Positions 1-64,000 of a stretch of DNA of 64,000 nt are shown here, piece by piece. Below the pieces are notes generated by a model, which did not search any database, was not told where the DNA came from, and was given only the letters and a program-made list of their open reading frames with translations. The DNA comes from a bacterium. GTDB taxonomy: Bacteria; Bacillota; Bacilli; Lactobacillales; Streptococcaceae. A program made the position numbers and the translations under genes. The stretch covers positions 1-64,000 of the forward strand of contig CAJNBY010000003.1 of assembly GCA_905221125.1 (NCBI GenBank), written 5' to 3'. The stretch's first letter is position 1. Each line of letters opens with the position of its first letter.

Positions 1-4
1 CATC

Positions 5-33
5 AAAAAAGAAAGGACGAAATTCGTCCTTTC
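5..33 (-). terminator. Strong intrinsic terminator downstream of carB
   Basis: An 11-bp perfect stem (left arm 11-21, right arm 23-33, one-base loop centre) is followed on the minus strand by a run of six T. It is the second hairpin after carB and would stop read-through from the pyrimidine operon. Confidence 0.8.
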
Positions 34-79
34 TCGATCTTAGCTTTTCTTCAACCCACTACAGTTGACAAAGAGCCGT

Positions 80-109
80 AAAAGCCAGCGATTTATGACG
101 CTGGCTTTA
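80..109 (-). terminator. First terminator of the pyr operon
   Basis: A 10-bp perfect stem (81-90 with 99-108, 8-base loop) lies 24 bases beyond the carB stop on the minus strand and ends in a short T run. Together with the hairpin at 5-33 it forms a tandem terminator for the pyr operon. Confidence 0.65.
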
Positions 110-132
110 AAACTGTGAAAATTTTTTCTCAA

Positions 133-3100
133 CTAGATCGCTTCTGTGACAAAGCTACGACTTTCAAGTACCTTAAGCATGGCATTAGCTGTATCTAGGG
201 CTGTAAAGAGGGGTACACCATGTTCAATTGCTGAACGACGAATTTGCTCACCATCTTCATCAGCAGTACGTTTGGTTCCAACTGTATTAATGATAGCTTG
301 GATTCTTCCCTTGCGAACAAAGCTTGGAATATCCTGATCATCATCACCAATCTTACCAACAGGTTGAGCTTGCAGGCCATGACTAGCAAAGAAGGCTGCT
401 GTCCCTTCTGTCGCGAGGATACCGTAGCCGATATTTTGGAAACGACGAGCCAAGTCCAAGGCTTCTTCTTTAGCATCATCAGCAATGGTGAATACAACAT
501 TTCCAAAGGTTGGCAAGTGAAGGTAAGAAGCTTCAAAGGCCTTATAGAGAGCTTTTTCCAAAGTAGTATCAGAACCCATAACTTCACCTGTTGACTTCAT
601 TTCAGGACCGAGTAAGCTGTCTACCTTGGCTAGTTTCGTAAAGGAGAAAACAGGTGCCTTGATATGAACACGAGTGCTTTCAGGGTAAAGTCCATCTTGG
701 TAACCAAGTTCTTCAAGATTTTGACCAAGAATGAGCTTAGTCGCTACCTGAGCCATAGGGATATTGGTCACTTTAGAAAGGAATGGAACCGTACGGCTAG
801 CACGCGGATTGACCTCAATAACGTAGACTTTTTCATCCTTGATGACAAACTGGATGTTCATCATTCCAAGGCAGTTAAGACCGATTGCTAGGCGTTTAGT
901 ATAGTCTGCGATGGTTTCCTGAACCTTTTGCGACAAGGTTTGTGGTGGGTAAACGGCCATTGAGTCACCTGAGTGGACACCAGCACGTTCGATATGTTCC
1001 ATGATACCAGGGATGAGAACATTTTCTCCGTCTGAAATGGCATCAACTTCGCACTCTTGCCCAACGATGTAAGAGTCAACAAGAACTGGGTGGTCAGGAC
1101 TAGCCTTAACAGCCGTACGCATGTAAGAGCGAAGGTCTTCCTCATTTTCCACGATTTCCATGGCACGTCCCCCCAAAACATAAGATGGACGAACAAGAAC
1201 TGGGAAACCAATCTTGCGAGCTGCAAGAACTGCTTCTTCTTCATTGGTTGCTGTTTGTCCTGGTGGCTGTGGAATATCCAAGTCTTTCAGAGCTTGCTCA
1301 AAGAGGTCACGGTCTTCGGCACGATCTAAGTCAGCAACCTGTGTCCCAAGGATGGTCACACCTGCTTTTGCCAATGGCTCCGCAAGGTTGATGGCTGTTT
1401 GACCACCGAACTGCACAATAACGCCTTTTGGTTGCTCTAAGTCAATGACATTCATAACATCTTCGAAAGTCAATGGTTCAAAGTAAAGCTTGTCAGATAC
1501 AGAAAAGTCTGTAGAAACGGTCTCTGGGTTTGAGTTCATGATGATGGCTTCGTAGCCAGCAGCCTGAATAGCCTTAACAGAGTGAACAGTTGCGTAATCA
1601 AACTCAACCCCTTGACCGATACGGATTGGACCTGAACCTAGAACTAGGACAGATTCCTTATCAGATTTGATAGACTCATTTTCCCATCCATAGGTTGAAT
1701 AGAAATATGGTGTTTCAGAGTCGAACTCTGCCGCACAGGTATCGACCATCTTGTAGACTGGGACAATCTTGTTTTCCAAGCGAAGCTGGCGAACTTGGTC
1801 AGCTGTCGTTTCCCATAGTTCAGCAATCTTACGGTCTGAGAAGCCATTGAGTTTGGCTGTTTTCAAAACTTCTAGATTTTGTGGATGGGCACCCAACTCC
1901 TGCTCGATTTCAAAGATATGCAAGAGTTTATCAAGGTAAAAGATATCAATCTTAGTCAATTCAGCAATTTCTTCTGGTGTGTAACCACGGCGAATAGCTT
2001 CTGACACATAGAAGAGACGGTCATCTTGGGCTTTGACAACTTTTTCAATCAGGGCATCATCAGAAATTGCTGCAAGTTCTGGCATTTCATTGTGGTGAAC
2101 GCCAATTTCAAGGGAGCGACAAGCTTTAAGAAGTGACTCTTCGATGTTACGGCCAATTGCCATAACTTCTCCAGTTGCCTTCATCTGAGTCCCAAGACGA
2201 CGTTCACCTTTTTCAAACTTATCAAATGGGAAACGTGGAATCTTGGCAACGACGTAATCGAGAGCTGGCTCAAACATGGCGTAGGTTGAACCTGTGACTG
2301 GGTTGATAACCTCATCCAAGGTCAAACCAACGGCAATCTTAGCAGCTAACTTAGCAATCGGATAACCTGTCGCCTTAGAAGCAAGGGCTGAAGAACGCGA
2401 TACACGTGGGTTTACTTCGATGACATAGTACTTGAAGCTGTGTGGATCAAGAGCTAGCTGAACGTTACATCCACCTTCAATTTTGAGGGCACGAATGATG
2501 CTCAAGCTCGCATCACGTAGCATTTGGTTTTCATAGTCTGACATAGTTTGAGCAGGAGCAAATACAATGGAATCCCCTGTGTGAATCCCAACTGGGTCAA
2601 AGTTTTCCATGTTACAAACAACCAAAGCATTGTCAGCTGAGTCACGCATGACCTCGTATTCGATTTCCTTGAAGCCTGCGATTGAACGCTCAATCAAACA
2701 TTGGGTAACAGGTGACAATTTCAAACCATTTTCAGCGATTTCACGCAATTCTTCCTCGTTGGCACACATACCACCACCAGTACCTCCTAGGGTAAAGGCT
2801 GGACGAACGATGACTGGGTATCCAATTGTCGCTGCAAAGGCAACTGCTTCTTCTACTGTGTTAACAATTTCAGATTCTGGAATTGGTTGTTCCAATTCTT
2901 CCATCAATTGTTTAAAGAGGTCACGATCCTCCGCTTGGTCAATAGCAGATAATTTAGTTCCCAGAAGTTCCACTCCAAGCTCATCCAAAATACCATTCTT
3001 AGACAATTCCATGGCCATATTAAGACCAGTTTGCCCACCAAGGGTTGGTAGCAAGGCATCTGGACGCTCCTTACGAAGAATACGAGTCACAAACTCAAGT

Positions 3101-3309
3101 GTAATAGGTTCGATATAGACCTTGTCCGCAATTTCCTTATCCGTCATGATGGTTGCAGGATTTGAGTTAACCAAGACAACCTCATAACCTTCCTCTTTCA
3201 ACGACAAGCAAGCCTGGGTGCCAGCATAGTCAAACTCAGCAGCCTGACCAATAATAATCGGACCAGAACCAATCACCATAATTTTTTGAATATCAGTACG
3301 TTTAGGCAT
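133..3309 (-). CDS. carB: Carbamoyl-phosphate synthase large subunit
   Basis: CarB makes carbamoyl phosphate from ammonia (delivered by CarA), bicarbonate and two ATP, the first step of pyrimidine and arginine synthesis. The 1058-residue length is full for the family. Two homologous halves are visible, each opening with a nucleotide-binding signature ([16 protein letters not shown] near residue 15, [15 protein letters not shown] near residue 560) and each carrying an ATP-grasp domain with EVNPR. The last ~120 residues form the MGS-like allosteric domain. It is the last gene of pyrR-pyrB-carA-carB. The start codon has no recognisable Shine-Dalgarno in the 20 bases upstream, and an unusual 448-bp hairpin-rich gap separates it from carA, so its expression relative to carA may be adjusted there. 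Confidence 0.97.
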
Positions 3310-3757
3310 TTATAAGATATTAAGGGCGTCAAGCGGACAAAACTAAAATAGGAGTTATGACGAAGAACTGTCAGTTCTAGGAATAACTATCTTTTTAGCA
3401 CAGTCCGTAGCCCGTATTCAGTTTAGCAAATACGGACCACCCTACTCCTTTCTATTCGTCGCCTCACAGAGCGACATTAAATAAATTCTCCGACGATTTT
3501 TTAGAGAAACGATATTTTTCGATAAAAAATCTAGTGCAGGGAGTTTTTAGTTCGCCTGATAGCGACTAAAAAAAACGACCTGCCTTTCTATTCGGCAACT
3601 CTCAGGTTGCCATTAAATAAGATACAAAGGACGAATAGAAAGCGATTGAATTTTAGTAAACCAAGGAAGGATTGACAATCCAAGTTGGTTTCTCTAAATT
3701 CCGAGCTTTCCGTCCGTGTTCAGTTACATAAATTCTCCGACGAGCTTTTACTCGTTC
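3310..3757 (-). repeat. carA-carB intergenic region with repeated hairpin cassettes
   Basis: No credible ORF is present in these 448 bp. On the plus strand a block beginning CCTTTCTATTCG, then a small hairpin, then CATTAAATAA occurs at about 3448-3485 and again at 3583-3620; the phrase ATAAATTCTCCGACGA occurs at 3481 and 3729. Hairpins include 3459-3475, 3544-3573 (long A/T-flanked stem), 3594-3611 (GGCAAC/GTTGCC) and 3401-3437. This looks like tandem degenerate structured repeats inside the operon. I do not recognise it as a BOX element. It could hold an internal attenuator, an RNA-processing site or a remnant insertion. Confidence 0.6.
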
Positions 3758-4837
3758 TTAGTTTGCTTGTTTAAAAGCTTCCATCATCTCGATAAACTCG
3801 TCAAATAGGTAGCTTGCGTCGTGTGGACCAGGGGCTGCATCTGGATGATATTGAACAGAGAAAGCAGGTTGGTATCTGTGACGCACACCTTCAACTGACT
3901 TGTCATTGATTTCTTCATGGGTGATAATCAAGTGCTCTGGCAAATCCTCACGACTGACTGCATAACCGTGGTTCTGGCTAGTAAAGTCTACTCGTCCTGT
4001 AGCAATTTCACGTACTGCATGGTTGAATCCACGGTGACCAAATTTCATCTTGTAAGTCTTAGCCCCGTTTGCCATTGCAAAGAGTTGGTGCCCCATACAG
4101 ATACCAAAGATTGGAATTTTTCCTTGCACACCGCGAATCATGTCCAGTGCTTGGGGAACATCTTCTGGGTTACCAGGACCGTTTGACAACATAACTCCGT
4201 CGGGATTGAGGTGAAGAATTTCTTCCGCCGTTGTTGAATACGGAACAACCGTCACGTTACAATTACGCTTAGAAAGTTCTCGTAAGATTGAGTGCTTAAG
4301 ACCAAAGTCCACTAGCACCACGCTCAAACCAACTCCTGGAGCTGGATATGACGTTTTAGTAGAAACCTGCTTGATATTATCTGTCGGCAAGACTGTTGCT
4401 TGGAGTTGGTCCGTCACATGGTCCATACTATCCCCAACATGGGTCAAGGTTGCACGCATAGTACCGTGTTTACGGATAATCTTAGTAAGTGCACGGGTAT
4501 CAATTCCTGAAATACCTGGAATTTTCTTAGCTTTCAAAAATTCATCCAAGGTCATTTGGTTGCGCCAGTTGCTTGCTCTACGTGCTTCTTCGAAAACAAC
4601 GACTCCCTTACAAGTTGGAATAATGGATTCGTAATCATCACGGTTAATTCCATAATTTCCTACCAAAGGATAGGTAAAGGTCAAGATTTGTCCATTATAA
4701 GACTGGTCTGTAATGGATTCTTGGTAGCCGGTCATCCCTGTATTAAAGACGATTTCGCCTGTTACATCAATATCTGCTCCGAAGGCCTTGCCTTCAAAAA
4801 CTGTGCCATCTTCTAATACTAGAAGTCTTTTTGTCAT
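3758..4837 (-). CDS. carA: Carbamoyl-phosphate synthase small subunit (glutaminase)
   Basis: CarA hydrolyses glutamine and channels ammonia to CarB. At 359 residues it is a normal-length small subunit: an N-terminal CPSase_sm domain (about 1-150) and a class I glutamine amidotransferase domain. The nucleophile Cys247 lies in the ICMGHQ motif and the catalytic His331 in QYHPD. The third triad position, Glu in E. coli (HPE), is Asp333 here, a conservative change that I believe is seen in other Lactobacillales. The gene sits 49 bp downstream of pyrB and 448 bp upstream of carB on the same strand, so it is part of the PyrR-regulated pyrimidine operon. Confidence 0.97.
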
Positions 4838-4886
4838 ATTCTCACCTCTCGTGGACGCTCACTGGCGTCTTTTAACGTCTTGTGTT

Positions 4887-5810
4887 TTAGTTGGCGTTTC
4901 TACTCGCCAGTACGGATTCTAAGATTGCCATTCGAACAAAGACACCATTGGTCATTTGTTGGACAATCCGTGATTTTGGTGCTTCAACCAAGTGATCTGC
5001 GATTTCTACATCACGATTGACTGGAGCTGGGTGCATGAGGATTGCTGTTTCTTTTAATCGATCATAACGTTCTTGTGTCAAGCCATGTTGGGCATGGTAG
5101 TCTTCTTTTGAAAAGACTGCACCACTATCATGACGTTCATGTTGCACACGAAGAAACATCATGACATCCACCTGATCAATGATTTCATCAATGGTTACAA
5201 ACTGTCCATAGTCTGCAAACTCTTGACTTCTCCATTCCTCAGGACCTGCAAAGAACAGTTCAGCTCCCAAGCGTTTCAAAATCTGCATATTGGATTTGGC
5301 AACACGTGAGTGGTCCAAGTCACCTACAATAGCAACCTTAAGACCCTCAAAGTGACCAAATTCCTCATAAATGGTCATCAAATCAAGCAAGCTCTGGCTA
5401 GGATGTTGACCCGAACCGTCTCCCCCATTGATAATAGAAGTCGTAATCGTCGGACTCTCAATCAACTCTCTGTAGTAGTCGACCTCTGGGTGGCGAATCA
5501 CACAGACATCCACTCCTAAAGCAGATAGGGTTAAAATGGTATCATAAAGTGTTTCACCCTTATTGACCGAACTAGTCTTCACATCAAAGTCAAGTCGTTC
5601 CAGCCCCAGTTTAATCTCTGCTACTTCAAAGGACTTATGCGTCCGTGTAGAATCCTCAAAGAAAAGATTGGATACAATCGGATGGTTTTCATAAGGAAGC
5701 TGAGCTCCGTTTTTAAACTCTATTCCTCGCTTGATCAATTTCATGACTTGATCGACAGTGAGGTCTTCCATGGACACCACATGGTTCAATGCTTGTTGAT
5801 TTTCTGACAT
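4887..5810 (-). CDS. pyrB: Aspartate carbamoyltransferase catalytic chain
   Basis: PyrB condenses carbamoyl phosphate with aspartate to N-carbamoyl-aspartate, the committed step of pyrimidine synthesis. The 307-residue protein has the carbamoyl-phosphate binding motif STRTH near residue 54 and the HPSQSLLDL signature near residue 136, both diagnostic for the transcarbamoylase family; the sequence context (pyrR upstream, carA downstream) separates it from ornithine carbamoyltransferase. No regulatory chain gene (pyrI) is nearby, as usual in firmicutes. It starts 18 bp after pyrR, and control is expected through the pyrR leader attenuator. Confidence 0.97.
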
Positions 5811-5828
5811 GGCTACTCCTTTAGCTTT

Positions 5829-6540
<712 letters not shown>

Positions 6541-6559
6541 AAAACTTTTGATACCTAAC

Positions 6560-7189
6560 TTATAAATTGCTAAAATCATATAACTGTGGATACTGGTCAC
6601 ACTCTGGATTTTTAGGATGACAGATAGCTCTTCCAAAATAAATCATGGCCTGATGGGCTGCTAACCACTTCTCAGGTGGCAAGATATCCATGACCCGCTT
6701 TTCCACCTCAAGTGGTGTCGCTGATTTTTTGACAATATCGTGGTGCTTACAAATACGCTCCACATGAGTATCCACTGCAAAGGCTGGGATCCCAAAGCCC
6801 ACACTCATAACTACGTTGGCTGTCTTGCGACCAACTCCTGCTAGACTTTCTAATTCCTCTCGAGTCTGAGGCACTTGACCGTCAAAATCGTCTAATAACT
6901 GTTGAGCACATTTTTTAAGGAATTTAGCCTTATTCCGATACAATCCCAAACGAGAAATGTGTGAAGCAATCTCATTCTCTGTCGCCACAGACATTGCTTG
7001 GGGCGTTGGGAAGGCAGCAAAGAGGCCTGGCGTAGCCTTATTTACTGCAGCATCCGTCGTCTGGGCTGACAACATGACCGCAACCAAGAGTTCAAAATGA
7101 TTGGTAAAATCAAGACTAGGCTTGGCATCTGGGAAGAGGGCAATGATTTCTTCTAGCACCTTTCGTGCTCGTTTTTTTGACAAGACCAT
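6560..7189 (-). CDS. nth: Endonuclease III-type DNA glycosylase lacking two cluster cysteines
   Basis: Nth removes oxidised pyrimidines from DNA in base-excision repair. The 209-residue protein has the helix-hairpin-helix with the catalytic lysine (Lys122 in GVGRKTA) and the catalytic Asp140 (VDTHV). The C-terminal [4Fe-4S] motif of the family is C-x6-C-x2-C-x5-C. Here Cys190 and Cys197 are present, but the expected third and fourth positions are Tyr200 and Phe206, so an intact cluster cannot be ligated in the usual way. The start codon touches the end of the upstream DUF177 gene (shared base 7189), indicating translational coupling. Confidence 0.92.
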   Translation of the reverse strand: MVLSKKRARKVLEEIIALFPDAKPSLDFTNHFELLVAVMLSAQTTDAAVNKATPGLFAAFPTPQAMSVATENEIASHISRLGLYRNKAKFLKKCAQQLLDDFDGQVPQTREELESLAGVGRKTANVVMSVGFGIPAFAVDTHVERICKHHDIVKKSATPLEVEKRVMDILPPEKWLAAHQAMIYFGRAICHPKNPECDQYPQLYDFSNL

Positions 7190-7731
7190 TATTCGTCTCC
7201 GTCAAATAGTCCTTGTAAGCCAGCAAAAGGACTATTTTCTTCTTTCTTAACTGCTTGTTGGGCTTGGTATTCTTCCTCTGTCATGATTTGCCAGTCATTT
7301 CCTGACACAAATCCTTGTCCAGCCTCTTCTTCAGCCGTCAAAACCTTAATAGGAATGTTGAGCAGGATATTGTCCGATACGCTCTCAGCAAGGTCAAGTT
7401 CTCCATTTTCGATAGGCAAGACCAAATCATCATCTATAACTTCTTGATCTAACTGGTTGGTTGCGCCTTCCATGAAAACTTCTGTGACTGGATAAGATTC
7501 AGCTAACTCAACTGGTTCCATACTGCGACTTGAAGCAAGGACAATGGTATAAGACAACTGATAATCTAAGAAATACATACGGTCTTCGTACTGTACTTTC
7601 CCAACCGCAAGGATATCTCTCACATCTAAAATTTCTTGATTGCGTGCACGCAAGTCTGAAGCTAGGTCTAAACTTTGTTCAAAATGCAAGCCTTCAGACT
7701 GCTTGCGAATCTCTTGAATATTTAATTTCAT
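7189..7731 (-). CDS. YceD / DUF177 family protein
   Basis: This 180-residue acidic protein belongs to the DUF177 (YceD) family, which in many bacteria is encoded next to rpmF and is linked to 23S rRNA or ribosome accumulation; the exact role is not established. The central ESVSDNILLNIPIKVLTAEEEAG stretch, here around residues 115-135, is the conserved core of the family. No rpmF follows; nth overlaps its stop by one base. No signal peptide or membrane segment is seen. The function assignment rests on family resemblance only. Confidence 0.8.
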   Translation of the reverse strand: MKLNIQEIRKQSEGLHFEQSLDLASDLRARNQEILDVRDILAVGKVQYEDRMYFLDYQLSYTIVLASSRSMEPVELAESYPVTEVFMEGATNQLDQEVIDDDLVLPIENGELDLAESVSDNILLNIPIKVLTAEEEAGQGFVSGNDWQIMTEEEYQAQQAVKKEENSPFAGLQGLFDGDE

Positions 7732-7942
7732 ACTTCCTCCATAAAGATTTACTCTCTTGATTATACCATGAAAAGGCTACAAATCAGCCCACCAAACTTT
7801 GTAATTAAAATTGAATTTTTTAATATGTTTATCGCTATATTTTTTAGTAATATACTATAGGAAAGAATACATGATAGCAAGGAAGATGCTCACATGGAAG
7901 ACAAATTTTGAGATTTTATAACTTGAAATTTCCAGTTTTCTA

Positions 7943-7971
7943 TTGACAATATATCCTGAAAGGTATAGGAT
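7943..7971 (+). promoter_or_regulatory. Promoter for the ABC-F leader transcript
   Basis: TTGACA at 7943-7948, a 17-bp spacer and TAGGAT at 7966-7971 form a near-consensus sigma-A promoter. A transcript starting near 7978 would have a leader of roughly 310 nt before the ABC-F start at 8291 and would contain the short uORF at 8003, a decayed BOX element and a terminator. Confidence 0.7.
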
Positions 7972-8002
7972 AAAGGTACTAATACTCGGAGGTAAGGGAG
8001 AC

Positions 8003-8014
8003 ATGAACAACTAA
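8003..8014 (+). CDS. Three-codon upstream ORF (Met-Asn-Asn-stop) in the ABC-F leader
   Basis: ATG-AAC-AAC-TAA is preceded by a perfect Shine-Dalgarno (GGAGGT, 7988-7993) at 9 bases, stronger than that of most genes in the window. An uORF this short with such a strong ribosome site is not expected by chance. Very short leader ORFs upstream of ABC-F resistance genes are established in other firmicutes (the Listeria lmo0919/vgaL leader has a three-codon uORF), where antibiotic-stalled ribosomes prevent termination. I infer the same role here. Confidence 0.65.
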   Translation: MNN

Positions 8015-8098
8015 GTCTATCAAATAAAGAAAATTTATTTAGTAGATCTTGTTTTTGTCTCTTTTTGTGTGCTCTTTTCATACTAGATTTTCTAGTAT

Positions 8099-8204
8099 CT
8101 TATCCTCATTGAAAATCAAAAAACTAGAAAGCTGACCATCTGCTCCTCTTGAGTTGGATTAGGCAATCCTAAGCTAGTTTGACGAGCTTTTCAACGGGGA
8201 TAAT
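8099..8204 (-). repeat. Decayed BOX element (A and C parts) in the ABC-F leader
   Basis: The left end (about 8100-8138) resembles the reverse complement of boxC seen intact at 62285-62316, and the right end (about 8176-8204, GTTTGACGAGCTTTTCAACG) resembles reversed boxA with several substitutions. No boxB is present. The element lies between the uORF and the terminator and therefore supplies part of the leader RNA. Confidence 0.55.
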
Positions 8205-8227
8205 AGAGTTTTCGATAGTGACTTTGG

Positions 8228-8254
8228 GCTCTACTAGGTAAAGTAGAGCTTTTT
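8228..8254 (+). terminator. Attenuator terminator in front of the ABC-F gene
   Basis: An 8-bp perfect stem (8228-8235 with 8242-8249, loop AGGTAA) is followed by a T run (8250-8254) only 36 bases before the ABC-F start codon and downstream of its promoter. Being inside the leader, it must be read through for the gene to be expressed. Confidence 0.8.
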
Positions 8255-8290
8255 GTTATGCACTATTGACATTCTAGAAAGGGCAATCAT

Positions 8291-9817
8291 ATGATAAAAA
8301 TCAATCACATGACCATCACACAAAACAAAGATCTACGAGACCTTGTATCTGATCTAAGCATGACCATACAAGACGGGGAAAAGCTAGCTATTATTGGTGA
8401 AGAAGGAAATGGCAAATCAACCTTGCTTAAAACTTTAATGGAGGAAGATTTACCTGATTTCACTATAAAGGGAGAGATCCAGTCTGACCATCAGTCTCTG
8501 GCCTACATTCCTCAAAAACTCTCTGAGGAGCTGAAAAAGAAAACTCTACATGACTACTTCTTTTTAGATACTATTGATTTAGACTACAGTATCCTCTATC
8601 GTTTGGCGGAAGAGTTGCATTTTGATAGTGATCGTTTCGCTAGCGATCAAGAGATTGGGAGCCTTTCGGGCGGCGAATCTTTGAAAATTCAGCTCATCCA
8701 TGAGTTAGCCAAACCCTTTGAAATTCTATTTTTAGATGAACCTTCAAATGACCTAGACCTTGAGACGGTTGATTGGCTAAAAAATCAGATTCAAAAGATT
8801 AGACAAACTGTTATTTTCATTTCCCATGATGAAGAATTTCTTTCTCAAACGGCAGATACTATCGTCCACTTGCGACTGGTCAAGCACCGGAAAGAACCTG
8901 AAACGCTAGTAGAGCATTTAGACTATGATCGCTATAGTGAGCAGAGAAAGGTTCATTTTGCCAGACAAAGCAAGCAAGCTGCTAACGACCAGAGAGCCTA
9001 TGATAAAACCATGGAAAAACATCGGCGAGTCAAGCAAAATGTAGAAACTACACTTCGAGCTACCAAAGACAGTACTGCCGGTCGCCTATTGGCTAAAAAG
9101 ATGAAAACTGTCCTCTCTCAAGAAAAACGCTACGAAAGGGCAGCTCAGTCCATGACCCAAAAGCCACTTGAAGAAGAACAAATCCAACTTTTCTTTTCAG
9201 ACATCCAAGCATTACCGGCTTCTAAAGTCTTAATCCAACTGGAAAAGGAAAATTTGTCCATTGGCGACCGAGTTTTGGCTCAAGGACTTCAACTAACTGT
9301 CCGTGGTCAAGAAAAAATTGGTATCATAGGCCCAAATGGTATTGGGAAATCAACTCTGTTAGCCAAGTTACATCAACTACTAAGCCCCAAAAGAGAGATT
9401 TCACTTGGTTATATGCCACAAGATTACCATAAGAAACTGCAATTGGAGCTATCCCCAATAGCCTATCTCAGCCAAACTGGACGAAAAGAAGAACTACAAA
9501 AAATCCAATCTCACCTAGCTAGTCTCAATTTCAGTTATCCAGAAATGCAGCATCAAATTCGCTCCTTATCTGGCGGGCAACAGGGTAAACTCCTGCTTTT
9601 GGATTTAGTGCTGCGCAAACCAAACTTTCTCCTTCTGGATGAACCCACACGAAACTTTTCTCCCACTTCTCAACCTGAAATCAGAAAACTCTTTACCACT
9701 TATCCAGGCGGTCTCGTCACTGTTTCACATGACAGGCGTTTCTTAAAAGAGGTCTGTTCAACCATCTATCGCTTAACAGAACACGGTTTGGAGGTAGTTA
9801 ATTTAGAAGATTTATAA
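8291..9817 (+). CDS. ABC-F ribosome protection-type ATPase (Lsa/Vga-like)
   Basis: Soluble ABC-F proteins bind the ribosomal E site and can displace antibiotics. The 508-residue protein has two nucleotide-binding domains and no membrane segments. NBD1: Walker A GEEGNGKST at 36-44, LSGGES, and Walker B with DEPSNDLD. A basic interdomain linker spans about 190-310. NBD2: GPNGIGKST near 346, LSGGQQGK, and DEPTRNFSP at 450-458; this last motif is typical of the Lsa/Vga/Sal antibiotic-resistance ABC-F proteins rather than the housekeeping EttA/Uup type. The start is preceded by GAAAGGG. Regulation is likely by the upstream uORF-terminator leader. The antibiotic spectrum cannot be read from sequence. 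Confidence 0.88.
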   Translation: MIKINHMTITQNKDLRDLVSDLSMTIQDGEKLAIIGEEGNGKSTLLKTLMEEDLPDFTIKGEIQSDHQSLAYIPQKLSEELKKKTLHDYFFLDTIDLDYSILYRLAEELHFDSDRFASDQEIGSLSGGESLKIQLIHELAKPFEILFLDEPSNDLDLETVDWLKNQIQKIRQTVIFISHDEEFLSQTADTIVHLRLVKHRKEPETLVEHLDYDRYSEQRKVHFARQSKQAANDQRAYDKTMEKHRRVKQNVETTLRATKDSTAGRLLAKKMKTVLSQEKRYERAAQSMTQKPLEEEQIQLFFSDIQALPASKVLIQLEKENLSIGDRVLAQGLQLTVRGQEKIGIIGPNGIGKSTLLAKLHQLLSPKREISLGYMPQDYHKKLQLELSPIAYLSQTGRKEELQKIQSHLASLNFSYPEMQHQIRSLSGGQQGKLLLLDLVLRKPNFLLLDEPTRNFSPTSQPEIRKLFTTYPGGLVTVSHDRRFLKEVCSTIYRLTEHGLEVVNLEDL

Positions 9818-9832
9818 ATTTTGAGCATAGCA

Positions 9833-9862
9833 AAAATCCAGAGACAACCTCTGGATTCTTTT
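9833..9862. terminator. Bidirectional terminator between the ABC-F gene and htpX
   Basis: The stem at 9837-9844 / 9849-9856 (ATCCAGAG / CTCTGGAT) has a T run on the plus strand and an A-rich flank giving a short U tail on the minus strand. It separates two convergent genes. Confidence 0.75.
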
Positions 9863-10770
9863 TACATCTGTTTTAAACGTTCAATTCGCTCTGAGATAGG
9901 TGGGTGGGTATAAAAGAGTTTTTGGAAGCCTCCACCTTTCTTGGGATCATTGATATAAAGTGCACTGCTGGCATCATCAACATGGTGATGCATCGGCTCG
10001 CTATTGTCCAGCTTACGTAGAGCATTAATCATCCCTTGAGGATTGCGCGTCAACTCGACACTGGAAGCATCAGCTAGGAATTCCCTCTGACGAGAAATAG
10101 CTAGTTGCACCAAGGTTGCAGCGAGAGGTGCCAGCACAATAGCTAGTAGGGAAACCACGAGCATAATGATTTCTAAGCCATTTCCATCTCGGTCATCGTC
10201 ACTTCGTCTGCGACCTGCGCCACCCCACCACATCATACGACCTGCCATACTAGAAAGCATGGTGATAGCACTAGCAAGGGCAACAGCAATAGTCGAAATA
10301 CGGATATCGTAATTACGAATATGACTGACTTCATGTCCCATAACAGCTTCTAGCTCCTCACGATTCATGATAGCTAGGAGACCTGACGTCGCAGCAACAG
10401 CCGCATTTTGAGGATTAGAACCTGTCGCAAAGGCATTTAAGGCTGGATCATCAATGATGAAAACACGGGGCATAGGAATCTGAGCCACCATAGCCATATC
10501 TTCCACTACATGGTAGAGATCTGGTGCCGTTTGTTCATCAACTTCACGCGCCCCATTCATAGACATGACAATCTCTGTTGATTGAAAAATCATAGACATA
10601 GCATAGATAAATCCGATAATCAGTGCAATAACCAAACCACCAAGCCCAGACCGCATAAAGAGGTAACCAACCGCATAGCCAACCAGAGCTAAGAGTAGGA
10701 AAAATACCAGCAACAAAATCCAGGTTTTTCGTTTATTGCTTGCAATTTGATCAAACAACATCTTAGTCAC
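9862..10770 (-). CDS. htpX: Membrane zinc metalloprotease HtpX
   Basis: HtpX is an integral-membrane M48-family protease involved in membrane protein quality control. The 302-residue protein has two N-terminal transmembrane segments (about 15-37 and 39-60), the catalytic zinc motif HEVSH near residue 145, and a further hydrophobic hairpin (about 155-225) interrupted by a charged, Arg/Asp-rich loop. The length is normal. It overlaps the 3' end of lemA by 8 bp, so the two are translationally coupled; the lemA-htpX pairing is common in streptococci. Confidence 0.95.
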
Positions 10771-11323
10771 CTAAACCGCTAAAATCAACTTTAGGAACTG
10801 CTTTTTCCTCTTCTGGTGTTTGAAGGAAATCTGCTGCTTTAAAGCCAAACATTCCAGCGATAATATTGCTTGGGAAAGTTTCTAATTTTACATTGTAGTT
10901 GCTGACAACACTGTTGTAGAGTTGACGAGAGTAAGAAATTTTATTTTCTGTATTGGTCAACTCCTCTTGCAATTTAACAAAGTTGGCACTGGCTTTCAAA
11001 TCTGGATAGCTTTCTGCAACTGCAAAAATACCTGAAACCTGACGAGTAAGGGCATCACTAGCTTTCATAGCTTCTGCTGGTGAAGTCGCTGCCGCCACTT
11101 GGTTACGCAGTTCTGCCACCTTTTCAAGGGTAGAACCTTCATATTTAGCATAACCTTTTACGGTTTCGATCAAGTTTGGCAAGAGGTCGTTTCGACGTTT
11201 CAACTGAACATCAATCTGGCTCCAAGCCTCCTTTGTTTGCATACGATTCTTAACCAAACCGTTATAGCTAACAATCACAAAAATAACAACAAGAGCCAAA
11301 ACTCCAAGAATAATCCAAGTCAT
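10763..11323 (-). CDS. lemA: LemA family membrane-anchored protein
   Basis: The 186-residue protein has one N-terminal transmembrane segment (about 2-20) followed by the LemA helical domain with its typical [21 protein letters not shown] start and [19 protein letters not shown] core, predicted to lie outside or at the membrane face. LemA proteins are widespread and their exact biochemical role is unsettled; in firmicutes they are usually paired with HtpX as here (8-bp overlap), suggesting a shared function in membrane stress. A promoter should lie in the 69 bp shared with the divergent rsmG. Confidence 0.93.
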
Positions 11324-11416
11324 GATATAAGTCCTTTCTACTTTTAGATTAGTACCAGTATATCAAATTTTTAATGATTGTGGTAAAATAAGATGATACT
11401 AAAGAAGGAAAACACT

Positions 11417-12130
11417 ATGAAACCAGAAACATTTTACAACTTGCTTGCCGAACAGAATCTTCCACTTTCGGACCAGCAAAAAGAACAATTTGAACGTTAT
11501 TTTGAACTCTTAGTTGAGTGGAATGAGAAAATTAATTTGACAGCTATTACAGATAAAGAAGAAGTTTATCTCAAACATTTTTATGATTCGATTGCACCCA
11601 TTCTACAAGGCTTGATTCCCAATGAAAATATCAAACTGCTCGATATCGGAGCTGGTGCAGGATTTCCTAGTCTGCCGATGAAAATTCTCTATCCTCAGTT
11701 AGATGTGACCATCATTGATTCACTTAACAAACGCATTAACTTTCTCCAATTGTTGTCTCAAGAACTGGATTTGGACGGAGTTCATTTCTATCATGGACGT
11801 GCAGAAGACTTTGCCCAAGACAAGAACTTCCGTGCTCAATATGATTTTGTAACAGCTCGTGCGGTTGCCCGCATGCAGGTCTTGTCTGAATTGACCATCC
11901 CTTACCTTAAAGTTGGTGGCAAACTATTGGCACTCAAGGCCAGTAATGCGCCTGAGGAGTTGCTAGAAGCTAAGAATGCCCTCAACCTCCTCTTCAGTAA
12001 GGTCGAAGACAATCTCAGCTACGCCCTACCAAATGGAGATCCGCGTTACATCACAGTGGTAGAAAAGAAAAAGGAAACACCAAATAAATATCCACGTAAG
12101 GCTGGCATGCCCAACAAACGTCCACTTTAA
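11417..12130 (+). CDS. rsmG: 16S rRNA m7G527 methyltransferase
   Basis: RsmG (GidB) methylates G527 of 16S rRNA using SAM; loss gives low-level streptomycin resistance in many bacteria. I place the start at the ATG at 11417, preceded by AAGAAGGA, giving a 237-residue protein that begins [10 protein letters not shown]; an in-frame upstream codon at 11393 would add eight residues and has no ribosome site. The SAM-binding motif [17 protein letters not shown] is near residue 73, and the RAVA motif near 149 fits the family. The gene is divergent from lemA and precedes the uracil permease leader. Confidence 0.95.
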
Positions 12131-12149
12131 TCTTTTTAGTAAAAAAATA

Positions 12150-12311
12150 TTTACAAAGTTTGTAATTTTTGCTATACTATCACAAGCAAAGGTTTTTAAT
12201 GTCATCCCGTGAGGTGACGAAGACGCAGAAATATTTGAAACTCTTTAAAATCTAAATTTTAAAGAAGTCTTACTCTGAGGGCCTATTGCTGTAAAATAAT
12301 GGGCTCTTTTT
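12150..12311 (+). promoter_or_regulatory. Uracil permease promoter and PyrR-type attenuator
   Basis: A promoter with TTTACA (12150-12155), 17-bp spacer and TATACT (12173-12178) precedes a hairpin at about 12201-12218 whose loop side reads CCCGTGAGGTGACGAAGAC, the same CCGTGAGG core as in the pyr leader. A terminator follows (GAG..CCTATT at 12277-12287 pairing with AATGGGCTC at 12298-12306, then six T). This matches a second PyrR attenuator. Confidence 0.85.
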
Positions 12312-12334
12312 TGATGCCCAAAAGTGAGGTTTAT

Positions 12335-13618
12335 ATGAAACAAGAATCAACTGTTGATTTGTTACTAGACGTTGACCAACGTCCTTCAGCTGGAAAAGGA
12401 ATTCTCCTTAGTTTCCAACACGTTTTCGCCATGTTCGGTGCGACCATCTTGGTACCATTGATTTTAGGAATGCCTGTATCTGTTGCCCTTTTTGCTTCAG
12501 GTGTTGGAACACTTATCTACATGATTTCAACTGGATTTAGAGTTCCAGTTTATCTAGGTTCTTCATTTGCCTTTATCACAGCTATGTCACTGGCTATGAA
12601 AGAAATGGGTGGGGATGTATCCGCTGCTCAAACAGGGGTTATCTTGACTGGTTTGGTCTACGTCCTTGTTGCTGCTGGTGTTCGTTTTGCAGGTACAAAA
12701 TGGATTGATAAACTCTTGCCACCAATCATCATCGGACCTATGATTATCGTTATCGGTCTTGGACTTGCAGGTTCAGCTGTTACTAACGCTGGGCTTGTAG
12801 CGGACGGAAATTGGAAAAATGCTCTTGTAGCGGTGGTTACTTTCTTGATTGCTGCCTTTATCAATACAAAAGGAAAAGGCTTCCTACGAATCATTCCGTT
12901 CCTCTTTGCCATTATCGGTGGTTACCTCTTCGCTCTAGCTCTTGGGCTAGTGGACTTTACACCAGTTCTTAAAGCTGACTGGTTTGAAATTCCTGGTTTC
13001 TACTTACCATTTAGTACTGGTGGTGCCTTTAAAGAGTACAATCTTTACTTCGGTCCAGAAACCATCGCTATCTTACCAATCGCTATCGTAACAATTTCTG
13101 AACACATCGGAGACCATACTGTTTTGGGTCAAATCTGTGGCCGTCAATTCTTGAAAGAACCAGGTCTTCACCGTACTCTTCTTGGTGACGGTATCGCAAC
13201 TTCTGTTTCTGCCTTCCTTGGTGGACCAGCTAATACAACTTATGGAGAAAATACAGGGGTTATCGGTATGACTCGTATCGCTTCTGTCTCAGTTATCCGT
13301 AACGCTGCCTTCATCGCGATTGCCCTTAGCTTCCTTGGTAAATTCACTGCCTTGATTTCAACTATTCCAAACGCTGTACTTGGTGGTATGTCAATCCTTC
13401 TCTATGGAGTTATCGCCAGCAACGGTTTGAAAGTCTTGATTAAAGAACGTGTTGATTTCGCTCAAATGCGTAACCTCATCATTGCAAGTGCTATGTTGGT
13501 CCTTGGACTTGGAGGAGCTATCCTTAAACTTGGTCCAGTTACCCTTTCAGGTACTGCCCTATCAGCCATGACAGGAATCATCTTGAACTTGATCTTACCA
13601 TACGAAAATAAAGATTAA
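12335..13618 (+). CDS. uraA: Uracil permease (NCS2 family)
   Basis: This 427-residue transporter of the nucleobase:cation symporter-2 family takes up uracil. It has about 12-14 hydrophobic segments and the family signatures, including the QHVFAMFGATILVP segment near the start and the GGPANTTYGENTGVIGMT segment near residue 290, in which the conserved acidic residue of uracil transporters sits. I choose the ATG at 12335 because GTGAGG precedes it and because the upstream in-frame ATG at 12299 lies inside the attenuator terminator. Its PyrR leader links it to the pyr operon elsewhere in the window. The gene is often called pyrP in firmicutes. Confidence 0.95.
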   Translation: MKQESTVDLLLDVDQRPSAGKGILLSFQHVFAMFGATILVPLILGMPVSVALFASGVGTLIYMISTGFRVPVYLGSSFAFITAMSLAMKEMGGDVSAAQTGVILTGLVYVLVAAGVRFAGTKWIDKLLPPIIIGPMIIVIGLGLAGSAVTNAGLVADGNWKNALVAVVTFLIAAFINTKGKGFLRIIPFLFAIIGGYLFALALGLVDFTPVLKADWFEIPGFYLPFSTGGAFKEYNLYFGPETIAILPIAIVTISEHIGDHTVLGQICGRQFLKEPGLHRTLLGDGIATSVSAFLGGPANTTYGENTGVIGMTRIASVSVIRNAAFIAIALSFLGKFTALISTIPNAVLGGMSILLYGVIASNGLKVLIKERVDFAQMRNLIIASAMLVLGLGGAILKLGPVTLSGTALSAMTGIILNLILPYENKD

Positions 13619-13635
13619 GAGTCTAAACACACCAA

Positions 13636-13664
13636 ATCCACTCAGACAATAGAGTGGATTTTTT
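13636..13664 (+). terminator. Terminator of the uracil permease gene
   Basis: The 8-bp stem ATCCACTC / GAGTGGAT (13636-13643 with 13652-13659) is followed by a run of T, 18 bases after the permease stop codon. Confidence 0.8.
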
Positions 13665-13693
13665 AAATGTTAAAATAAAAAATTCTTTCTAAA

Positions 13694-13722
13694 AAAGGAA
13701 AGCCCTGCGGCCTTCCTTTGTC
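13694..13722 (-). terminator. Terminator of ylxM-ffh
   Basis: On the minus strand, just after the ffh stop, AAAGGAAGGCC pairs with GGGCTTTCCTTT and six T follow. The stem tolerates one mismatch. Confidence 0.8.
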
Positions 13723-15294
13723 TTACTTACGTTTCTTCTTCGCTTTTTTCATTTTATTCGCCATGCGTTTCATGGACTGTTTCATGGCAAATTCACCGAT
13801 TTTACCTTTGAGTCCGCCACCAAACATCTGGCTCATATCTGGCATTCCTGCTCCACCAAGAGCTGACAAGTCAGGCATACCACCTTGTCCCATCATTCCT
13901 TCAAGGGCAGACATATCCATTCCTCCCATATTTGGCATATTTTTAGGAAGGTTATTTGGATTGATTCCCATCTGCTTCATCATCTTGTTCATATCACCAG
14001 ACATAACACCCTGCATGAGCTGTTTGGCCTGATTAAAGTCCTTGATGAATTTATTAACTTCGACAAAGGTATTTCCAGAACCAGCAGCGATACGACGGCG
14101 ACGGCTTGGATTTAACAAATCTGGATTTTCACGCTCTTCAGGTGTCATAGAAGACACAATGGCACGTTTGCGAGCAATCTGACGTTCATCCACCTTCATG
14201 TTTTGAAGGGCTGGATTATTGGCCATACCTGGAATCATCTTGAGCAAGTCTTCCATCGGCCCCATGTTTTGCACCTGATCCAACTGATCGATGAAATCAT
14301 TGAAATCAAAGGTATTCTCACGCATCTTCTCAGCCATTTCAAGGGCTTTTTGCTCATCGTATTCCTGAGAAGCTTTCTCAATCAAAGTGAGCATATCCCC
14401 CATACCAAGGATACGGCTAGACATACGGTCTGGGTGGAAGGTTTCAATGTCCGTAATCTTTTCACCTGTACCAGTGAACTTGATTGGTTTACCAGTAATG
14501 TGACGAACCGATAGGGCAGCACCACCACGAGTATCCCCATCAATCTTAGTAAGGATGACCCCAGTGACTTCTAACTGAGCATTGAACTCACGCGCAACGT
14601 TGGCCGCTTCCTGACCAATCATAGCATCAACGACGAGCAGGATTTCATTTGGTTGAGCCAGTGCTTTCACGTCACGAAGCTCATTCATCAAAAGCTCATC
14701 AATCTGCAAACGACCTGCCGTATCAATCAAGACATAGTCGTTGTGGTTGGCTTGGGCTTGCTCCAAACCTTGACGTACAATCTCCACAGCTGGAACCTCT
14801 GTTCCTAGAGCAAAAACTGGTACATCAATCTGTTGCCCCAAGGTCTTAAGCTGGTCAATGGCAGCTGGACGATAGATATCCGCCGCAATCATCAAAGGAC
14901 GAGCATTTTCTTCTTTCTTGAGTTTGTTGGCCAATTTACCAGCAAAGGTTGTTTTACCAGCCCCCTGCAAACCAACCATCATGATGATTGTCGGAATCTT
15001 AAGTGACTTGATAATCTCAGCCGTATCAGAACCTAAAACAGCTGTCAGTTCCTCATCAACGATTTTAATAATCTGTTGGGCTGGATTAAGGGTATCAATG
15101 ACTTCGTGTCCGACTGCACGCTCACGAACTTTTTTGATAAAGTCCTTTACAACAGGCAAAGCAACGTCGGCCTCAAGCAAGGCCAAGCGAATCTCTTTGG
15201 TTGCCTCTTGAACATCAGCTTCAGAGATTTTTCCTTTTTTACGTAGATTTTTAAAGACGTTCTGCAAACGTTCTGTTAAACTTTCAAATGCCAT
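13723..15294 (-). CDS. ffh: Signal recognition particle protein Ffh
   Basis: Ffh is the GTPase of the signal recognition particle and binds scRNA and signal peptides for co-translational membrane targeting. The 523-residue protein has the N domain (1-90), the G domain with the P loop GLQGAGKTT near residue 108, DTAGR near 190 and TKIDGD near 250, then the methionine-rich M domain from about 300. The C-terminus is unusually rich in Gly-Met-Asn (about 455-505) and ends in a lysine-rich tail. It lies 11 bp after ylxM, the usual firmicute pair. Confidence 0.97.
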   Translation of the reverse strand: MAFESLTERLQNVFKNLRKKGKISEADVQEATKEIRLALLEADVALPVVKDFIKKVRERAVGHEVIDTLNPAQQIIKIVDEELTAVLGSDTAEIIKSLKIPTIIMMVGLQGAGKTTFAGKLANKLKKEENARPLMIAADIYRPAAIDQLKTLGQQIDVPVFALGTEVPAVEIVRQGLEQAQANHNDYVLIDTAGRLQIDELLMNELRDVKALAQPNEILLVVDAMIGQEAANVAREFNAQLEVTGVILTKIDGDTRGGAALSVRHITGKPIKFTGTGEKITDIETFHPDRMSSRILGMGDMLTLIEKASQEYDEQKALEMAEKMRENTFDFNDFIDQLDQVQNMGPMEDLLKMIPGMANNPALQNMKVDERQIARKRAIVSSMTPEERENPDLLNPSRRRRIAAGSGNTFVEVNKFIKDFNQAKQLMQGVMSGDMNKMMKQMGINPNNLPKNMPNMGGMDMSALEGMMGQGGMPDLSALGGAGMPDMSQMFGGGLKGKIGEFAMKQSMKRMANKMKKAKKKRK

Positions 15295-15305
15295 GTTTCT
15301 TCCTC

Positions 15306-15638
15306 TTATTCTCTATTATCAATGCTTGTTAAAATTTCTATCTGCTCCTGCAGAAAGTTATCCTTGGGATAGCGCTCCAAAATCTGGTCAAAAATCTGAC
15401 TGCGGACAATGTAGTCCGAGTACATGTGCAATTTCATCTCATAATCTTCCAGAATCTTTTCTGTCCGCTTGATATTGTCGTAGACAGCCTGACGACTGAC
15501 ACCGAACTCTTCAGCAATCTCAGCAAGGCTGTAATCATCAGCGTAGTAGAGCTCTATATAATTCATTTGCTTATCTGTCAAAAGCGCTGCATAAAATTCA
15601 AAGAGCGCATTCATACGATTGGTTTTTTCGATTTCCAT
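15306..15638 (-). CDS. ylxM: SRP-associated DNA/RNA-binding protein YlxM
   Basis: This 110-residue protein carries a sigma-70 region 4-like helix-turn-helix (about 25-75, with [23 protein letters not shown] split over two helices). YlxM proteins are encoded directly upstream of ffh in firmicutes, and a streptococcal homologue has been reported to modulate SRP activity. It is cotranscribed with ffh (11-bp gap). No other helix-turn-helix partner is nearby. Confidence 0.9.
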
Positions 15639-15728
15639 AACTTTTATTATACCAAAAAATAGCCTAATCTACCACACTAGAAAGCCAATCCGAGAAGATA
15701 GCAAGCTAAATTTGAAAAAGACAAAAGA

Positions 15729-16106
15729 CTAGCCCCAAGTAATTTCCAATTGATAGCTGGCAAAGGGGTGTCCCTCTTGATTTTGTAGTTGATAGTCTAA
15801 ATAGATCTTTTGTCCATCCACTTGATAACGATTCGTTTGGATAATAAACTCCTGCATCCCCATAGGTGTGGGAATATAGGCTAAACTATCACTATCCTTT
15901 AGAAATCTCATAATGGTTTTGGGACTCGAGAAACGTGTCATCACCAGTTCTTGACCATGAAATTTAATAACTACTTTTTCTTTTTCCTCATTGTAGAAAA
16001 GCAAATAGCGATAATCTCCCTTTTCATGCACTTCAACGTCATAAAGCTGGTCAATCACTTCCAACTGCTCATCAAACTGAATCGTATTTCGCATCCGAAT
16101 CTTCAC
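15729..16106 (-). CDS. DUF1934 (YwiB-like) beta-barrel protein
   Basis: This 125-residue protein fits the DUF1934 family, small lipocalin-like beta barrels found in firmicutes with no proven function. Alternating hydrophobic beta strands fill the whole length, with the conserved MRFLKDSDS and YIPTPMG segments in the middle, and there is no signal peptide. It is a single gene between ylxM (same strand, 90 bp upstream of it in coordinates) and the divergent HD hydrolase; the latter's promoter overlaps its upstream region. Confidence 0.75.
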   Translation of the reverse strand: MKIRMRNTIQFDEQLEVIDQLYDVEVHEKGDYRYLLFYNEEKEKVVIKFHGQELVMTRFSSPKTIMRFLKDSDSLAYIPTPMGMQEFIIQTNRYQVDGQKIYLDYQLQNQEGHPFASYQLEITWG

Positions 16107-16162
16107 ATCAAGCCCTCTTTCTTGTCTCTTGTCCTACTATTTTACCAAAAAGAGCAGGATTT

Positions 16163-16178
16163 TGCTATAATGGTCATA
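16163..16178 (+). promoter_or_regulatory. Extended -10 promoter placing the transcript start at the ATG (leaderless)
   Basis: TTTGCTATAAT (TATAAT at 16166-16171 with an upstream TG) ends only 6 bases before the start codon at 16178. With the usual 6-7 base distance to the start point, the mRNA would begin at or next to the A of the ATG. No Shine-Dalgarno is visible between them. Confidence 0.65.
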
Positions 16179-17482
16179 TGAACGAAAAAGTATTCCGTGA
16201 CCCAGTTCACAACTACATCCATGTCAATAATCAAATCATCTATGACTTGATTAATACAAAAGAATTTCAACGCTTACGCCGAATCAAGCAACTGGGGACT
16301 TCCAGTTATACCTTCCACGGTGGAGAACATAGTCGCTTCTCTCACTGTCTAGGAGTCTATGAAATTGCACGACGCATCACAGAGATTTTTGAAGAAAAAT
16401 ATCCTGAGGAGTGGAACCCTGCTGAATCACTCCTCACCATGACCGCTGCGCTCCTTCATGACCTTGGACATGGTGCCTACTCCCATACATTTGAACATCT
16501 CTTTGATACCGACCACGAAGCCATTACTCAGGAGATTATTCAAAGCCCTGAGACGGAGATCCACCAAGTCCTACTACAAGTAGCGCCAGATTTCCCAGAA
16601 AAGGTGGCCAGTGTCATCGACCACACCTATCCTAACAAGCAGGTCGTGCAGCTCATTTCTAGTCAGATTGACGCAGACCGCATGGACTATCTCTTGCGCG
16701 ACTCCTATTTTACTGGAGCTTCCTATGGAGAATTTGACCTGACTCGCATTCTCCGAGTCATTCGTCCTATCGAAAATGGGATTGCCTTTCAGCGAAATGG
16801 CATGCATGCCATCGAAGACTACGTTCTCAGTCGTTACCAGATGTACATGCAGGTTTATTTCCACCCAGCAACACGCGCCATGGAAGTTCTCCTACAGAAT
16901 CTCCTTAAGCGCGCCAAGGAACTCTATCCTGAAGACAAAGACTTCTTTGCACGAACTTCTCCACACCTCCTACCTTTCTTCGAAAAAAATGTGACCTTGT
17001 CTGACTATCTGGCTCTAGATGATGGTGTGATGAATACCTACTTCCAGCTCTGGATGGCCAGTCCTGACAAGATTCTCGCAGATCTGTCGCAACGCTTTGT
17101 CAACCGTAAGGTCTTTAAATCCATTACCTTTTCACAAGAGGAGCAAGACCAACTCGCTAGCATGAGAAAATTAGTTGAGGACATCGGCTTTGATCCTGAA
17201 TACTACACAGCCATTCATAAGAACTTTGACCTCCCTTATGATATCTATCGACCCGAATCTGAAAATCCAAGGACACAGATTGAGATCTTACAAAAAAATG
17301 GAGAACTGGCAGAACTCTCTAGCCTGTCTCCTATCGTCCAATCCCTTGCTGGCAGTCGCCACGGAGATAATCGTTTTTATTTCCCAAAAGAAATGTTAGA
17401 TCAAAACAGCATCTTCGCAAGCATTACCCAGCAATTTTTACACTTGATTGAGAACGATCATTTTACCCCAAATAAAAACTAG
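16178..17482 (+). CDS. HD-domain phosphohydrolase (YwfO-like)
   Basis: This 434-residue protein is a dNTPase-like HD superfamily metal-dependent phosphohydrolase. The metal-binding residues are visible in HSRFSHCLG near residue 52, LLHDLGHGAYSH near 97-107 and DADRMDYLLRDS near 164. Bacillus YwfO and related proteins hydrolyse dNTPs or other nucleotides; the substrate here is not determined. No signal or membrane segment is present. The start fits a leaderless transcript. It is followed after 12 bp by a HAD phosphatase gene on the same strand. Confidence 0.88.
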   Translation: MNEKVFRDPVHNYIHVNNQIIYDLINTKEFQRLRRIKQLGTSSYTFHGGEHSRFSHCLGVYEIARRITEIFEEKYPEEWNPAESLLTMTAALLHDLGHGAYSHTFEHLFDTDHEAITQEIIQSPETEIHQVLLQVAPDFPEKVASVIDHTYPNKQVVQLISSQIDADRMDYLLRDSYFTGASYGEFDLTRILRVIRPIENGIAFQRNGMHAIEDYVLSRYQMYMQVYFHPATRAMEVLLQNLLKRAKELYPEDKDFFARTSPHLLPFFEKNVTLSDYLALDDGVMNTYFQLWMASPDKILADLSQRFVNRKVFKSITFSQEEQDQLASMRKLVEDIGFDPEYYTAIHKNFDLPYDIYRPESENPRTQIEILQKNGELAELSSLSPIVQSLAGSRHGDNRFYFPKEMLDQNSIFASITQQFLHLIENDHFTPNKN

Positions 17483-17494
17483 AAGAGGAATTTT

Positions 17495-18301
17495 ATGAGT
17501 ATTAAACTAATCGCCGTCGATATTGACGGAACCCTAGTCAACAGCCAAAAGGAAATCACTCCTGAAGTCTTTTTTGCCATCCAAGATGCCAAAGAAGCTG
17601 GTGTCAAAGTCGTGATTGCAACTGGCCGCCCTATCGCAGGTGTTGCTAAACTTCTGGACGACCTGCAGTTAAGAGACGAAGGTGACTATGTCGTGACCTT
17701 CAACGGTGCCCTTGTCCAAGAAACTGCTACTGGCCATGAGATTATCAGCGAATCCTTGACTTATGAAGATTATCTAGATATGGAATTCCTCAGTCGCAAG
17801 CTCGGTGTCCACATGCACGCCATTACTAAGGATGGTATCTACACTGCCAATCGCAATATCGGAAAATACACAGTGCACGAATCAACCCTCGTCAACATGC
17901 CTATCTTCTACCGCACCCCTGAAGAAATGGCTGACAAGGAAATCGTCAAGTGTATGTTTATCGATGAACCAGAAATTCTCGATGCTGCAATTGAAAAAAT
18001 TCCAGCAGAATTTTACGAACGCTACTCCATCAACAAATCTGCTCCTTTCTACCTCGAACTCCTTAAAAAGAATGTAGACAAGGGTTCAGCCATCACTCAC
18101 CTAGCCGAAAAACTAGGATTAACCAAAGATGAAACCATGGCTATCGGTGACGAAGAAAATGACCGTGCCATGCTGGAAGTCGTTGGCAACCCCGTTGTCA
18201 TGGAAAATGGAAATCCAGAAATCAAAAAAATCGCCAAATACATCACTAAAACAAATGACGAATCCGGCGTAGCCCATGCCATACGCACATGGGTACTGTA
18301 A
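17495..18301 (+). CDS. HAD superfamily sugar-phosphatase (Cof / YidA type)
   Basis: The 268-residue protein is a Cof-type (class IIB) HAD phosphatase that probably dephosphorylates sugar phosphates or other small phosphoesters. Motif I DIDGTL is at 9-14, with the nucleophile Asp9 and acid/base Asp11, motif II ATGRP near 43, and the Lys and GDEEND metal-binding motifs near 197 and 214. The cap domain lies between about 85 and 190. A strong Shine-Dalgarno (GAAGAGGA) precedes the ATG and the gene is probably cotranscribed with the HD protein. Confidence 0.93.
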   Translation: MSIKLIAVDIDGTLVNSQKEITPEVFFAIQDAKEAGVKVVIATGRPIAGVAKLLDDLQLRDEGDYVVTFNGALVQETATGHEIISESLTYEDYLDMEFLSRKLGVHMHAITKDGIYTANRNIGKYTVHESTLVNMPIFYRTPEEMADKEIVKCMFIDEPEILDAAIEKIPAEFYERYSINKSAPFYLELLKKNVDKGSAITHLAEKLGLTKDETMAIGDEENDRAMLEVVGNPVVMENGNPEIKKIAKYITKTNDESGVAHAIRTWVL

Positions 18302-18322
18302 AATAATTTGAATATAGAAAAA

Positions 18323-18365
18323 GCACTCCAAAAGTTAGACAGAAAAAATCTTACTTTTGGGGTGC
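18323..18365. repeat. 43-bp palindrome resembling two fused insertion-sequence ends
   Basis: The left arm (GCACTCCAAAAGTTAGA, 18323-18339) pairs with the right arm ending GGGGTGC at 18365 with two mismatches. CCAAAAGTTAGAC is typical of the terminal repeat of IS3/IS150-group elements in streptococci, so this may be a pair of IS ends without a transposase. It sits at the left edge of accessory region 1, 20 bases after the HAD gene, where it may also act as a terminator. Confidence 0.6.
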
Positions 18366-18422
18366 AGTTTAAGATTCAGTATTTTTGTCTCTAGTTCTAT
18401 CCCCTAAATAATTATTAAATCT

Positions 18423-18463
18423 GAAAAAGGTAGTACATTATGTAAAACCTTTTTCATTTTTTT
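18423..18463. terminator. Hairpin near the left edge of accessory region 1
   Basis: GAAAAAGGT (18423-18431) pairs with ACCTTTTTC (18447-18455), followed by seven T on the plus strand. On the minus strand, where the MFS gene ends 55 bases away, the U tail is weak, so its main direction is uncertain. The rest of 18302-18509 shows no gene. Confidence 0.6.
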
Positions 18464-18509
18464 ATTTTACTACGAATTAATATTCTTTTTTCTAATGATA
18501 ATTAATCCA

Positions 18510-19724
18510 CTAATCTTCCTTTATAAATATTGCAGTTCTTTTCTTAGTTAGCTTTTTTTCATAACTCTTTATAAGAATAACCAATAAACTACTTAGTAAT
18601 CCCAAAATAACTAGACTTAATCTCGGGTTTAAAAGCCAATTAAAATAAGCAGCCAGTATCCCTCCAAAAGGAGCAAAAATGGTAGCTATTACAAAAGAAC
18701 TAGAAAGTATCTTTCCAATATTATACACAGTACTTTCTTGCTGCTGTATTGTTGTAATCGAAACAGAAGCTATTGTAATTAATCCGCTCAAAATTGAATA
18801 ACAAATTCCAAAAAATATCCAATTTTCTACTATTCCACTCGCCATAATGACAAGTGGGATGGTTGCCATTGATATATTCATCAATATAAAGGCATCCTTC
18901 TTATTCAAAAAAGTAGAAAGAAAGGTTACTGCTATCAAACTACCAAATCCAGCAATTGAGTAAACAATCCCAACAAGACTATTTGATAATTTTAATTGAT
19001 CCTGTAAATAATAAATAATCGTTGCATTGAAGCCTAGCATAGCGATATTCACAACAATAGTAAAGAGTAAAGAAATCCTCAACTTAATATTTGTAAAGTT
19101 CTCTTTAAAACCTACAAAAATTTCTTTTATATCATCATTACCATTCTCCTTGTGTTCTTGATCTGGAATATATGAAATTAGTATTGAAAGAAATAATAAC
19201 AAGAAAGTAGCACTATTAATAAAAAAAATGCTATTAACATTAAACTTTAACATTAGCACCCCTGCTATAGCTGGAGAAATTAATTTTGAAATAGTTCGGA
19301 CACCTTGAAACTGAGAATTATATTTTTGCAATTCTTCCTTCTCAAATAAGGCAGGAGTAATGACTGAAAATCCTGTTTGAAAAAGTGTCGAAAATAAAGG
19401 AATCAAAAATGCAATAACATAGTAAAAGAATATAGAAACTGAATATTTAGATAATATCGGTATTACACTACATAATAATGCCGGTATTAATGTAGACCAT
19501 AATAGTATTTTTTTCTTATTGAAATTATCTAATAAGTAACCCATAACAAATCCCAAGAAGAATTGAGGTAGCAATTCAATAATCACCATTCCTCCCATTG
19601 CAAAAGACGAATGAAATTCTTGGTAAATTAAGATTGGAAAAGCAATTTTCTGAAATCTATCTCCAATATTTGATATAAATTCACCAAAAGTTATTGTATA
19701 AAACGTTTTCTTGTTAATATCCAA
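18510..19724 (-). CDS. MFS exporter (MefA-like topology)
   Basis: This 404-residue transporter has about 12 transmembrane segments. The N-terminal signature GEFISNIGDRFQKIAFPILIY and the cytoplasmic loop LLDNFNKKKIL resemble the MFS_3 subgroup of macrolide and siderophore exporters; the substrate is unknown. The start codon is TTG at 19724, with AAGGA seven bases upstream, overlapping the 87-codon ORF by 11 bp. The region is noticeably more AT-rich than the flanking housekeeping genes. Located downstream of a broken SHP pheromone gene on the same strand, it may once have been a quorum-sensing target and might export a peptide or toxic product. Confidence 0.85.
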   Translation of the reverse strand: MDINKKTFYTITFGEFISNIGDRFQKIAFPILIYQEFHSSFAMGGMVIIELLPQFFLGFVMGYLLDNFNKKKILLWSTLIPALLCSVIPILSKYSVSIFFYYVIAFLIPLFSTLFQTGFSVITPALFEKEELQKYNSQFQGVRTISKLISPAIAGVLMLKFNVNSIFFINSATFLLLFLSILISYIPDQEHKENGNDDIKEIFVGFKENFTNIKLRISLLFTIVVNIAMLGFNATIIYYLQDQLKLSNSLVGIVYSIAGFGSLIAVTFLSTFLNKKDAFILMNISMATIPLVIMASGIVENWIFFGICYSILSGLITIASVSITTIQQQESTVYNIGKILSSSFVIATIFAPFGGILAAYFNWLLNPRLSLVILGLLSSLLVILIKSYEKKLTKKRTAIFIKED

Positions 19725-19977
19725 AATGTTCCTTCTTTCTAGTTAAACCACGATGAATATCACTTTTTATTAAATCGGTAAGACTTATTCCAAACCTCTT
19801 TGCAAGAGTTGGTACCGCACTATTTTCACTTAAACCATACATAGTTACTAACTCAATGAAATATACATCGTCGTCAGATACTCTAAAATCAAGATAACAA
19901 GTACTATCTTTACCTGTACAAGTAAGATTCAACCTCCGACTATAATGATAATATCCATAATCAATAACAATATTCAT
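19714..19977 (-). CDS. Unrecognised 87-codon ORF downstream of the broken pheromone gene
   Basis: I do not recognise this protein. Its first codons overlap the broken shp gene in another frame and have no Shine-Dalgarno; the likely genuine part begins after the shp stop (about residue 17). It contains a short two-cysteine stretch (CTGKDSTC) and a C-terminal segment ending in RKKEHFGY, with no membrane segment. It overlaps the MFS gene by 11 bp, so the two are probably coupled. It could be a small peptide substrate, a small accessory protein, or the remaining end of a larger gene deleted during rearrangement of the region. Confidence 0.4.
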   Translation of the reverse strand: MNIVIDYGYYHYSRRLNLTCTGKDSTCYLDFRVSDDDVYFIELVTMYGLSENSAVPTLAKRFGISLTDLIKSDIHRGLTRKKEHFGY

Positions 19978-20000
19978 GTAAATTTTAAAAGTTTTTTCAT
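19929..20000 (-). pseudogene. Broken SHP pheromone gene (stop at codon 9)
   Basis: Read from ATG at 20000 on the minus strand the frame is MKKLLKFT, then TGA, then ILLLIM and DIIIIVGG, then a final TGA. Aligned with the intact gene at 21420-21488, the in-frame TGA sits exactly where the other has a Leu codon, so one base change (TTA to TGA) explains the loss. The C-terminal eight residues match the type of mature SHP known from Rgg2/Rgg3 systems of streptococci. It is divergent from the truncated rgg at 20078. Confidence 0.85.
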
Positions 20001-20016
20001 ACTGAACCTCCCTTTA

Positions 20017-20046
20017 TTTTTTATTTATTGTATAATAAATAAAAAA
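20017..20046. promoter_or_regulatory. Near-palindromic Rgg operator/promoter, left cassette
   Basis: A 30-bp T-rich/A-rich inverted repeat centred on TTGTATAATA lies between the divergent broken shp and truncated rgg. It matches the perfect palindrome at 21507-21534 apart from one base at the centre. Rgg proteins are known to bind operators in shp promoters, so this is the likely site. Confidence 0.7.
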
Positions 20047-20077
20047 CCTTTGAAATTTTGTTGGGAAAATGGGAAAT

Positions 20078-20335
20078 ATGAAATCAAAACTTGGTATAAC
20101 ACTCAGAAAAATTCGAAAAGGGAAGAAAATAAGTTTAAGTTCAATTGCTGATAGTAATTTATCTAAATCTCAAATCTCTAGATTTGAACGTGGAGAATCA
20201 GAAATCTCTTGTATTCGACTAATCAATATTTTAGATAAATTACATATAACTTTGGATGAATTTATTATTCTTCATGACAATAATTCTACTAGTAGTGTTA
20301 TGAATAACTTCAATATCTTTAAAGCTTTTTGTTAG
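20078..20335 (+). pseudogene. Truncated Rgg regulator (helix-turn-helix only)
   Basis: The first 73 codons (from [11 protein letters not shown], 20078) are identical at the DNA level to the intact rgg at 21567 up to about 20297, after which the sequence diverges abruptly and stops at 20335. The remaining product would be an XRE-type helix-turn-helix of about 85 residues, including Cys45, without the TPR-like pheromone-binding domain. If expressed it might still bind the shared operator, possibly competing with full Rgg. The junction suggests a recent partial duplication or recombination about 1.49 kb from the intact copy. Confidence 0.85.
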
Positions 20336-20392
20336 ATTTATAATTTCAACTATAGCCATCTCTACTTCTTAGTTTACAGCAAAAAATTATGC

Positions 20393-20563
20393 TTAATTTT
20401 TATTGTTTTTGTAAGAAATCAGCGAACCCAATACTATTCCATTCAACAAGCCTAAAGAAATACCATATTCAACTGGAAAATCTAAAAAAATAGCAAACAC
20501 TATTCCAATCATCACCCCTAGTAAGGCTGCTGTTGAAATTACATATTCATTTTCTTTCTTCAT
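20393..20563 (-). CDS. 56-residue small two-helix membrane protein
   Basis: This small ORF starts three bases after the stop of the ABC-transporter fragment and encodes MKKENEYVIS followed by two hydrophobic segments (about 9-27 and 33-51) joined by a short loop (LDFPVEYG) and ends in the lysine/asparagine tail YKNNKN. The tight spacing, codon pattern and operon position next to a peptide-type exporter suggest a genuine gene, perhaps immunity or an exporter accessory. I do not recognise a family. It lies convergent to the truncated rgg. Confidence 0.6.
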   Translation of the reverse strand: MKKENEYVISTAALLGVMIGIVFAIFLDFPVEYGISLGLLNGIVLGSLISYKNNKN

Positions 20564-20566
20564 TTT

Positions 20567-21278
20567 CTATACACCTAATTTCCTTTTTGTATATAAGCTG
20601 TAGTACTCTCCACCAAGAGCCATTAAGTACTTATGACTTCCTGACTCAACAATCTTACCACCTTTCATTACAAAAATAATGTCCGCATCATTAATCGTTG
20701 ACAATCTATGAGCTACAATTATTTGAGTACAGCCCTGACTTTTTATATACTTTGTTATTCTTTCCTCATTAATAGTGTCTAATGCACTAGTTGCTTCATC
20801 TAAAATTACAATACTAGGATTATTTATTAATGCACGTGCCAGTGCTATCCGTTGTCTTTGACCACCTGAAATATTTGAAACCAAATCTGAGATGATAGTG
20901 TTAAATTTCATCGGCATAGCCATGATTTCATCATAGATTTGAACTGCTTTACAAACTTCCTTTATCTTTTGTGAAGTAACTTCGTGCTTTAAAGTTATAT
21001 TGTCAAGAATACTTCTGTTCAATAAAAATGAATCCTGTGGAACTACTCCTAAATTTTGACTTAATATTTTTTATCTATTTGATTAATATTTACACCATCA
21101 AATAAAACTTTTCCTGTGTCAATCTTATATAATCCTGATGGTATTTTTGATAATGTACTTTTTCCTGACCTCGGTTGACCGACTAGTGCAATTCTCTGTC
21201 CTGACTCAATAGTCAAATTTAAATTTTCTATTACAGGAGCTGAGTCTTTGGAATAAGAGAAAGATAGGTCCTTAATAT
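20567..21278 (-). pseudogene. Frameshifted ABC exporter nucleotide-binding domain
   Basis: Two adjacent frames on the minus strand together encode a peptide/bacteriocin-exporter type ATPase domain. The upstream frame begins near IDIKDLSFSY and reads to a stop at 21061-21063; adding one A to the A6 run at 21067-21072 would join it to the downstream frame (QNLGVVPQDSFLLNRSILDN). The downstream part has the signature NISGGQRQRIALARAL, Walker B IVILDEATSALD and the H-loop AHRLST. The P loop reads GQPRSGKST, with Arg in place of the fourth-position Gly of GxxGxGKST. The membrane domain is missing. Clearly decayed, possibly from an NHLM-like or RiPP exporter under SHP/Rgg control. Confidence 0.85.
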
Positions 21279-21356
21279 CTATTCTACTTCAAACGTTTCT
21301 AAACTATACTCCGGAAAATAATTTAACCAATAATTAACCATACTATCTTTCATCAT
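21279..21356 (-). CDS. 25-codon ORF between the pheromone gene and the ABC fragment
   Basis: The frame starts with two Met codons (21356 or 21353) behind GGAGG and encodes MKDSMVNYWLNYFP followed by EYSLETFEVE. It is aromatic and acidic, with no signal or double-glycine motif. It may be a small peptide of the quorum-sensing operon, or the surviving start of a larger gene that a deletion has joined to the ABC ATPase domain; the second seems at least as likely because the ATPase lacks its membrane half. It is too short to call by homology. Confidence 0.4.
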   Translation of the reverse strand: MMKDSMVNYWLNYFPEYSLETFEVE

Positions 21357-21371
21357 GTCCTCCAACCAGTA

Positions 21372-21402
21372 CTAAGTCTTTAGAAGATATCTAAAGACTT
21401 AG
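21372..21402 (-). promoter_or_regulatory. Strong hairpin just downstream of the intact shp
   Basis: A 13-bp perfect stem (CTAAGTCTTTAGA with its complement, 5-base loop) lies 18 bases after the shp stop. It has no T run on the minus strand, so it is more likely an RNA stabiliser, processing site or partial attenuator than a full terminator. The adjoining GGTGTACACC (21402-21411) is a separate 10-bp palindrome. Confidence 0.55.
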
Positions 21403-21419
21403 GTGTACACCTAAACATT

Positions 21420-21488
21420 TTATCCACCGACAATAATAATATCCATTACCAACAATAAAATTAGGGAATTTTTTAAAATTTTCTTCAT
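21420..21488 (-). CDS. shp: SHP short hydrophobic peptide pheromone precursor
   Basis: This 22-codon gene, divergent from rgg, encodes MKKILKNSLILLLV followed by MDIIIVGG. The architecture (MKK start, hydrophobic core, acidic residue, run of Ile, VGG end) is that of SHP pheromones of the Rgg2/Rgg3 family; such precursors are exported, processed by Eep, and the mature C-terminal seven or eight residues re-enter through the oligopeptide permease and bind Rgg. The ribosome site GAAAGGAAG lies 8 bases upstream. The mature part, expected to be DIIIVGG, has one Ile fewer than in the broken neighbouring copy (DIIIIVGG), which may alter specificity. Confidence 0.88.
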   Translation of the reverse strand: MKKILKNSLILLLVMDIIIVGG

Positions 21489-21506
21489 ATTTAGACTTCC
21501 TTTCAG

Positions 21507-21534
21507 TTTTTATTTATTGTACAATAAATAAAAA
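21507..21534. promoter_or_regulatory. Perfect 28-bp palindrome between shp and rgg
   Basis: The sequence centred on TTGTACAATA reads identically on both strands over 28 bp (five T, ATTTATTG, TACAATAAAT, five A). It occupies the divergent shp/rgg promoter region and is duplicated, with one change, at 20017-20046. It is the best candidate for the Rgg binding site. Confidence 0.75.
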
Positions 21535-21566
21535 TCAATTACTTTTTTGTTGGGAAAACGGGAAAT

Positions 21567-22415
21567 ATGAAATCAAAACTTGGTATAACACTCAGAAAAA
21601 TTCGAAAAGGGAAGAAAATAAGTTTAAGTTCAATTGCTGATAGTAATTTATCTAAATCTCAAATCTCTAGATTTGAACGTGGAGAATCAGAAATCTCTTG
21701 TATTCGACTAATCAATATTTTAGATAAATTACATATAACTTTGGATGAATTTATTATTCTTCATGACAATAATTCTACTAGAACTGGATCATTCGCTAAC
21801 TTGGTGCAATATATTCGAAAACACTACTCCTCAAAAAATTTTGCTAGTATTATTGAATTACTATCAAACTCTTCAAGTTTTAACTTGGGTCCTTATGAAA
21901 AGACAATGGTAAAATCGATTCTCTATACCACAAATAAAAATTTTCTCCCCTCGGACGAGGAATTATTACAGCTTACAGATTATCTTTTTAAAGTTGAAAA
22001 CTGGGGTTACTATGAAATTATACTATTAGGTAACTGTGTAAGAACAATTAAATATAACTCCTACTTCCTATTAACTATAGAAATGTTAAAAAATTATATC
22101 TATTCAACATTAAATAAGACAAATAAACGGCTTGTTACACAATTGGCAATCAATTGCCTAATTGTTAGTATTGATAATGAAGAATTTCAAAATTGTAGTT
22201 TTCTAATCAAAGAAATAAAAAAATTACTAAATAATGAATTAAACTATTATGAACAAACCGTCTTCTTATATATATGTGGATATTTTGAATTTAAGCGCAA
22301 TCCTGCGAACGGAATCGAAAAGATGAAACAAGCACTTCAGGTATTTGAAATTCTAGGAGAACATAATATAAAAGCACAGTACCAAGAGCACTATGACAAA
22401 TATATTAATCAATAA
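21567..22415 (+). CDS. Rgg-family pheromone-responsive transcriptional regulator
   Basis: Rgg regulators bind SHP peptides in a C-terminal TPR-like repeat domain and control divergent shp genes and adjacent targets. This 282-residue protein has an XRE helix-turn-helix (about 5-62; [14 protein letters not shown] is the recognition helix region) and a helical C-terminal domain without membrane segments. Cys45 is present, the position reported to form an intersubunit disulfide in Rgg2. It is divergent from shp across a perfect palindrome. Length and layout are normal for Rgg, so this copy should be functional. Its first 220 bases are identical to the truncated copy at 20078. Confidence 0.9.
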
Positions 22416-22458
22416 CATAAAGGTAGTTAATCTTTAACCACCATAGGATTAATTCTTG

Positions 22459-23082
22459 TTATTCCAATAGTATTTCTATACTAAATTTTTTATCAAAATC
22501 CTTATCATTCAGTACTTTTACAAACATTTCTAGATTTTTTATTAAGCTCTCATACTCATAAAGATAATGATCTAGCTCCTCTTGAAACGCTCTTATTTCT
22601 TCGCTTACTTGTTCTACTGTAATTGATTCTGGCAAATTTAATTTTGAAAAGTCATATCTTGCAAGCTTTCGACTGCTCACATCCTCACTCTTCAAATTGA
22701 TAAGCACTTCCGCCATCTTATTTAAGTTGGCGATTTTTTCATTAATTTGATTTAGTTTTATATCTATCACTGCTATTTCTTTTACTAACTCGTCTTTAAT
22801 ATCTTGGTATTTCTTATCTGCTTCAGTTAATTCAATGAAGAGGTTAATCTCAGTAATTTTTTCCTGTAGACTCTTAACTGTAGGTCTTCTGTATGGTATT
22901 ACTCGACTATCGTTGGTCAGCTGTCTTATCAATGTTCGTCCTTTGACATACTGATTCTTATCCGAATGTTCTTTGTTATATACAAAGTATGAGGTTGTCT
23001 CATGTATAAATATTTTATATTTTGTTTGATTCTCTTCTTCCAGAATATCTAATTGATAATTGGGAATAAAAATAAGGACATT
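22459..23082 (-). pseudogene. C-terminal remnant of a Tn5252-type conjugative relaxase
   Basis: An open frame of 207 codons without a credible start runs from just after a stop at 23083-23085. It contains FIPNYQLDILEEENQTKYK, FVYNKEHSDKNQYVKGR and a long coiled coil (about 60-150), the pattern I recognise from the C-terminus of the relaxase of Tn5252-family ICEs (SAG1250-like). The catalytic N-terminal half is absent. A downstream TTG could give a 157-residue product but there is no ribosome site. It lies 200 bp from the 3' end of tRNA-Arg, so an integrated element has probably decayed here. Confidence 0.7.
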
Positions 23083-23300
23083 CTAATAATGGAAGTCCTT
23101 ATTTTCTAACTAATAGATGTCAAAGTTACTTTGCTGATCCACTTTATTCGGCTCTATAATCATTGACCAAAATATAATTTTTGGTCATGATTTGGTCAAA
23201 AAGACAAAAAATACTAAATTATCTTTAAAAATGAACTTGTGATAATTGTCTTTAAATAAACATTTTGAATTTTCTTTGTCTTTCTTTACATTTCTAAAAA

Positions 23301-23372
23301 TGCCCCCTGCAGGAATCGAACCTGCAACTACTCCTTAGGAGGGAGTTGTTATATCCATTGAACTAAGGGAGC
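23301..23372 (-). tRNA. tRNA-Arg (anticodon CCT)
   Basis: Read on the minus strand, a full cloverleaf can be drawn: acceptor GCTCCCT pairing with AGGGGGC (one G-T), D arm GTTC, anticodon stem ACTCC/GGAGT with seven-base loop CTCCTAA, T arm GCAGG-TTCGATT-CCTGC, discriminator A. The anticodon CCT reads AGG. The 3' CCA is not encoded. The gene follows the rplS terminator and borders the remnant mobile DNA on its 3' side, a usual integration position. Confidence 0.95.
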
Positions 23373-23377
23373 TAGAT

Positions 23378-23408
23378 AAAAACTCTGCTGAAGAAGCAGA
23401 GTTTTTTA
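23378..23408 (-). terminator. Terminator of rplS, immediately upstream of tRNA-Arg
   Basis: AAACTCTGCT pairs with AGCAGAGTTT around a GAAG tetraloop, with T runs on both strands. It lies 6 bases after rplS and 6 bases before the tRNA gene, separating their transcripts. Confidence 0.85.
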
Positions 23409-23414
23409 GTCGAA

Positions 23415-23762
23415 TTAACGACGGATTTCTTTGATACGAGCTGCTTTACCTTGAAGAGCACGCAAGTAGTACAATTTCGCACGACGTACTTTACCGTAAC
23501 GAACAACTTCGATTTTTTCAACACGTGGAGTGTGGATTGGGAAGATACGCTCAACACCTACACCGTTAGAGATTTTACGAACTGTGTAGTTTTCTGAGAT
23601 GCCAGCACCTTTACGTGCGATAACAACACCTTCAAAAATCTGGATACGTTCACGGTTACCTTCGACAACTTTCGCGTGTACACGAACAGTGTCACCAGGA
23701 CGGAATGATGGGATATCTGTACGAAGTTGACCTTCAGTCAAGCTTTGGATTAATGGATTCAT
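23415..23762 (-). CDS. rplS: 50S ribosomal protein L19
   Basis: L19 sits at the 30S-50S interface and supports subunit bridging. The 115-residue protein has the complete family pattern: [18 protein letters not shown] near residue 20, [13 protein letters not shown] near 45 and the basic C-terminal tail with RAKLYYLR. Its length is normal and it ends at a strong terminator. A structured leader at 23788-23854 suggests autogenous control, as known for L19 leaders in firmicutes. Confidence 0.98.
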
Positions 23763-23787
23763 TTTATTCTCCTATCTTTGTCAATCT

Positions 23788-23854
23788 TGAGGAATCTTCC
23801 TCAGCGGATAAACTGTATTTTTGTGCGTCCATTACACACAAGATACAGTTTACC
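23788..23854 (-). promoter_or_regulatory. L19 leader RNA structure upstream of rplS
   Basis: On the minus strand a long hairpin (GGTAAACTGTAT pairing with ATACAGTTTATCC, and inside it TTGTGTG with CGCACAA, 23805-23854) is followed by a small hairpin TGAGGA/TCCTCA (23788-23803) just upstream of the rplS ribosome site. This layout agrees with the L19 leader family of low-GC Gram-positive bacteria, a binding site for the gene product. Confidence 0.7.
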
Positions 23855-23880
23855 AAATTTCTACAAAAAAGTAAAGAAAT

Positions 23881-24210
23881 TTATAGCAGAATTCCTAAAA
23901 AAATCGCAACTAAACCACCTAGGTAGGTCAAAGTCAAGTAAGAATAAAATACCTTCTTATCGCTTAGCAGTCTTTGGAGTTCGTCATTCAAGGTCGAAAA
24001 AGTCGTCAGACCTCCACAAAACCCTGTCGCTAGAATAGCATAGACTTCCTTGGACTCAATATGATTGTAGAGTAATCCAATCAAAAAACAACCTAAAAGA
24101 TTGGCTATAAGCGTTCCGAGGGGCAATTTAGAAGTTTGATTATAGCGGGAAAAGAAATACCGTACTAGGGCTCCGCAGCCACAAGCAATTACAAGATAAA
24201 TGATTACCAT
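23881..24210 (-). CDS. crcB: Fluoride channel subunit (CrcB/Fluc), second of a pair
   Basis: Fluc channels expel fluoride and work as antiparallel dimers. This 109-residue protein has four hydrophobic helices and the conserved GTLIANLLGCFLIG (pore Asn) near residue 33 and GFCGGLTTFSTL near residue 69. Its start overlaps the stop of the preceding paralogue by 7 bp. Two adjacent small fluc genes of unlike sequence usually encode opposite-topology halves of a heterodimer. No fluoride riboswitch is visible upstream. Confidence 0.92.
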   Translation of the reverse strand: MVIIYLVIACGCGALVRYFFSRYNQTSKLPLGTLIANLLGCFLIGLLYNHIESKEVYAILATGFCGGLTTFSTLNDELQRLLSDKKVFYSYLTLTYLGGLVAIFLGILL

Positions 24211-24578
24211 TTTTTCCTCCCCAAATAGTAAGCCAAGAGCAGACCTCCTCCGATGCTCAAAAGCAAATACAGGACCAAACTCAGATAACGCCCTGTATCA
24301 AGCAGTTTTACAGCATCAAGCATGAGACTAGAAAAGGTTGTTAATCCACCGCAAAAACCCGTCCCCAGTGCTAAAACCAAGCCCTTACTAGTCCCCTTAT
24401 AGACCAGATATCCCTTGACAAGATAAACCAAGCAGAAAATGCCCAGATAGTTGACAAAGAGAGTGCCCCAAGGAAAATCTGGACTGGCTGGTAACCAAGT
24501 GGAAACTAGATAGCGAACCAATCCGCCCACCATGGCAGCTAGAAAAATTCCTAGCGGATAAAATTGTTCTTTTTTCAT
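24204..24578 (-). CDS. crcB: Fluoride channel subunit (CrcB/Fluc), first of a pair
   Basis: This 124-residue paralogue carries the matching core GTLFVNYLGIFCLVY near residue 38 and GFCGGLTTFSSLMLD near residue 75 in four transmembrane helices. Its start overlaps the chorismate mutase stop by 4 bp (ATGA type) and its end overlaps the next crcB by 7 bp, so the three genes form one coupled operon. Together with the 109-residue partner it should make a dual-topology fluoride channel in the membrane. Confidence 0.92.
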   Translation of the reverse strand: MKKEQFYPLGIFLAAMVGGLVRYLVSTWLPASPDFPWGTLFVNYLGIFCLVYLVKGYLVYKGTSKGLVLALGTGFCGGLTTFSSLMLDAVKLLDTGRYLSLVLYLLLSIGGGLLLAYYLGRKKW

Positions 24579-24841
24579 TTGATGTTTTGATCCTGATAAT
24601 CACGTGAACGTTTGAGTATGTCAGAAAAAGTCGCGACAATAGTCTCCTGATAGCGCTTGTCCTCTACACGACTTCTAACCTTTTCAAAAATAACTTCTTC
24701 TCTCTTAGTATCTAAAATCGGCTTACCTGATGCCTTCTTATAGGCAACTACTCCCTCAACCAAATGCATTCGTTCTTCTAACAGTTTGACAATTTGGTCG
24801 TCAATTTGATCAATTTCTTGACGAATAATATCTAAATCCAT
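24575..24841 (-). CDS. Chorismate mutase (AroQ type)
   Basis: This 88-residue helical protein matches the monofunctional AroQ chorismate mutase family, converting chorismate to prephenate for phenylalanine and tyrosine synthesis. The opening LDIIRQEIDQIDDQIVKLL contains the conserved Arg and Asp/Glu positions, and the KK and RxxVIFEKVRSR segment follows near residue 45-58. It has a good ribosome site (AAAGGAGGA). Its operon partners are two fluoride channel genes, a common but unexplained arrangement in streptococci. Confidence 0.9.
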   Translation of the reverse strand: MDLDIIRQEIDQIDDQIVKLLEERMHLVEGVVAYKKASGKPILDTKREEVIFEKVRSRVEDKRYQETIVATFSDILKRSRDYQDQNIK

Positions 24842-24913
24842 ACAGTCTCCTCCTTTATTTGAATTATTGTATCAAAAAGCTACCAAATAGGCTAGTAAAA
24901 TCCCAACTCAGGA

Positions 24914-24946
24914 AAAGAAAAATGCACTGATTGATTACATCAGCGC
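24914..24946 (-). terminator. Terminator of the flavodoxin gene
   Basis: On the minus strand TGCGCTGAT pairs with AATCAGTGCA, followed by TTTTTCTTTT, beginning 11 bases after the flavodoxin stop. Confidence 0.8.
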
Positions 24947-24956
24947 ACGTTCATGC

Positions 24957-25400
24957 TTATCCTACCTTAGCAGCCAATTCTTCTGCGAATTGTTCCAAGC
25001 GTTCGATATCTTCTTCCTCGGCAGAAAGATCAACTTTAACACATTCTGAACCTTTTTCTGCTCCTGTTGAAACAAAGACACGGTCAAAGTCATCAACAGC
25101 CTTACAGAATTCATCGTAGAAGGTATCTCCTGAACCAACCACTCCATAGATTTTACCATTCAAATTGAGATCAGCTAGATCTTCGTAGAAGTCCATCATC
25201 TCATCTGGCAATTCTCCATCACCATAAGTATAGGTCGCAACGATAGCGATGTCTGCTTCCAAGAAGTCTGAAGCGTCAACAGTTGTACATTCATCAACAT
25301 CGACATCCAAGCCCAAGTCACGTAATTTGTCTGCTACAATATCTGCAATTTCTTCGGTATTACCGGTCATACTGGCAAATACAATTTTTGCTAATGCCAT
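24957..25400 (-). CDS. Flavodoxin
   Basis: The 147-residue acidic protein is a short-chain flavodoxin, an FMN electron carrier. The phosphate-binding loop SMTGNTEEIAD lies at 10-20, the TYTYGDGELPDEM loop near 57-69 and GSGDTFYDEFCKAVDDF near 89-105 complete the FMN site. It is a single gene with its own terminator; the divergent promoter region is shared with nrnA. Confidence 0.95.
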   Translation of the reverse strand: MALAKIVFASMTGNTEEIADIVADKLRDLGLDVDVDECTTVDASDFLEADIAIVATYTYGDGELPDEMMDFYEDLADLNLNGKIYGVVGSGDTFYDEFCKAVDDFDRVFVSTGAEKGSECVKVDLSAEEEDIERLEQFAEELAAKVG

Positions 25401-25503
25401 ATCGTCCTCCTCAATTTATCTTTCTCCATTATATCACATCTTTTTCATTTTAAAAATAAAAATTCTTGTGCTACAATGAAATGAGAAAGAATTGAGGTTA
25501 TTT

Positions 25504-26439
25504 ATGGACATTTGCCATCAAATTTTAGAAAAAATCAAAGAATACGACACGATTATCATTCACCGTCATATGAAACCAGACCCTGATGCCTTGGGAAGTC
25601 AGGTAGGTTTAAAAGCCTTGTTGGAACATCATTTCCCCGAAAAAACCATCAAAGCCGTTGGTTTTGATGAACCAACTCTTACTTGGATGGCTGAAATGGA
25701 TTCTGTTGAAGATAGTGCCTACCAAGGCGCCCTTGTCATCGTCTGTGATACGGCTAACACTGCTCGTATCGATGATAAGCGCTATAGTCAAGGTGATTTT
25801 CTCATTAAGATTGACCACCATCCAAATGATGATGTATACGGTGACCTATCTTGGGTGGATACTAATTCTAGCAGTGCTAGCGAGATGATTACCCTATTTG
25901 CTGAAACAACTCAACTAGCCTTGTCAGATCGTGCTGCCGAGTTACTTTTTGCAGGAATTGTTGGTGATACAGGTCGTTTCCTCTACCCTTCTACCACTGC
26001 ACGCACCCTCCGCCTGGCTGCCTCTCTGAGAGAACAGAACTTTGACTTTGCGGCTCTCACTCGCAAAATGGATACTATGAGCTACAAGATTGCTAAACTT
26101 CAAGGCTACATCTACGACCATCTGGAAGTGGATGACAATGGTGCAGCTCGCGTTATCCTGAGTCAAGAAGTCTTGAAACAATTCAATGTGACTGATGCGG
26201 AAACTGCAGCTATTGTGGGTGCACCTGGACGCATTGACAGTGTAAGTCTCTGGGGAATTTTTGTGGAACAGGCTGATGGTCACTACCGTGTTCGCTTACG
26301 CAGTAAAATCCATCCTATCAATGAAATTGCCAAGGAACATGATGGCGGAGGCCACCCTCTAGCAAGTGGTGCTAATTCCTATAGTCTAGAAGAAAACGAA
26401 ATCATCTACCAAAAGTTAAAAAACTTGCTTAAAAACTGA
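25504..26439 (+). CDS. nrnA: NrnA-type oligoribonuclease / pAp phosphatase (DHH-DHHA1)
   Basis: NrnA degrades short RNA oligonucleotides and dephosphorylates 3'-phosphoadenosine 5'-phosphate; homologues in streptococci (Pde2-like) also cleave pApA. I choose ATG 25504, preceded by TTGAGG, giving 311 residues; the TTG at 25492 is less likely. DHH motifs include RHMKPDPDALGSQ near residue 22, VCDTAN near 80 and DHHPNDD near 104; the C-terminal DHHA1 motif GGGHPLASGA is near residue 285. It precedes rpmE2. Confidence 0.92.
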   Translation: MDICHQILEKIKEYDTIIIHRHMKPDPDALGSQVGLKALLEHHFPEKTIKAVGFDEPTLTWMAEMDSVEDSAYQGALVIVCDTANTARIDDKRYSQGDFLIKIDHHPNDDVYGDLSWVDTNSSSASEMITLFAETTQLALSDRAAELLFAGIVGDTGRFLYPSTTARTLRLAASLREQNFDFAALTRKMDTMSYKIAKLQGYIYDHLEVDDNGAARVILSQEVLKQFNVTDAETAAIVGAPGRIDSVSLWGIFVEQADGHYRVRLRSKIHPINEIAKEHDGGGHPLASGANSYSLEENEIIYQKLKNLLKN

Positions 26440-26492
26440 TAAAATACTTGCCAAACTTTTCAGAATCTGATAGACTAGTATGGTAACAATCT

Positions 26493-26512
26493 ATGGCTCG
26501 CAAAGAGACCAT
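26493..26512 (+). promoter_or_regulatory. Small hairpin in the rpmE2 leader
   Basis: ATGGCTC (26493-26499) pairs with GAG-A-CCAT (26505-26512) across a GCAAA loop just upstream of the rpmE2 ribosome site (AGAAAGGA). L31 leaders with autoregulatory hairpins have been described in several bacterial groups; this could be one. Confidence 0.4.
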
Positions 26513-26534
26513 GGCAGAAAGGAAATATTGCAAA

Positions 26535-26777
26535 ATGAAAAAAGATATCCATCCAGAATATCGCCCAGTTGTCTTCATGGACACAACTACTGGTTACCAA
26601 TTCCTTAGCGGTTCAACAAAACGCTCTAACGAAACAGTTGAGTTCGAAGGCGAAACTTACCCATTGATCCGTGTGGAAATTTCATCAGACTCACACCCAT
26701 TCTACACTGGACGTCAAAAGTTCACTCAAGCAGATGGACGCGTGGATCGTTTCAACAAAAAATACGGTCTCAAATAA
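26535..26777 (+). CDS. rpmE2: 50S ribosomal protein L31 type B
   Basis: I place the start at 26535 ([14 protein letters not shown]), 80 residues in total; a longer frame from 26493 would run through the leader hairpin. It is the zinc-independent type B form of L31: the CxxC motifs of type A are absent, and the conserved [15 protein letters not shown] and [11 protein letters not shown] segments are present. It bridges ribosomal subunits. A terminator follows directly. Confidence 0.96.
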
Positions 26778-26784
26778 TGATAAA

Positions 26785-26810
26785 AAGACAGCTTCGGCTG
26801 TTCTTTTTTT
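26785..26810 (+). terminator. Terminator of rpmE2
   Basis: ACAGC-TTCG-GCTGT hairpin with a UUCG-type tetraloop followed by eight or nine T, 10 bases after the stop codon. Confidence 0.88.
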
Positions 26811-26846
26811 ATTTCTTGAAATTAACTGCTGTTTTCATGTTACAGG

Positions 26847-26908
26847 CTCAAAAAAACTTTGCACTCTAGATAGCCACATAATGCTTTCCATAGTATAGAG
26901 TTTTTTCT
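26847..26908. repeat. Palindromic repeat, copy 1, left of the toxin-antitoxin pair
   Basis: About 60 bp begin CTCAAAAAAACTTTGCACTC, continue TAGATAGCCACA, and end GAGTTTTTTC, so that the two ends pair. A second copy in the same orientation lies at 27664-27727, on the other side of the toxin-antitoxin genes. The 5' 33 bases are identical in the two copies; the 3' arm is more degenerate here. Confidence 0.75.
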
Positions 26909-26967
26909 TGCCTAAAAAATATAAAAGATATATACTAGCTATATACCGTATAGATTGGAGATATGCC

Positions 26968-27252
26968 ATGACTACATCACTTACTAAGCAATACAATTTT
27001 AAAATCAATGAGTCATCAATGGAACAAGCAAGAGCTATCATCAAGGAAAAAGGAATGACTATGACGGATGCTATTAGTCTTTTTATCGAGCAGATTGTTC
27101 TCGAACAGGATTTGCCAATAAAAACTGCAGAAGATTTACACCGTGAACGGTTAATTCAGGAACTACAAGCCCAATCTGAACGCGCCTTAAGAGAATACGA
27201 ATCCGGACAAGGAACCTCCCTAGACGATATGAGGCTACGATATGGCTTATAA
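26968..27252 (+). CDS. RelB-type antitoxin
   Basis: This antitoxin is expected to neutralise the RelE-type toxin encoded next to it and to repress the shared promoter. I choose the ATG at 26968 (MTTSLTKQYNF; 94 residues), preceded by TTGGAG; the frame is open further upstream but without a ribosome site. The N-terminal 50 residues have the ribbon-helix-helix pattern of RelB/DinJ proteins (KQYNFKINESSMEQARAI, then GMTMTDAISLFI), and the acidic C-terminal half should wrap the toxin. Its stop overlaps the toxin start by 11 bp. AT-rich inverted repeats just upstream (about 26928-26948) are a plausible operator. Confidence 0.85.
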   Translation: MTTSLTKQYNFKINESSMEQARAIIKEKGMTMTDAISLFIEQIVLEQDLPIKTAEDLHRERLIQELQAQSERALREYESGQGTSLDDMRLRYGL

Positions 27253-27601
27253 AGTAATTCTATCTACTGAAGTGAGTCAGGCAATTGACAGTATTCATGA
27301 TTACATTACTACTGTTCTTTTATCACCCCAGTCTGCTAAAAATACTGTGGCCAAAATTTTAGATGGGTTAAAAAGTTTAGAAACCTTTCCTGAAGCTGGC
27401 TTTGATGCAGATGAAAAAATCGGACTTAAAATCAATAGTAAGTACCCCACACGAGGAAAAATTATCGGGCAATATATCTTGCTTTACTTTATCGATCAAA
27501 CTCAAAGAACTGTTTTTCTTTCCCACTTATTCCACACCAAAAGTGACTATGTTACCTTGCTACAAAGCAAAAATAATAAAAATTCAAAATCATCATTTTA
27601 A
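27242..27601 (+). CDS. RelE/ParE-family toxin
   Basis: The 119-residue basic protein matches the RelE/ParE toxin superfamily: YKVILSTEVSQAIDSIHDYI at the start, PEAGFDADEK in the centre, and the YILLYFIDQTQRTVFLSHLFH C-terminal beta strands. Such toxins cleave ribosome-bound mRNA or poison gyrase; which applies here is not clear. The last ten or so residues are Asn/Ser/Lys-rich and may be an extension. It is translationally coupled to the antitoxin (11-bp overlap), the usual design of a type II module. Confidence 0.85.
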   Translation: MAYKVILSTEVSQAIDSIHDYITTVLLSPQSAKNTVAKILDGLKSLETFPEAGFDADEKIGLKINSKYPTRGKIIGQYILLYFIDQTQRTVFLSHLFHTKSDYVTLLQSKNNKNSKSSF

Positions 27602-27663
27602 TGTCCACTGCTCCCTTAATAGCCTTGTGATTATAAAGAATACAGTCTTCATTTTAACTAGAA

Positions 27664-27727
27664 ACTCAAAAAAACTTTGCACTCTAGATAGCCACACGAT
27701 GGTTTCCAGAGTACAAAGTTTTTTAAT
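27664..27727. repeat. Palindromic repeat, copy 2, right of the toxin-antitoxin pair
   Basis: The same ~60-bp element as at 26847, here with a better palindrome: AAAAAACTTTGCACTC pairs with GAGTACAAAGTTTTTT. Having one copy on each side in direct orientation suggests that the module was inserted by, or can be lost through, recombination between them; the hairpins can also terminate transcription. Confidence 0.75.
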
Positions 27728-27777
27728 TTGACAAGATTTAGTCTTCCTTATCTTGATTTTCAGTTCCTTACCAATAA

Positions 27778-27813
27778 AAAACTAAGCCTAGGACAATATC
27801 CAAAGCTTAGTTT
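27778..27813 (-). terminator. Terminator of the choline-binding amidase gene
   Basis: AAACTAAGC pairs with GCTTAGTTT (27778-27787 with 27804-27813) just after the amidase stop on the minus strand; T runs follow on that strand. Confidence 0.75.
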
Positions 27814-27824
27814 GATGTAGTTTT

Positions 27825-29222
27825 TTAATTTCCAGCGTAATATTTTTGAATTCCTTTAATAATACCTTCAACCAACTTATCTTGGTATTGTTCACTACGG
27901 ATTCGTTGGTTTTCTTCTGGATTATCCATATAACCCAACTCTAATAACACAGCAGGTTTCGCAGTCTCACGAAGAACAGCGAAGGTGGCTTGCAAAAGCC
28001 CAGCATCTCTAGCTCCTGTCTCGGCCAAGAGAGATGAATGAAGATCAGCAGCCAAACGATTACTTTCACTCATTCTGTCTGGATTATTGTGCCAGTACTG
28101 GTTAATCTTGCTCGGGTAACCAGCCTCTTCCTTATAAGAATAAGTCTGTATTCCCAGATTCAGCGTTGTGTCATTCCCAGTAGCGTTAAAATGAATACTA
28201 ATAAAGAAGTCTGCATTCGTCTTATTTACCATACGAGAACGCTCTGTCACAAAGTCAACGTCCACATCACTATCACGTGATGTTAGAACTGTATAGCCCA
28301 GTTCCTCTAAACGTTTCCGTAATTTACGAGAGACCTGTAAGTTCAAATCTTTTTCAGCTATTCCATAGTAGTAAGCACCCGAATCACGTCCACCATGCCC
28401 AGGATCTAGGAAAATAGTTTTACTATAGTGCCCCTTTTCAAATCCTTTTGGAAGTTCTTGAACCCATTTACCATTATCTTTGAAAAAATGGCTGCTTCCA
28501 TTAATAGTATAAGTTCCAGTGACATAAACGCCATCTTCTTTAAGATAATACCAAGCTTTGTAATCTTGATCATAAATCCATTCTTTGTGAGCCATGTAGC
28601 CACCAGATTTTAGATAGTAAGAGCCAATCCATTGCTGTTCAGCATAGTGTCCGCCTGACTTGAGATAGAACCAGCTAGAGTAGTTAGGATCGTACACCCA
28701 TTCTTTATCTGCCATAGCCCCACTGGATTTCAGGTAATAATTTCCCTTCCAAGTATTAGCCATCATGGCACCATTTTGATCAAATGCATACCATTTACCA
28801 TTGATTTGACTCCATTGGTTGGACAGATATTTTCCTGAACCATTGGCGTAGTACCAGTTGTTAGCCATCTGATACCAGCTATTTTCAAGTAAGTAACCAT
28901 TCTTATCAAATAGGTAGCCCTCATAAAGAGTATCTGTAAATTTGACACCCGTTTGACTATAATAAGTCCACTTCCCATCTTCTTTTACCCAACCAGTTTG
29001 TAGCTTAGACTCAGTAGGAAGAGTTGACTTTGTCTCCTGCTCACTCGAACTAGGGCTCGTTGGCTGGATTTCTGTAGTTGCTTGAGAAGCATTTGCAGAG
29101 CCAGTAGTTGAACTACCGGTAGAGTTATTCGTAGAATGACTAGCATCATTAGCTAGAACTGTTTGGCTAGTAAATCCAAGAAGAGCCAGAGCAAGAATCG
29201 TAAATTTCTTATATGATTTCAT
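27825..29222 (-). CDS. Choline-binding N-acetylmuramoyl-L-alanine amidase (Amidase_3)
   Basis: This 465-residue secreted protein has a signal peptide (about 1-24), a Ser/Thr-rich linker (25-72), choline-binding-type repeats rich in GW and WYY (about 76-255) and a C-terminal zinc amidase domain (268-462). The Zn ligands are His276 (DPGHGGRD), Glu290 (AEKDLN) and His344 (SIHFNA), with Glu428 (LLELGY) as catalytic acid. It should cleave the amide between MurNAc and L-Ala at sites of choline-bearing teichoic acid. The order, repeats first, is opposite to LytA and resembles LytB/LytC. It is divergent from the CAP-domain protein. Confidence 0.9.
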   Translation of the reverse strand: MKSYKKFTILALALLGFTSQTVLANDASHSTNNSTGSSTTGSANASQATTEIQPTSPSSSEQETKSTLPTESKLQTGWVKEDGKWTYYSQTGVKFTDTLYEGYLFDKNGYLLENSWYQMANNWYYANGSGKYLSNQWSQINGKWYAFDQNGAMMANTWKGNYYLKSSGAMADKEWVYDPNYSSWFYLKSGGHYAEQQWIGSYYLKSGGYMAHKEWIYDQDYKAWYYLKEDGVYVTGTYTINGSSHFFKDNGKWVQELPKGFEKGHYSKTIFLDPGHGGRDSGAYYYGIAEKDLNLQVSRKLRKRLEELGYTVLTSRDSDVDVDFVTERSRMVNKTNADFFISIHFNATGNDTTLNLGIQTYSYKEEAGYPSKINQYWHNNPDRMSESNRLAADLHSSLLAETGARDAGLLQATFAVLRETAKPAVLLELGYMDNPEENQRIRSEQYQDKLVEGIIKGIQKYYAGN

Positions 29223-29604
29223 TTATAACCTTTCTAGGGGAATGGAATCCCTGTGTTATTGAGTTCTTTAACTTCCTTGATGAAAGAAGATTTGTTCTGC
29301 ATCCTACAAACTATAATTTATAGGATGTTATGGGTTGTTTAGCCGATTTAAAGATGTGAAACCTAAAAAGTTTTGCTAAGTTGGAACGTTAAAAATTCAA
29401 TTTCTGAACACCTAATCTCGCTTCAGATAGTTATCGAACAAATCTAATAGATTTCATCGAAAGCACCCCTTTATATTATACACTAAATTTAGAAGAAATC
29501 TTCTCAAACATCTGAATTTAAAATAAATCTAGTTCCTATTTGTACCGAATTTTAGTTTACTCTGCCCAGTAGAGATGTTATAATAAAAAATAGGAGGACA
29601 CAAA
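29223..29604. promoter_or_regulatory. Divergent promoter region between two choline-binding genes
   Basis: No gene is seen in this 382-bp stretch. For the plus-strand gene TTTACT (29557) and TATAAT (29580) with 17-bp spacing form a good promoter, and AGGAGG sits 8 bases before the ATG. On the minus strand the amidase has an AGGTTATAA region upstream of its ATG; its promoter is probably around 29280-29330. Small hairpins are present near 29300-29320. Confidence 0.5.
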
Positions 29605-30837
29605 ATGAAGCAAAAAGCTAAAAAGTTCACACTTGCTACAATTTTAGCACTTTCCTTGCTAGGTGCTGGAAGTCTTACATCACAATCAGTAGCTGCTAAT
29701 GATAGACTGGTTTCCACTCAAGAAGTCAATGGTCAATCCTACCATATCTTAAACTCTGAGGTCACTAGTACTTCTGCTGGTACTACTTTAGTTGGGATTG
29801 AAGGGACTTTCTTAACGCCAGATAAACAAGCTATTTTAGACCGTATAAATGCTATCAGAAAAGAGGCAGCAGATGAAGGTCTAGTTACTAGCTATGTTCC
29901 CATCAAATGGTCAACTGCATTAGAGAAAACAGCCTTTTCTCGTGCAGCAGAAGCTTCTGTAACTATGAATCATAAACGTTTATCTAATAAAGATATTTGG
30001 AGTGCCTGGCCTTCAGGAAATTTCTCACTAGCCGAAAACTTAGCTTGGAACTATGACGGATTTATGACGGCTATTGATCAATGGTATGAGGAAAAAGCAG
30101 ATTACGTCAAATCTCTTAGTGGAGCAAGTGTCTCTGGTAAAACTGGACACTATAAATCCTTAATTAATCCAAAACTGACCTATATGGGGCTTGCAGCCTT
30201 TGATAATCCTGTCACTCAAAATGGATGGATTACCATTGCACAAAGTTTCGGAACAGCATCTGGTGGCTCTGAAGAATTAGCCGGTGGTTATGGAAAAGCT
30301 ATTCAATACACAGAAGCCGACTCTTCTCAGCTTCAAACATTTGCGACTAAGGCGAATCTTTTTGACAAAGACTTGAAGGCTATCGGAACTCATAAAAACA
30401 TAAATGAAGCTACAAGAGACGAAGGAAATAATTCTCATGATTTCTTTAACCAAATGCAAGAAGTCGGTAAAAATATAGGTTTTTGGCGTCAATCTGGCTC
30501 TCGCTGGTGGTATAAACATGCTGACGGTTCATATACAACCAACGGTTGGGAACAAATCAATGGTGTTTGGTATCGTTTTGATAACTCTGGTTGGATGCAA
30601 ACAGGCTGGTTGAAAGATGGTAGTTCTTGGTACTATCTTGATAGTTCTGGTGCAATGAAGACTGGCTGGCTAAAAGATAGCGGTAACTGGTACTACCTTC
30701 AAGACTCAGGCGCTATGAAAACTGGTTGGATGAAAGTATCTGGTAAATGGTATTATGCATACAGCTCAGGCGCGCTCGCGATTAATACAACTACTCCAGA
30801 TGGCTATCGTGTCAATGCCAACGGTGAGTGGATATAA
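29605..30837 (+). CDS. CAP-domain choline-binding surface protein
   Basis: The 410-residue protein has a signal peptide (about 1-31), a CAP/SCP-PR1 domain (about 70-215, including LDRINAIRKEAADEG, the His in MNHKRLSNKD and the AENLAWNYDGF segment), a spacer, and about five choline-binding repeats (290-410) ending in the family tail DGYRVNANGEWI. CAP domains occur in extracellular proteins of varied or unknown activity; the streptococcal function is not established. Its last two repeats are nearly the same as those of the choline-binding protein inside the IME at 32133, indicating shared origin or recombination. It is outside the IME, ending about 190 bp before attL. Confidence 0.88.
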   Translation: MKQKAKKFTLATILALSLLGAGSLTSQSVAANDRLVSTQEVNGQSYHILNSEVTSTSAGTTLVGIEGTFLTPDKQAILDRINAIRKEAADEGLVTSYVPIKWSTALEKTAFSRAAEASVTMNHKRLSNKDIWSAWPSGNFSLAENLAWNYDGFMTAIDQWYEEKADYVKSLSGASVSGKTGHYKSLINPKLTYMGLAAFDNPVTQNGWITIAQSFGTASGGSEELAGGYGKAIQYTEADSSQLQTFATKANLFDKDLKAIGTHKNINEATRDEGNNSHDFFNQMQEVGKNIGFWRQSGSRWWYKHADGSYTTNGWEQINGVWYRFDNSGWMQTGWLKDGSSWYYLDSSGAMKTGWLKDSGNWYYLQDSGAMKTGWMKVSGKWYYAYSSGALAINTTTPDGYRVNANGEWI

Positions 30838-30960
30838 TGAACTAAAACAAAAATAAACATAGGACAATCATTATTTAATTTTAAAGATGATATCCTTTGT
30901 TTTTTATATACTTTTATTGTCTGCTGCTAAGCACAATTCTTAGATTCACTCAGAAAAAAA

Positions 30961-31045
30961 TTAGACTTTTAACTTCAAAATTGATAAAATAGGAAAGAAA
31001 ATAAGATAAAAGGAAACTGTAAATCACCATGATGAACATGCAAAA
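30961..31045 (+). promoter_or_regulatory. Original ybaB promoter and start, now attL of the IME
   Basis: A promoter (TTAGAC 30961-30966, 18-bp spacer, TAAAAT 30985-30990), a ribosome site (AAAGGA) and ATGATGAACATGCAAAA (31029-31045) are the expected upstream region and first codons of ybaB, whose body now lies 9.2 kb to the right. In place, the frame continues into the element and gives a 25-codon chimeric peptide stopping at 31106. Confidence 0.8.
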
Positions 31046-31191
31046 ATTGAACATGCTGTTTTTAATTTTTGTAAACATCAAAAAGGTTGGTTTAAAAGGA
31101 TTTTAAGTCCTTAAGATTTTTTATCCAACACTACTATTCACGCATCCAAGACAAAATCTTGGCAAAAAGATACAGTAGCAAAGAGTACACC

Positions 31192-31226
31192 AAACTACCA
31201 CTCATTATGGGCGGTAGTTTTCTTTT
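31192..31226 (+). terminator. Terminator inside the IME left end
   Basis: AAACTACC (31192-31199) pairs with GGTAGTTT (31213-31220), followed by TCTTTTC. It would stop transcription entering from the displaced ybaB promoter before the recombinase gene. Confidence 0.6.
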
Positions 31227-31263
31227 CGTCTAAAATAGAGATAAAAAGATAGGTGGTAGCCTT

Positions 31264-31851
31264 ATGCGTTATGGTTATGTTCGAGTATCTACAAGAGAAC
31301 AAAATATTGATAGACAGTTTTCAGCATTAGTAGAAAACAAATTATCAAAAGAAAATATTTTTATTGATTACGTTTCAGGAAAAGATTTTGACAGAATAGA
31401 ATATCAAAAATTATTAACTACCTTGAAAGAGAATGATGAATTGGTTATAAAATCAATTGATAGATTGGGAAGAAACTATGATGAAATTTTAGAACAATGG
31501 CAATCAATTACTAAGAAAAAGAAAGTAAATATAACTGTTTTAGATTTCCCCTTATTAAACACAAAGAATAGCAATGATAATATCACAGGAAAACTAATCT
31601 CTGATATCGTTTTACAAGTCCTATCTTATGTGGCACAGTTTGAAAGAGAACAAATCAAACAAAGACAAATGGAAGGAATACGGGAAGCACAGAAAAAAGG
31701 GAAGAAATTCGGTAGACCAAAATTGCTTGCCCCGAATAATCTCCCTGATGTGATAGCTCAATATAAGAAAAAAGAAATAACCTTACGAGAAGGTGCAGAC
31801 ATCTTAGGAGTATCAAAAAGCACCTTTCATAATTGGATAAAAAATTCATAG
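31264..31851 (+). CDS. Serine recombinase (resolvase/invertase family)
   Basis: A 195-residue serine site-specific recombinase with the full small-type layout: the catalytic Ser9 in MRYGYVRVSTREQ, the LVIKSIDRLGRNYDEI motif near residue 65 (catalytic Arg cluster), the E helix near 120-140, and a C-terminal helix-turn-helix (GRPKLLAPNNL, then REGADILGVSKSTFHNWI). Proteins of this type resolve plasmid multimers or invert segments at paired sites. Two near-palindromic repeats directly downstream (31852 and 31977) are candidate sites. It is the first gene in the IME and is AT-rich like the rest of the element. Confidence 0.92.
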   Translation: MRYGYVRVSTREQNIDRQFSALVENKLSKENIFIDYVSGKDFDRIEYQKLLTTLKENDELVIKSIDRLGRNYDEILEQWQSITKKKKVNITVLDFPLLNTKNSNDNITGKLISDIVLQVLSYVAQFEREQIKQRQMEGIREAQKKGKKFGRPKLLAPNNLPDVIAQYKKKEITLREGADILGVSKSTFHNWIKNS

Positions 31852-32011
31852 TTCCTGTCAAAAAACCTAGACTTTTTTGGACAAACTTGATAAAATGAAA
31901 GTGTAATAATAATCGGTCTAAACGCTGGATTTTATAACCTTTTTTCTAACGAAAATGGTTCTAAAATAGAGTGTATTTCCTGTCCAAAAAATCCTAGGTT
32001 TTAGGACAAAT
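31852..32011 (+). repeat. Pair of direct, near-palindromic repeats after the serine recombinase
   Basis: Repeat 1 (about 31852-31884) and repeat 2 (about 31977-32010) both begin TTCCTGTC and end GGACAAA, with CCTAG in the middle; they differ by a few substitutions and one indel. Each is itself an imperfect palindrome (TGTCC..GGACA). They lie 125 bp apart, before the choline-binding gene, and repeat 2 overlaps its probable -35 region. They are suitable recombinase or resolvase sites, but could also be operators. Confidence 0.6.
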
Positions 32012-32132
32012 TGATTACTTTACAATGAATAAAGATTGGAGAAAATCAAATGGATAAAACTTAATAGATCTGACACAATGAGCATATCACAATTTCAAAA
32101 AACTAAACTATTCAAGAAAAGGACACATAACT

Positions 32133-33350
32133 ATGAAAAAACTATTTTTACTCTCAACTACAATTTTAGCTTTTGCTTCAGCGTCTTCTTTAGCAGCTCA
32201 TTCTGTCAAAGCTACTGACGAAGTGCCTACTTATGAAGAACTTGATCCGGCTACAGGGAACAGGATTTTGGTTCCAGTGATTGGTTTCAATTCAAATGAA
32301 GTTCGAGCTTCAAAAGTTAGATTGATTTCAATCAATCATGACACACCTAAGACCTTAAAAGAACTAAACAAAGATGCCAAACACGAGGTATTCGAGAGAA
32401 TCGATAATGTCGATCAGTCATTCGAATCAGAGTTCGACACTAAATATAGCAATATGTGGTCAGCGATGTCATTAGTCGTAAACGACAAGCATGTCGTATT
32501 CAGCCCTAAGGAATTTGGTTTGTACGAGATAGACGTTGATCGCGGCGATGGAACTGCATATCGATTCAAAGTTGATGTTCGATATAATTCGGGCGCTGGT
32601 ACCGAAGTACAGACTTATCTAATGGGCATTGAAATCGTGAACACTAACGCATCTGACAATTCTTCGTCAGATGCAGCTTCAAATACAAGCAGCTCGTCAT
32701 CTGTATTAAATTCAGATACAGCGCCGAGTCTATCTAGTGCAGCATCATCTGACTCTTCTAGTGCATCGAACACGTCGACATCTAGCACGTCAATCTCAGC
32801 AGAAACACCAGCCGCACCAACTTGGATGTACTCAAATGGTCGTTGGTGGTATAAGCATGCTAACGGTAGCTACACTAAAAACGGATGGGACAAAATCGAC
32901 GGAGTTTGGTACTATTTTGATGACGAAGGCTGGATCAAAACTGGCTGGGTTAAAGACGGCAAATGGTACTATCTAAGTGAGTCTGGTGCAATGCTGACCG
33001 GATGGAAGAAAATCAATAACACTTGGTATCACTTGAATGATTCTGGAGCTATGGAAACAGGATGGTCTCAAGTTAATGGCAGCTGGTATTATCTTAACAG
33101 ATCAGGAGCTATGCAAACTGGTTGGGTTAAAGACGGTAGCTGGTACTATTTGAACAACTCAGGTGTCATGAAGACTGGTTGGCTCAAAGATAACGGTGTC
33201 TGGTACTACCTTCAAGAATCAGGAGCGATGAAAACTGGCTGGATGAAGGTATCTGGTAAATGGTACTATGCTTATAACTCAGGTGCACTCGCGATCAATA
33301 CGACTACACCAGACGGTTACCGTGTCAATTACAACGGTGAGTGGGTATAA
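32133..33350 (+). CDS. Choline-binding surface protein carried by the IME
   Basis: The 405-residue protein has a signal peptide (about 1-27), an N-terminal domain I do not recognise (about 28-172; beta-rich, with IDVDRGDGTAYRFKVDVRY near its end), a Ser/Thr/Ala-rich linker (about 173-226) and seven to eight choline-binding repeats (226-405) ending in the tail DGYRVNYNGEWV. It would be held on the cell surface by phosphocholine on teichoic acids, so it can only work in a choline-decorated host. The final repeats match those of the CAP protein at 29605. The gene lies between candidate recombination sites and a membrane-protein gene; it is the IME's most obvious cargo. Confidence 0.85.
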   Translation: MKKLFLLSTTILAFASASSLAAHSVKATDEVPTYEELDPATGNRILVPVIGFNSNEVRASKVRLISINHDTPKTLKELNKDAKHEVFERIDNVDQSFESEFDTKYSNMWSAMSLVVNDKHVVFSPKEFGLYEIDVDRGDGTAYRFKVDVRYNSGAGTEVQTYLMGIEIVNTNASDNSSSDAASNTSSSSSVLNSDTAPSLSSAASSDSSSASNTSTSSTSISAETPAAPTWMYSNGRWWYKHANGSYTKNGWDKIDGVWYYFDDEGWIKTGWVKDGKWYYLSESGAMLTGWKKINNTWYHLNDSGAMETGWSQVNGSWYYLNRSGAMQTGWVKDGSWYYLNNSGVMKTGWLKDNGVWYYLQESGAMKTGWMKVSGKWYYAYNSGALAINTTTPDGYRVNYNGEWV

Positions 33351-33403
33351 AATAAACGTCTAATTATATACCCAAAAAGAAATCTTAGGATGGGGAAGTT
33401 AGT

Positions 33404-34045
33404 ATGGGAATAATTAAAAAATATAGTCCTGAAATTTCATTATTTTTATCATTTTTTATTGCATTATTCATACCTTTTATATCTTCTAAAACATCTTTAC
33501 CTCTTGGTATCATTAACAATGATATTCCTTCGAACATGGTGCAACAAATCATAGTTATGATTAAAGCAGAATACGTTTTTGCATATTTTGCATTTATCAT
33601 TTCTATATTAGTTTTAAGATTCTTTCCACTAAAATTAGATATTAGACCATTTATTTTAGCTGGATTAATCTTTGTAGTCAGACAATTTTTGGCAGGAATG
33701 CAAAATGAAACAAGTATTGCATTACATATAGAAACTAAGGCTGGCCCAGCTTATTATTTATTAGTTTTAGGAATTTTAAGCTATGTAATAACTAGCATAA
33801 AAAATTCCAAAAATAAACTCTTATATATATTACCCGTTGTTCTACTCATTGAACCGACTTTTGATTTGATTACTTCATCAATTAGCCTAGGAATTTACTC
33901 ATTAGCTGAATTATTAAAACTAATAATCCCCCCTTTTATTATTATTATTTATATTATATCTATGGGGTCGAGAGCCGAGGAAATAGAGGCAGATTTAATA
34001 ACCAAAGAAGATGGAGAAGAGAAGCACTATAAAAGAATAAAATAA
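33404..34045 (+). CDS. Unrecognised membrane protein (IME cargo)
   Basis: This 213-residue protein has about five to six transmembrane segments (roughly 10-27, 50-68, 76-92, 108-125, 132-150, 158-178) and a charged C-terminal tail (about 185-213, acidic then lysine-rich) in the cytoplasm. A strong ribosome site (GATGGGGAAG) precedes it. It follows the choline-binding gene by 53 bp and could be cotranscribed with it. No family is recognised. It might assist the surface protein, or act with the following helix-turn-helix protein. Confidence 0.65.
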   Translation: MGIIKKYSPEISLFLSFFIALFIPFISSKTSLPLGIINNDIPSNMVQQIIVMIKAEYVFAYFAFIISILVLRFFPLKLDIRPFILAGLIFVVRQFLAGMQNETSIALHIETKAGPAYYLLVLGILSYVITSIKNSKNKLLYILPVVLLIEPTFDLITSSISLGIYSLAELLKLIIPPFIIIIYIISMGSRAEEIEADLITKEDGEEKHYKRIK

Positions 34046-34159
34046 ACATATATGAATGTATAAACAAAGCACTATATCAGATTTTCAATTTCTCAACCAC
34101 AATTATATTGTTGTATTTTTTCTCAACTATTATAACTTATGAAAAATATGGAGAAAAAT

Positions 34160-35227
34160 ATGAATTTTACAAATTATTTATATCGTATGATAGGCTTACG
34201 TCTAAAAAACAAAATCAAAGTTTCATATTCCACACAAGCTCAATTCACACGGAAAGTCAAAGATAAATTTCAAACTGAAGGTTCAGATCTTCCAATAAAC
34301 GAACCAACATTATCAAACATTTTACAAGGTAAACCTGTAAACAGTAAATTTCTTATGTCTCAAGAAAAAATTGAAATTTTTGCAAAAATGTTCAATGTAA
34401 CACATGAGGAACTTATATTTGAATCAGAAAATGAAATTTTAAATTTTTTAAAATTTTCCCTTTTATTGATTTTATTCAATAACTCTGATTCCAATCCATT
34501 TATAGATACTCCTACTGATGATATTTTCTTTGGAGATGCAACCTATAAAAATATTTTTAAAGATTCATTCATAAAGGAAGAAATACTTATAAATGTTTCA
34601 AACAAGCTACTTATCAATATCATTTCATCATCGAAAACAGATACAGATTTGGATACTTATATAGATGCTTTTAATTATCATTGTAATGATTATATGGAAT
34701 TCTTTATTGATTTCAAAAGGCTAATCTTCAATCATACACTACATACAAACTTTTTATTTGAATATATTTTAAATGGTACAGAGAATTATCAAATTTTTAT
34801 TAGTTCCTTCAATAATTTTATAGATATAAATTCAGATAAACTTCTTGAACTCTATAAAGAAAAAATCAAGAAAGAGATTCTTAAAAAGTCAAAAGGTAAT
34901 AATGATAGTATATTCGCTAGACTCAATAATAATTTTTTTATTGAAGTATTTTCATCTGAACAATTTTTGAATTTATTAGATAGAAGCTTAAATATTGATA
35001 ATTTCATATTGTTTATAAGTAAAGCTAAACAAGCAGTAAATGAAGTTACTACATCTTCATCTATCTGTATGTACTATGATAAGGACAAATTAGACAAAGA
35101 TATAGAATACCTAAAGAAATTTTATAATGATAACCAAAATAAAAAAATTAAAAATCTAACCGAATTAAATTTAAATATACTAAATTTCATAGATTTAACA
35201 AATTTTTTGGAAAATCAACTTATTTAG
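34160..35227 (+). CDS. Unrecognised protein with N-terminal XRE-like domain (IME cargo)
   Basis: I choose the third in-frame ATG (34160, MNFTNYLYRM, 355 residues), because GGAG lies six bases before it; frames opening at 34139 or 34148 lack a ribosome site. The first ~80 residues look like a helix-turn-helix (YSTQAQFTRKVKDKF, LPINEPTLSNILQGKPVN, EIFAKMFNVTHEELI). The remaining ~270 residues are helical, rich in Asn, Lys, Ile and Phe, without catalytic motifs or membrane segments. It might be a regulator, an exclusion or an abortive-infection gene. A clear terminator follows (35268-35295). Confidence 0.6.
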   Translation: MNFTNYLYRMIGLRLKNKIKVSYSTQAQFTRKVKDKFQTEGSDLPINEPTLSNILQGKPVNSKFLMSQEKIEIFAKMFNVTHEELIFESENEILNFLKFSLLLILFNNSDSNPFIDTPTDDIFFGDATYKNIFKDSFIKEEILINVSNKLLINIISSSKTDTDLDTYIDAFNYHCNDYMEFFIDFKRLIFNHTLHTNFLFEYILNGTENYQIFISSFNNFIDINSDKLLELYKEKIKKEILKKSKGNNDSIFARLNNNFFIEVFSSEQFLNLLDRSLNIDNFILFISKAKQAVNEVTTSSSICMYYDKDKLDKDIEYLKKFYNDNQNKKIKNLTELNLNILNFIDLTNFLENQLI

Positions 35228-35267
35228 AAAGATAATGACACACATTAACATATAAGTATCAATTCGT

Positions 35268-35295
35268 GGCAGTCGCATAAGCGACTGCTTTTTAT
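35268..35295 (+). terminator. Terminator separating IME cargo from mobilisation genes
   Basis: A perfect 8-bp stem GCAGTCGC-ATAA-GCGACTGC is followed by five T. It ends the cargo transcript 130 bp before the mobilisation genes. Confidence 0.85.
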
Positions 35296-35309
35296 GTTTC
35301 TTACATTAT

Positions 35310-35341
35310 AGTTTTGAAACAATAATTATAGTTTCAAAACT
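35310..35341. promoter_or_regulatory. Inverted repeat operator ahead of the mobilisation genes
   Basis: AGTTTTGAAAC (35310-35320) and GTTTCAAAACT (35331-35341) form an exact inverted repeat with a 10-bp spacer, upstream of the first mobilisation gene. It is a good operator candidate for a regulator coded by the element. Confidence 0.6.
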
Positions 35342-35428
35342 GGTAATGACTTCTATCCTATTGTGATTTAAAATAAGACTATAAACGTTTATATATACTA
35401 AACAGAAAGGAATCAGCAAAGCCTAGGT

Positions 35429-35773
35429 ATGCTGATTAGTAAGCAAAACATGTTCAAATTTAAAAATAAATCTGGCTATTCTAGCCAACTATTTCAAGAA
35501 ATTTTCGGAAACGAAAAAACTGCAATAGTATTATCACCCGAACCGAATATTCGAATGAAATACGTTGATAATAGCCCAACAAACGAAATTGACTCATATC
35601 GTTATTGGTTCGTTATTAAAGGACAACAGCCTTTTGAGGTTAAATTCTCATCTCAACAAACAATCGAACAATTTGACGAGGTCGAATTGCATGGTGCAGA
35701 GGCCTGCAATGTCAGAGGAAACATCTATTTCCGAGCTAACTCTGTAACCGTATTAAACAAAGGAGGTAAGTAA
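35429..35773 (+). CDS. Conserved-looking small protein at the start of the mobilisation operon
   Basis: This 114-residue protein (107 if the ATG at 35450 is used; neither ATG has an ideal ribosome site) appears as a compact beta-rich domain, with KYVDNSPTNEID, YWFVIKGQQPFEVKF and NIYFRANSVTVL strands. Small proteins at this position are frequent at the head of ICE/IME transfer operons, but I cannot name a family; an OB-fold or DNA-binding accessory role is possible. It lies 3 bp before the coupling ATPase gene and probably forms one operon with it. Confidence 0.65.
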   Translation: MLISKQNMFKFKNKSGYSSQLFQEIFGNEKTAIVLSPEPNIRMKYVDNSPTNEIDSYRYWFVIKGQQPFEVKFSSQQTIEQFDEVELHGAEACNVRGNIYFRANSVTVLNKGGK

Positions 35774-35776
35774 TCA

Positions 35777-36877
35777 ATGGTATTTCCATTTATGCAATCA
35801 GAAAATAAACGGGAATTTGTAGTAAATGCCGACTATCTTGTCCAGTCTGTGGAGATAGGGTTGAGGAACAGCTCTATCTCTTCAACTACAAATTCCTTCC
35901 AATTCATATATGGTGACAATTATCTAGACTTTATCCCAAGGTTTCCTTGTGCGTACATTTTGGATAACAATCTATACCAACAGATTTTTCAAATTTTGTC
36001 TACAAGTGCCTACCCTATGTTGACATTTCTTAAACAGCCATCGGCCTATATTGTCAAACGTGATGGTGATGGTGTAAGCATTAACACTAGTCGTGCTTTT
36101 CGGTTTCCATTCTTTAGTGGAATACCTGAAAGATTGACGTATCAAAAGCTATCTGATGTCAGCGTTCAAAACGAAAGTTTTGAACTCATGAAAAACTATC
36201 GTATCGATTTCAATCGAATTGTTCATTGTTTAATTGCTGGTTCTTCTGGTTCTGGAAAGAGCTACGCTTTGACCTATCTAATCTCTGTTATTAATCAATT
36301 TGCTCATGTAACAGTTGTGGATCCAAAATGCGATTCTATCTCTCGCTACTGCTTAAAACAGAACATACCTGTTCTTTATCAAGAGAAAGACTTCTCATCT
36401 GATGAATTTGTTTCCAAGGTAAACAGCTTACTAAAAGTGGAACTAGATACTATCTATCAAAGACAATCGGAGCTTCTTGAAAATCCTTCTAAAAAATTTC
36501 AACATCGTTGTCTGGTGATTGATGAATTGCTTGCTTTAACATCTTTGACTTCTAAAAATGTTAAAGATACCTTTTTTGCACTATTATCCAATATTGCACT
36601 ACTTGGACGAGCAACATCTGTCCACCTAATCCTAGTGAGCCAGCGGATGGATACAAACGCTTTACCAATTGCCGTTAGAGAGCAGTGTAATTTCTTAATA
36701 CAACTTGGGTTAATCAACAGAAAAACGACAACGTTTTTATTCCCAGACTTAGATTCAGAGACAGGAATTGTCATTCCTAACGGAAAAGGAACTGGTATTG
36801 TTCAAGTCATTGATGGTATAACACCACCTAATGTCATGCCGTTGCTCGTACCAACTTTTAAAGGAGAAAATTTATGA
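35777..36877 (+). CDS. FtsK/TcpA-like coupling ATPase
   Basis: The 366-residue protein has a P loop at 155-162 (GSSGSGKS), a Walker B ending CLVIDELLAL near residue 245, and a Q-rich sensor segment HLILVSQRMDT near 285, the layout of FtsK/HerA DNA pumps and TcpA-type coupling proteins of Gram-positive ICEs. It lacks N-terminal membrane helices and is short for the family. It would bring the relaxosome of the IME to the secretion machinery of a helper ICE. A consensus ribosome site (AGGAGG) precedes it; the next gene overlaps by 4 bp. Confidence 0.85.
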   Translation: MVFPFMQSENKREFVVNADYLVQSVEIGLRNSSISSTTNSFQFIYGDNYLDFIPRFPCAYILDNNLYQQIFQILSTSAYPMLTFLKQPSAYIVKRDGDGVSINTSRAFRFPFFSGIPERLTYQKLSDVSVQNESFELMKNYRIDFNRIVHCLIAGSSGSGKSYALTYLISVINQFAHVTVVDPKCDSISRYCLKQNIPVLYQEKDFSSDEFVSKVNSLLKVELDTIYQRQSELLENPSKKFQHRCLVIDELLALTSLTSKNVKDTFFALLSNIALLGRATSVHLILVSQRMDTNALPIAVREQCNFLIQLGLINRKTTTFLFPDLDSETGIVIPNGKGTGIVQVIDGITPPNVMPLLVPTFKGENL

Positions 36878-37479
36878 AAAATTTTTATAAAAAAATAATA
36901 AGACAAACCACTGTAATTACCGATAAACTCTACTACTTACTGCCTTTAGAATTATTTTTAGGCTTTCTATGGGGGGTATTTCTAGCAGGTATATGGTTTA
37001 TTAACCAAGTTAGCACTATTATCTCTTGGGACGCTTGGGGACAAATTCGGAATAATTTTCAAATAGGGCAATCTTTGCTATTTCAAACAATCACTAGCGT
37101 CATGATTATCTATCTTTTAGCTCATACCATTCTTTGTATCGTATGGATAAAAGAAGATAAGTTTCTGAACTTTATCCGTACAATAAATCTATTAAGGATA
37201 ATTCGAAAACAGATGAAAATGAAAGCCAGTGAAAGCGATAGTGAGGTTGTAAAAGAGTACAAATCTATTGTTAAATCTATCAGATGTATCATAACTAGTG
37301 ACTATATCTTTGTTATAATACTACAGGCAAAAAATTCAGATGTTGATACAATTTTACAAAAAAAATTACCTTTTTTGTACGACTATCTGATAAGAGTCTA
37401 TCGTAAAATATATATATTCTCTCCCACAGATAGTACTTCACTTAATCATATAATACAAGGGACGAGAAAGCATAATTGA
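36874..37479 (+). CDS. Membrane protein of the IME mobilisation block
   Basis: The 201-residue protein starts within the stop of the coupling ATPase (ATGA overlap). It has two transmembrane segments (about 22-46 and 66-90) and a soluble basic C-terminal part. Since the ATPase lacks membrane helices of its own, this protein may anchor it, making up the missing half of a coupling complex; this is inference from position and overlap. No family is recognised. Confidence 0.65.
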   Translation: MKNFYKKIIRQTTVITDKLYYLLPLELFLGFLWGVFLAGIWFINQVSTIISWDAWGQIRNNFQIGQSLLFQTITSVMIIYLLAHTILCIVWIKEDKFLNFIRTINLLRIIRKQMKMKASESDSEVVKEYKSIVKSIRCIITSDYIFVIILQAKNSDVDTILQKKLPFLYDYLIRVYRKIYIFSPTDSTSLNHIIQGTRKHN

Positions 37480-37486
37480 TTTGTAT

Positions 37487-37591
37487 ACCAGCGGAGCTTG
37501 CCGCAAGGCAAGAGCTCCGAGCTGGTTTTATGTTCCAATTTAGTCAGGACAGAACTATACTACTTCTGGGCTTGTTATTGAAGTAGTATAA
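37487..37591 (+). other. Hairpin pair upstream of the Rep protein: candidate origin (oriT/dso)
   Basis: Hairpin 1 (37487-37526) has nested stems ACCAGC/GCTGGT, GAGCT/AGCTC and TTGCC/GGCAA. Hairpin 2 (37556-37590) has a perfect 11-bp stem TATACTACTTC with its complement around a 13-base loop and contains TACTAC, a motif also present at the nick site of pMV158-type plasmids. Both are directly upstream of the Rep/relaxase gene, the normal position of its nicking site. Hairpin 2 also overlaps a TATAAT box for the downstream genes. Confidence 0.55.
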
Positions 37592-37627
37592 TGTTGTTCC
37601 ATTGTTCCAAAACGAAAGGAGTTTTAA

Positions 37628-38800
37628 ATGGTAAAAGCACGCAATGTCATGTTTGTTCAACAGATTGAATATTTCCAATCTTCAAATTTACAAGATATCA
37701 TCGAGTATATGACGAACATTCTAAAACCGCTTCGTTTTGCGGGAATATTGCATGATAAGGATATTGGGCAAGATGGAAACCTTGTCGCACCACATATACA
37801 CCTTGTTTTACAGTTTGAAAGTGCTAGAAGTTTAAACAATCTTGCTAAGTTGACTAAACAACCAATACAGTGTTTTGAGCAGTGGAGGGGTTCAGTTAAC
37901 AATGCTTATTCATATCTCGTTCATCACACGGAGTCTAATCAAGATAAATACCAATATTCTCCCAAAGAAGTTATTGCGAATTTTGACTATTTACTCCTAT
38001 TAGACACTATCGAAAGAAATGTAACCAAACGATATGAAATAAATGACACTATGATTATAGATAATCTACTGGATCTACTTTATACTGGTAATATTACAAA
38101 ATCAGAAATTGAACAACGACTTACTGGTTCACAATATGCCAAAGCAAGGCAAAAAATAGAAACCGTCTATTTAAAACGACTAGAAACACAAGCCGAACTA
38201 TGGAGACAAGAAATGATTGACAAGAATGAAATTGTTACGATTATTTGGCTTTTTGGAAAAGCGGGAACAGGGAAGACTCGTCTAGCACGTCAATACGCAG
38301 AACAGTATGACCTTAACTATTTTATTACGGGTTCAATCCGTGACCCTTTTCAACAATACAATTTAGAACACGTGATTATCTTAGACGAATTACGCCCCCA
38401 TCAATTTGACTACTCAGACTTACTCAAAATGTTTGACCCTTACAATGTTAAAGCGATGGCAAGTAGTCGTTATTTTGATAAGCCGTTACTAGCTAATATT
38501 TATATCATCACTAGCCCCTACTCTCCCTATGATTTCTTTTTAGAATTAACTAAGAAAAGAAAAACAAGTCATATCGATTCTTGGGGCCAGCTAATGAGAA
38601 GATTATCCTTAGTAGTCGAAGTCAAAAAAGAGCATCTGCAATTTTACAAGTACGAACCAATGGACCAGATGTTTTATATAGACCATGGCAATAAATTACC
38701 AAACCCCTTTAAAAATCAGACTGATAGAGAAGAAACTATTCAAGACAAATCGTACCAGTTATTTTTAGAATTGAATAAGAAAAAGGAAAGGAATGAATAA
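37628..38800 (+). CDS. Rep-type relaxase: HUH nuclease plus superfamily 3-like helicase
   Basis: The 390-residue protein joins an N-terminal rolling-circle initiator domain (Rep_2 type) and a C-terminal RNA-helicase/SF3-like ATPase. The HUH motif is APHIHLVL (His56, His58), followed by the tyrosine region NAYSYLVHH (Tyr94 or Tyr96). The ATPase has GKAGTGKT (210-217) and IILDELRP (250-257). Such two-domain proteins were found to serve as relaxases in streptococcal IMEs. The protein could therefore nick at the hairpins just upstream for mobilisation, for extrachromosomal maintenance, or both. It is followed without a gap by the DUF3173 gene. Confidence 0.85.
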   Translation: MVKARNVMFVQQIEYFQSSNLQDIIEYMTNILKPLRFAGILHDKDIGQDGNLVAPHIHLVLQFESARSLNNLAKLTKQPIQCFEQWRGSVNNAYSYLVHHTESNQDKYQYSPKEVIANFDYLLLLDTIERNVTKRYEINDTMIIDNLLDLLYTGNITKSEIEQRLTGSQYAKARQKIETVYLKRLETQAELWRQEMIDKNEIVTIIWLFGKAGTGKTRLARQYAEQYDLNYFITGSIRDPFQQYNLEHVIILDELRPHQFDYSDLLKMFDPYNVKAMASSRYFDKPLLANIYIITSPYSPYDFFLELTKKRKTSHIDSWGQLMRRLSLVVEVKKEHLQFYKYEPMDQMFYIDHGNKLPNPFKNQTDREETIQDKSYQLFLELNKKKERNE

Positions 38801-39049
38801 ATGCAAGAAATTCAAACAGTTACCTACATAGATATCGCAAATCAAGGATATCCAGAAGGCACAGCTAGACGTGTTATACGAGAGGGTAAAAAATTACTTG
38901 TCGAAAGAGGTTTTCAACTTTATAAAAACAAAAGGATTGGAAGAATACCAAAGACTATTGCCGAAGAAATTCTTGGATTCAAAATCATCTCAAAAAATGA
39001 TATAATAGATACTGTACTCTTCGCTACTGACATAGAAAGAGGAAAATAA
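38801..39049 (+). CDS. DUF3173 protein, probable excisionase
   Basis: This 82-residue protein matches the DUF3173 family, small helix-turn-helix proteins encoded directly before tyrosine integrases of Gram-positive ICEs and IMEs (Y-D-I-A-x-x-G-Y-P pattern, then a conserved R-R-V-I-R and K-R-I-G-R-I-P segment). It begins 1 bp after the Rep stop and ends 1 bp before the integrase, strongly suggesting cotranslation and a role in directing excision. Confidence 0.85.
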   Translation: MQEIQTVTYIDIANQGYPEGTARRVIREGKKLLVERGFQLYKNKRIGRIPKTIAEEILGFKIISKNDIIDTVLFATDIERGK

Positions 39050-39050
39050 T

Positions 39051-40202
39051 ATGTCAGTTATCAAAGGATACAAGGGAAAATGGAAAGTAGATATTACCGA
39101 TGGCATAGACCCATTGACTGGTGAAATCAAACGGCATAGAAAGTCAGGATTTACCACTCGTAAAGAAGCTGTTCAATATGAAGCAGATTATCGATTAAAC
39201 AAACTTCACCAAGTTCATATTAAAGATAAAATATCTGTTTCTCACCTTTACTCTTTAGTTCAACAAGAAGATGAACTCCGTGGGAATAAACGTGGTACCA
39301 TTGATACACAGATATCCTATTATAACCAATATGTCTCTAAGTTTTTTGAGCATGCAGATATGTCTGCCATTACTATCCATGAAGTAAAAAAATTTAGAGA
39401 TTGGTTGGTCAAACAACCAAGTGTCAAAGGAGGAACACTATCAAGCACGACCGTTAATCAGCTAATGATTTTTCTACATAAAATGTTTGATGTTGCTGTC
39501 GCTAATCGTCTTAGACAAGATAATCCATGCAATGGACTAAGAAAACTGCCTGATAAACACAAGGAGATGTCTTATTTCACTCCTGAAGAATTCAAGCTAT
39601 TTGATTCTCTGTTCACAGAAGATGAATATATGTTTCAGCTATTTTATCGAGTGCTGATGTTTACAGGCGTTCGTGTTGGCGAAGCATTGGCCTTAACTTG
39701 GAAACAGATTAATTTATCAGAGGGTTATATCGATATTAAGTATTCTGCTTACTTTCGTAATAACAAGGTCCATATCGGAACGGTAAAAACTACTCAATCC
39801 AATCGTCGAATTTATATTCATAAAGCATTCGTTCAAGAACTAACGGAATGGAAAGAAAAACAAGCTCACCTATTAGTAGAGTTTACGGACAATACAGAAG
39901 ACTTACAAATCTTTCAAGACAGTCCTTTACAACTAACTGCTCCAATGGTTTCTAATCAAAAGATTAAATTGAAAAAAAGAATGCCTGCATCATTAAAAAT
40001 GATTCGTAATCACGATTTCCGACACTCACATGCAGCATTTCTAGTTTCAAAAGGACTCAGAAATGGTGAAGGAAAAGATTATATATTTTTTACACTTATG
40101 AAACGACTTGGACACAGTAGTATTAATACAACAATCAACATCTACTCTCACCTATTCCCAACTCAACAAAAAGAAGTCGCCAATGCTTTTGACAACTTTT
40201 AG
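39051..40202 (+). CDS. int: Tyrosine integrase of the IME
   Basis: The 383-residue protein has an N-terminal arm-binding domain (about 1-60), a SAM-like core-binding domain (about 62-160) and a catalytic domain with the Arg in TGVRVGEAL near 206, the HDFRHSHAAFL box near 326, and LGHSSINTTINIYSHL with the Tyr nucleophile near residue 365. It is similar in design to Tn916 Int and phage integrases. It lies beside the right att repeat at ybaB and should catalyse insertion into and excision from the start of that gene. Confidence 0.95.
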   Translation: MSVIKGYKGKWKVDITDGIDPLTGEIKRHRKSGFTTRKEAVQYEADYRLNKLHQVHIKDKISVSHLYSLVQQEDELRGNKRGTIDTQISYYNQYVSKFFEHADMSAITIHEVKKFRDWLVKQPSVKGGTLSSTTVNQLMIFLHKMFDVAVANRLRQDNPCNGLRKLPDKHKEMSYFTPEEFKLFDSLFTEDEYMFQLFYRVLMFTGVRVGEALALTWKQINLSEGYIDIKYSAYFRNNKVHIGTVKTTQSNRRIYIHKAFVQELTEWKEKQAHLLVEFTDNTEDLQIFQDSPLQLTAPMVSNQKIKLKKRMPASLKMIRNHDFRHSHAAFLVSKGLRNGEGKDYIFFTLMKRLGHSSINTTINIYSHLFPTQQKEVANAFDNF

Positions 40203-40272
40203 GGCAAAAAATGGCAAAAAAATTTATTAAAAAGGCTCAAAGCCTTGAAATGAAAGGAATCTTAAAAATCTT

Positions 40273-40289
40273 ATGATGAACATGCAAAA
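40273..40289 (+). repeat. attR: right direct repeat of the IME at the ybaB start
   Basis: ATGATGAACATGCAAAA is identical to 31029-31045. It includes the ybaB start codons. Fourteen bases lie between AAAGGA and the ATG here, exactly as on the left side, so the element rebuilds a ribosome site at the same distance. Confidence 0.85.
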
Positions 40290-40572
40290 CATGATGCGTC
40301 AAGCACAGAAACTTCAAAAACAAATGGAACAAAGCCAAGCTGAACTTGCTGCTATGCAATTTGTTGGCAAATCTGCTCAAGACCTTGTTCAAGCGACCTT
40401 AACTGGTGACAAAAAAGTTGTCAGCATCGACTTCAATCCAGCTGTCGTTGATCCAGAAGACCTTGAAACTCTTTCTGATATGACTGTTCAGGCTATCAAC
40501 TCTGCTCTTGAACAAATCGATGAAACGACTAAGAAAAAATTAGGTGCTTTCGCTGGAAAATTGCCATTCTAA
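40273..40572 (+). CDS. ybaB: YbaB/EbfC nucleoid-associated protein
   Basis: This 99-residue protein belongs to the YbaB/EbfC family, small dimeric DNA-binding proteins associated with the nucleoid. The family core ([20 protein letters not shown], then [18 protein letters not shown]) is intact and its length is normal. The first five codons are the IME attachment site; the coding sequence remains whole but upstream DNA has been replaced by the integrase end of the element, so transcription must come from the integrase or from a promoter within the element end. It is followed by a terminator at 40618-40640. Confidence 0.95.
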
Positions 40573-40582
40573 ACATAAGAAA

Positions 40583-40640
40583 AAACAAGTATTCAAGAGA
40601 ATACTTGCCTATCGTGGGAGGAACAATTGTTCCTCTTTTT
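40583..40640 (+). terminator. Tandem hairpins after ybaB
   Basis: CAAGTATTC/GAATACTTG (40583-40609 region) and a perfect GAGGAACAATTGTTCCTC palindrome with six T (40618-40640). The second is a good intrinsic terminator. Confidence 0.75.
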
Positions 40641-40645
40641 TGTTA

Positions 40646-42415
40646 CTAAAAATTGAAGAATTCCATAGCCTGTTTAAACAGTAAATCCGTATACTCTGGA
40701 TCTTCTTGGGCAATGGTAACTTGCTCTTGAATCATTTCCAAGTCATCTGTTATCATGCCATCTGCTCCTAGCTGAACAGATTTATCAAAAGACTCTGAAC
40801 TATTGATGGTCCACACGTACAATTTTTGGTCAGTATTCCATAGCTTGTTGACAAAATTTTCATCTAAAGTTGAATACTCCATGGTGTATCCTGTGGCTTT
40901 CGTTCTTGGAAAAATACTATTGTAAGGCAGGATGAAATAGACTGGAATTTGTGAGTCATAGGCTAGCACCTGGTCAATCACATGGTAGTCTAAGGACTGC
41001 ATTTGGTGGCCATTCTGCTTAATGATGGCTCCATATTTATCCATAAAGCGTTTCATCATATCTGGACTATCTTTTCGACTAGTTTTAATCTCAATGAGGA
41101 GTTTTTGATGCAATTCATTGGCTTTGTTGAGATAATCATCAAAACTAGACACTTTACTATGATAGCCATTTTCAGAAATATCTAGTTTGGTTAATTCATC
41201 TAAGGTTAAATCTTGAGGATTGGCATTGACCCCTGTCAAATTCTTGATATTGGCATCATGCATCATGACAAACTGGCCATCTTTTGTTTCCTGAACATCC
41301 GTCTCAACAAAGTCTGGCTCTAGCTGAGCTGTCCTTTCTAGTGATTGGACGGTATTTTGGACACCATTTTTATCTGAAACACCGCGATGAGAGATAATCA
41401 AGGGTCTATGTGCTACTGGCGCTTCCAAATAAACATATCCCTCAAGAGCGAAAAAGATGCCGGCACAGCCCATCACTCCCCATCTCATCCAGTGGTCTTT
41501 CTTTCTCCTTGGTGTGATTTCTAGTTCTTCCCCTGTTAAAAAGGAAACAAACTTAATAAGGAAATAGGTCAAGGCCATATAGTGGAAATTCTTAATCAAG
41601 ACAAAATTAATGATTCCCAGTACAAGAGATTCCTTATGGGTCACTCCATCCATCAGTACCTGACTCGCTAAGATTGGAATCAAGAGAAGAATGAAAAATA
41701 GGTAGGTTTTGACGATAATCCAAAGCAAGTTCCAAATATAAAACCAGGATTGCCTTTTCGTCTTCTCTAGACTGTATTTGACTGCTTCTTTGACTGTTTT
41801 CTTCTCAAACAAAAGCTGGGGTAGGGCAAACATCAAACGTATTGAAATGTAAAAGAGCAGCAAGGCTAGAACAGTGATTACCAAACCGACCAACCAATAC
41901 TTATCTTCTACATAGGCTACTATGAATTCCGGAATGACGATTTTATTGAGGTAATAAATCTTTAAAATCTTTCGAATCAATGGAAAGAGCATCATGACAT
42001 AAAAGAAAATAAAGGCCATTTTGGAAATCGTCACTTTTCTCATGAATAAGAAACTCTGATGAAAGACCTTGCGACTGTACTCCAGCAGGGTCCTCTTTTC
42101 ATGATAGAGGAGATGTCGAGCTCCGATAAAGAGAAGTCCTATCTGGTAATAGGCAATCAGTAAATTAACGATTACCAGAAGAAATAAAGCAAGACTAACA
42201 AAGGGAGAACCCTTTATAATGGCAAAAAAATTGTTGTAGGAAAGAAAAAGATAACCTGTCTGACGGAGCAACAGTCCAGCAATCCAAGAATTAAGTGGTA
42301 ACCAGACAAACTCAATCATCATAAATATCAAGAAAAAGAGAAAGAGAATTTTATCTAGATTAAAGTAGATTTTCCTAAAACCTAGATTTTTAGGTTTTTC
42401 AAGTTTCATAGGCAC
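40646..42415 (-). CDS. Glycerophosphodiester phosphodiesterase with membrane domain
   Basis: The 589-residue protein has a long N-terminal membrane region (about 8 transmembrane segments within 15-330, including a GPDPase_memb-like domain) and a C-terminal GDPD TIM-barrel (about 340-575). Catalytic features are visible: SHRGVSDKNG near residue 345, ETDVQETKDGQFVMMHD near 375-392, and LLIEIK near 440. It would hydrolyse glycerophosphodiesters at the cell surface, from phospholipids or teichoic acid. It ends 2 bp before the exonuclease start codon and is probably the last gene of a minus-strand operon. Confidence 0.92.
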   Translation of the reverse strand: MPMKLEKPKNLGFRKIYFNLDKILFLFFLIFMMIEFVWLPLNSWIAGLLLRQTGYLFLSYNNFFAIIKGSPFVSLALFLLVIVNLLIAYYQIGLLFIGARHLLYHEKRTLLEYSRKVFHQSFLFMRKVTISKMAFIFFYVMMLFPLIRKILKIYYLNKIVIPEFIVAYVEDKYWLVGLVITVLALLLFYISIRLMFALPQLLFEKKTVKEAVKYSLEKTKRQSWFYIWNLLWIIVKTYLFFILLLIPILASQVLMDGVTHKESLVLGIINFVLIKNFHYMALTYFLIKFVSFLTGEELEITPRRKKDHWMRWGVMGCAGIFFALEGYVYLEAPVAHRPLIISHRGVSDKNGVQNTVQSLERTAQLEPDFVETDVQETKDGQFVMMHDANIKNLTGVNANPQDLTLDELTKLDISENGYHSKVSSFDDYLNKANELHQKLLIEIKTSRKDSPDMMKRFMDKYGAIIKQNGHQMQSLDYHVIDQVLAYDSQIPVYFILPYNSIFPRTKATGYTMEYSTLDENFVNKLWNTDQKLYVWTINSSESFDKSVQLGADGMITDDLEMIQEQVTIAQEDPEYTDLLFKQAMEFFNF

Positions 42416-42417
42416 TC

Positions 42418-43008
42418 CTAGTCAAATAATTGAGATAAGTCCAAGCCACCAAAAGGATTGTTTGATAGGCTACTTTCTGTTTCTAACAATTCTCTAGCTT
42501 GATCCGACTCTAAGAAGGACTCGTAAACACGCGCCGTCATCCGAGCATCCTCTAGACTATTATGGGACTGTCCTTGAAATCCAAGAAAAGAGACAACAGT
42601 TTGCAACTTGAGATTGGCAATACCATGTAAATCTGAACTACGACGTTCAAAGGCTTCATCATATAAATCCACCTTGTACTGCTGGCTGTAGTCTAAACCA
42701 TGCTCTGCTAGAATAGGCAAATCACTTTTAGCAGCATTGTATCCAACCATCGGTAAAGAACCCACAAACTCTTGAAATTCTGCTATAACTTTCTCTACTG
42801 GTGGAGCATCTTTTAGGGTCTCAGCTGTAATCCCAGTCAAACCATTGATAAAACTCTTTAGAGGCACACTAGTATGGACATAGGAATCATAGGCATCGAT
42901 TTCCTGACCATCTCTAAAACGCACTGCCGATACTTGAATCAAGTGTGTTTGCCCTTCATGCTGATTAAATTCTAAATCAAAAGCAATGTAATCTTCTAAT
43001 CGTTCCAT
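42418..43008 (-). CDS. DEDD-family 3'-5' exonuclease (DnaQ-like)
   Basis: The 196-residue protein belongs to the RNaseT/DnaQ exonuclease family. Exo I is IAFDLEFNQ (Asp11, Glu13), exo II is around VGYNAAKSDLPIL near 107-119, and exo III is HNSLEDARMTARV near 152-164 (His, Asp). It may proofread DNA or degrade RNA ends. It has no polymerase fusion. It stands upstream of the GDPD gene (2-bp gap) and downstream of rocS. Confidence 0.88.
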   Translation of the reverse strand: MERLEDYIAFDLEFNQHEGQTHLIQVSAVRFRDGQEIDAYDSYVHTSVPLKSFINGLTGITAETLKDAPPVEKVIAEFQEFVGSLPMVGYNAAKSDLPILAEHGLDYSQQYKVDLYDEAFERRSSDLHGIANLKLQTVVSFLGFQGQSHNSLEDARMTARVYESFLESDQARELLETESSLSNNPFGGLDLSQLFD

Positions 43009-43105
43009 TTTCTACCTTTCCTCTACTGTTATTTAACTTGATCAACTATACTATTAGAAACAAAAGAAGCCATCAGGTTAGCATTTAACCTAAACAGCTC
43101 CTTGA

Positions 43106-43597
43106 TTATCCTCCAAATAAACGAGCAAAAAAGCCTTTCTTAGTGGATTGGACTTCTTCTTTTGCTTGGTCCAGCTCTAGCTTGAGATTTTCTTGATCCT
43201 TCATGGCTTGAAGGGTCAATTGTTGCTGCTGATCCAGTTGTTTGTCTTTCTCAGCAATCTGACGGTCTTTGATACGCATTTGCTCATCTTTTTCTGATAA
43301 CTGACGATCCTTGGCTTTTAATTGTTCATAGAGACGAAGAATTTCTGCATTCTTCTCATCCACTAGAATCTCCATCAGTTCACGCTGCTTGACATCTTCA
43401 CTGACAGGCTCATCTTCAAAAATCGTTTTTTTATAGATTTCTTCTAGCTTAATCAAGCCACTTCTGGTAACGACTGTTACCCCTTTGTCATTTTTATCTG
43501 TGTCTTCTTCTGGTAATTCTTTGACACGGTTATTGATTGCTTGGCGAGATAATCCTAAGACCTCTGCAATCTCACTGACGGTCATTTCAATACTCAT
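43106..43597 (-). CDS. rocS: Chromosome segregation regulator RocS
   Basis: The 163-residue protein matches pneumococcal RocS in length and design: an N-terminal helix-turn-helix (TVSEIAEVLGLSRQAINNRV, about 6-26), a long coiled coil (about 75-145 with repeated KDRQ/EKDEQ heptads), and a short C-terminal amphipathic helix (KKGFFARLFGG, 153-163) that binds the membrane. RocS is known to contribute to chromosome segregation and to link it with capsule and division proteins in S. pneumoniae. The neighbourhood (mtnN, macP, glmU) is the same as in pneumococcus. Confidence 0.88.
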   Translation of the reverse strand: MSIEMTVSEIAEVLGLSRQAINNRVKELPEEDTDKNDKGVTVVTRSGLIKLEEIYKKTIFEDEPVSEDVKQRELMEILVDEKNAEILRLYEQLKAKDRQLSEKDEQMRIKDRQIAEKDKQLDQQQQLTLQAMKDQENLKLELDQAKEEVQSTKKGFFARLFGG

Positions 43598-43673
43598 AAT
43601 ATCCTCTGAAACGTTTTCTAGCTTTTCTTTACTTAAATCTTATCATAAGCTAGAAAAACTGTCAAATTTCCGC

Positions 43674-44366
43674 TTAATCTAAAGCCTTCAAAAAGACTAA
43701 CAATACTTGGGCAGAGCGACGTCCAGCTTCGATAATAAACTCATCAAAAGAGATGTTTGCTTCATGGTTGGCATTGTCACTCATAGCACGGATAACTAAG
43801 ACTGGAAGATTAAGAGCATGCGCTGCCTGAGCAATAGCTGCCCCCTCCATCTCAACGGCTAAAACCTCTGGGAAATGAGACTTAATCACTTCTATCTTAT
43901 CATTTCCTGCAACAAAACTATCTCCTGTAGCAATCAAACCAAGATGCCATTTTTGGTCCAATCGAGATAGACTCTCTTGGATTTTGGCAACAAAGGTTTT
44001 ATCTGATTCAAAATAAAGCGGTTGTTGCGCCATTTGTCCATAAGCATAACCAAAAGCTGTGACATCCACATCATGATAAGCTAATTTGTCAGCAATCACG
44101 ACATCCCCAACAGCAATACCTTCTGCGACGGCCCCAGCAGATCCTGTATTAATAAGAGCATCCACTTGGAAATGATCAGCCAAAATCGCCACACTCATAG
44201 CAGACATAACCTTACCAATTCCACTTTCAACAAGAACGACTTCATGCGAGACAATGCTTCCTGTATGATAGGTATTCCCCAAAACAACTTGCTCTTGGGC
44301 ATTGTCTAAATGCTGGACCAGATAAGCCAGTTCTTCTGGCATAGCAGCAATAATTCCTATTTTCAT
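43674..44366 (-). CDS. mtnN: 5'-methylthioadenosine / S-adenosylhomocysteine nucleosidase
   Basis: MtnN (Pfs) cleaves the glycosidic bond of methylthioadenosine and S-adenosylhomocysteine in the activated methyl cycle and provides the substrate of LuxS for AI-2. The 230-residue protein has the family signatures GIIAAMPEELAYL at the start (catalytic Glu12), VESGIGKV near 48, INTGSAGAV near 76, and VEMEGAAIAQAA near 172 with the substrate-binding ME, and the catalytic Asp in RAMSDNA near 197. It lies 16 bp after macP on the minus strand, in one operon with glmU and the nudix gene. Confidence 0.96.
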   Translation of the reverse strand: MKIGIIAAMPEELAYLVQHLDNAQEQVVLGNTYHTGSIVSHEVVLVESGIGKVMSAMSVAILADHFQVDALINTGSAGAVAEGIAVGDVVIADKLAYHDVDVTAFGYAYGQMAQQPLYFESDKTFVAKIQESLSRLDQKWHLGLIATGDSFVAGNDKIEVIKSHFPEVLAVEMEGAAIAQAAHALNLPVLVIRAMSDNANHEANISFDEFIIEAGRRSAQVLLVFLKALD

Positions 44367-44382
44367 TTCAATTCCTTTTCTA

Positions 44383-44694
44383 TTACAAAAGTTTCATTGC
44401 TAACACAAGCAAAATCAAGAGAAAGATGACTACGAATAAGATTTTATTTAACTTAGAATTGAAGACATTTCTCTTGGTATTTTCAATGCGACGGCTTTTA
44501 TGAATAGACGGTTCGACCTGAATCTTCAAGGTTTCCTGGCTAAAACCATGTTCCTTAGGATTGGCATAACCAAAACGGGAAGATGAAGTTGGTAAAATCT
44601 TGGTCTCCTCATCATCTAGCAAAGGGGGACCTGAAATTTTTTCGCCTCTATTAGCTCTTTCAATCATTTCATCCGTTAATAAAGGTTTACCCAT
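44383..44694 (-). CDS. macP: MacP, membrane-anchored cofactor of PBP2a
   Basis: The 103-residue protein has a polar N-terminal domain and a single C-terminal transmembrane segment (about 84-102), the layout of pneumococcal MacP, which activates the class A penicillin-binding protein PBP2a and is phosphorylated by StkP. Its start [17 protein letters not shown] and the candidate phospho-threonine after an acidic run (Thr31 in DDEETKIL) fit this family. The position between the nudix gene and mtnN is the same as in S. pneumoniae. No enzymatic domain is present. Confidence 0.87.
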
Positions 44695-44705
44695 ACTGAC
44701 CTCCT

Positions 44706-45251
44706 CTATTTTTTGTGCAATTCCCAGTATTGAACAGCCATAATTGTCTTGGCATCACAGATATGACCCGATTGAATCAATTCCTTGGCTTCTTCTAGGC
44801 TCACTTCAAGGACTTCCAAGGTTTCATCTTCATCCTGCGGACGTGGGTTTTCAACTTTTGTCAAATCGCTTGCTAGGTATAGTTTTAGTTTTTCATTACA
44901 GAAGCCAATGGCTGAATAAAAATCGTACAAGAGTTCTAACTTCCCTGTATAGGCCGTTTCTTCCTCTAATTCACGCAGGGCTGCTGCAACAGTGTCTGTA
45001 TTTTCACCTACTTCCAGTTTTCCAGCTGGAATTTCGTAAGAGACAGCCTCAATGGCTTTGCGGTACTGCTTGACCAAGATGAGTTTTTGCTCATCGGTTA
45101 CGGCTAAAACACAGACAGCTCCATTGTGGAAAATCAAATCACGTTGGGCAGTTCCCTTGCCTTCCGGTAATTCAACCTGATCTTGAACCAGTTTAAAAAT
45201 TGGGCCTTGATAGATTTCTTTTCGACTAAGCGTTTTTTCTTCAAATTCCAT
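44706..45251 (-). CDS. Nudix hydrolase (ADP-ribose pyrophosphatase type)
   Basis: The 181-residue protein has a complete Nudix box ([25 protein letters not shown] split around residues 97-119, G-x5-E-x7-RELEEE) and the ADP-ribose pyrophosphatase-like beta-rich N-terminus. It probably hydrolyses ADP-ribose or a related nucleotide sugar. It is in the glmU-nudix-macP-mtnN operon, 9 bp after glmU. Confidence 0.93.
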
Positions 45252-45260
45252 GACAGACTC

Positions 45261-46655
<1,395 letters not shown>

Positions 46656-46758
46656 CTAGAAATTCCCTTTTATTATACCATATTTCAAATCATTCCGCGC
46701 TCTTGAATGAAAAAATGCTCCAAAGTCCTTTCCTTAACCCATTTTTTGAGTATTTTTT

Positions 46759-46796
46759 TTGATTTTTTTTCATTTTTAAGGTAAAATTATGAGATA
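46759..46796 (+). promoter_or_regulatory. Promoter placing the lysozyme transcript start at or next to its ATG
   Basis: TTGATT (46759-46764), a 17-bp spacer and TAAAAT (46782-46787) put the expected start point around 46794, two bases before the ATG at 46796. There is no room for a Shine-Dalgarno in the mRNA, so it would be leaderless or nearly so. Confidence 0.5.
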
Positions 46797-47596
46797 TGAG
46801 AAAGAAAATTAATCCGCTTATTTTATTTGGTTTTTTTGGGATTATGATTTTCATTTTAATCCTGAATCGCCCTCGTTTTGAGGACCATCCTGTAAAAACA
46901 AAGTCAAATATCGCGCAAGTAGAGACACAGGCGCTACACAATATAGATAAACCGGTAATTGATGTTTCTGGTTGGCAACGTCCTGAGGAAATTAATTACG
47001 ATACTCTCTCCCAAAACATTTCTGGAGCTATTGTTCGCGTCCATAGTGGTGCTCAAACGTCCAAAGAGAACGATGCTTCCTATGTTAATGGTGTTGATAA
47101 GGCCTTTAAAACCCATATTACAGAGTTTCAAAAACGAAATGTCCCAGTTGGTGTCTATGCCTATGTAGCTGGAAAAAATGTCCAAGAAATGGAAAAGGCT
47201 GCCGAGGTATTCTATAACGCCTCTTCACCTTACAGCCCAAGTTACTATTGGCTAGACGTGGAAGACAAAACCATGTCCAATATGAACGAGGGGGTTGAAG
47301 CCTTCCGAGCAAAACTAGAATCACTAGGTGTTAAAAACATTGGAATCTACGTTGGGGTCTACTTCATGGAAGAACACAGTATTGATACAGACAAGTTTAC
47401 GTCTGTTTGGATTCCTTCATACGGTTCAAATACTGGATTTTTCGAAAGCAAGCCTAATACGGACTTAGATTATGATATTCACCAATACACATCTAAAGGA
47501 AAAATTGCTGGCTTTGACCACGATTTGGACATCAACGTCATTTCGTCCTTAAAAAACAAAGAAGAAACCTTTAGAAAACTCTTTTTAAAACCTTAA
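46796..47596 (+). CDS. Membrane-anchored GH25-family lysozyme
   Basis: The 266-residue protein has an N-terminal signal anchor (about 8-25) and a GH25 muramidase domain (about 48-262). Conserved positions: Asp in PVIDVSGWQ near 53, the YYWLDVEDKT motif with the catalytic Asp and Glu near 148-150, and the ending DYDIHQYTSKGKI and DHDLDINVI. It would cut peptidoglycan between MurNAc and GlcNAc at the cell surface. No choline-binding repeats are present. It is a single gene with its own promoter, divergent from glmU. Confidence 0.92.
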   Translation: MRKKINPLILFGFFGIMIFILILNRPRFEDHPVKTKSNIAQVETQALHNIDKPVIDVSGWQRPEEINYDTLSQNISGAIVRVHSGAQTSKENDASYVNGVDKAFKTHITEFQKRNVPVGVYAYVAGKNVQEMEKAAEVFYNASSPYSPSYYWLDVEDKTMSNMNEGVEAFRAKLESLGVKNIGIYVGVYFMEEHSIDTDKFTSVWIPSYGSNTGFFESKPNTDLDYDIHQYTSKGKIAGFDHDLDINVISSLKNKEETFRKLFLKP

Positions 47597-47690
47597 AAGC
47601 ATTTGTTTAGCATTTGCTTTTTCTTTTTGTGTTTGATTGTGATACAATATAGTAAGGATTTTTTGAAATAGAAATAGTTGGAGGAAACAT

Positions 47691-48533
47691 ATGCTCTCAT
47701 GGTTAGCACGCCTTGTTAAAGGGATTGTGATTGCTCTTGGATTTATCCTACCAGGAATTTCCGGAGGGGTTCTAGCAGCAATTTTAGGAATTTATGAACG
47801 GATGATTGGCTTTCTGGCCCATCCCTTTAAAGACTTTAAAGAAAATATTCTGTACTTTATTCCAGTTGCCATCGGTATGCTTCTGGGAATCGGCTTATTT
47901 TCTTACCCGATTGAATACCTGCTTGAAAATTATCAGGTCTTTGTCTTATGGAGCTTTGCGGGTGCCATCATTGGTACTGTTCCTAGCCTCCTCAAAGAAT
48001 CAACTCGAGAATCTGATCGAGATAAGATTGATTTAGCTTGGTTCTGGGCAACCTTTATCATTTCTGGACTAGGTCTCTATGCCTTAAATTTCATCGTTGG
48101 AACCTTAAGCGCCAGCTTTCTTAACTTCGTCCTAGCAGGTGCACTACTGGCTCTTGGAGTATTGGTTCCTGGCCTCAGCCCATCAAACCTACTTTTGATT
48201 TTGGGCCTCTATGCTCCTATGTTGACTGGTTTTAAAACCTTTGACCTCTTGGGAACTTTCTTCCCGATTGGAATCGGAGCTGGTGCAACTCTCATCGTTT
48301 TTTCAAAAATGATGGATTATGCCTTAAACAACTACCACTCACGCGTCTATCATTTCATCATTGGAATCGTATTATCAAGTACTCTTTTGATCTTGATTCC
48401 AAATGCAGGAAATGCTGAAAGTATCCAATACTCAGGACTTTCACTGGTTAGTTATGTCATCATCGCCTTCTTCTTTGCCTTGGGAATCTGGCTTGGTATT
48501 TGGATGAGCCAATTGGAGGATAAGTATAAATAA
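47691..48533 (+). CDS. DUF368 polyprenyl-phosphate transporter-family membrane protein
   Basis: This 280-residue protein has about eight to ten transmembrane segments and belongs to the DUF368 family; members have recently been shown to recycle undecaprenyl phosphate across the membrane (PopT). The conserved GISGGVLAAILGIYERMI near residue 22 and LVPGLSPSNLLLILGLY near 160 repeat each other, as expected for an inverted-repeat fold. A ribosome site GGAGG precedes the ATG, and the next gene overlaps its stop (TAATG). It heads a three-gene operon. Confidence 0.85.
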   Translation: MLSWLARLVKGIVIALGFILPGISGGVLAAILGIYERMIGFLAHPFKDFKENILYFIPVAIGMLLGIGLFSYPIEYLLENYQVFVLWSFAGAIIGTVPSLLKESTRESDRDKIDLAWFWATFIISGLGLYALNFIVGTLSASFLNFVLAGALLALGVLVPGLSPSNLLLILGLYAPMLTGFKTFDLLGTFFPIGIGAGATLIVFSKMMDYALNNYHSRVYHFIIGIVLSSTLLILIPNAGNAESIQYSGLSLVSYVIIAFFFALGIWLGIWMSQLEDKYK

Positions 48534-49015
48534 TGGCAAAAAAAGTTAAAGTCAAAAAAACATTAGTAGAACAAATCCTGTCCAAAGCAGGTATCCCACA
48601 TCAAGGGATTCAAATCAATGCTCTGGAAGGAGAACTTCCGCAAGGTTATGAACGAGATCAGATTTTCAAAACCTTGGCTCTTTTGGGAGACAAGACAGGA
48701 CCGATTATCGGAATTGTACCTATCACTCAACACTTGTCTGAAAAGAAACTAGCCAAAATTTCTGGCAATAAAAAAGTGAGCATGATTCCACAAAAGGACT
48801 TGGAAAAAACAACTGGTTACATTCATGGAGCCAATAATCCTGTCGGTATTCGTCAAAAACACAATTATCCCATTTTTATGGATAAGATTGCTCTAGACTT
48901 AGATCAAATGATTGTATCCGCTGGGGAAGTTGGCCACAGCATTATCGTCGCTCCCCAAGACTTAGCTAGCTTTGTAAAGGCTGAATTTGCAGATATTTTG
49001 GAGGAAAGCAAGTAA
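48533..49015 (+). CDS. YbaK-family aminoacyl-tRNA deacylase
   Basis: The 160-residue protein is a YbaK/ProX family deacylase, expected to hydrolyse mischarged Cys-tRNA(Pro) or Ala-tRNA(Pro) in trans. It has the family hydrophobic core (GPIIGIVPITQHLSEKKLAK, GYIHGANNPVGIR) and the C-terminal VSAGEVGHSIIVAPQDL. The basic N-terminus (MAKKVKVKKT) is typical. It overlaps the genes on both sides by a base or two (TAATG junctions), so translation is coupled across the operon. Confidence 0.9.
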   Translation: MAKKVKVKKTLVEQILSKAGIPHQGIQINALEGELPQGYERDQIFKTLALLGDKTGPIIGIVPITQHLSEKKLAKISGNKKVSMIPQKDLEKTTGYIHGANNPVGIRQKHNYPIFMDKIALDLDQMIVSAGEVGHSIIVAPQDLASFVKAEFADILEESK

Positions 49016-49632
49016 TGAAACTCTACTTTGTCCGCCACGGTCGTACTGTCTGGAACCAAGAAGGTCGTTTTCAAGGTGCTAGTGGAGATTCTCCCCTACT
49101 TCCTGAATCCATTAACACCCTAAAACGACTAGGCCAGTATCTCAAGGAAATTCCTTTTGATCAGATTTATTCAAGTGATTTACCTCGAGCTGTCAAATCT
49201 GCCGAGATTATCCAAAGTCAACTCCAGACGCCCTGTCCTTTAGAAAGTGTTCCTAATCTCCGTGAATGGCAGCTGGGGAAATTAGAAGGTTTGAAAATCG
49301 CAACTCTAGAAGCTATTTATCCCCAACAAATCCAAGCTTTCCGTACGAATCTTGCTAAGTTTGACACTCAAATGTTCGGAGCCGAATCCCTCTATAGCAC
49401 AACCCAACGGACCATCCAATTTATCAAATCACTAAAAAATAGTCCGGTTGAACGTATTCTAATTGTCGGCCACGGCGCTAATCTTACTGCCAGTCTCCGT
49501 ACTCTTTTAGGTTATAAAGAGCCTCTTCTTCGTAAAGATGGAGGTCTAGCAAATGCCAGCCTGACCATTCTAGAAACCCATGATTTTGAAAGATTCACTC
49601 TCGATACTTGGAATAATACTTCCTATCAATAA
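49015..49632 (+). CDS. Histidine phosphatase superfamily protein (phosphoglycerate mutase-like)
   Basis: The 205-residue protein has the phosphohistidine motif FVRHGRT (His8) and the second catalytic His in IVGHGANL near 151, with Glu/Arg positions at ELREWQLG near 84. It is a member of the acid phosphatase branch of the phosphoglycerate mutase family rather than a glycolytic mutase; the substrate is not predictable. It is the last gene of the DUF368-YbaK operon and is followed by a terminator. Confidence 0.9.
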   Translation: MKLYFVRHGRTVWNQEGRFQGASGDSPLLPESINTLKRLGQYLKEIPFDQIYSSDLPRAVKSAEIIQSQLQTPCPLESVPNLREWQLGKLEGLKIATLEAIYPQQIQAFRTNLAKFDTQMFGAESLYSTTQRTIQFIKSLKNSPVERILIVGHGANLTASLRTLLGYKEPLLRKDGGLANASLTILETHDFERFTLDTWNNTSYQ

Positions 49633-49633
49633 C

Positions 49634-49664
49634 AGAACTTGATTTTATCGTCAAGTTCTTTTTA
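49634..49664 (+). terminator. Terminator of the DUF368 operon
   Basis: AGAACTTGA (49634-49642) pairs with TCAAGTTCT (49651-49659), followed by TTTTTAG. Confidence 0.85.
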
Positions 49665-49760
49665 GTTTTTAAAGATTATCCGTGAATTTCTTGGTTATTT
49701 ATGATAAAATGGGAGTATCGCAAAAAATGACTCATCGTATTCAATTTTGAGTAAAACTAG

Positions 49761-51260
<1,500 letters not shown>

Positions 51261-51266
51261 GCACTT

Positions 51267-51297
51267 ATCCTCTGGTACTTGCCAGGGGATTTTTCGA
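51267..51297 (+). terminator. Terminator of lysS
   Basis: ATCCTCTGG pairs with CCAGGGGAT (one wobble), followed by TTTTTC, directly after the lysS stop. Confidence 0.8.
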
Positions 51298-51300
51298 TGC

Positions 51301-51334
51301 AAAAAGAGACTGAGGAAAACTCAATCTCTACTTT
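51301..51334 (-). terminator. Terminator of the amino-acid ABC transporter operon
   Basis: On the minus strand AGAGATTGAG pairs with CTCAGTCTCT, followed by TTTTTGC. It overlaps the last codons or stop region of the substrate-binding protein gene and faces the lysS terminator. Confidence 0.7.
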
Positions 51335-52160
51335 TCACTTCTTTGGTTGCTACATCATCTCCAAACCATTTTTGGCTGATTTCTTGGAACTTCCCTTCTT
51401 GGTGTAGTGCAATAAAGGCTTGGTTTAATGCTTGCAGCAATCTCTTGTCTGCTGGTCTAACTCCGACCGCAAAGGATTCACTTTCAAATCCTGCTGAAAA
51501 AACATTGTAATCATTTAATATACCTTCAGACTGGAGGTAATAATTAGCATACACTCGATCAATCAACAAGGCATCAATCCGGTCATTTTTCAAATCAATC
51601 AAGGCTTCATTGAAACTTTGGTATTGATTGGCCTTCTGGTCTTTGACACGATTTTTCAATAAATCTGGCTGGGCTTCAAAGTCTAAATAACCAGAGGAAC
51701 CGGCTTGGGCTCCTAAGGTTTTATCCTTCATATCCTCTACTGAACGAATCTGCTGGCTTTTCTTGGCAACCAGAACTTGCTGATTTTCCATATAAGGAAT
51801 GCTAAAGGCAACCTTCTCACGACGTTCATCAGTCGCAGAATAGCCATTCCAGATAGCGTCTATGGTTCCATTTTGCAGTTCCGTCTCCTTCATATCCCAG
51901 TCGATTGGCTGGAATTGCACTTTGAAGCCTAATTTATCTGAGACAGCTTGTGCCAAATCAATATCAAAGCCTGTATATTGGCCATTCTTTTCTTCAAAAC
52001 CCATGGGTACAAAGGTATTGTCAAAACCAATAGTAATGGTTCCCTGCTCTTGATACTTATCCCAGTTATCCTGTTTGGGATCACTAGCCTTCTGAGTACA
52101 AGCCGTTAAAAAGAGGGTCAAGAGCGAAACCAATACTAAAGCAATTTTCTTATTAGTCAT
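51321..52160 (-). CDS. Amino-acid ABC transporter substrate-binding lipoprotein
   Basis: The 279-residue protein binds an amino acid outside the membrane and delivers it to the permease. I place the start at ATG 52160 (MTNKKIALVL), because the in-frame GTG at 52166 is part of the Shine-Dalgarno. It has a lipoprotein signal with the lipobox LTAC near residue 20 (SLLTLFLTACTQKA), and an SBP_bac_3 domain with FDNTFVPMGFEEKNGQYTGFDIDLA near 46-70. The operon order (permease, ATPase, binding protein) fits a polar amino-acid importer, perhaps for cystine or glutamine. The ligand is not predictable. Confidence 0.92.
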   Translation of the reverse strand: MTNKKIALVLVSLLTLFLTACTQKASDPKQDNWDKYQEQGTITIGFDNTFVPMGFEEKNGQYTGFDIDLAQAVSDKLGFKVQFQPIDWDMKETELQNGTIDAIWNGYSATDERREKVAFSIPYMENQQVLVAKKSQQIRSVEDMKDKTLGAQAGSSGYLDFEAQPDLLKNRVKDQKANQYQSFNEALIDLKNDRIDALLIDRVYANYYLQSEGILNDYNVFSAGFESESFAVGVRPADKRLLQALNQAFIALHQEGKFQEISQKWFGDDVATKEVKSRD

Positions 52161-52169
52161 TGGCACCTC

Positions 52170-52799
52170 CTACTTGGGTTCAACCTTGAGAATCTGATCT
52201 GCGATATTTTCCGCAAACTGCAAATCATGGGTAACCACAATCTGTGTCATGCCAAGTTCCCTATTTTGCAAGATTAGTTTTTCCACTTCCAGTCGTAATT
52301 CTGGATCTAGGGCAGAAGTCGGTTCATCGTAGCCAATGATTTCTGGGTCAATCATCATAGCACGCGCCAAGGCCACCCTTTGCTTTTGCCCACCAGATAG
52401 TGAGAATGGATAGGCGTCTGCGTGCCCTGCAAGTCCTAACTGTTCCAAAAGCCCTCGCGCCTTCTTCTCAGTCTCTTCCTGCTTCATTCCCATGGTTTTT
52501 ACGGGCGATAAGGTCAAATTGTTTAGAACTGATAAATGAGGGAAAAGTTGAAAATCTTGGAATACAAATCCCAGTAGATTGCGCTTCTCCAGTTCATCCA
52601 GTTCCAAAGGTTCTCCATTATAAAAGATTTGCCCTGAATCAATAGTTTCAAGACCTGCAAGCATACGTAAGAGAGTTGTCTTACCTCCACCAGAAGGCCC
52701 AACGATAGCCAGGATTTGCTTTTCAGGAATTCTTAGACTGAAATTTGACAAAATTTGCTTTTCACCAAATCTCTTATTAATATTTCGTAATTCTAACAT
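52170..52799 (-). CDS. Amino-acid ABC transporter ATP-binding protein
   Basis: A 209-residue ATPase of the polar amino-acid importer class. Walker A GPSGGGKTT is at 34-42, the Q loop near 82 (FVFQDFQLFPHLS), the signature LSGGQKQRVALARAMM near 134, Walker B IIGYDEPTSALDP near 153, and the H loop VVTHD. Its length is short but complete. Note Tyr-Asp-Glu-Pro in Walker B where most have FDEP. It lies between the permease and binding-protein genes, 9 and 9 bp apart. Confidence 0.93.
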   Translation of the reverse strand: MLELRNINKRFGEKQILSNFSLRIPEKQILAIVGPSGGGKTTLLRMLAGLETIDSGQIFYNGEPLELDELEKRNLLGFVFQDFQLFPHLSVLNNLTLSPVKTMGMKQEETEKKARGLLEQLGLAGHADAYPFSLSGGQKQRVALARAMMIDPEIIGYDEPTSALDPELRLEVEKLILQNRELGMTQIVVTHDLQFAENIADQILKVEPK

Positions 52800-52808
52800 G
52801 GTAGCCTC

Positions 52809-53450
52809 CTATCTATAGTAACTGTACTTCTTCTCAACTTTTTTGGCAAGAATGGTCACAATACCAATCAAAATCAAGTAAATAGCACCTGCCAAGAACA
52901 TAGGAACAAGACTAGCATCACGGTTGGCAGCTGTTCGACTCGCCAAGATAAGGTCTGAAATTCCTAGAGCATAGACCAGGGAAGTATCCTTGACCAAACT
53001 CATAACCTCATTAAAGACACTAGGAAGAACAATCTTGGTCACTTGGGGCAAAATAATATAGCGCACTGTGTCAAAGGGACTAAACTTCAAGACCTTTGCA
53101 GCCTCATATTGACCTTTAGGAATGGTATCAATCCCTCCACGGAAGATTTCAGCAAAGTAAGCCGCATAATTCAAAACAAAGGCAATGATAGCCGCAGGAA
53201 GACGATCCAAACGGATCCCAATACTTGGGAGCACATAATAGACAAAGATCAATTGCAAGAGCAAGGGTGTGCCACGCATAATCCAGATATAAATGTTAAT
53301 CAGATGATGGAGGAGCTTCCAATGGACTTGCAAGGCAAAGGCAATCAAAACGCCCAAGGGAATAGAAAAAATCAAGACCAGTGCAAAAACCTGTAACGTC
53401 ATGCTTGCACCGCTCAATAAACTCGGTAATATCTCAAACAAATAAGACAT
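52809..53450 (-). CDS. Amino-acid ABC transporter permease
   Basis: The 213-residue protein has five transmembrane helices and the EAA loop of amino-acid importer permeases (AAKVLKFSPFDTVRYIILPQ near 120-140), which docks the ATPase. The conserved YIWIMRGTPLLLQLIF segment is at about 53-69. It is the first gene of the operon; a promoter should lie in the 115 bp before it. A single permease suggests a homodimer. Confidence 0.94.
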   Translation of the reverse strand: MSYLFEILPSLLSGASMTLQVFALVLIFSIPLGVLIAFALQVHWKLLHHLINIYIWIMRGTPLLLQLIFVYYVLPSIGIRLDRLPAAIIAFVLNYAAYFAEIFRGGIDTIPKGQYEAAKVLKFSPFDTVRYIILPQVTKIVLPSVFNEVMSLVKDTSLVYALGISDLILASRTAANRDASLVPMFLAGAIYLILIGIVTILAKKVEKKYSYYR

Positions 53451-53566
53451 ACTGACACCTCCTAAAAATAATTGCTCCTATTATAGCATAAATAAACGAA
53501 ATAACCAACTATTTTTGTAAAAAAATTCTATAAATAAAATAAGAGTTTTGCTATAAAAACAAAACT

Positions 53567-54247
53567 TTATCCTTCTAATGAAACAATCTTAACCTGATTT
53601 ATATAAAAATTCTCGTCACATTGCCATAAAACTTCAGCCATATTTTTGTACGAAATGGACTTATCATGATCTGCTCTAATAGTAAGATTATAACCACTCT
53701 CATTCCTGTCCATGTCAATATTTAGATTATAAAATCCCTTCTGTTCAATGAGAATATTCAAGGTATCAATTGAAGGTTTATTGGTAACAAATCCAGTCAT
53801 TCTGATATGGTAATGGGTATCGCTTTTCAAAAATTTGGAGCTACTTTTCTGAACAGAGACGACAATCAGACTGCAAAATAAGCCTAGAAAGGCAAATCCT
53901 GCCCCAATTGCCATCCCAATCCCTGCAGTTGCCCAAATACCGGCTGCTGTGGTAATCCCACTGATTTTTTTATCCCTCATGAAAATAATACCACCACCAA
54001 TGAAACTAATTCCACTGACAATTTGAGCCGCAACCCTAGAAGTATCATAATTAGGTGTATCCAAAAAAGCTTCCTTTGATAAAATCATCATTAAAGTTGC
54101 AGTTAAGGCAACCAAGATATGAGTCTTTCTCCCAGCCTGCTTGTGCTTAGACTTTCTTTCATAGCCAATGATAAAACCAGAAAAGCAAGACAATAAAATG
54201 AGAATGATGTGTCGGACTTCAATCGGTAGAGCTATCGTATCAAGCAT
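53567..54247 (-). CDS. MgtC/SapB family membrane protein
   Basis: The 226-residue protein has about four N-terminal transmembrane segments with the MgtC core GYERKSKHKQAGRKTHILVALTA near 23-46 and VSGISFIGGGIIFMRDKKISGITTAAGIWATAGIG near 75-110 and a C-terminal ACT-like soluble domain (about 145-226). MgtC proteins help in low-magnesium growth and, in several pathogens, survival inside host cells; the mechanism remains unclear. It is a single gene bordered by a BOX element upstream. Confidence 0.93.
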   Translation of the reverse strand: MLDTIALPIEVRHIILILLSCFSGFIIGYERKSKHKQAGRKTHILVALTATLMMILSKEAFLDTPNYDTSRVAAQIVSGISFIGGGIIFMRDKKISGITTAAGIWATAGIGMAIGAGFAFLGLFCSLIVVSVQKSSSKFLKSDTHYHIRMTGFVTNKPSIDTLNILIEQKGFYNLNIDMDRNESGYNLTIRADHDKSISYKNMAEVLWQCDENFYINQVKIVSLEG

Positions 54248-54315
54248 TATTTCCCTCCTCTATCACTCATAATTTTATATTATAGTCCTAGTTATAACTT
54301 TTTTCAAGAGAATAT

Positions 54316-54515
54316 ATCATACTCTTCGAAAATCTCTTCAAACCACGTCAACGTCGCCTTGCCGTAGGTATGGTTACTGACTTCGTCAGTTCTATCCACA
54401 ACCTCAAAACAGTGTTTTGAGCTGACTTCGTCAGTCTTATCTACAACCTCAAAACAGTGTTTTGAGCAGCCTGTGGCTAGTTTTCTATTTTGCTCTTTGA
54501 TTTTCATTGACTATT
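54316..54515 (+). repeat. BOX element, A-B-B-C
   Basis: The element begins with boxA (ACTCTTCGAAAATCTCTTCA, about 54319-54366), then two boxB units (about 54374-54420 and 54421-54466, each with CTGACTTCGTCAGT and the palindromic CAAAACAGTGTTTTG), and boxC (about 54467-54515, ending TGATTTTCATTGACTA). It occupies the 350-bp gap between mgtC and the TPR gene (54248-54597). A 67-codon frame inside it on the minus strand is a property of the repeat, not a gene. Confidence 0.92.
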
Positions 54516-54542
54516 AGTTAAAAATGGTACTTTTTAAAACAA

Positions 54543-54580
54543 AAAACCGCAGTTATCCTCTGGTAATAACTTGCAGTTTT
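54543..54580 (-). terminator. Terminator of the TPR-PerM operon
   Basis: On the minus strand AACTGCAAGTTAT pairs with ATAACTGCGGTTT and six T follow. It lies about 20 bases after the TPR gene stop. Confidence 0.75.
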
Positions 54581-54597
54581 CTGTTATGTATGAATTC

Positions 54598-55827
54598 TTA
54601 TAATCTCTCAAATAGTTCTTGCATTTGAACATCGTCTGGCACCAGTTCTAAGTAAGCTTGTGCATTGACTTTTGCATCTTCAAAGTAGCCCAATTCACGC
54701 AAGAGATAGATATAGTGTTCCAGAAATTCTGGATTGTCCTTCAAATCACCTGCCAACTCTTGGTAATGCTCATATGCAGTATCTAAATCGTCCAATTCTT
54801 GATAGGAACGAGCAATCATCCACTTGGTCAAAAGATTTTCTGGCTCCTCGCTTTGTAAGTCTAGAATATCCTCATAACGCTCCTGCTCTAGATAAATAGT
54901 TGCCAAACGAAGCAAGATTTCTTCTGTATCCTCAGCGTCTTCTTTTGCAGTAAGGAGATAATTTTCTGCTCCGCTAGCATCATGTAATTCATAAGAGAAT
55001 TGTGAAGCAGCTAGCAAAAGGCGAGTTTCAAAGGGATTTTTCTCTAAGCCTTGCTTAGCAATGCGCAGGGCTTCTTGAACTTGATGTTCCTTATGTAAGG
55101 CCTGACTATACCCATACTCATATCCTTCAAAGTCAGGAGAAATAGTATCAAGCTGCTTAAAGTAGAGGACAGCTTTTTGGTATTCTTCTTGATCAAAGTA
55201 AAGACTGGCCAACTCAAAAGCTGTTAGGTCATCGTATTCTAACTCCAAGGCTTTTTCTAAAAACTCAGTAGCCGTTTCAAATTTCCCTAACTGGGCATAG
55301 GCAAAGCCAATTCGTTGATAGGTAGAAATACCCGTTTGCTCATAAATCGAGCGATTATCTAACTGGGCATAGCCTTGAATAGCCTCTTGGTAATTTTCCA
55401 ACTCACTATCCAACTCTGCTAATCCCAATATCAAGAGAGGATCTTCTGAGTAAGTCAATGCTTCTAACAATTTCTCACGCGCCACATCTGTTAATCCTTC
55501 CAGCTGGTAAAGGTCTGCCTTCAGAGCCAAAGCCGAAACATACAAGTCACTGTCGGGTTGGATTTCCTCTAGATAAGCAAAAGCTTCTTCGATTTGACCA
55601 TCCTCGCTAGCAATTGCTGCTAGATTAAGATGAACCTCTGGGAAATTCTCTACAATTTTCAGGTAAATTTCCTTGGCCTGAGGATAGAAACCAATTCCTT
55701 CTAGATAGGTGGCTAATTCATAAAGAAGGTCACTTGGATCACTTTCTAAAGCTTTAGCGAAATAATGCTCTGCCTTGGTTAAATCTTGCTCTTCCAAAGC
55801 CTGTAACATCTGTTGACTATTGTTCAC
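54598..55827 (-). CDS. Tetratricopeptide repeat protein
   Basis: This 409-residue cytoplasmic protein is built from about 10-11 TPR-like helical pairs throughout its length (for example LTKAEHYFAKALESDPSDLLY at 16-36 and IGFAYAQLGKFETATEFLEKALELEYDD near 173-200), highly acidic, with no signal peptide or catalytic domain. Such proteins serve as scaffolds; the partner is unknown. It overlaps the end of the PerM gene by 11 bp and is therefore probably coupled to it. Confidence 0.88.
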   Translation of the reverse strand: MNNSQQMLQALEEQDLTKAEHYFAKALESDPSDLLYELATYLEGIGFYPQAKEIYLKIVENFPEVHLNLAAIASEDGQIEEAFAYLEEIQPDSDLYVSALALKADLYQLEGLTDVAREKLLEALTYSEDPLLILGLAELDSELENYQEAIQGYAQLDNRSIYEQTGISTYQRIGFAYAQLGKFETATEFLEKALELEYDDLTAFELASLYFDQEEYQKAVLYFKQLDTISPDFEGYEYGYSQALHKEHQVQEALRIAKQGLEKNPFETRLLLAASQFSYELHDASGAENYLLTAKEDAEDTEEILLRLATIYLEQERYEDILDLQSEEPENLLTKWMIARSYQELDDLDTAYEHYQELAGDLKDNPEFLEHYIYLLRELGYFEDAKVNAQAYLELVPDDVQMQELFERL

Positions 55828-56983
55828 TCTTGACTTCCTCTCCCTCTAGTTCATATAGACCACTGACTACCTTATACCATTCAAAAATCGCCGAAATGAC
55901 AACCTTAGCAGAGGCATAAACTGGAATACCGAGTAAAACTCCCCAAATACCAAACATGGATCCTGAAGTTAACAAGACAAAAAGTACATTAATGGGATGA
56001 ATGTTTAATTGACTTCCCAAAATCAATGGAGACACAAAACGGCCTTCAATAGTTTGTTCTACGATAAAGACAATCACTACTTTCAAAAGCATGACTGGAC
56101 CAGCAATCAAGCCCAATACAAGGGCAGGAAGCATGGCTAAGAAACTACCCAAATAAGGAACCAGATTTAAAATACCAGCAGTAACCCCCAACGTAACTGC
56201 ATAGCGTAGACCAATAATCTTGAAGAAAATCATAAACATTACCGCTACAATAATAGCTACTGTTACTTGCCCTCTAACATAATTGGACAACTGCTGATTC
56301 ACATCTGACAAAACTTGTCCAACAGGTTCTTTCAATTTCGTTGGCATGAATTGGGTCAAATAGTTACGCAAGCCTTTTCCATCACGCAAGAGATAAAAGA
56401 GCATGAAAGGAACGATAATCAAGGCAACAATCACTTGAGAAGCCCCGCTAATAAAGGCGCTCACCCAGTTGACTGCCTGAGAAGAAACCTTGCTCGCCCA
56501 AACTGTAGCCTGACTAGAGAAGTTTGTCAAAACTTGCTCTAACTGGGGTCTGAAATCATCTGGCAAACGCTTGGTTACCAAATCATCAATAACCCTATCT
56601 GCATCTTCGAGATAGATTGGTACATTTCTTGCAAATGTTAAAACCTGACGTTGCAGATTTGGAATGGCTACTGCCAAGCCCCAAATGATAAAGAGAGCGA
56701 TAATCACAAAAACAATACTGATGGCTATAACGCGATTAATCTTATGCTTCTCCATCCAATCAACAATGGGATTCAACAAATAATATAGCAGGCCAGACAG
56801 AATGACTGGCAACATCACAACTGCCAAAAAGTCTAAAACAGGTGAAAATAAAAAACTAATCTTGCTTAAAATAAAAAGATTCAGTCCCAATAATAAGGTG
56901 ACCAAAAATACCGTAATGGCCTTGTTATCCAAAAACCACTTGAAAAACCAAGACAGGCTAAAATGTTTCTCTTTTTGTTCCAT
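55817..56983 (-). CDS. AI-2E transporter / PerM family membrane protein
   Basis: The 388-residue protein has about seven to eight transmembrane segments in the PerM/TqsA arrangement: two helices near 14-55 and one near 80-105, a soluble stretch (110-175), then a membrane block (178-360) with the signature NLVPYLGSFLAMLPALVLGL near 260. Family members export autoinducer-2 or act as sodium/proton antiporters; which applies is not known. It is followed by the overlapping TPR gene. Confidence 0.9.
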   Translation of the reverse strand: MEQKEKHFSLSWFFKWFLDNKAITVFLVTLLLGLNLFILSKISFLFSPVLDFLAVVMLPVILSGLLYYLLNPIVDWMEKHKINRVIAISIVFVIIALFIIWGLAVAIPNLQRQVLTFARNVPIYLEDADRVIDDLVTKRLPDDFRPQLEQVLTNFSSQATVWASKVSSQAVNWVSAFISGASQVIVALIIVPFMLFYLLRDGKGLRNYLTQFMPTKLKEPVGQVLSDVNQQLSNYVRGQVTVAIIVAVMFMIFFKIIGLRYAVTLGVTAGILNLVPYLGSFLAMLPALVLGLIAGPVMLLKVVIVFIVEQTIEGRFVSPLILGSQLNIHPINVLFVLLTSGSMFGIWGVLLGIPVYASAKVVISAIFEWYKVVSGLYELEGEEVKSEQ

Positions 56984-57070
56984 AAATAATTCCTTTCTGT
57001 CGTCCTTTCATTATACCATTTTTAGACCAAAATAACTCTTTTTTAAAGTGCTTACATGGAGACCTCAATA

Positions 57071-57097
57071 TAAAAAATCCCCTCAAAAGAGGAGATT
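57071..57097 (-). terminator. Terminator of the oligopeptide-binding lipoprotein gene
   Basis: On the minus strand AATCTCCTC pairs with GAGGGGATT around TTTT, followed by six T, a few bases after the stop codon. Confidence 0.82.
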
Positions 57098-57100
57098 TGA

Positions 57101-59083
57101 TTAGTCTTGAATATGACGGTCTAAGTTCTTCTGATAATCTGCGTTTGATTTGGCTTTTTCATCAGCAAATTTCTTGCGGAACTCATCCATTTCTTTAGTA
57201 GTGACTATCTTATCTTGAATTTTCAGATACTTGTAGCTATTTTCACTGGTCTTATCACCTACCCAGCCACCTGCACCACTGCCAGGAACATTTTTCGTCA
57301 CTAGCATTTGAGCACCATCAGAGTATACTGGAATAACAAGTGAACTATCTGATAACCAAGCTTGAGCCTTAGCATATTTAGAATAACGTTTTTGAAGGTC
57401 CGTTTTCTCACTGTTTGCATCATCAATCAATTCTTTGTATTTATCCAATCCAACTGTTTTAAGAGCTGGATTATCTGTTCCTGGTGCTACACCAAGAGTG
57501 CTGAGGAGACTTGGACCTGAAGTTGGATCAAATACATCTAGATAAGTCGAAGGATCCGCAAAGTCTGGACTCCAACCACTGACTGCATTAATATCCCAGT
57601 CGGTATTTGTATTGGAAGTAGCTAGAACAGTCATACTTGACAATTCATCATCAGAAACTTGTTGAATATCAACAACTACATTTTCAGAGCCTAATGCTTC
57701 CTCAATGGATTGTTTATAAGACTGAACCTGACGAATAAAATCTGGACTTGATGAAGAAATTGGCAAATCTAAATGAATTGGGAATTGTACTCCATCAGCT
57801 TGAAGAGTTTTCTTAGCAACTTCAAACTTAGCCTTAGCCTTGTCTACATTATGAAGTGAATCTTGGGCATCATCCAGACTAACATCTTTCCAGACATTAT
57901 CCAATTTATCCAATTCTGTCTTAGTAACTTGACCAAATGTTTGGTCTCCTACTTGTACAAATGTTGGAGGAGTGAAACTTGTACGCAACTTACGAGGTCC
58001 TACTTCATCACCAAATACTTGAGAAATAGCTGCTTTACGATCTGCCGCAAAAGCCAAAGCTTGACGGAAATCTTTGTTTAACAAGGCTTTCTTAGTAGAT
58101 GATTTCTCTGCATCACTTGTTTTAGCAGTATGATTGTATGACACACGATCAATATTAGTAGACATATAGAATACGCCACCTCTTTGTTGACCGTATACAA
58201 TATTATCCTTGTATTTTTCTTTTAGACGTTCATAATTGGCAGAGTTTTTAAAGAGAGGCGCTGCTGGATAATGTCCTTCATCAAATCCACGTCCAAGAGA
58301 GTCTGCATCTTGACCATCAAAGAAGGATAACTTGATATCATCAATAAAGACATTTTGTTTATCCCAATAATTTTGATTTTTGGTCATTTCGATAGAAGAC
58401 TTAGATGTAAGCCCCTTGAGGAGATAAGGACCATTGTAGAGAATGCTCGTAACATCAGTTGGTTTACCAAAGTCATCTCCTTTAGAAGCTAAAAAGTCTT
58501 CATTAACTGGTGCAAGGATTCCCATTGTTGTTTTTGAATTCCAGAAAGATTCTGGATGATTCAAAGTATAAACAAGAGTATAATCGTCTGTTGCTTTTAC
58601 ACCAACCGTAGAAAAATCCGTTGTTTTCCCATTTACATAGTCATCCAATCCTTTGATTGATCCCTGTACCAAATAGAGAGCCTGTGATTTCTTATCTGCT
58701 GCATGCTTCAGACCAGTAACAAAGTCCTGAGCCTTGACTTCACCGTACTCTTCCCCCTCATTGGTGTACCACTTGACACCCTGACGGATTTTATAGGTAT
58801 AGGTCAAACCATCTTTGGAAACAGTCCAATCTTCTGCAACTGATGGAACTAGATTTCCATATTGGTCATTTTCAAGCAAACCGTCAATAACGTTACCAGT
58901 GACCTGTTTTGTACTCTTATTACCAGAAACAGTATAATCTAGAGTCGTAGGATCTGATGAAAATACATAGGCATAAGTAACTGGTTTAGTTGCCTCCTTA
59001 TTCCCAGTACCAGATGAACACGCTGCTAGGACAGCTGCCGAGAGTACAGCAACTCCTGCTGCTAAGAAAACACGTTTTTTCAT
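57101..59083 (-). CDS. Oligopeptide-binding lipoprotein (AmiA/AliA/AliB family)
   Basis: This 660-residue protein is a peptide-binding receptor for the Ami oligopeptide permease. I place the start at ATG 59083 (MKKRVFLAAG), preceded by AAAGGAG; an in-frame extension to 59131 lacks a ribosome site. It has a lipoprotein signal with the lipobox LAACSSG and an SBP_bac_5 domain (about 60-570), including the conserved WYTNEGEEYGEVKAQDFVTGL segment near 110. It is encoded alone, without permease genes, as AliA/AliB are. In streptococci Ami/Ali receptors import SHP-type pheromones as well as nutrient peptides. Confidence 0.93.
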   Translation of the reverse strand: MKKRVFLAAGVAVLSAAVLAACSSGTGNKEATKPVTYAYVFSSDPTTLDYTVSGNKSTKQVTGNVIDGLLENDQYGNLVPSVAEDWTVSKDGLTYTYKIRQGVKWYTNEGEEYGEVKAQDFVTGLKHAADKKSQALYLVQGSIKGLDDYVNGKTTDFSTVGVKATDDYTLVYTLNHPESFWNSKTTMGILAPVNEDFLASKGDDFGKPTDVTSILYNGPYLLKGLTSKSSIEMTKNQNYWDKQNVFIDDIKLSFFDGQDADSLGRGFDEGHYPAAPLFKNSANYERLKEKYKDNIVYGQQRGGVFYMSTNIDRVSYNHTAKTSDAEKSSTKKALLNKDFRQALAFAADRKAAISQVFGDEVGPRKLRTSFTPPTFVQVGDQTFGQVTKTELDKLDNVWKDVSLDDAQDSLHNVDKAKAKFEVAKKTLQADGVQFPIHLDLPISSSSPDFIRQVQSYKQSIEEALGSENVVVDIQQVSDDELSSMTVLATSNTNTDWDINAVSGWSPDFADPSTYLDVFDPTSGPSLLSTLGVAPGTDNPALKTVGLDKYKELIDDANSEKTDLQKRYSKYAKAQAWLSDSSLVIPVYSDGAQMLVTKNVPGSGAGGWVGDKTSENSYKYLKIQDKIVTTKEMDEFRKKFADEKAKSNADYQKNLDRHIQD

Positions 59084-59259
59084 AAACAAACTCCTTTGCA
59101 ATTTGTATAGGATTATTATAGCACTTTTCAAAAGGAAATCAATGAAAACATTCTTAATATTATCATGAAAAAATTGAGTAAAGCTCTTGCCAAGCTTGAT
59201 TTCTTCATACTAGCATTTTTGTGATATAATAGTCATATCTTTTATATAGAGGTAAAGTT

Positions 59260-60273
59260 ATGAAAGAAACTGTTTATTTTGGAACTTATACACGTCGTAT
59301 TTCCCAAGGGATTTACAAGGCTGACTTTGATACAGAAACTGGTCAGCTTGCAAATCTTGAACTTTTTGCTCCTGAACCAAGTCCAACCTACCTTGCTTTT
59401 GACCAGCACCAACACCTATACACCGTTGGTAGTCAAGACAATAAGGGGGGGATTGCAGCCTATCAAACTGACGGGAACTTATTAAATCATGTCGTTGAAG
59501 AAGGAGCTCCCCACTGTTATGTTGCTGTTGATGAAAAGCGTGATTTGGTATATGCTGCCAACTACCATAAAGGACAGGTACTTGTTTATAAACGACAGAA
59601 AGATGGTAGTCTTCTACTTAGTGATGTAGATCAACACAGCGGCCAAGGTCCGCATGAGAATCAAGCTTCTCCCCACGTTCACTTTACAGATTTAACACCT
59701 GACCACTATCTAGTGACCTGTGATTTGGGTACTGACCAAGTCATCACTTACGATCTTGATCAAGAGGGGAAATTATCTAAACTCTATACCTATCACAGCC
59801 AGCCAGGAGCAGGCTCACGCCATATCATTTTCCATAACCACTATAAAATCGCTTATCTGATTTGTGAACTCAATAGCACTATCGAAGTTTTAATTTACGA
59901 TGGTGTTGGTGAATTTGAACGCATGCAGGTCATTTCAACTTTACCAGACGGTTACGAAGGATTTAATGGAACTGCTGCTATTCGTCTCTCAAAAGACGGT
60001 AAATACCTCTACGCTTCTAACCGTGGTCATGATTCTATCGCAGTATATACAATCCTTGCGGACGGTAGCTTAGAGTTATTAGAAATCGTTCCAACACATG
60101 GTCAGACTCCACGTGATTTTGATTTGACACCAGACCAAGAATTCATCATTGCTGTCCATCAAGACTCTGACAATGCAACCGTCTTTAAACGCAATCCTGA
60201 AACTGGTCGTCTAGCAGAACTTTCCAACGACTTCCATGTTCCAGAAGCAGTCTGCATCAGTTTTGCACCTTAA
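59260..60273 (+). CDS. pgl: 6-phosphogluconolactonase (YbhE-type beta-propeller)
   Basis: Pgl hydrolyses 6-phosphogluconolactone in the oxidative pentose phosphate pathway. The 337-residue protein is of the seven-bladed beta-propeller lactonase family: repeated blades with ATCV-like strand patterns such as YAANYHKGQVLVYK near 98, VTCDLGTDQVITYDLDQ near 150, and YLYASNRGHDSIAVY near 247, with the conserved HVHFTDL and GAGSRHIIFH motifs. The gene is divergent from the peptide-binding lipoprotein gene and has a typical ribosome site (AGAGGTAAAG). Confidence 0.92.
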   Translation: MKETVYFGTYTRRISQGIYKADFDTETGQLANLELFAPEPSPTYLAFDQHQHLYTVGSQDNKGGIAAYQTDGNLLNHVVEEGAPHCYVAVDEKRDLVYAANYHKGQVLVYKRQKDGSLLLSDVDQHSGQGPHENQASPHVHFTDLTPDHYLVTCDLGTDQVITYDLDQEGKLSKLYTYHSQPGAGSRHIIFHNHYKIAYLICELNSTIEVLIYDGVGEFERMQVISTLPDGYEGFNGTAAIRLSKDGKYLYASNRGHDSIAVYTILADGSLELLEIVPTHGQTPRDFDLTPDQEFIIAVHQDSDNATVFKRNPETGRLAELSNDFHVPEAVCISFAP

Positions 60274-60281
60274 GAAAACAT

Positions 60282-60318
60282 AAAAAATGAACTTGGAATT
60301 TTCAAGTTCATTTTTTTC
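60282..60318. terminator. Bidirectional terminator between pgl and atpC
   Basis: A 13-bp stem with AATGAACTTG and CAAGTTCATT has T runs on the plus strand (seven T) and on the minus strand (six T). It ends both the convergent pgl and ATP synthase transcripts. Confidence 0.9.
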
Positions 60319-60738
60319 TTATAGTCTTTTTCCGACATTGATACGATTAATAGCACGTTGCAAAGCGATCTTAGCACGTCGTTCTTGATCAATCAAGTTT
60401 TTTTCATGGGCTTCTTCGATTTCACGCTCTGCTCGAAGCTTGGCACGTTCTGCACGGCTAACATCGATATCACGAGCACGTTCTGCAGAATCCGCAACGA
60501 TTGTAATGATATCATTGGCAATTTCAATAACGCCTCCGTTTACTGCAATCCAGTTCACGTGATCTTCATCATCAATACGTTTTACCTTTACCTCATCAAC
60601 TGCTAAAACCGCAATCATATTTTCATGTCGTGGCAAGATCCCCATCTCACCATCCAGAGTTCGAACCGATACATAGCTGGCATGGTGATCATAGACGAGA
60701 CCATCTGGTGTCACGATCTGGACAGTTAACTGAGCCAT
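60319..60738 (-). CDS. atpC: F-type ATP synthase epsilon subunit
   Basis: The 139-residue epsilon subunit connects the F1 head to the rotor and can inhibit ATP hydrolysis. It has the N-terminal beta-sandwich ([15 protein letters not shown] at the start, [16 protein letters not shown] near 30) and C-terminal helical hairpin with [16 protein letters not shown] near 93. It lies 10 bp after atpD, last in the operon. In streptococci the enzyme works mainly as a proton-extruding ATPase for acid tolerance. Confidence 0.97.
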
Positions 60739-60748
60739 AGATCACCTC

Positions 60749-62164
<1,416 letters not shown>

Positions 62165-62208
62165 CTATTCTATATAAGATACTGTCGGTTCCTAGCTCAA
62201 CTAGGTCC

Positions 62209-62316
62209 TAATACTCTTCGAAAATCTCTTCAAACCACGTCAGCGTCGCCTTACCGTACTCAAGTACAGCTTACGGCTAGCTTTCTAGTTTGCTCTTTGA
62301 TTTTCATTGAGTATAA
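62209..62316 (+). repeat. BOX element, A-C, between atpG and atpD
   Basis: boxA (ACTCTTCGAAAATCTCTTCA to about 62256) is followed directly by boxC (about 62257-62316, ending TGATTTTCATTGAGTATA), without boxB. It lies in plus orientation, opposite to transcription, and interrupts the F1 operon between atpG and atpD. The minus-strand RNA would fold into a stem between the element's ends. Confidence 0.9.
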
Positions 62317-62345
62317 GTTCATTTTCATACGAGCTGGACTAGAGC

Positions 62346-63224
62346 CTATTCTAAGGCACTAGCTCCTGCTACGATTTCTGTAATTTCTTGTGTAATCGCC
62401 GCCTGTCTGGCACGGTTATACTGAATTGTCAAATCATTGATGACTTTTTTAGCATTATCTGTCGCTGTTTGCATGGCTGTCATACCAGCAGCATTTTCAG
62501 CTGTCTTGGCATCGATAATAGCACCGTAAATCATACTTTCTGCAAATTGAGGCAACAACTGCTCCAAAATTTCTTCTCGGCTGGTTTCCAATTCAAAGGT
62601 CAAGCTGTAACTGTCGTCCGCTTCCTTTGGATCCAAGTCAACAATCGGAAGCATTTGCTCCACACGCATTTGACTGGTTAGCGTGTTGACATGGTGGTTA
62701 TAGCAGACATAGAGTTCATCAAAGAGTTCATTTTGATACATTTCAACAGTTTTTGAAATAATCTTACGAACTTCATCAAAGCTAGGTTGGTCTGCCAAGC
62801 CACGTAGTTCATAAAGTGGTTGAATACCGCGAGCTTTAAAGAAATCAGCTCCCATTCCACCGATACAGATCATTTCAAATCCTTTACCGTCTGGATGGTA
62901 CTCTTCTTTCAACTCCATAACGGCTTTCAGGATAGAAGAATTATAACCTCCAACCAAACCGCGGTCTGAAGTAATGACGATATAGCCTGTCTTCTTAACT
63001 GGACGACTAATCAACATTGGATTGGTTGAACCACCAGCTCCATTACCATGAAGGATATCTGTCAAAAGTTTACGAACCTTCTGAGCGTAAACTTGGAAGT
63101 TGCGAGCAGCTTCTTCAGAGCGGCCTAGTTTAGCAGCTGATACCATTTGCATGGCATTAGTAATTTGACTCGTATTTTTTGTTGAGGCGATTTTTGTTTT
63201 AATATCATTTAGAGATACTGCCAT
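62346..63224 (-). CDS. atpG: F-type ATP synthase gamma subunit
   Basis: The gamma subunit is the central rotating shaft of F1. The 292-residue protein has the N-terminal helix ([29 protein letters not shown] at 5-33), the [16 protein letters not shown] segment near 78 and the C-terminal signature [19 protein letters not shown] and NKAR-like [18 protein letters not shown] near 265-282. The length is normal. It follows atpA by 15 bp and is separated from atpD by a BOX-bearing 190-bp gap. Confidence 0.97.
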
Positions 63225-63239
63225 CTGACACCTCTATTC

Positions 63240-64000
63240 TTATTGGAAGCTGGTTTGATTGAGAAACTCTGTAATCGCAGCATCCAAGACTGCTTCTTCT
63301 GGCAAGTCTTTTGTATCACGAATGGTTTCCAAAATCTCTGGATGTTGAGCATCAAAGAAGGCATGGAACTCTTCCTCGAAACGAACAATATCATCTACTG
63401 GAACAGTGTCCAAGAAACCATGTGTCAAAGCATAGAGAATGGTTACTTGTTTCTCAACAGGTAATGGTTTGTGAACAGGTTGTTTCAAGACTTCAACTGT
63501 ACGACGTCCACGGTTCAACTTAGCCTGTGTTGCCGCATCCAAGTCAGAACCGAACTTAGTGAAGGCTTCCAACTCACGGTATGAAGCAAGGTCGATACGA
63601 AGTGTACCAGCAACCTTCTTCATAGCTTTGATTTGCGCAGAACCACCTACACGTGATACAGATGAACCCGCATCGATGGCTGGACGAATACCCGCATTGA
63701 AGAGACCATCGCCAAGGAAGATTTGTCCATCAGTGATAGAAATCACGTTGGTTGCGATATAGGCAGAGATATCACCTGCTTGTGTCTCGATAAATGGTAG
63801 GGCTGTAATTGAACCACCACCAAGTTCATCAGAAACTTTAGCTGAACGCTCAAGCAAACGGCTGTGAAGATAGAAAACATCCCCTGGAAAGGCTTCACGA
63901 CCTGGAGGACGACGAAGCAAGAGTGACAGTTCACGATAAGCTACCGCTTGTTTTGATAAATCATCATAAACAATCAAAACATGCTTCCCTTGGTACATAA
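63240..64000 (-). CDS. atpA: F-type ATP synthase alpha subunit (C-terminal part; cut by window edge)
   Basis: About 252 residues of the non-catalytic alpha subunit are visible on the minus strand; the N-terminal half, with the P loop, lies beyond position 64000. Visible family signatures are [40 protein letters not shown] and [17 protein letters not shown], followed by the helical C-terminal domain. The Met codon at 63998 is internal, not the start. It is cotranscribed with atpG, atpD and atpC. Confidence 0.95.

Follow-up and report, generated by a model that had tools for sequence, protein, structure and literature searches.

The closest described systems are the Rgg/SHP quorum-sensing pairs of streptococci. 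According to the review PMC13361665, Rgg3 of S. pyogenes represses when SHP is scarce and Rgg2 activates, at high SHP Rgg3 does not act strictly as a repressor, and SHPs require PptAB, Eep and Opp. The same source lists the octapeptide DIIIIVGG for SHP3 and SHP939 and, in its Table 1, the mature core DIIIVGG for the Rgg0094/SHP0094 pair of S. mitis CCUG31611. In Fleuchot 2013 (PMC3679016), DIIIIVGG is reported to have induced the loci of S. agalactiae and S. mutans and not the two S. thermophilus loci tested.

The locus analyzed here lies in a stretch of 64,000 nucleotides (the window) and contains two divergent shp-rgg cassettes, whose repeats are spaced 1,489 bp apart. The genes of the right cassette were the following:

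21420..21488, minus strand: shp-B, intact, MKKILKNSLILLLVMDIIIVGG, ends DIIIVGG
21567..22415, plus strand: rgg-B, intact Rgg3-like regulator of 282 aa with HTH_3 and Rgg_C domains

The right pair had the sequence characters of the Rgg2/3 class. In Pfam, rgg-B matched HTH_3 (3.7e-06) and Rgg_C (2.5e-46), and it scored 166.8 bits with TIGR01716, whose cut-off is 36.9. Its best PDB match covered the full length with 442 bits (E 6.7e-132), and the next set, which we take to be S. dysgalactiae Rgg2, reached 309 bits. The gene is faced by a divergent short hydrophobic peptide gene with an acidic residue and a GG end, and the promoter boxes were, by eye, common to relatives. The shp-B peptide was identical in G075, G128 and G251 and frameshifted in G106. 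Its core, DIIIVGG, is the same as that of SHP0094 from S. mitis CCUG31611 and, since this core is already listed for S. mitis (PMC13361665, Table 1), the right pair belongs to a known kind.

Two cassette types and their join inside rgg

Relatives were collected by searching 197 Streptococcus genomes at the protein level and 284 genomes of the genus at the DNA level and by scanning named genomes (18 loci), with about one genome surveyed per species. Two features were central to the comparison:

20078..20335 (or from ATG 20069), plus strand: rgg-A fragment, DNA-binding domain only, last ~14 residues non-Rgg
20290..20297, no strand: join of the type-A rgg with the type-B cassette's left end, the two having ~3 nt in common

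Sequence and domain searches agreed with the first-pass annotation that two divergent shp-rgg cassettes are present, the left one broken in both genes and the right one intact. That annotation had also called them duplicated, and this part was not supported. The direct repeat (20006-20297 and 21495-21786) was 95% alike and included an unbroken identical run of 222 nt (20071-20292 in the left cassette), and the identity was uneven along the repeat, the shp halves being only about 70% alike. Alignments revealed that other genomes carry the two halves singly: type A, that is, the left promoter with a full-length rgg, in G035, G129, G274, G275 and G242 (the last with a longer operon than the other type-A singles), and type B, corresponding to 20294-23084 of the window, in G075 and G106. 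Promoter and cargo of the window's two halves belong to these two allelic types, and no single origin, cargo side included, was found for them, as a tandem duplication within the genome would entail. Read from these alignments, the locus is a chimera, made of two allelic cassettes each of which occurs alone in relatives.

The join sits near codon 72 of rgg. The first-pass annotation had proposed a search for the two-cassette structure in other genomes, and it was found in G128, the only one of the 284 genus genomes with the join pattern (<=3 mismatches), which carries both cassettes in the window's order with the join at the identical place inside rgg. An assembly error peculiar to the window was ruled out by this identical order and join. 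The window's junction tail was also present in two metagenomic proteins, P0001 and P0004, and an exact pattern search of viral contigs gave 0 occurrences of the join. Left of 20294, type-B relatives have other letters than the window, and the overlap with rgg at the join amounts to ~3 letters, so that on the type-B left side the join looks illegitimate. A mobile boundary exactly at 20294, where L032, L035, L037, L038 and L039 all break, was considered and dropped because L035 and L037/L038 have common letters just left of this position. The join is thus far known only from two genomes and two short metagenomic proteins.

Full-length rgg copies of both types were 96.2-98.5% identical to rgg-B, which argues for one receptor with two pheromone alleles, not two systems, and against the earlier view that one pheromone system was being replaced by another. 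The rgg gene is a mosaic, and its tree had weak support, with a star on 2 of 10 inner branches; hence, any order of events is one that we infer.

Cargo remnants, the left pheromone gene and the promoters

The genes and remnants accompanying the two regulators were the following:

18510..19724, minus strand: MFS exporter, 404 aa, MFS_1 4.3e-29, with a TTG start codon that overlaps the ligase stub's end
19714..19977, minus strand: 87-aa ORF, ligase deletion stub, Dala_Dala_lig_C 2.1e-05 at profile positions 154-201 of 204
19929..20000, minus strand: shp-A pseudogene, a 23-codon SHP frame ending DIIIIVGG, broken by TGA at codon 9
20393..20563, minus strand: 56-aa membrane-like protein closing the remnant type-B operon, present in G075 and G106 as well
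20567..21310, minus strand: ABC ATPase remnant, frameshifted, ABC_tran on two pieces
21373..21401, minus strand: hairpin between shp-B and its cargo, its counterpart behind shp-A being deleted in the window

The type-A operon of L090 (G242) contained eight genes, in the order shp, hairpin, a 627-aa protein matching nothing in Pfam or NCBIfam, DAHP synthase, class-III aminotransferase, SDR, 3-dehydroquinate synthase, Ddl-like ATP-grasp ligase and MFS exporter. No published account of this operon was found among the matches listed, as judged on titles and abstract openings. The left cargo of the window is what deletion has left of this eight-gene operon. The ATG of the 87-aa ORF overlaps the shp TGA (ATGA), and from there the ORF is in frame with the C-terminal end of the ligase, which is full-length in L090 and has the stub form in six copies besides the window. 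The exporter, the last gene of the operon, is the sole one still full-length in the window, and its nearest NCBIfam models fell far below cut-off. Copies 95-98% identical to it were detected in 12 of the 284 genus genomes (E <= 1e-100), three of them with an internal stop (G128, G149, in two pieces, and G251); in G251, another deletion put the exporter directly behind shp-B.

Regarding type B, the ATPase was frameshifted in the window, G128 and G075 and not in G106, and on reading, none of these four copies had enough space between shp and the ATPase to encode a membrane domain. The 56-aa protein had no NCBIfam match. The cargo also varied behind type-A pheromone genes: in G229, shp is the first gene of a cluster that includes a Subtilosin_A-like precursor, and the cluster of G259 is related.

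The state of shp-A was compared in 11 left-type copies, namely the window and ten copies in nine genomes. The TGA of the window (19974-19976), which interrupts the SHP frame of the left pair, was in frame in five of them (window, G035, G128, G275 and G149c58), and G129 had the same letters moved out of frame by one extra base. The other five (G274, G242, G259, G229 and G149c13) had an intact shp-A. All six broken copies fell among the seven stub copies, in which the biosynthetic genes are lost; the intact ones comprised one stub copy and all four copies without the stub, that is, G242, which has the full operon, G259 and G229, which have another cluster, and G149c13. A single origin of the TGA is conceivable, so these left-type copies should not be counted as independent. 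Judging from its distribution, the TGA is inherited and common to relatives, and a reading of the lesion as decay in progress in this genome is not supported.

Additionally, the promoter regions of both cassettes were compared:

20018..20045, no strand: left palindrome, probably a divergent -10 region
20056..20077, no strand: left conserved box (box 1), candidate Rgg site, seen by eye in relatives
21507..21534, no strand: right palindrome

The two palindromes were 96% alike, so that the palindrome which the first-pass annotation had described in both cassettes was confirmed; it probably represents the divergent -10 region of both genes rather than the regulator's own site. By eye, a second box, TTTCCCAYTTTCCCAACAAAA, and the palindrome were recognizable with small changes in 25 relatives at 71-75% identity. 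In L082, a 60% relative, the second box was clearer than the palindrome, and in L087, a 38% relative, neither was seen by eye. For the box 1 motif, TTTCCCACTTTC, no Rgg report appeared among the literature matches listed.

The hairpin behind shp was well defined in L090 (-25.8 kcal/mol, z -4.7) and in the stub copy of G035 (-17.4 kcal/mol, z -3.0) and less clear for type B in the window (-19.1 kcal/mol, z -1.9), and none was found behind shp in the window's left cassette (z -0.7). By its loop letters it was present in 6 of the 11 left-type copies. The window and G129, both stub copies, had lost it through different deletions, the other five stub copies had kept it, and G259, G229 and G149c13 had other DNA behind shp. 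As a result of the deletions, the shp region of the window and that of G129 are each connected to the start of the exporter by an open frame.

The left rgg fragment and rival explanations

The left regulator stops after the helix-turn-helix: the fragment matched HTH_3 (4.1e-07) and had no Rgg_C in Pfam, so that no peptide-binding domain accompanies the left pheromone frame. Over 215 nt of the DNA-binding half, no difference from the right rgg was found, and between genomes only 1 of 66 pairs, formed by the full rgg copies of 12 genomes with the partial G149c24 left out, had zero differences over this length. A five-site haplotype was the same left and right within each tandem genome (window and G128) and different between the two. 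The G128 case lends weak support to conversion, because its haplotype is the commonest one and three other sites distinguish its two copies. A very young event could also account for the identity of the repeats.

Outside the window, every known carrier of the truncated allele was damaged in the DNA-binding part (3 of 3). G128 had a 95-nt frameshifting deletion, and its start corresponding to 20078 was gone. The junction tail occurred in 2 of the 95 proteins of a length-limited search (about 47-149 aa), of which P0001 lacked three residues in the helix-turn-helix and P0004 had an N-terminus altered as from a frameshift; both stem from short metagenomic contigs, where such a lesion could be a sequencing error. 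The fragment is most likely an inert pseudogene, and gene conversion or a very young event fits the left/right identity better than selection for a competitor.

A functional competitor occupying both shp operators, as the first-pass annotation had suggested, could draw on the window's uninterrupted ORF, which has a promoter region and a start of its own, and on the presence of Cys45, which forms a disulfide between Rgg2 subunits. We consider this role highly improbable, both because the allele is damaged in all three other carriers, two of them short metagenomic contigs, and because the identity of the window's fragment to the right copy is best explained by gene conversion. Slightly better placed, and still improbable, is that a single cassette was duplicated in this lineage by an ordinary segmental duplication and that its left copy then decayed. 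The perfect 222-nt direct repeat is what it would leave; nevertheless, the shp halves are about 70% alike, the two promoters match types A and B of other genomes, the kind of cargo differs between the sides and G128 has the identical join, and the genomes with single type-A or type-B cassettes largely contradict it.

The direction of events might also be reversed, with some type-A singles, e.g., G129 at the same chromosomal site, being loop-outs of the tandem between its direct repeats. A crossover between the repeats would excise 1,489 bp and produce the order of G129, which combines a type-A promoter with a type-B-like C part of rgg (6 differences to G128 and 36 to G035). However, the rgg C parts of G035, G275 and G274 are unlike type B, and frequent exchange would produce the same picture, and we rate this explanation as possible and rather doubtful. 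Also unlikely is that the left promoter, once the biosynthetic genes and then the pheromone were lost, has been kept as a peptide-inducible switch for the exporter, making the locus a listen-only immunity unit. This idea derives from the hairpin deletions of the window and G129, which leave the open frame to the exporter's start; the stop in the exporters of G128, G149 and G251 speaks against it. If it were true, the cell would answer the DIIIIVGG or DIIIVGG of its neighbours by exporting their product without making it.

Proposed history and comparison with known systems

Two further features flank the locus on the right:

22459..22932, minus strand: relaxase C-terminal end, mobile-element remnant, Relaxase_C 4.7e-33
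23301..23372, minus strand: tRNA-Arg(CCT), borders the island

In L031, a full 620-aa relaxase and MobC adjoin the cassette. The best explanation of the whole, which we regard as probable, is a fused A/B island in which the left cassette is a wreck and the right pair is the sole sensor for both promoters; as part of it, the island beside tRNA-Arg would probably be a stranded piece of a mobilizable element. This element would have carried an Rgg3-like/SHP switch heading a changeable cargo operon. The type-A cassette (shp-A, exporter remnant and full rgg) may have lost its biosynthetic genes first and its pheromone later, and a type-B cassette (shp-B, ABC remnant and full rgg) would then have joined into the type-A rgg, with homology acting at the rgg end and no more than a few matching letters at the opposite end. 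What is left of the left rgg would be a pseudogene held identical to the right copy via gene conversion.

Of the two cassettes, most likely only the right one, with its Rgg/SHP pair, still works as a sensor. As the boxes are common to both promoters, rgg-B with DIIIVGG would control the two of them: without peptide it should hold both down, and DIIIVGG, or the DIIIIVGG of a neighbour, should open both. The left promoter would then drive the exporter alone, and the right one shp-B and the wreckage.

The locus illustrates how a quorum-sensing head on mobile DNA can be recombined, silenced and perhaps re-used, with one receptor, two pheromone alleles and several cargo operons across oral streptococci. 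It also advises caution: a broken copy should not be read as decay of a single genome without its relatives, and a truncated regulator to which a function is given may merely be kept young by gene conversion.

The fused arrangement and its remnant pattern found no mention in the literature searched, outside which most subscription papers fell. The solved Rgg regulators 10lg, 6w1e, 6w1f and 7ji0, which we take to be S. thermophilus Rgg3, match rgg-B over the full length, Cys45 included; unlike them, rgg-B is located on what remains of a mobile element, next to a second promoter and a truncated rgg. Rgg0094/SHP0094 of S. mitis CCUG31611 (PMC13361665) resembles the right pair in its pheromone core, and the texts consulted mention no fused second cassette. 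The type-A SHP frame has the same DIIIIVGG end as that listed there for SHP3 of S. pyogenes and for Rgg939/SHP939 of S. pneumoniae. Compared with the Rgg2/Rgg3-SHP2/SHP3 system of S. pyogenes and with Rgg939/SHP939, the window contains one intact regulator, one truncated regulator and one dead pheromone gene.

Gene overlaps and the type-A operon

In the left cassette, a stop-start overlap (ATGA, window 19974-19977) was observed between the TGA of the type-A shp and an 87-aa ORF, the end of a Ddl-like ligase, which in turn overlapped the start of the exporter gene. Translational coupling across the ATGA, the 87-aa ORF and the exporter start is possible.

An operon headed by the SHP gene was found in G242, probably S. 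oralis (locus L090), with the following content:

L090:751-8573, DAHP synthase, class-III aminotransferase, SDR, 3-dehydroquinate synthase, Ddl-like ligase and exporter

The operon also encodes a 627-aa protein, which had no match in Pfam or NCBIfam. This operon perhaps encodes a small-molecule (dipeptide-like) pathway, of which no published account was found in the literature searched. In G035, which carries a single type-A cassette, a full-length Ddl-like ligase, separate from the ligase stub, was located directly past the exporter (L031:7701-8660).

Mobile-element scar at tRNA-Arg

The C-terminal end of a relaxase adjoining tRNA-Arg(CCT) (window 22459-23372) is the scar of a mobilizable element. 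More pieces, including a second MFS gene fragment, were retained at this site in G128 (tandem cassettes) and G129 (single type-A cassette).

Other cargo behind the type-A shp

The type-A shp was also observed at the head of a different cluster, together with a second Rgg gene (L092:9168-9461 and the L091 cluster from relatives); in L092, this cluster contained a Subtilosin_A-like precursor. Hence, the cargo of one SHP promoter is exchangeable.
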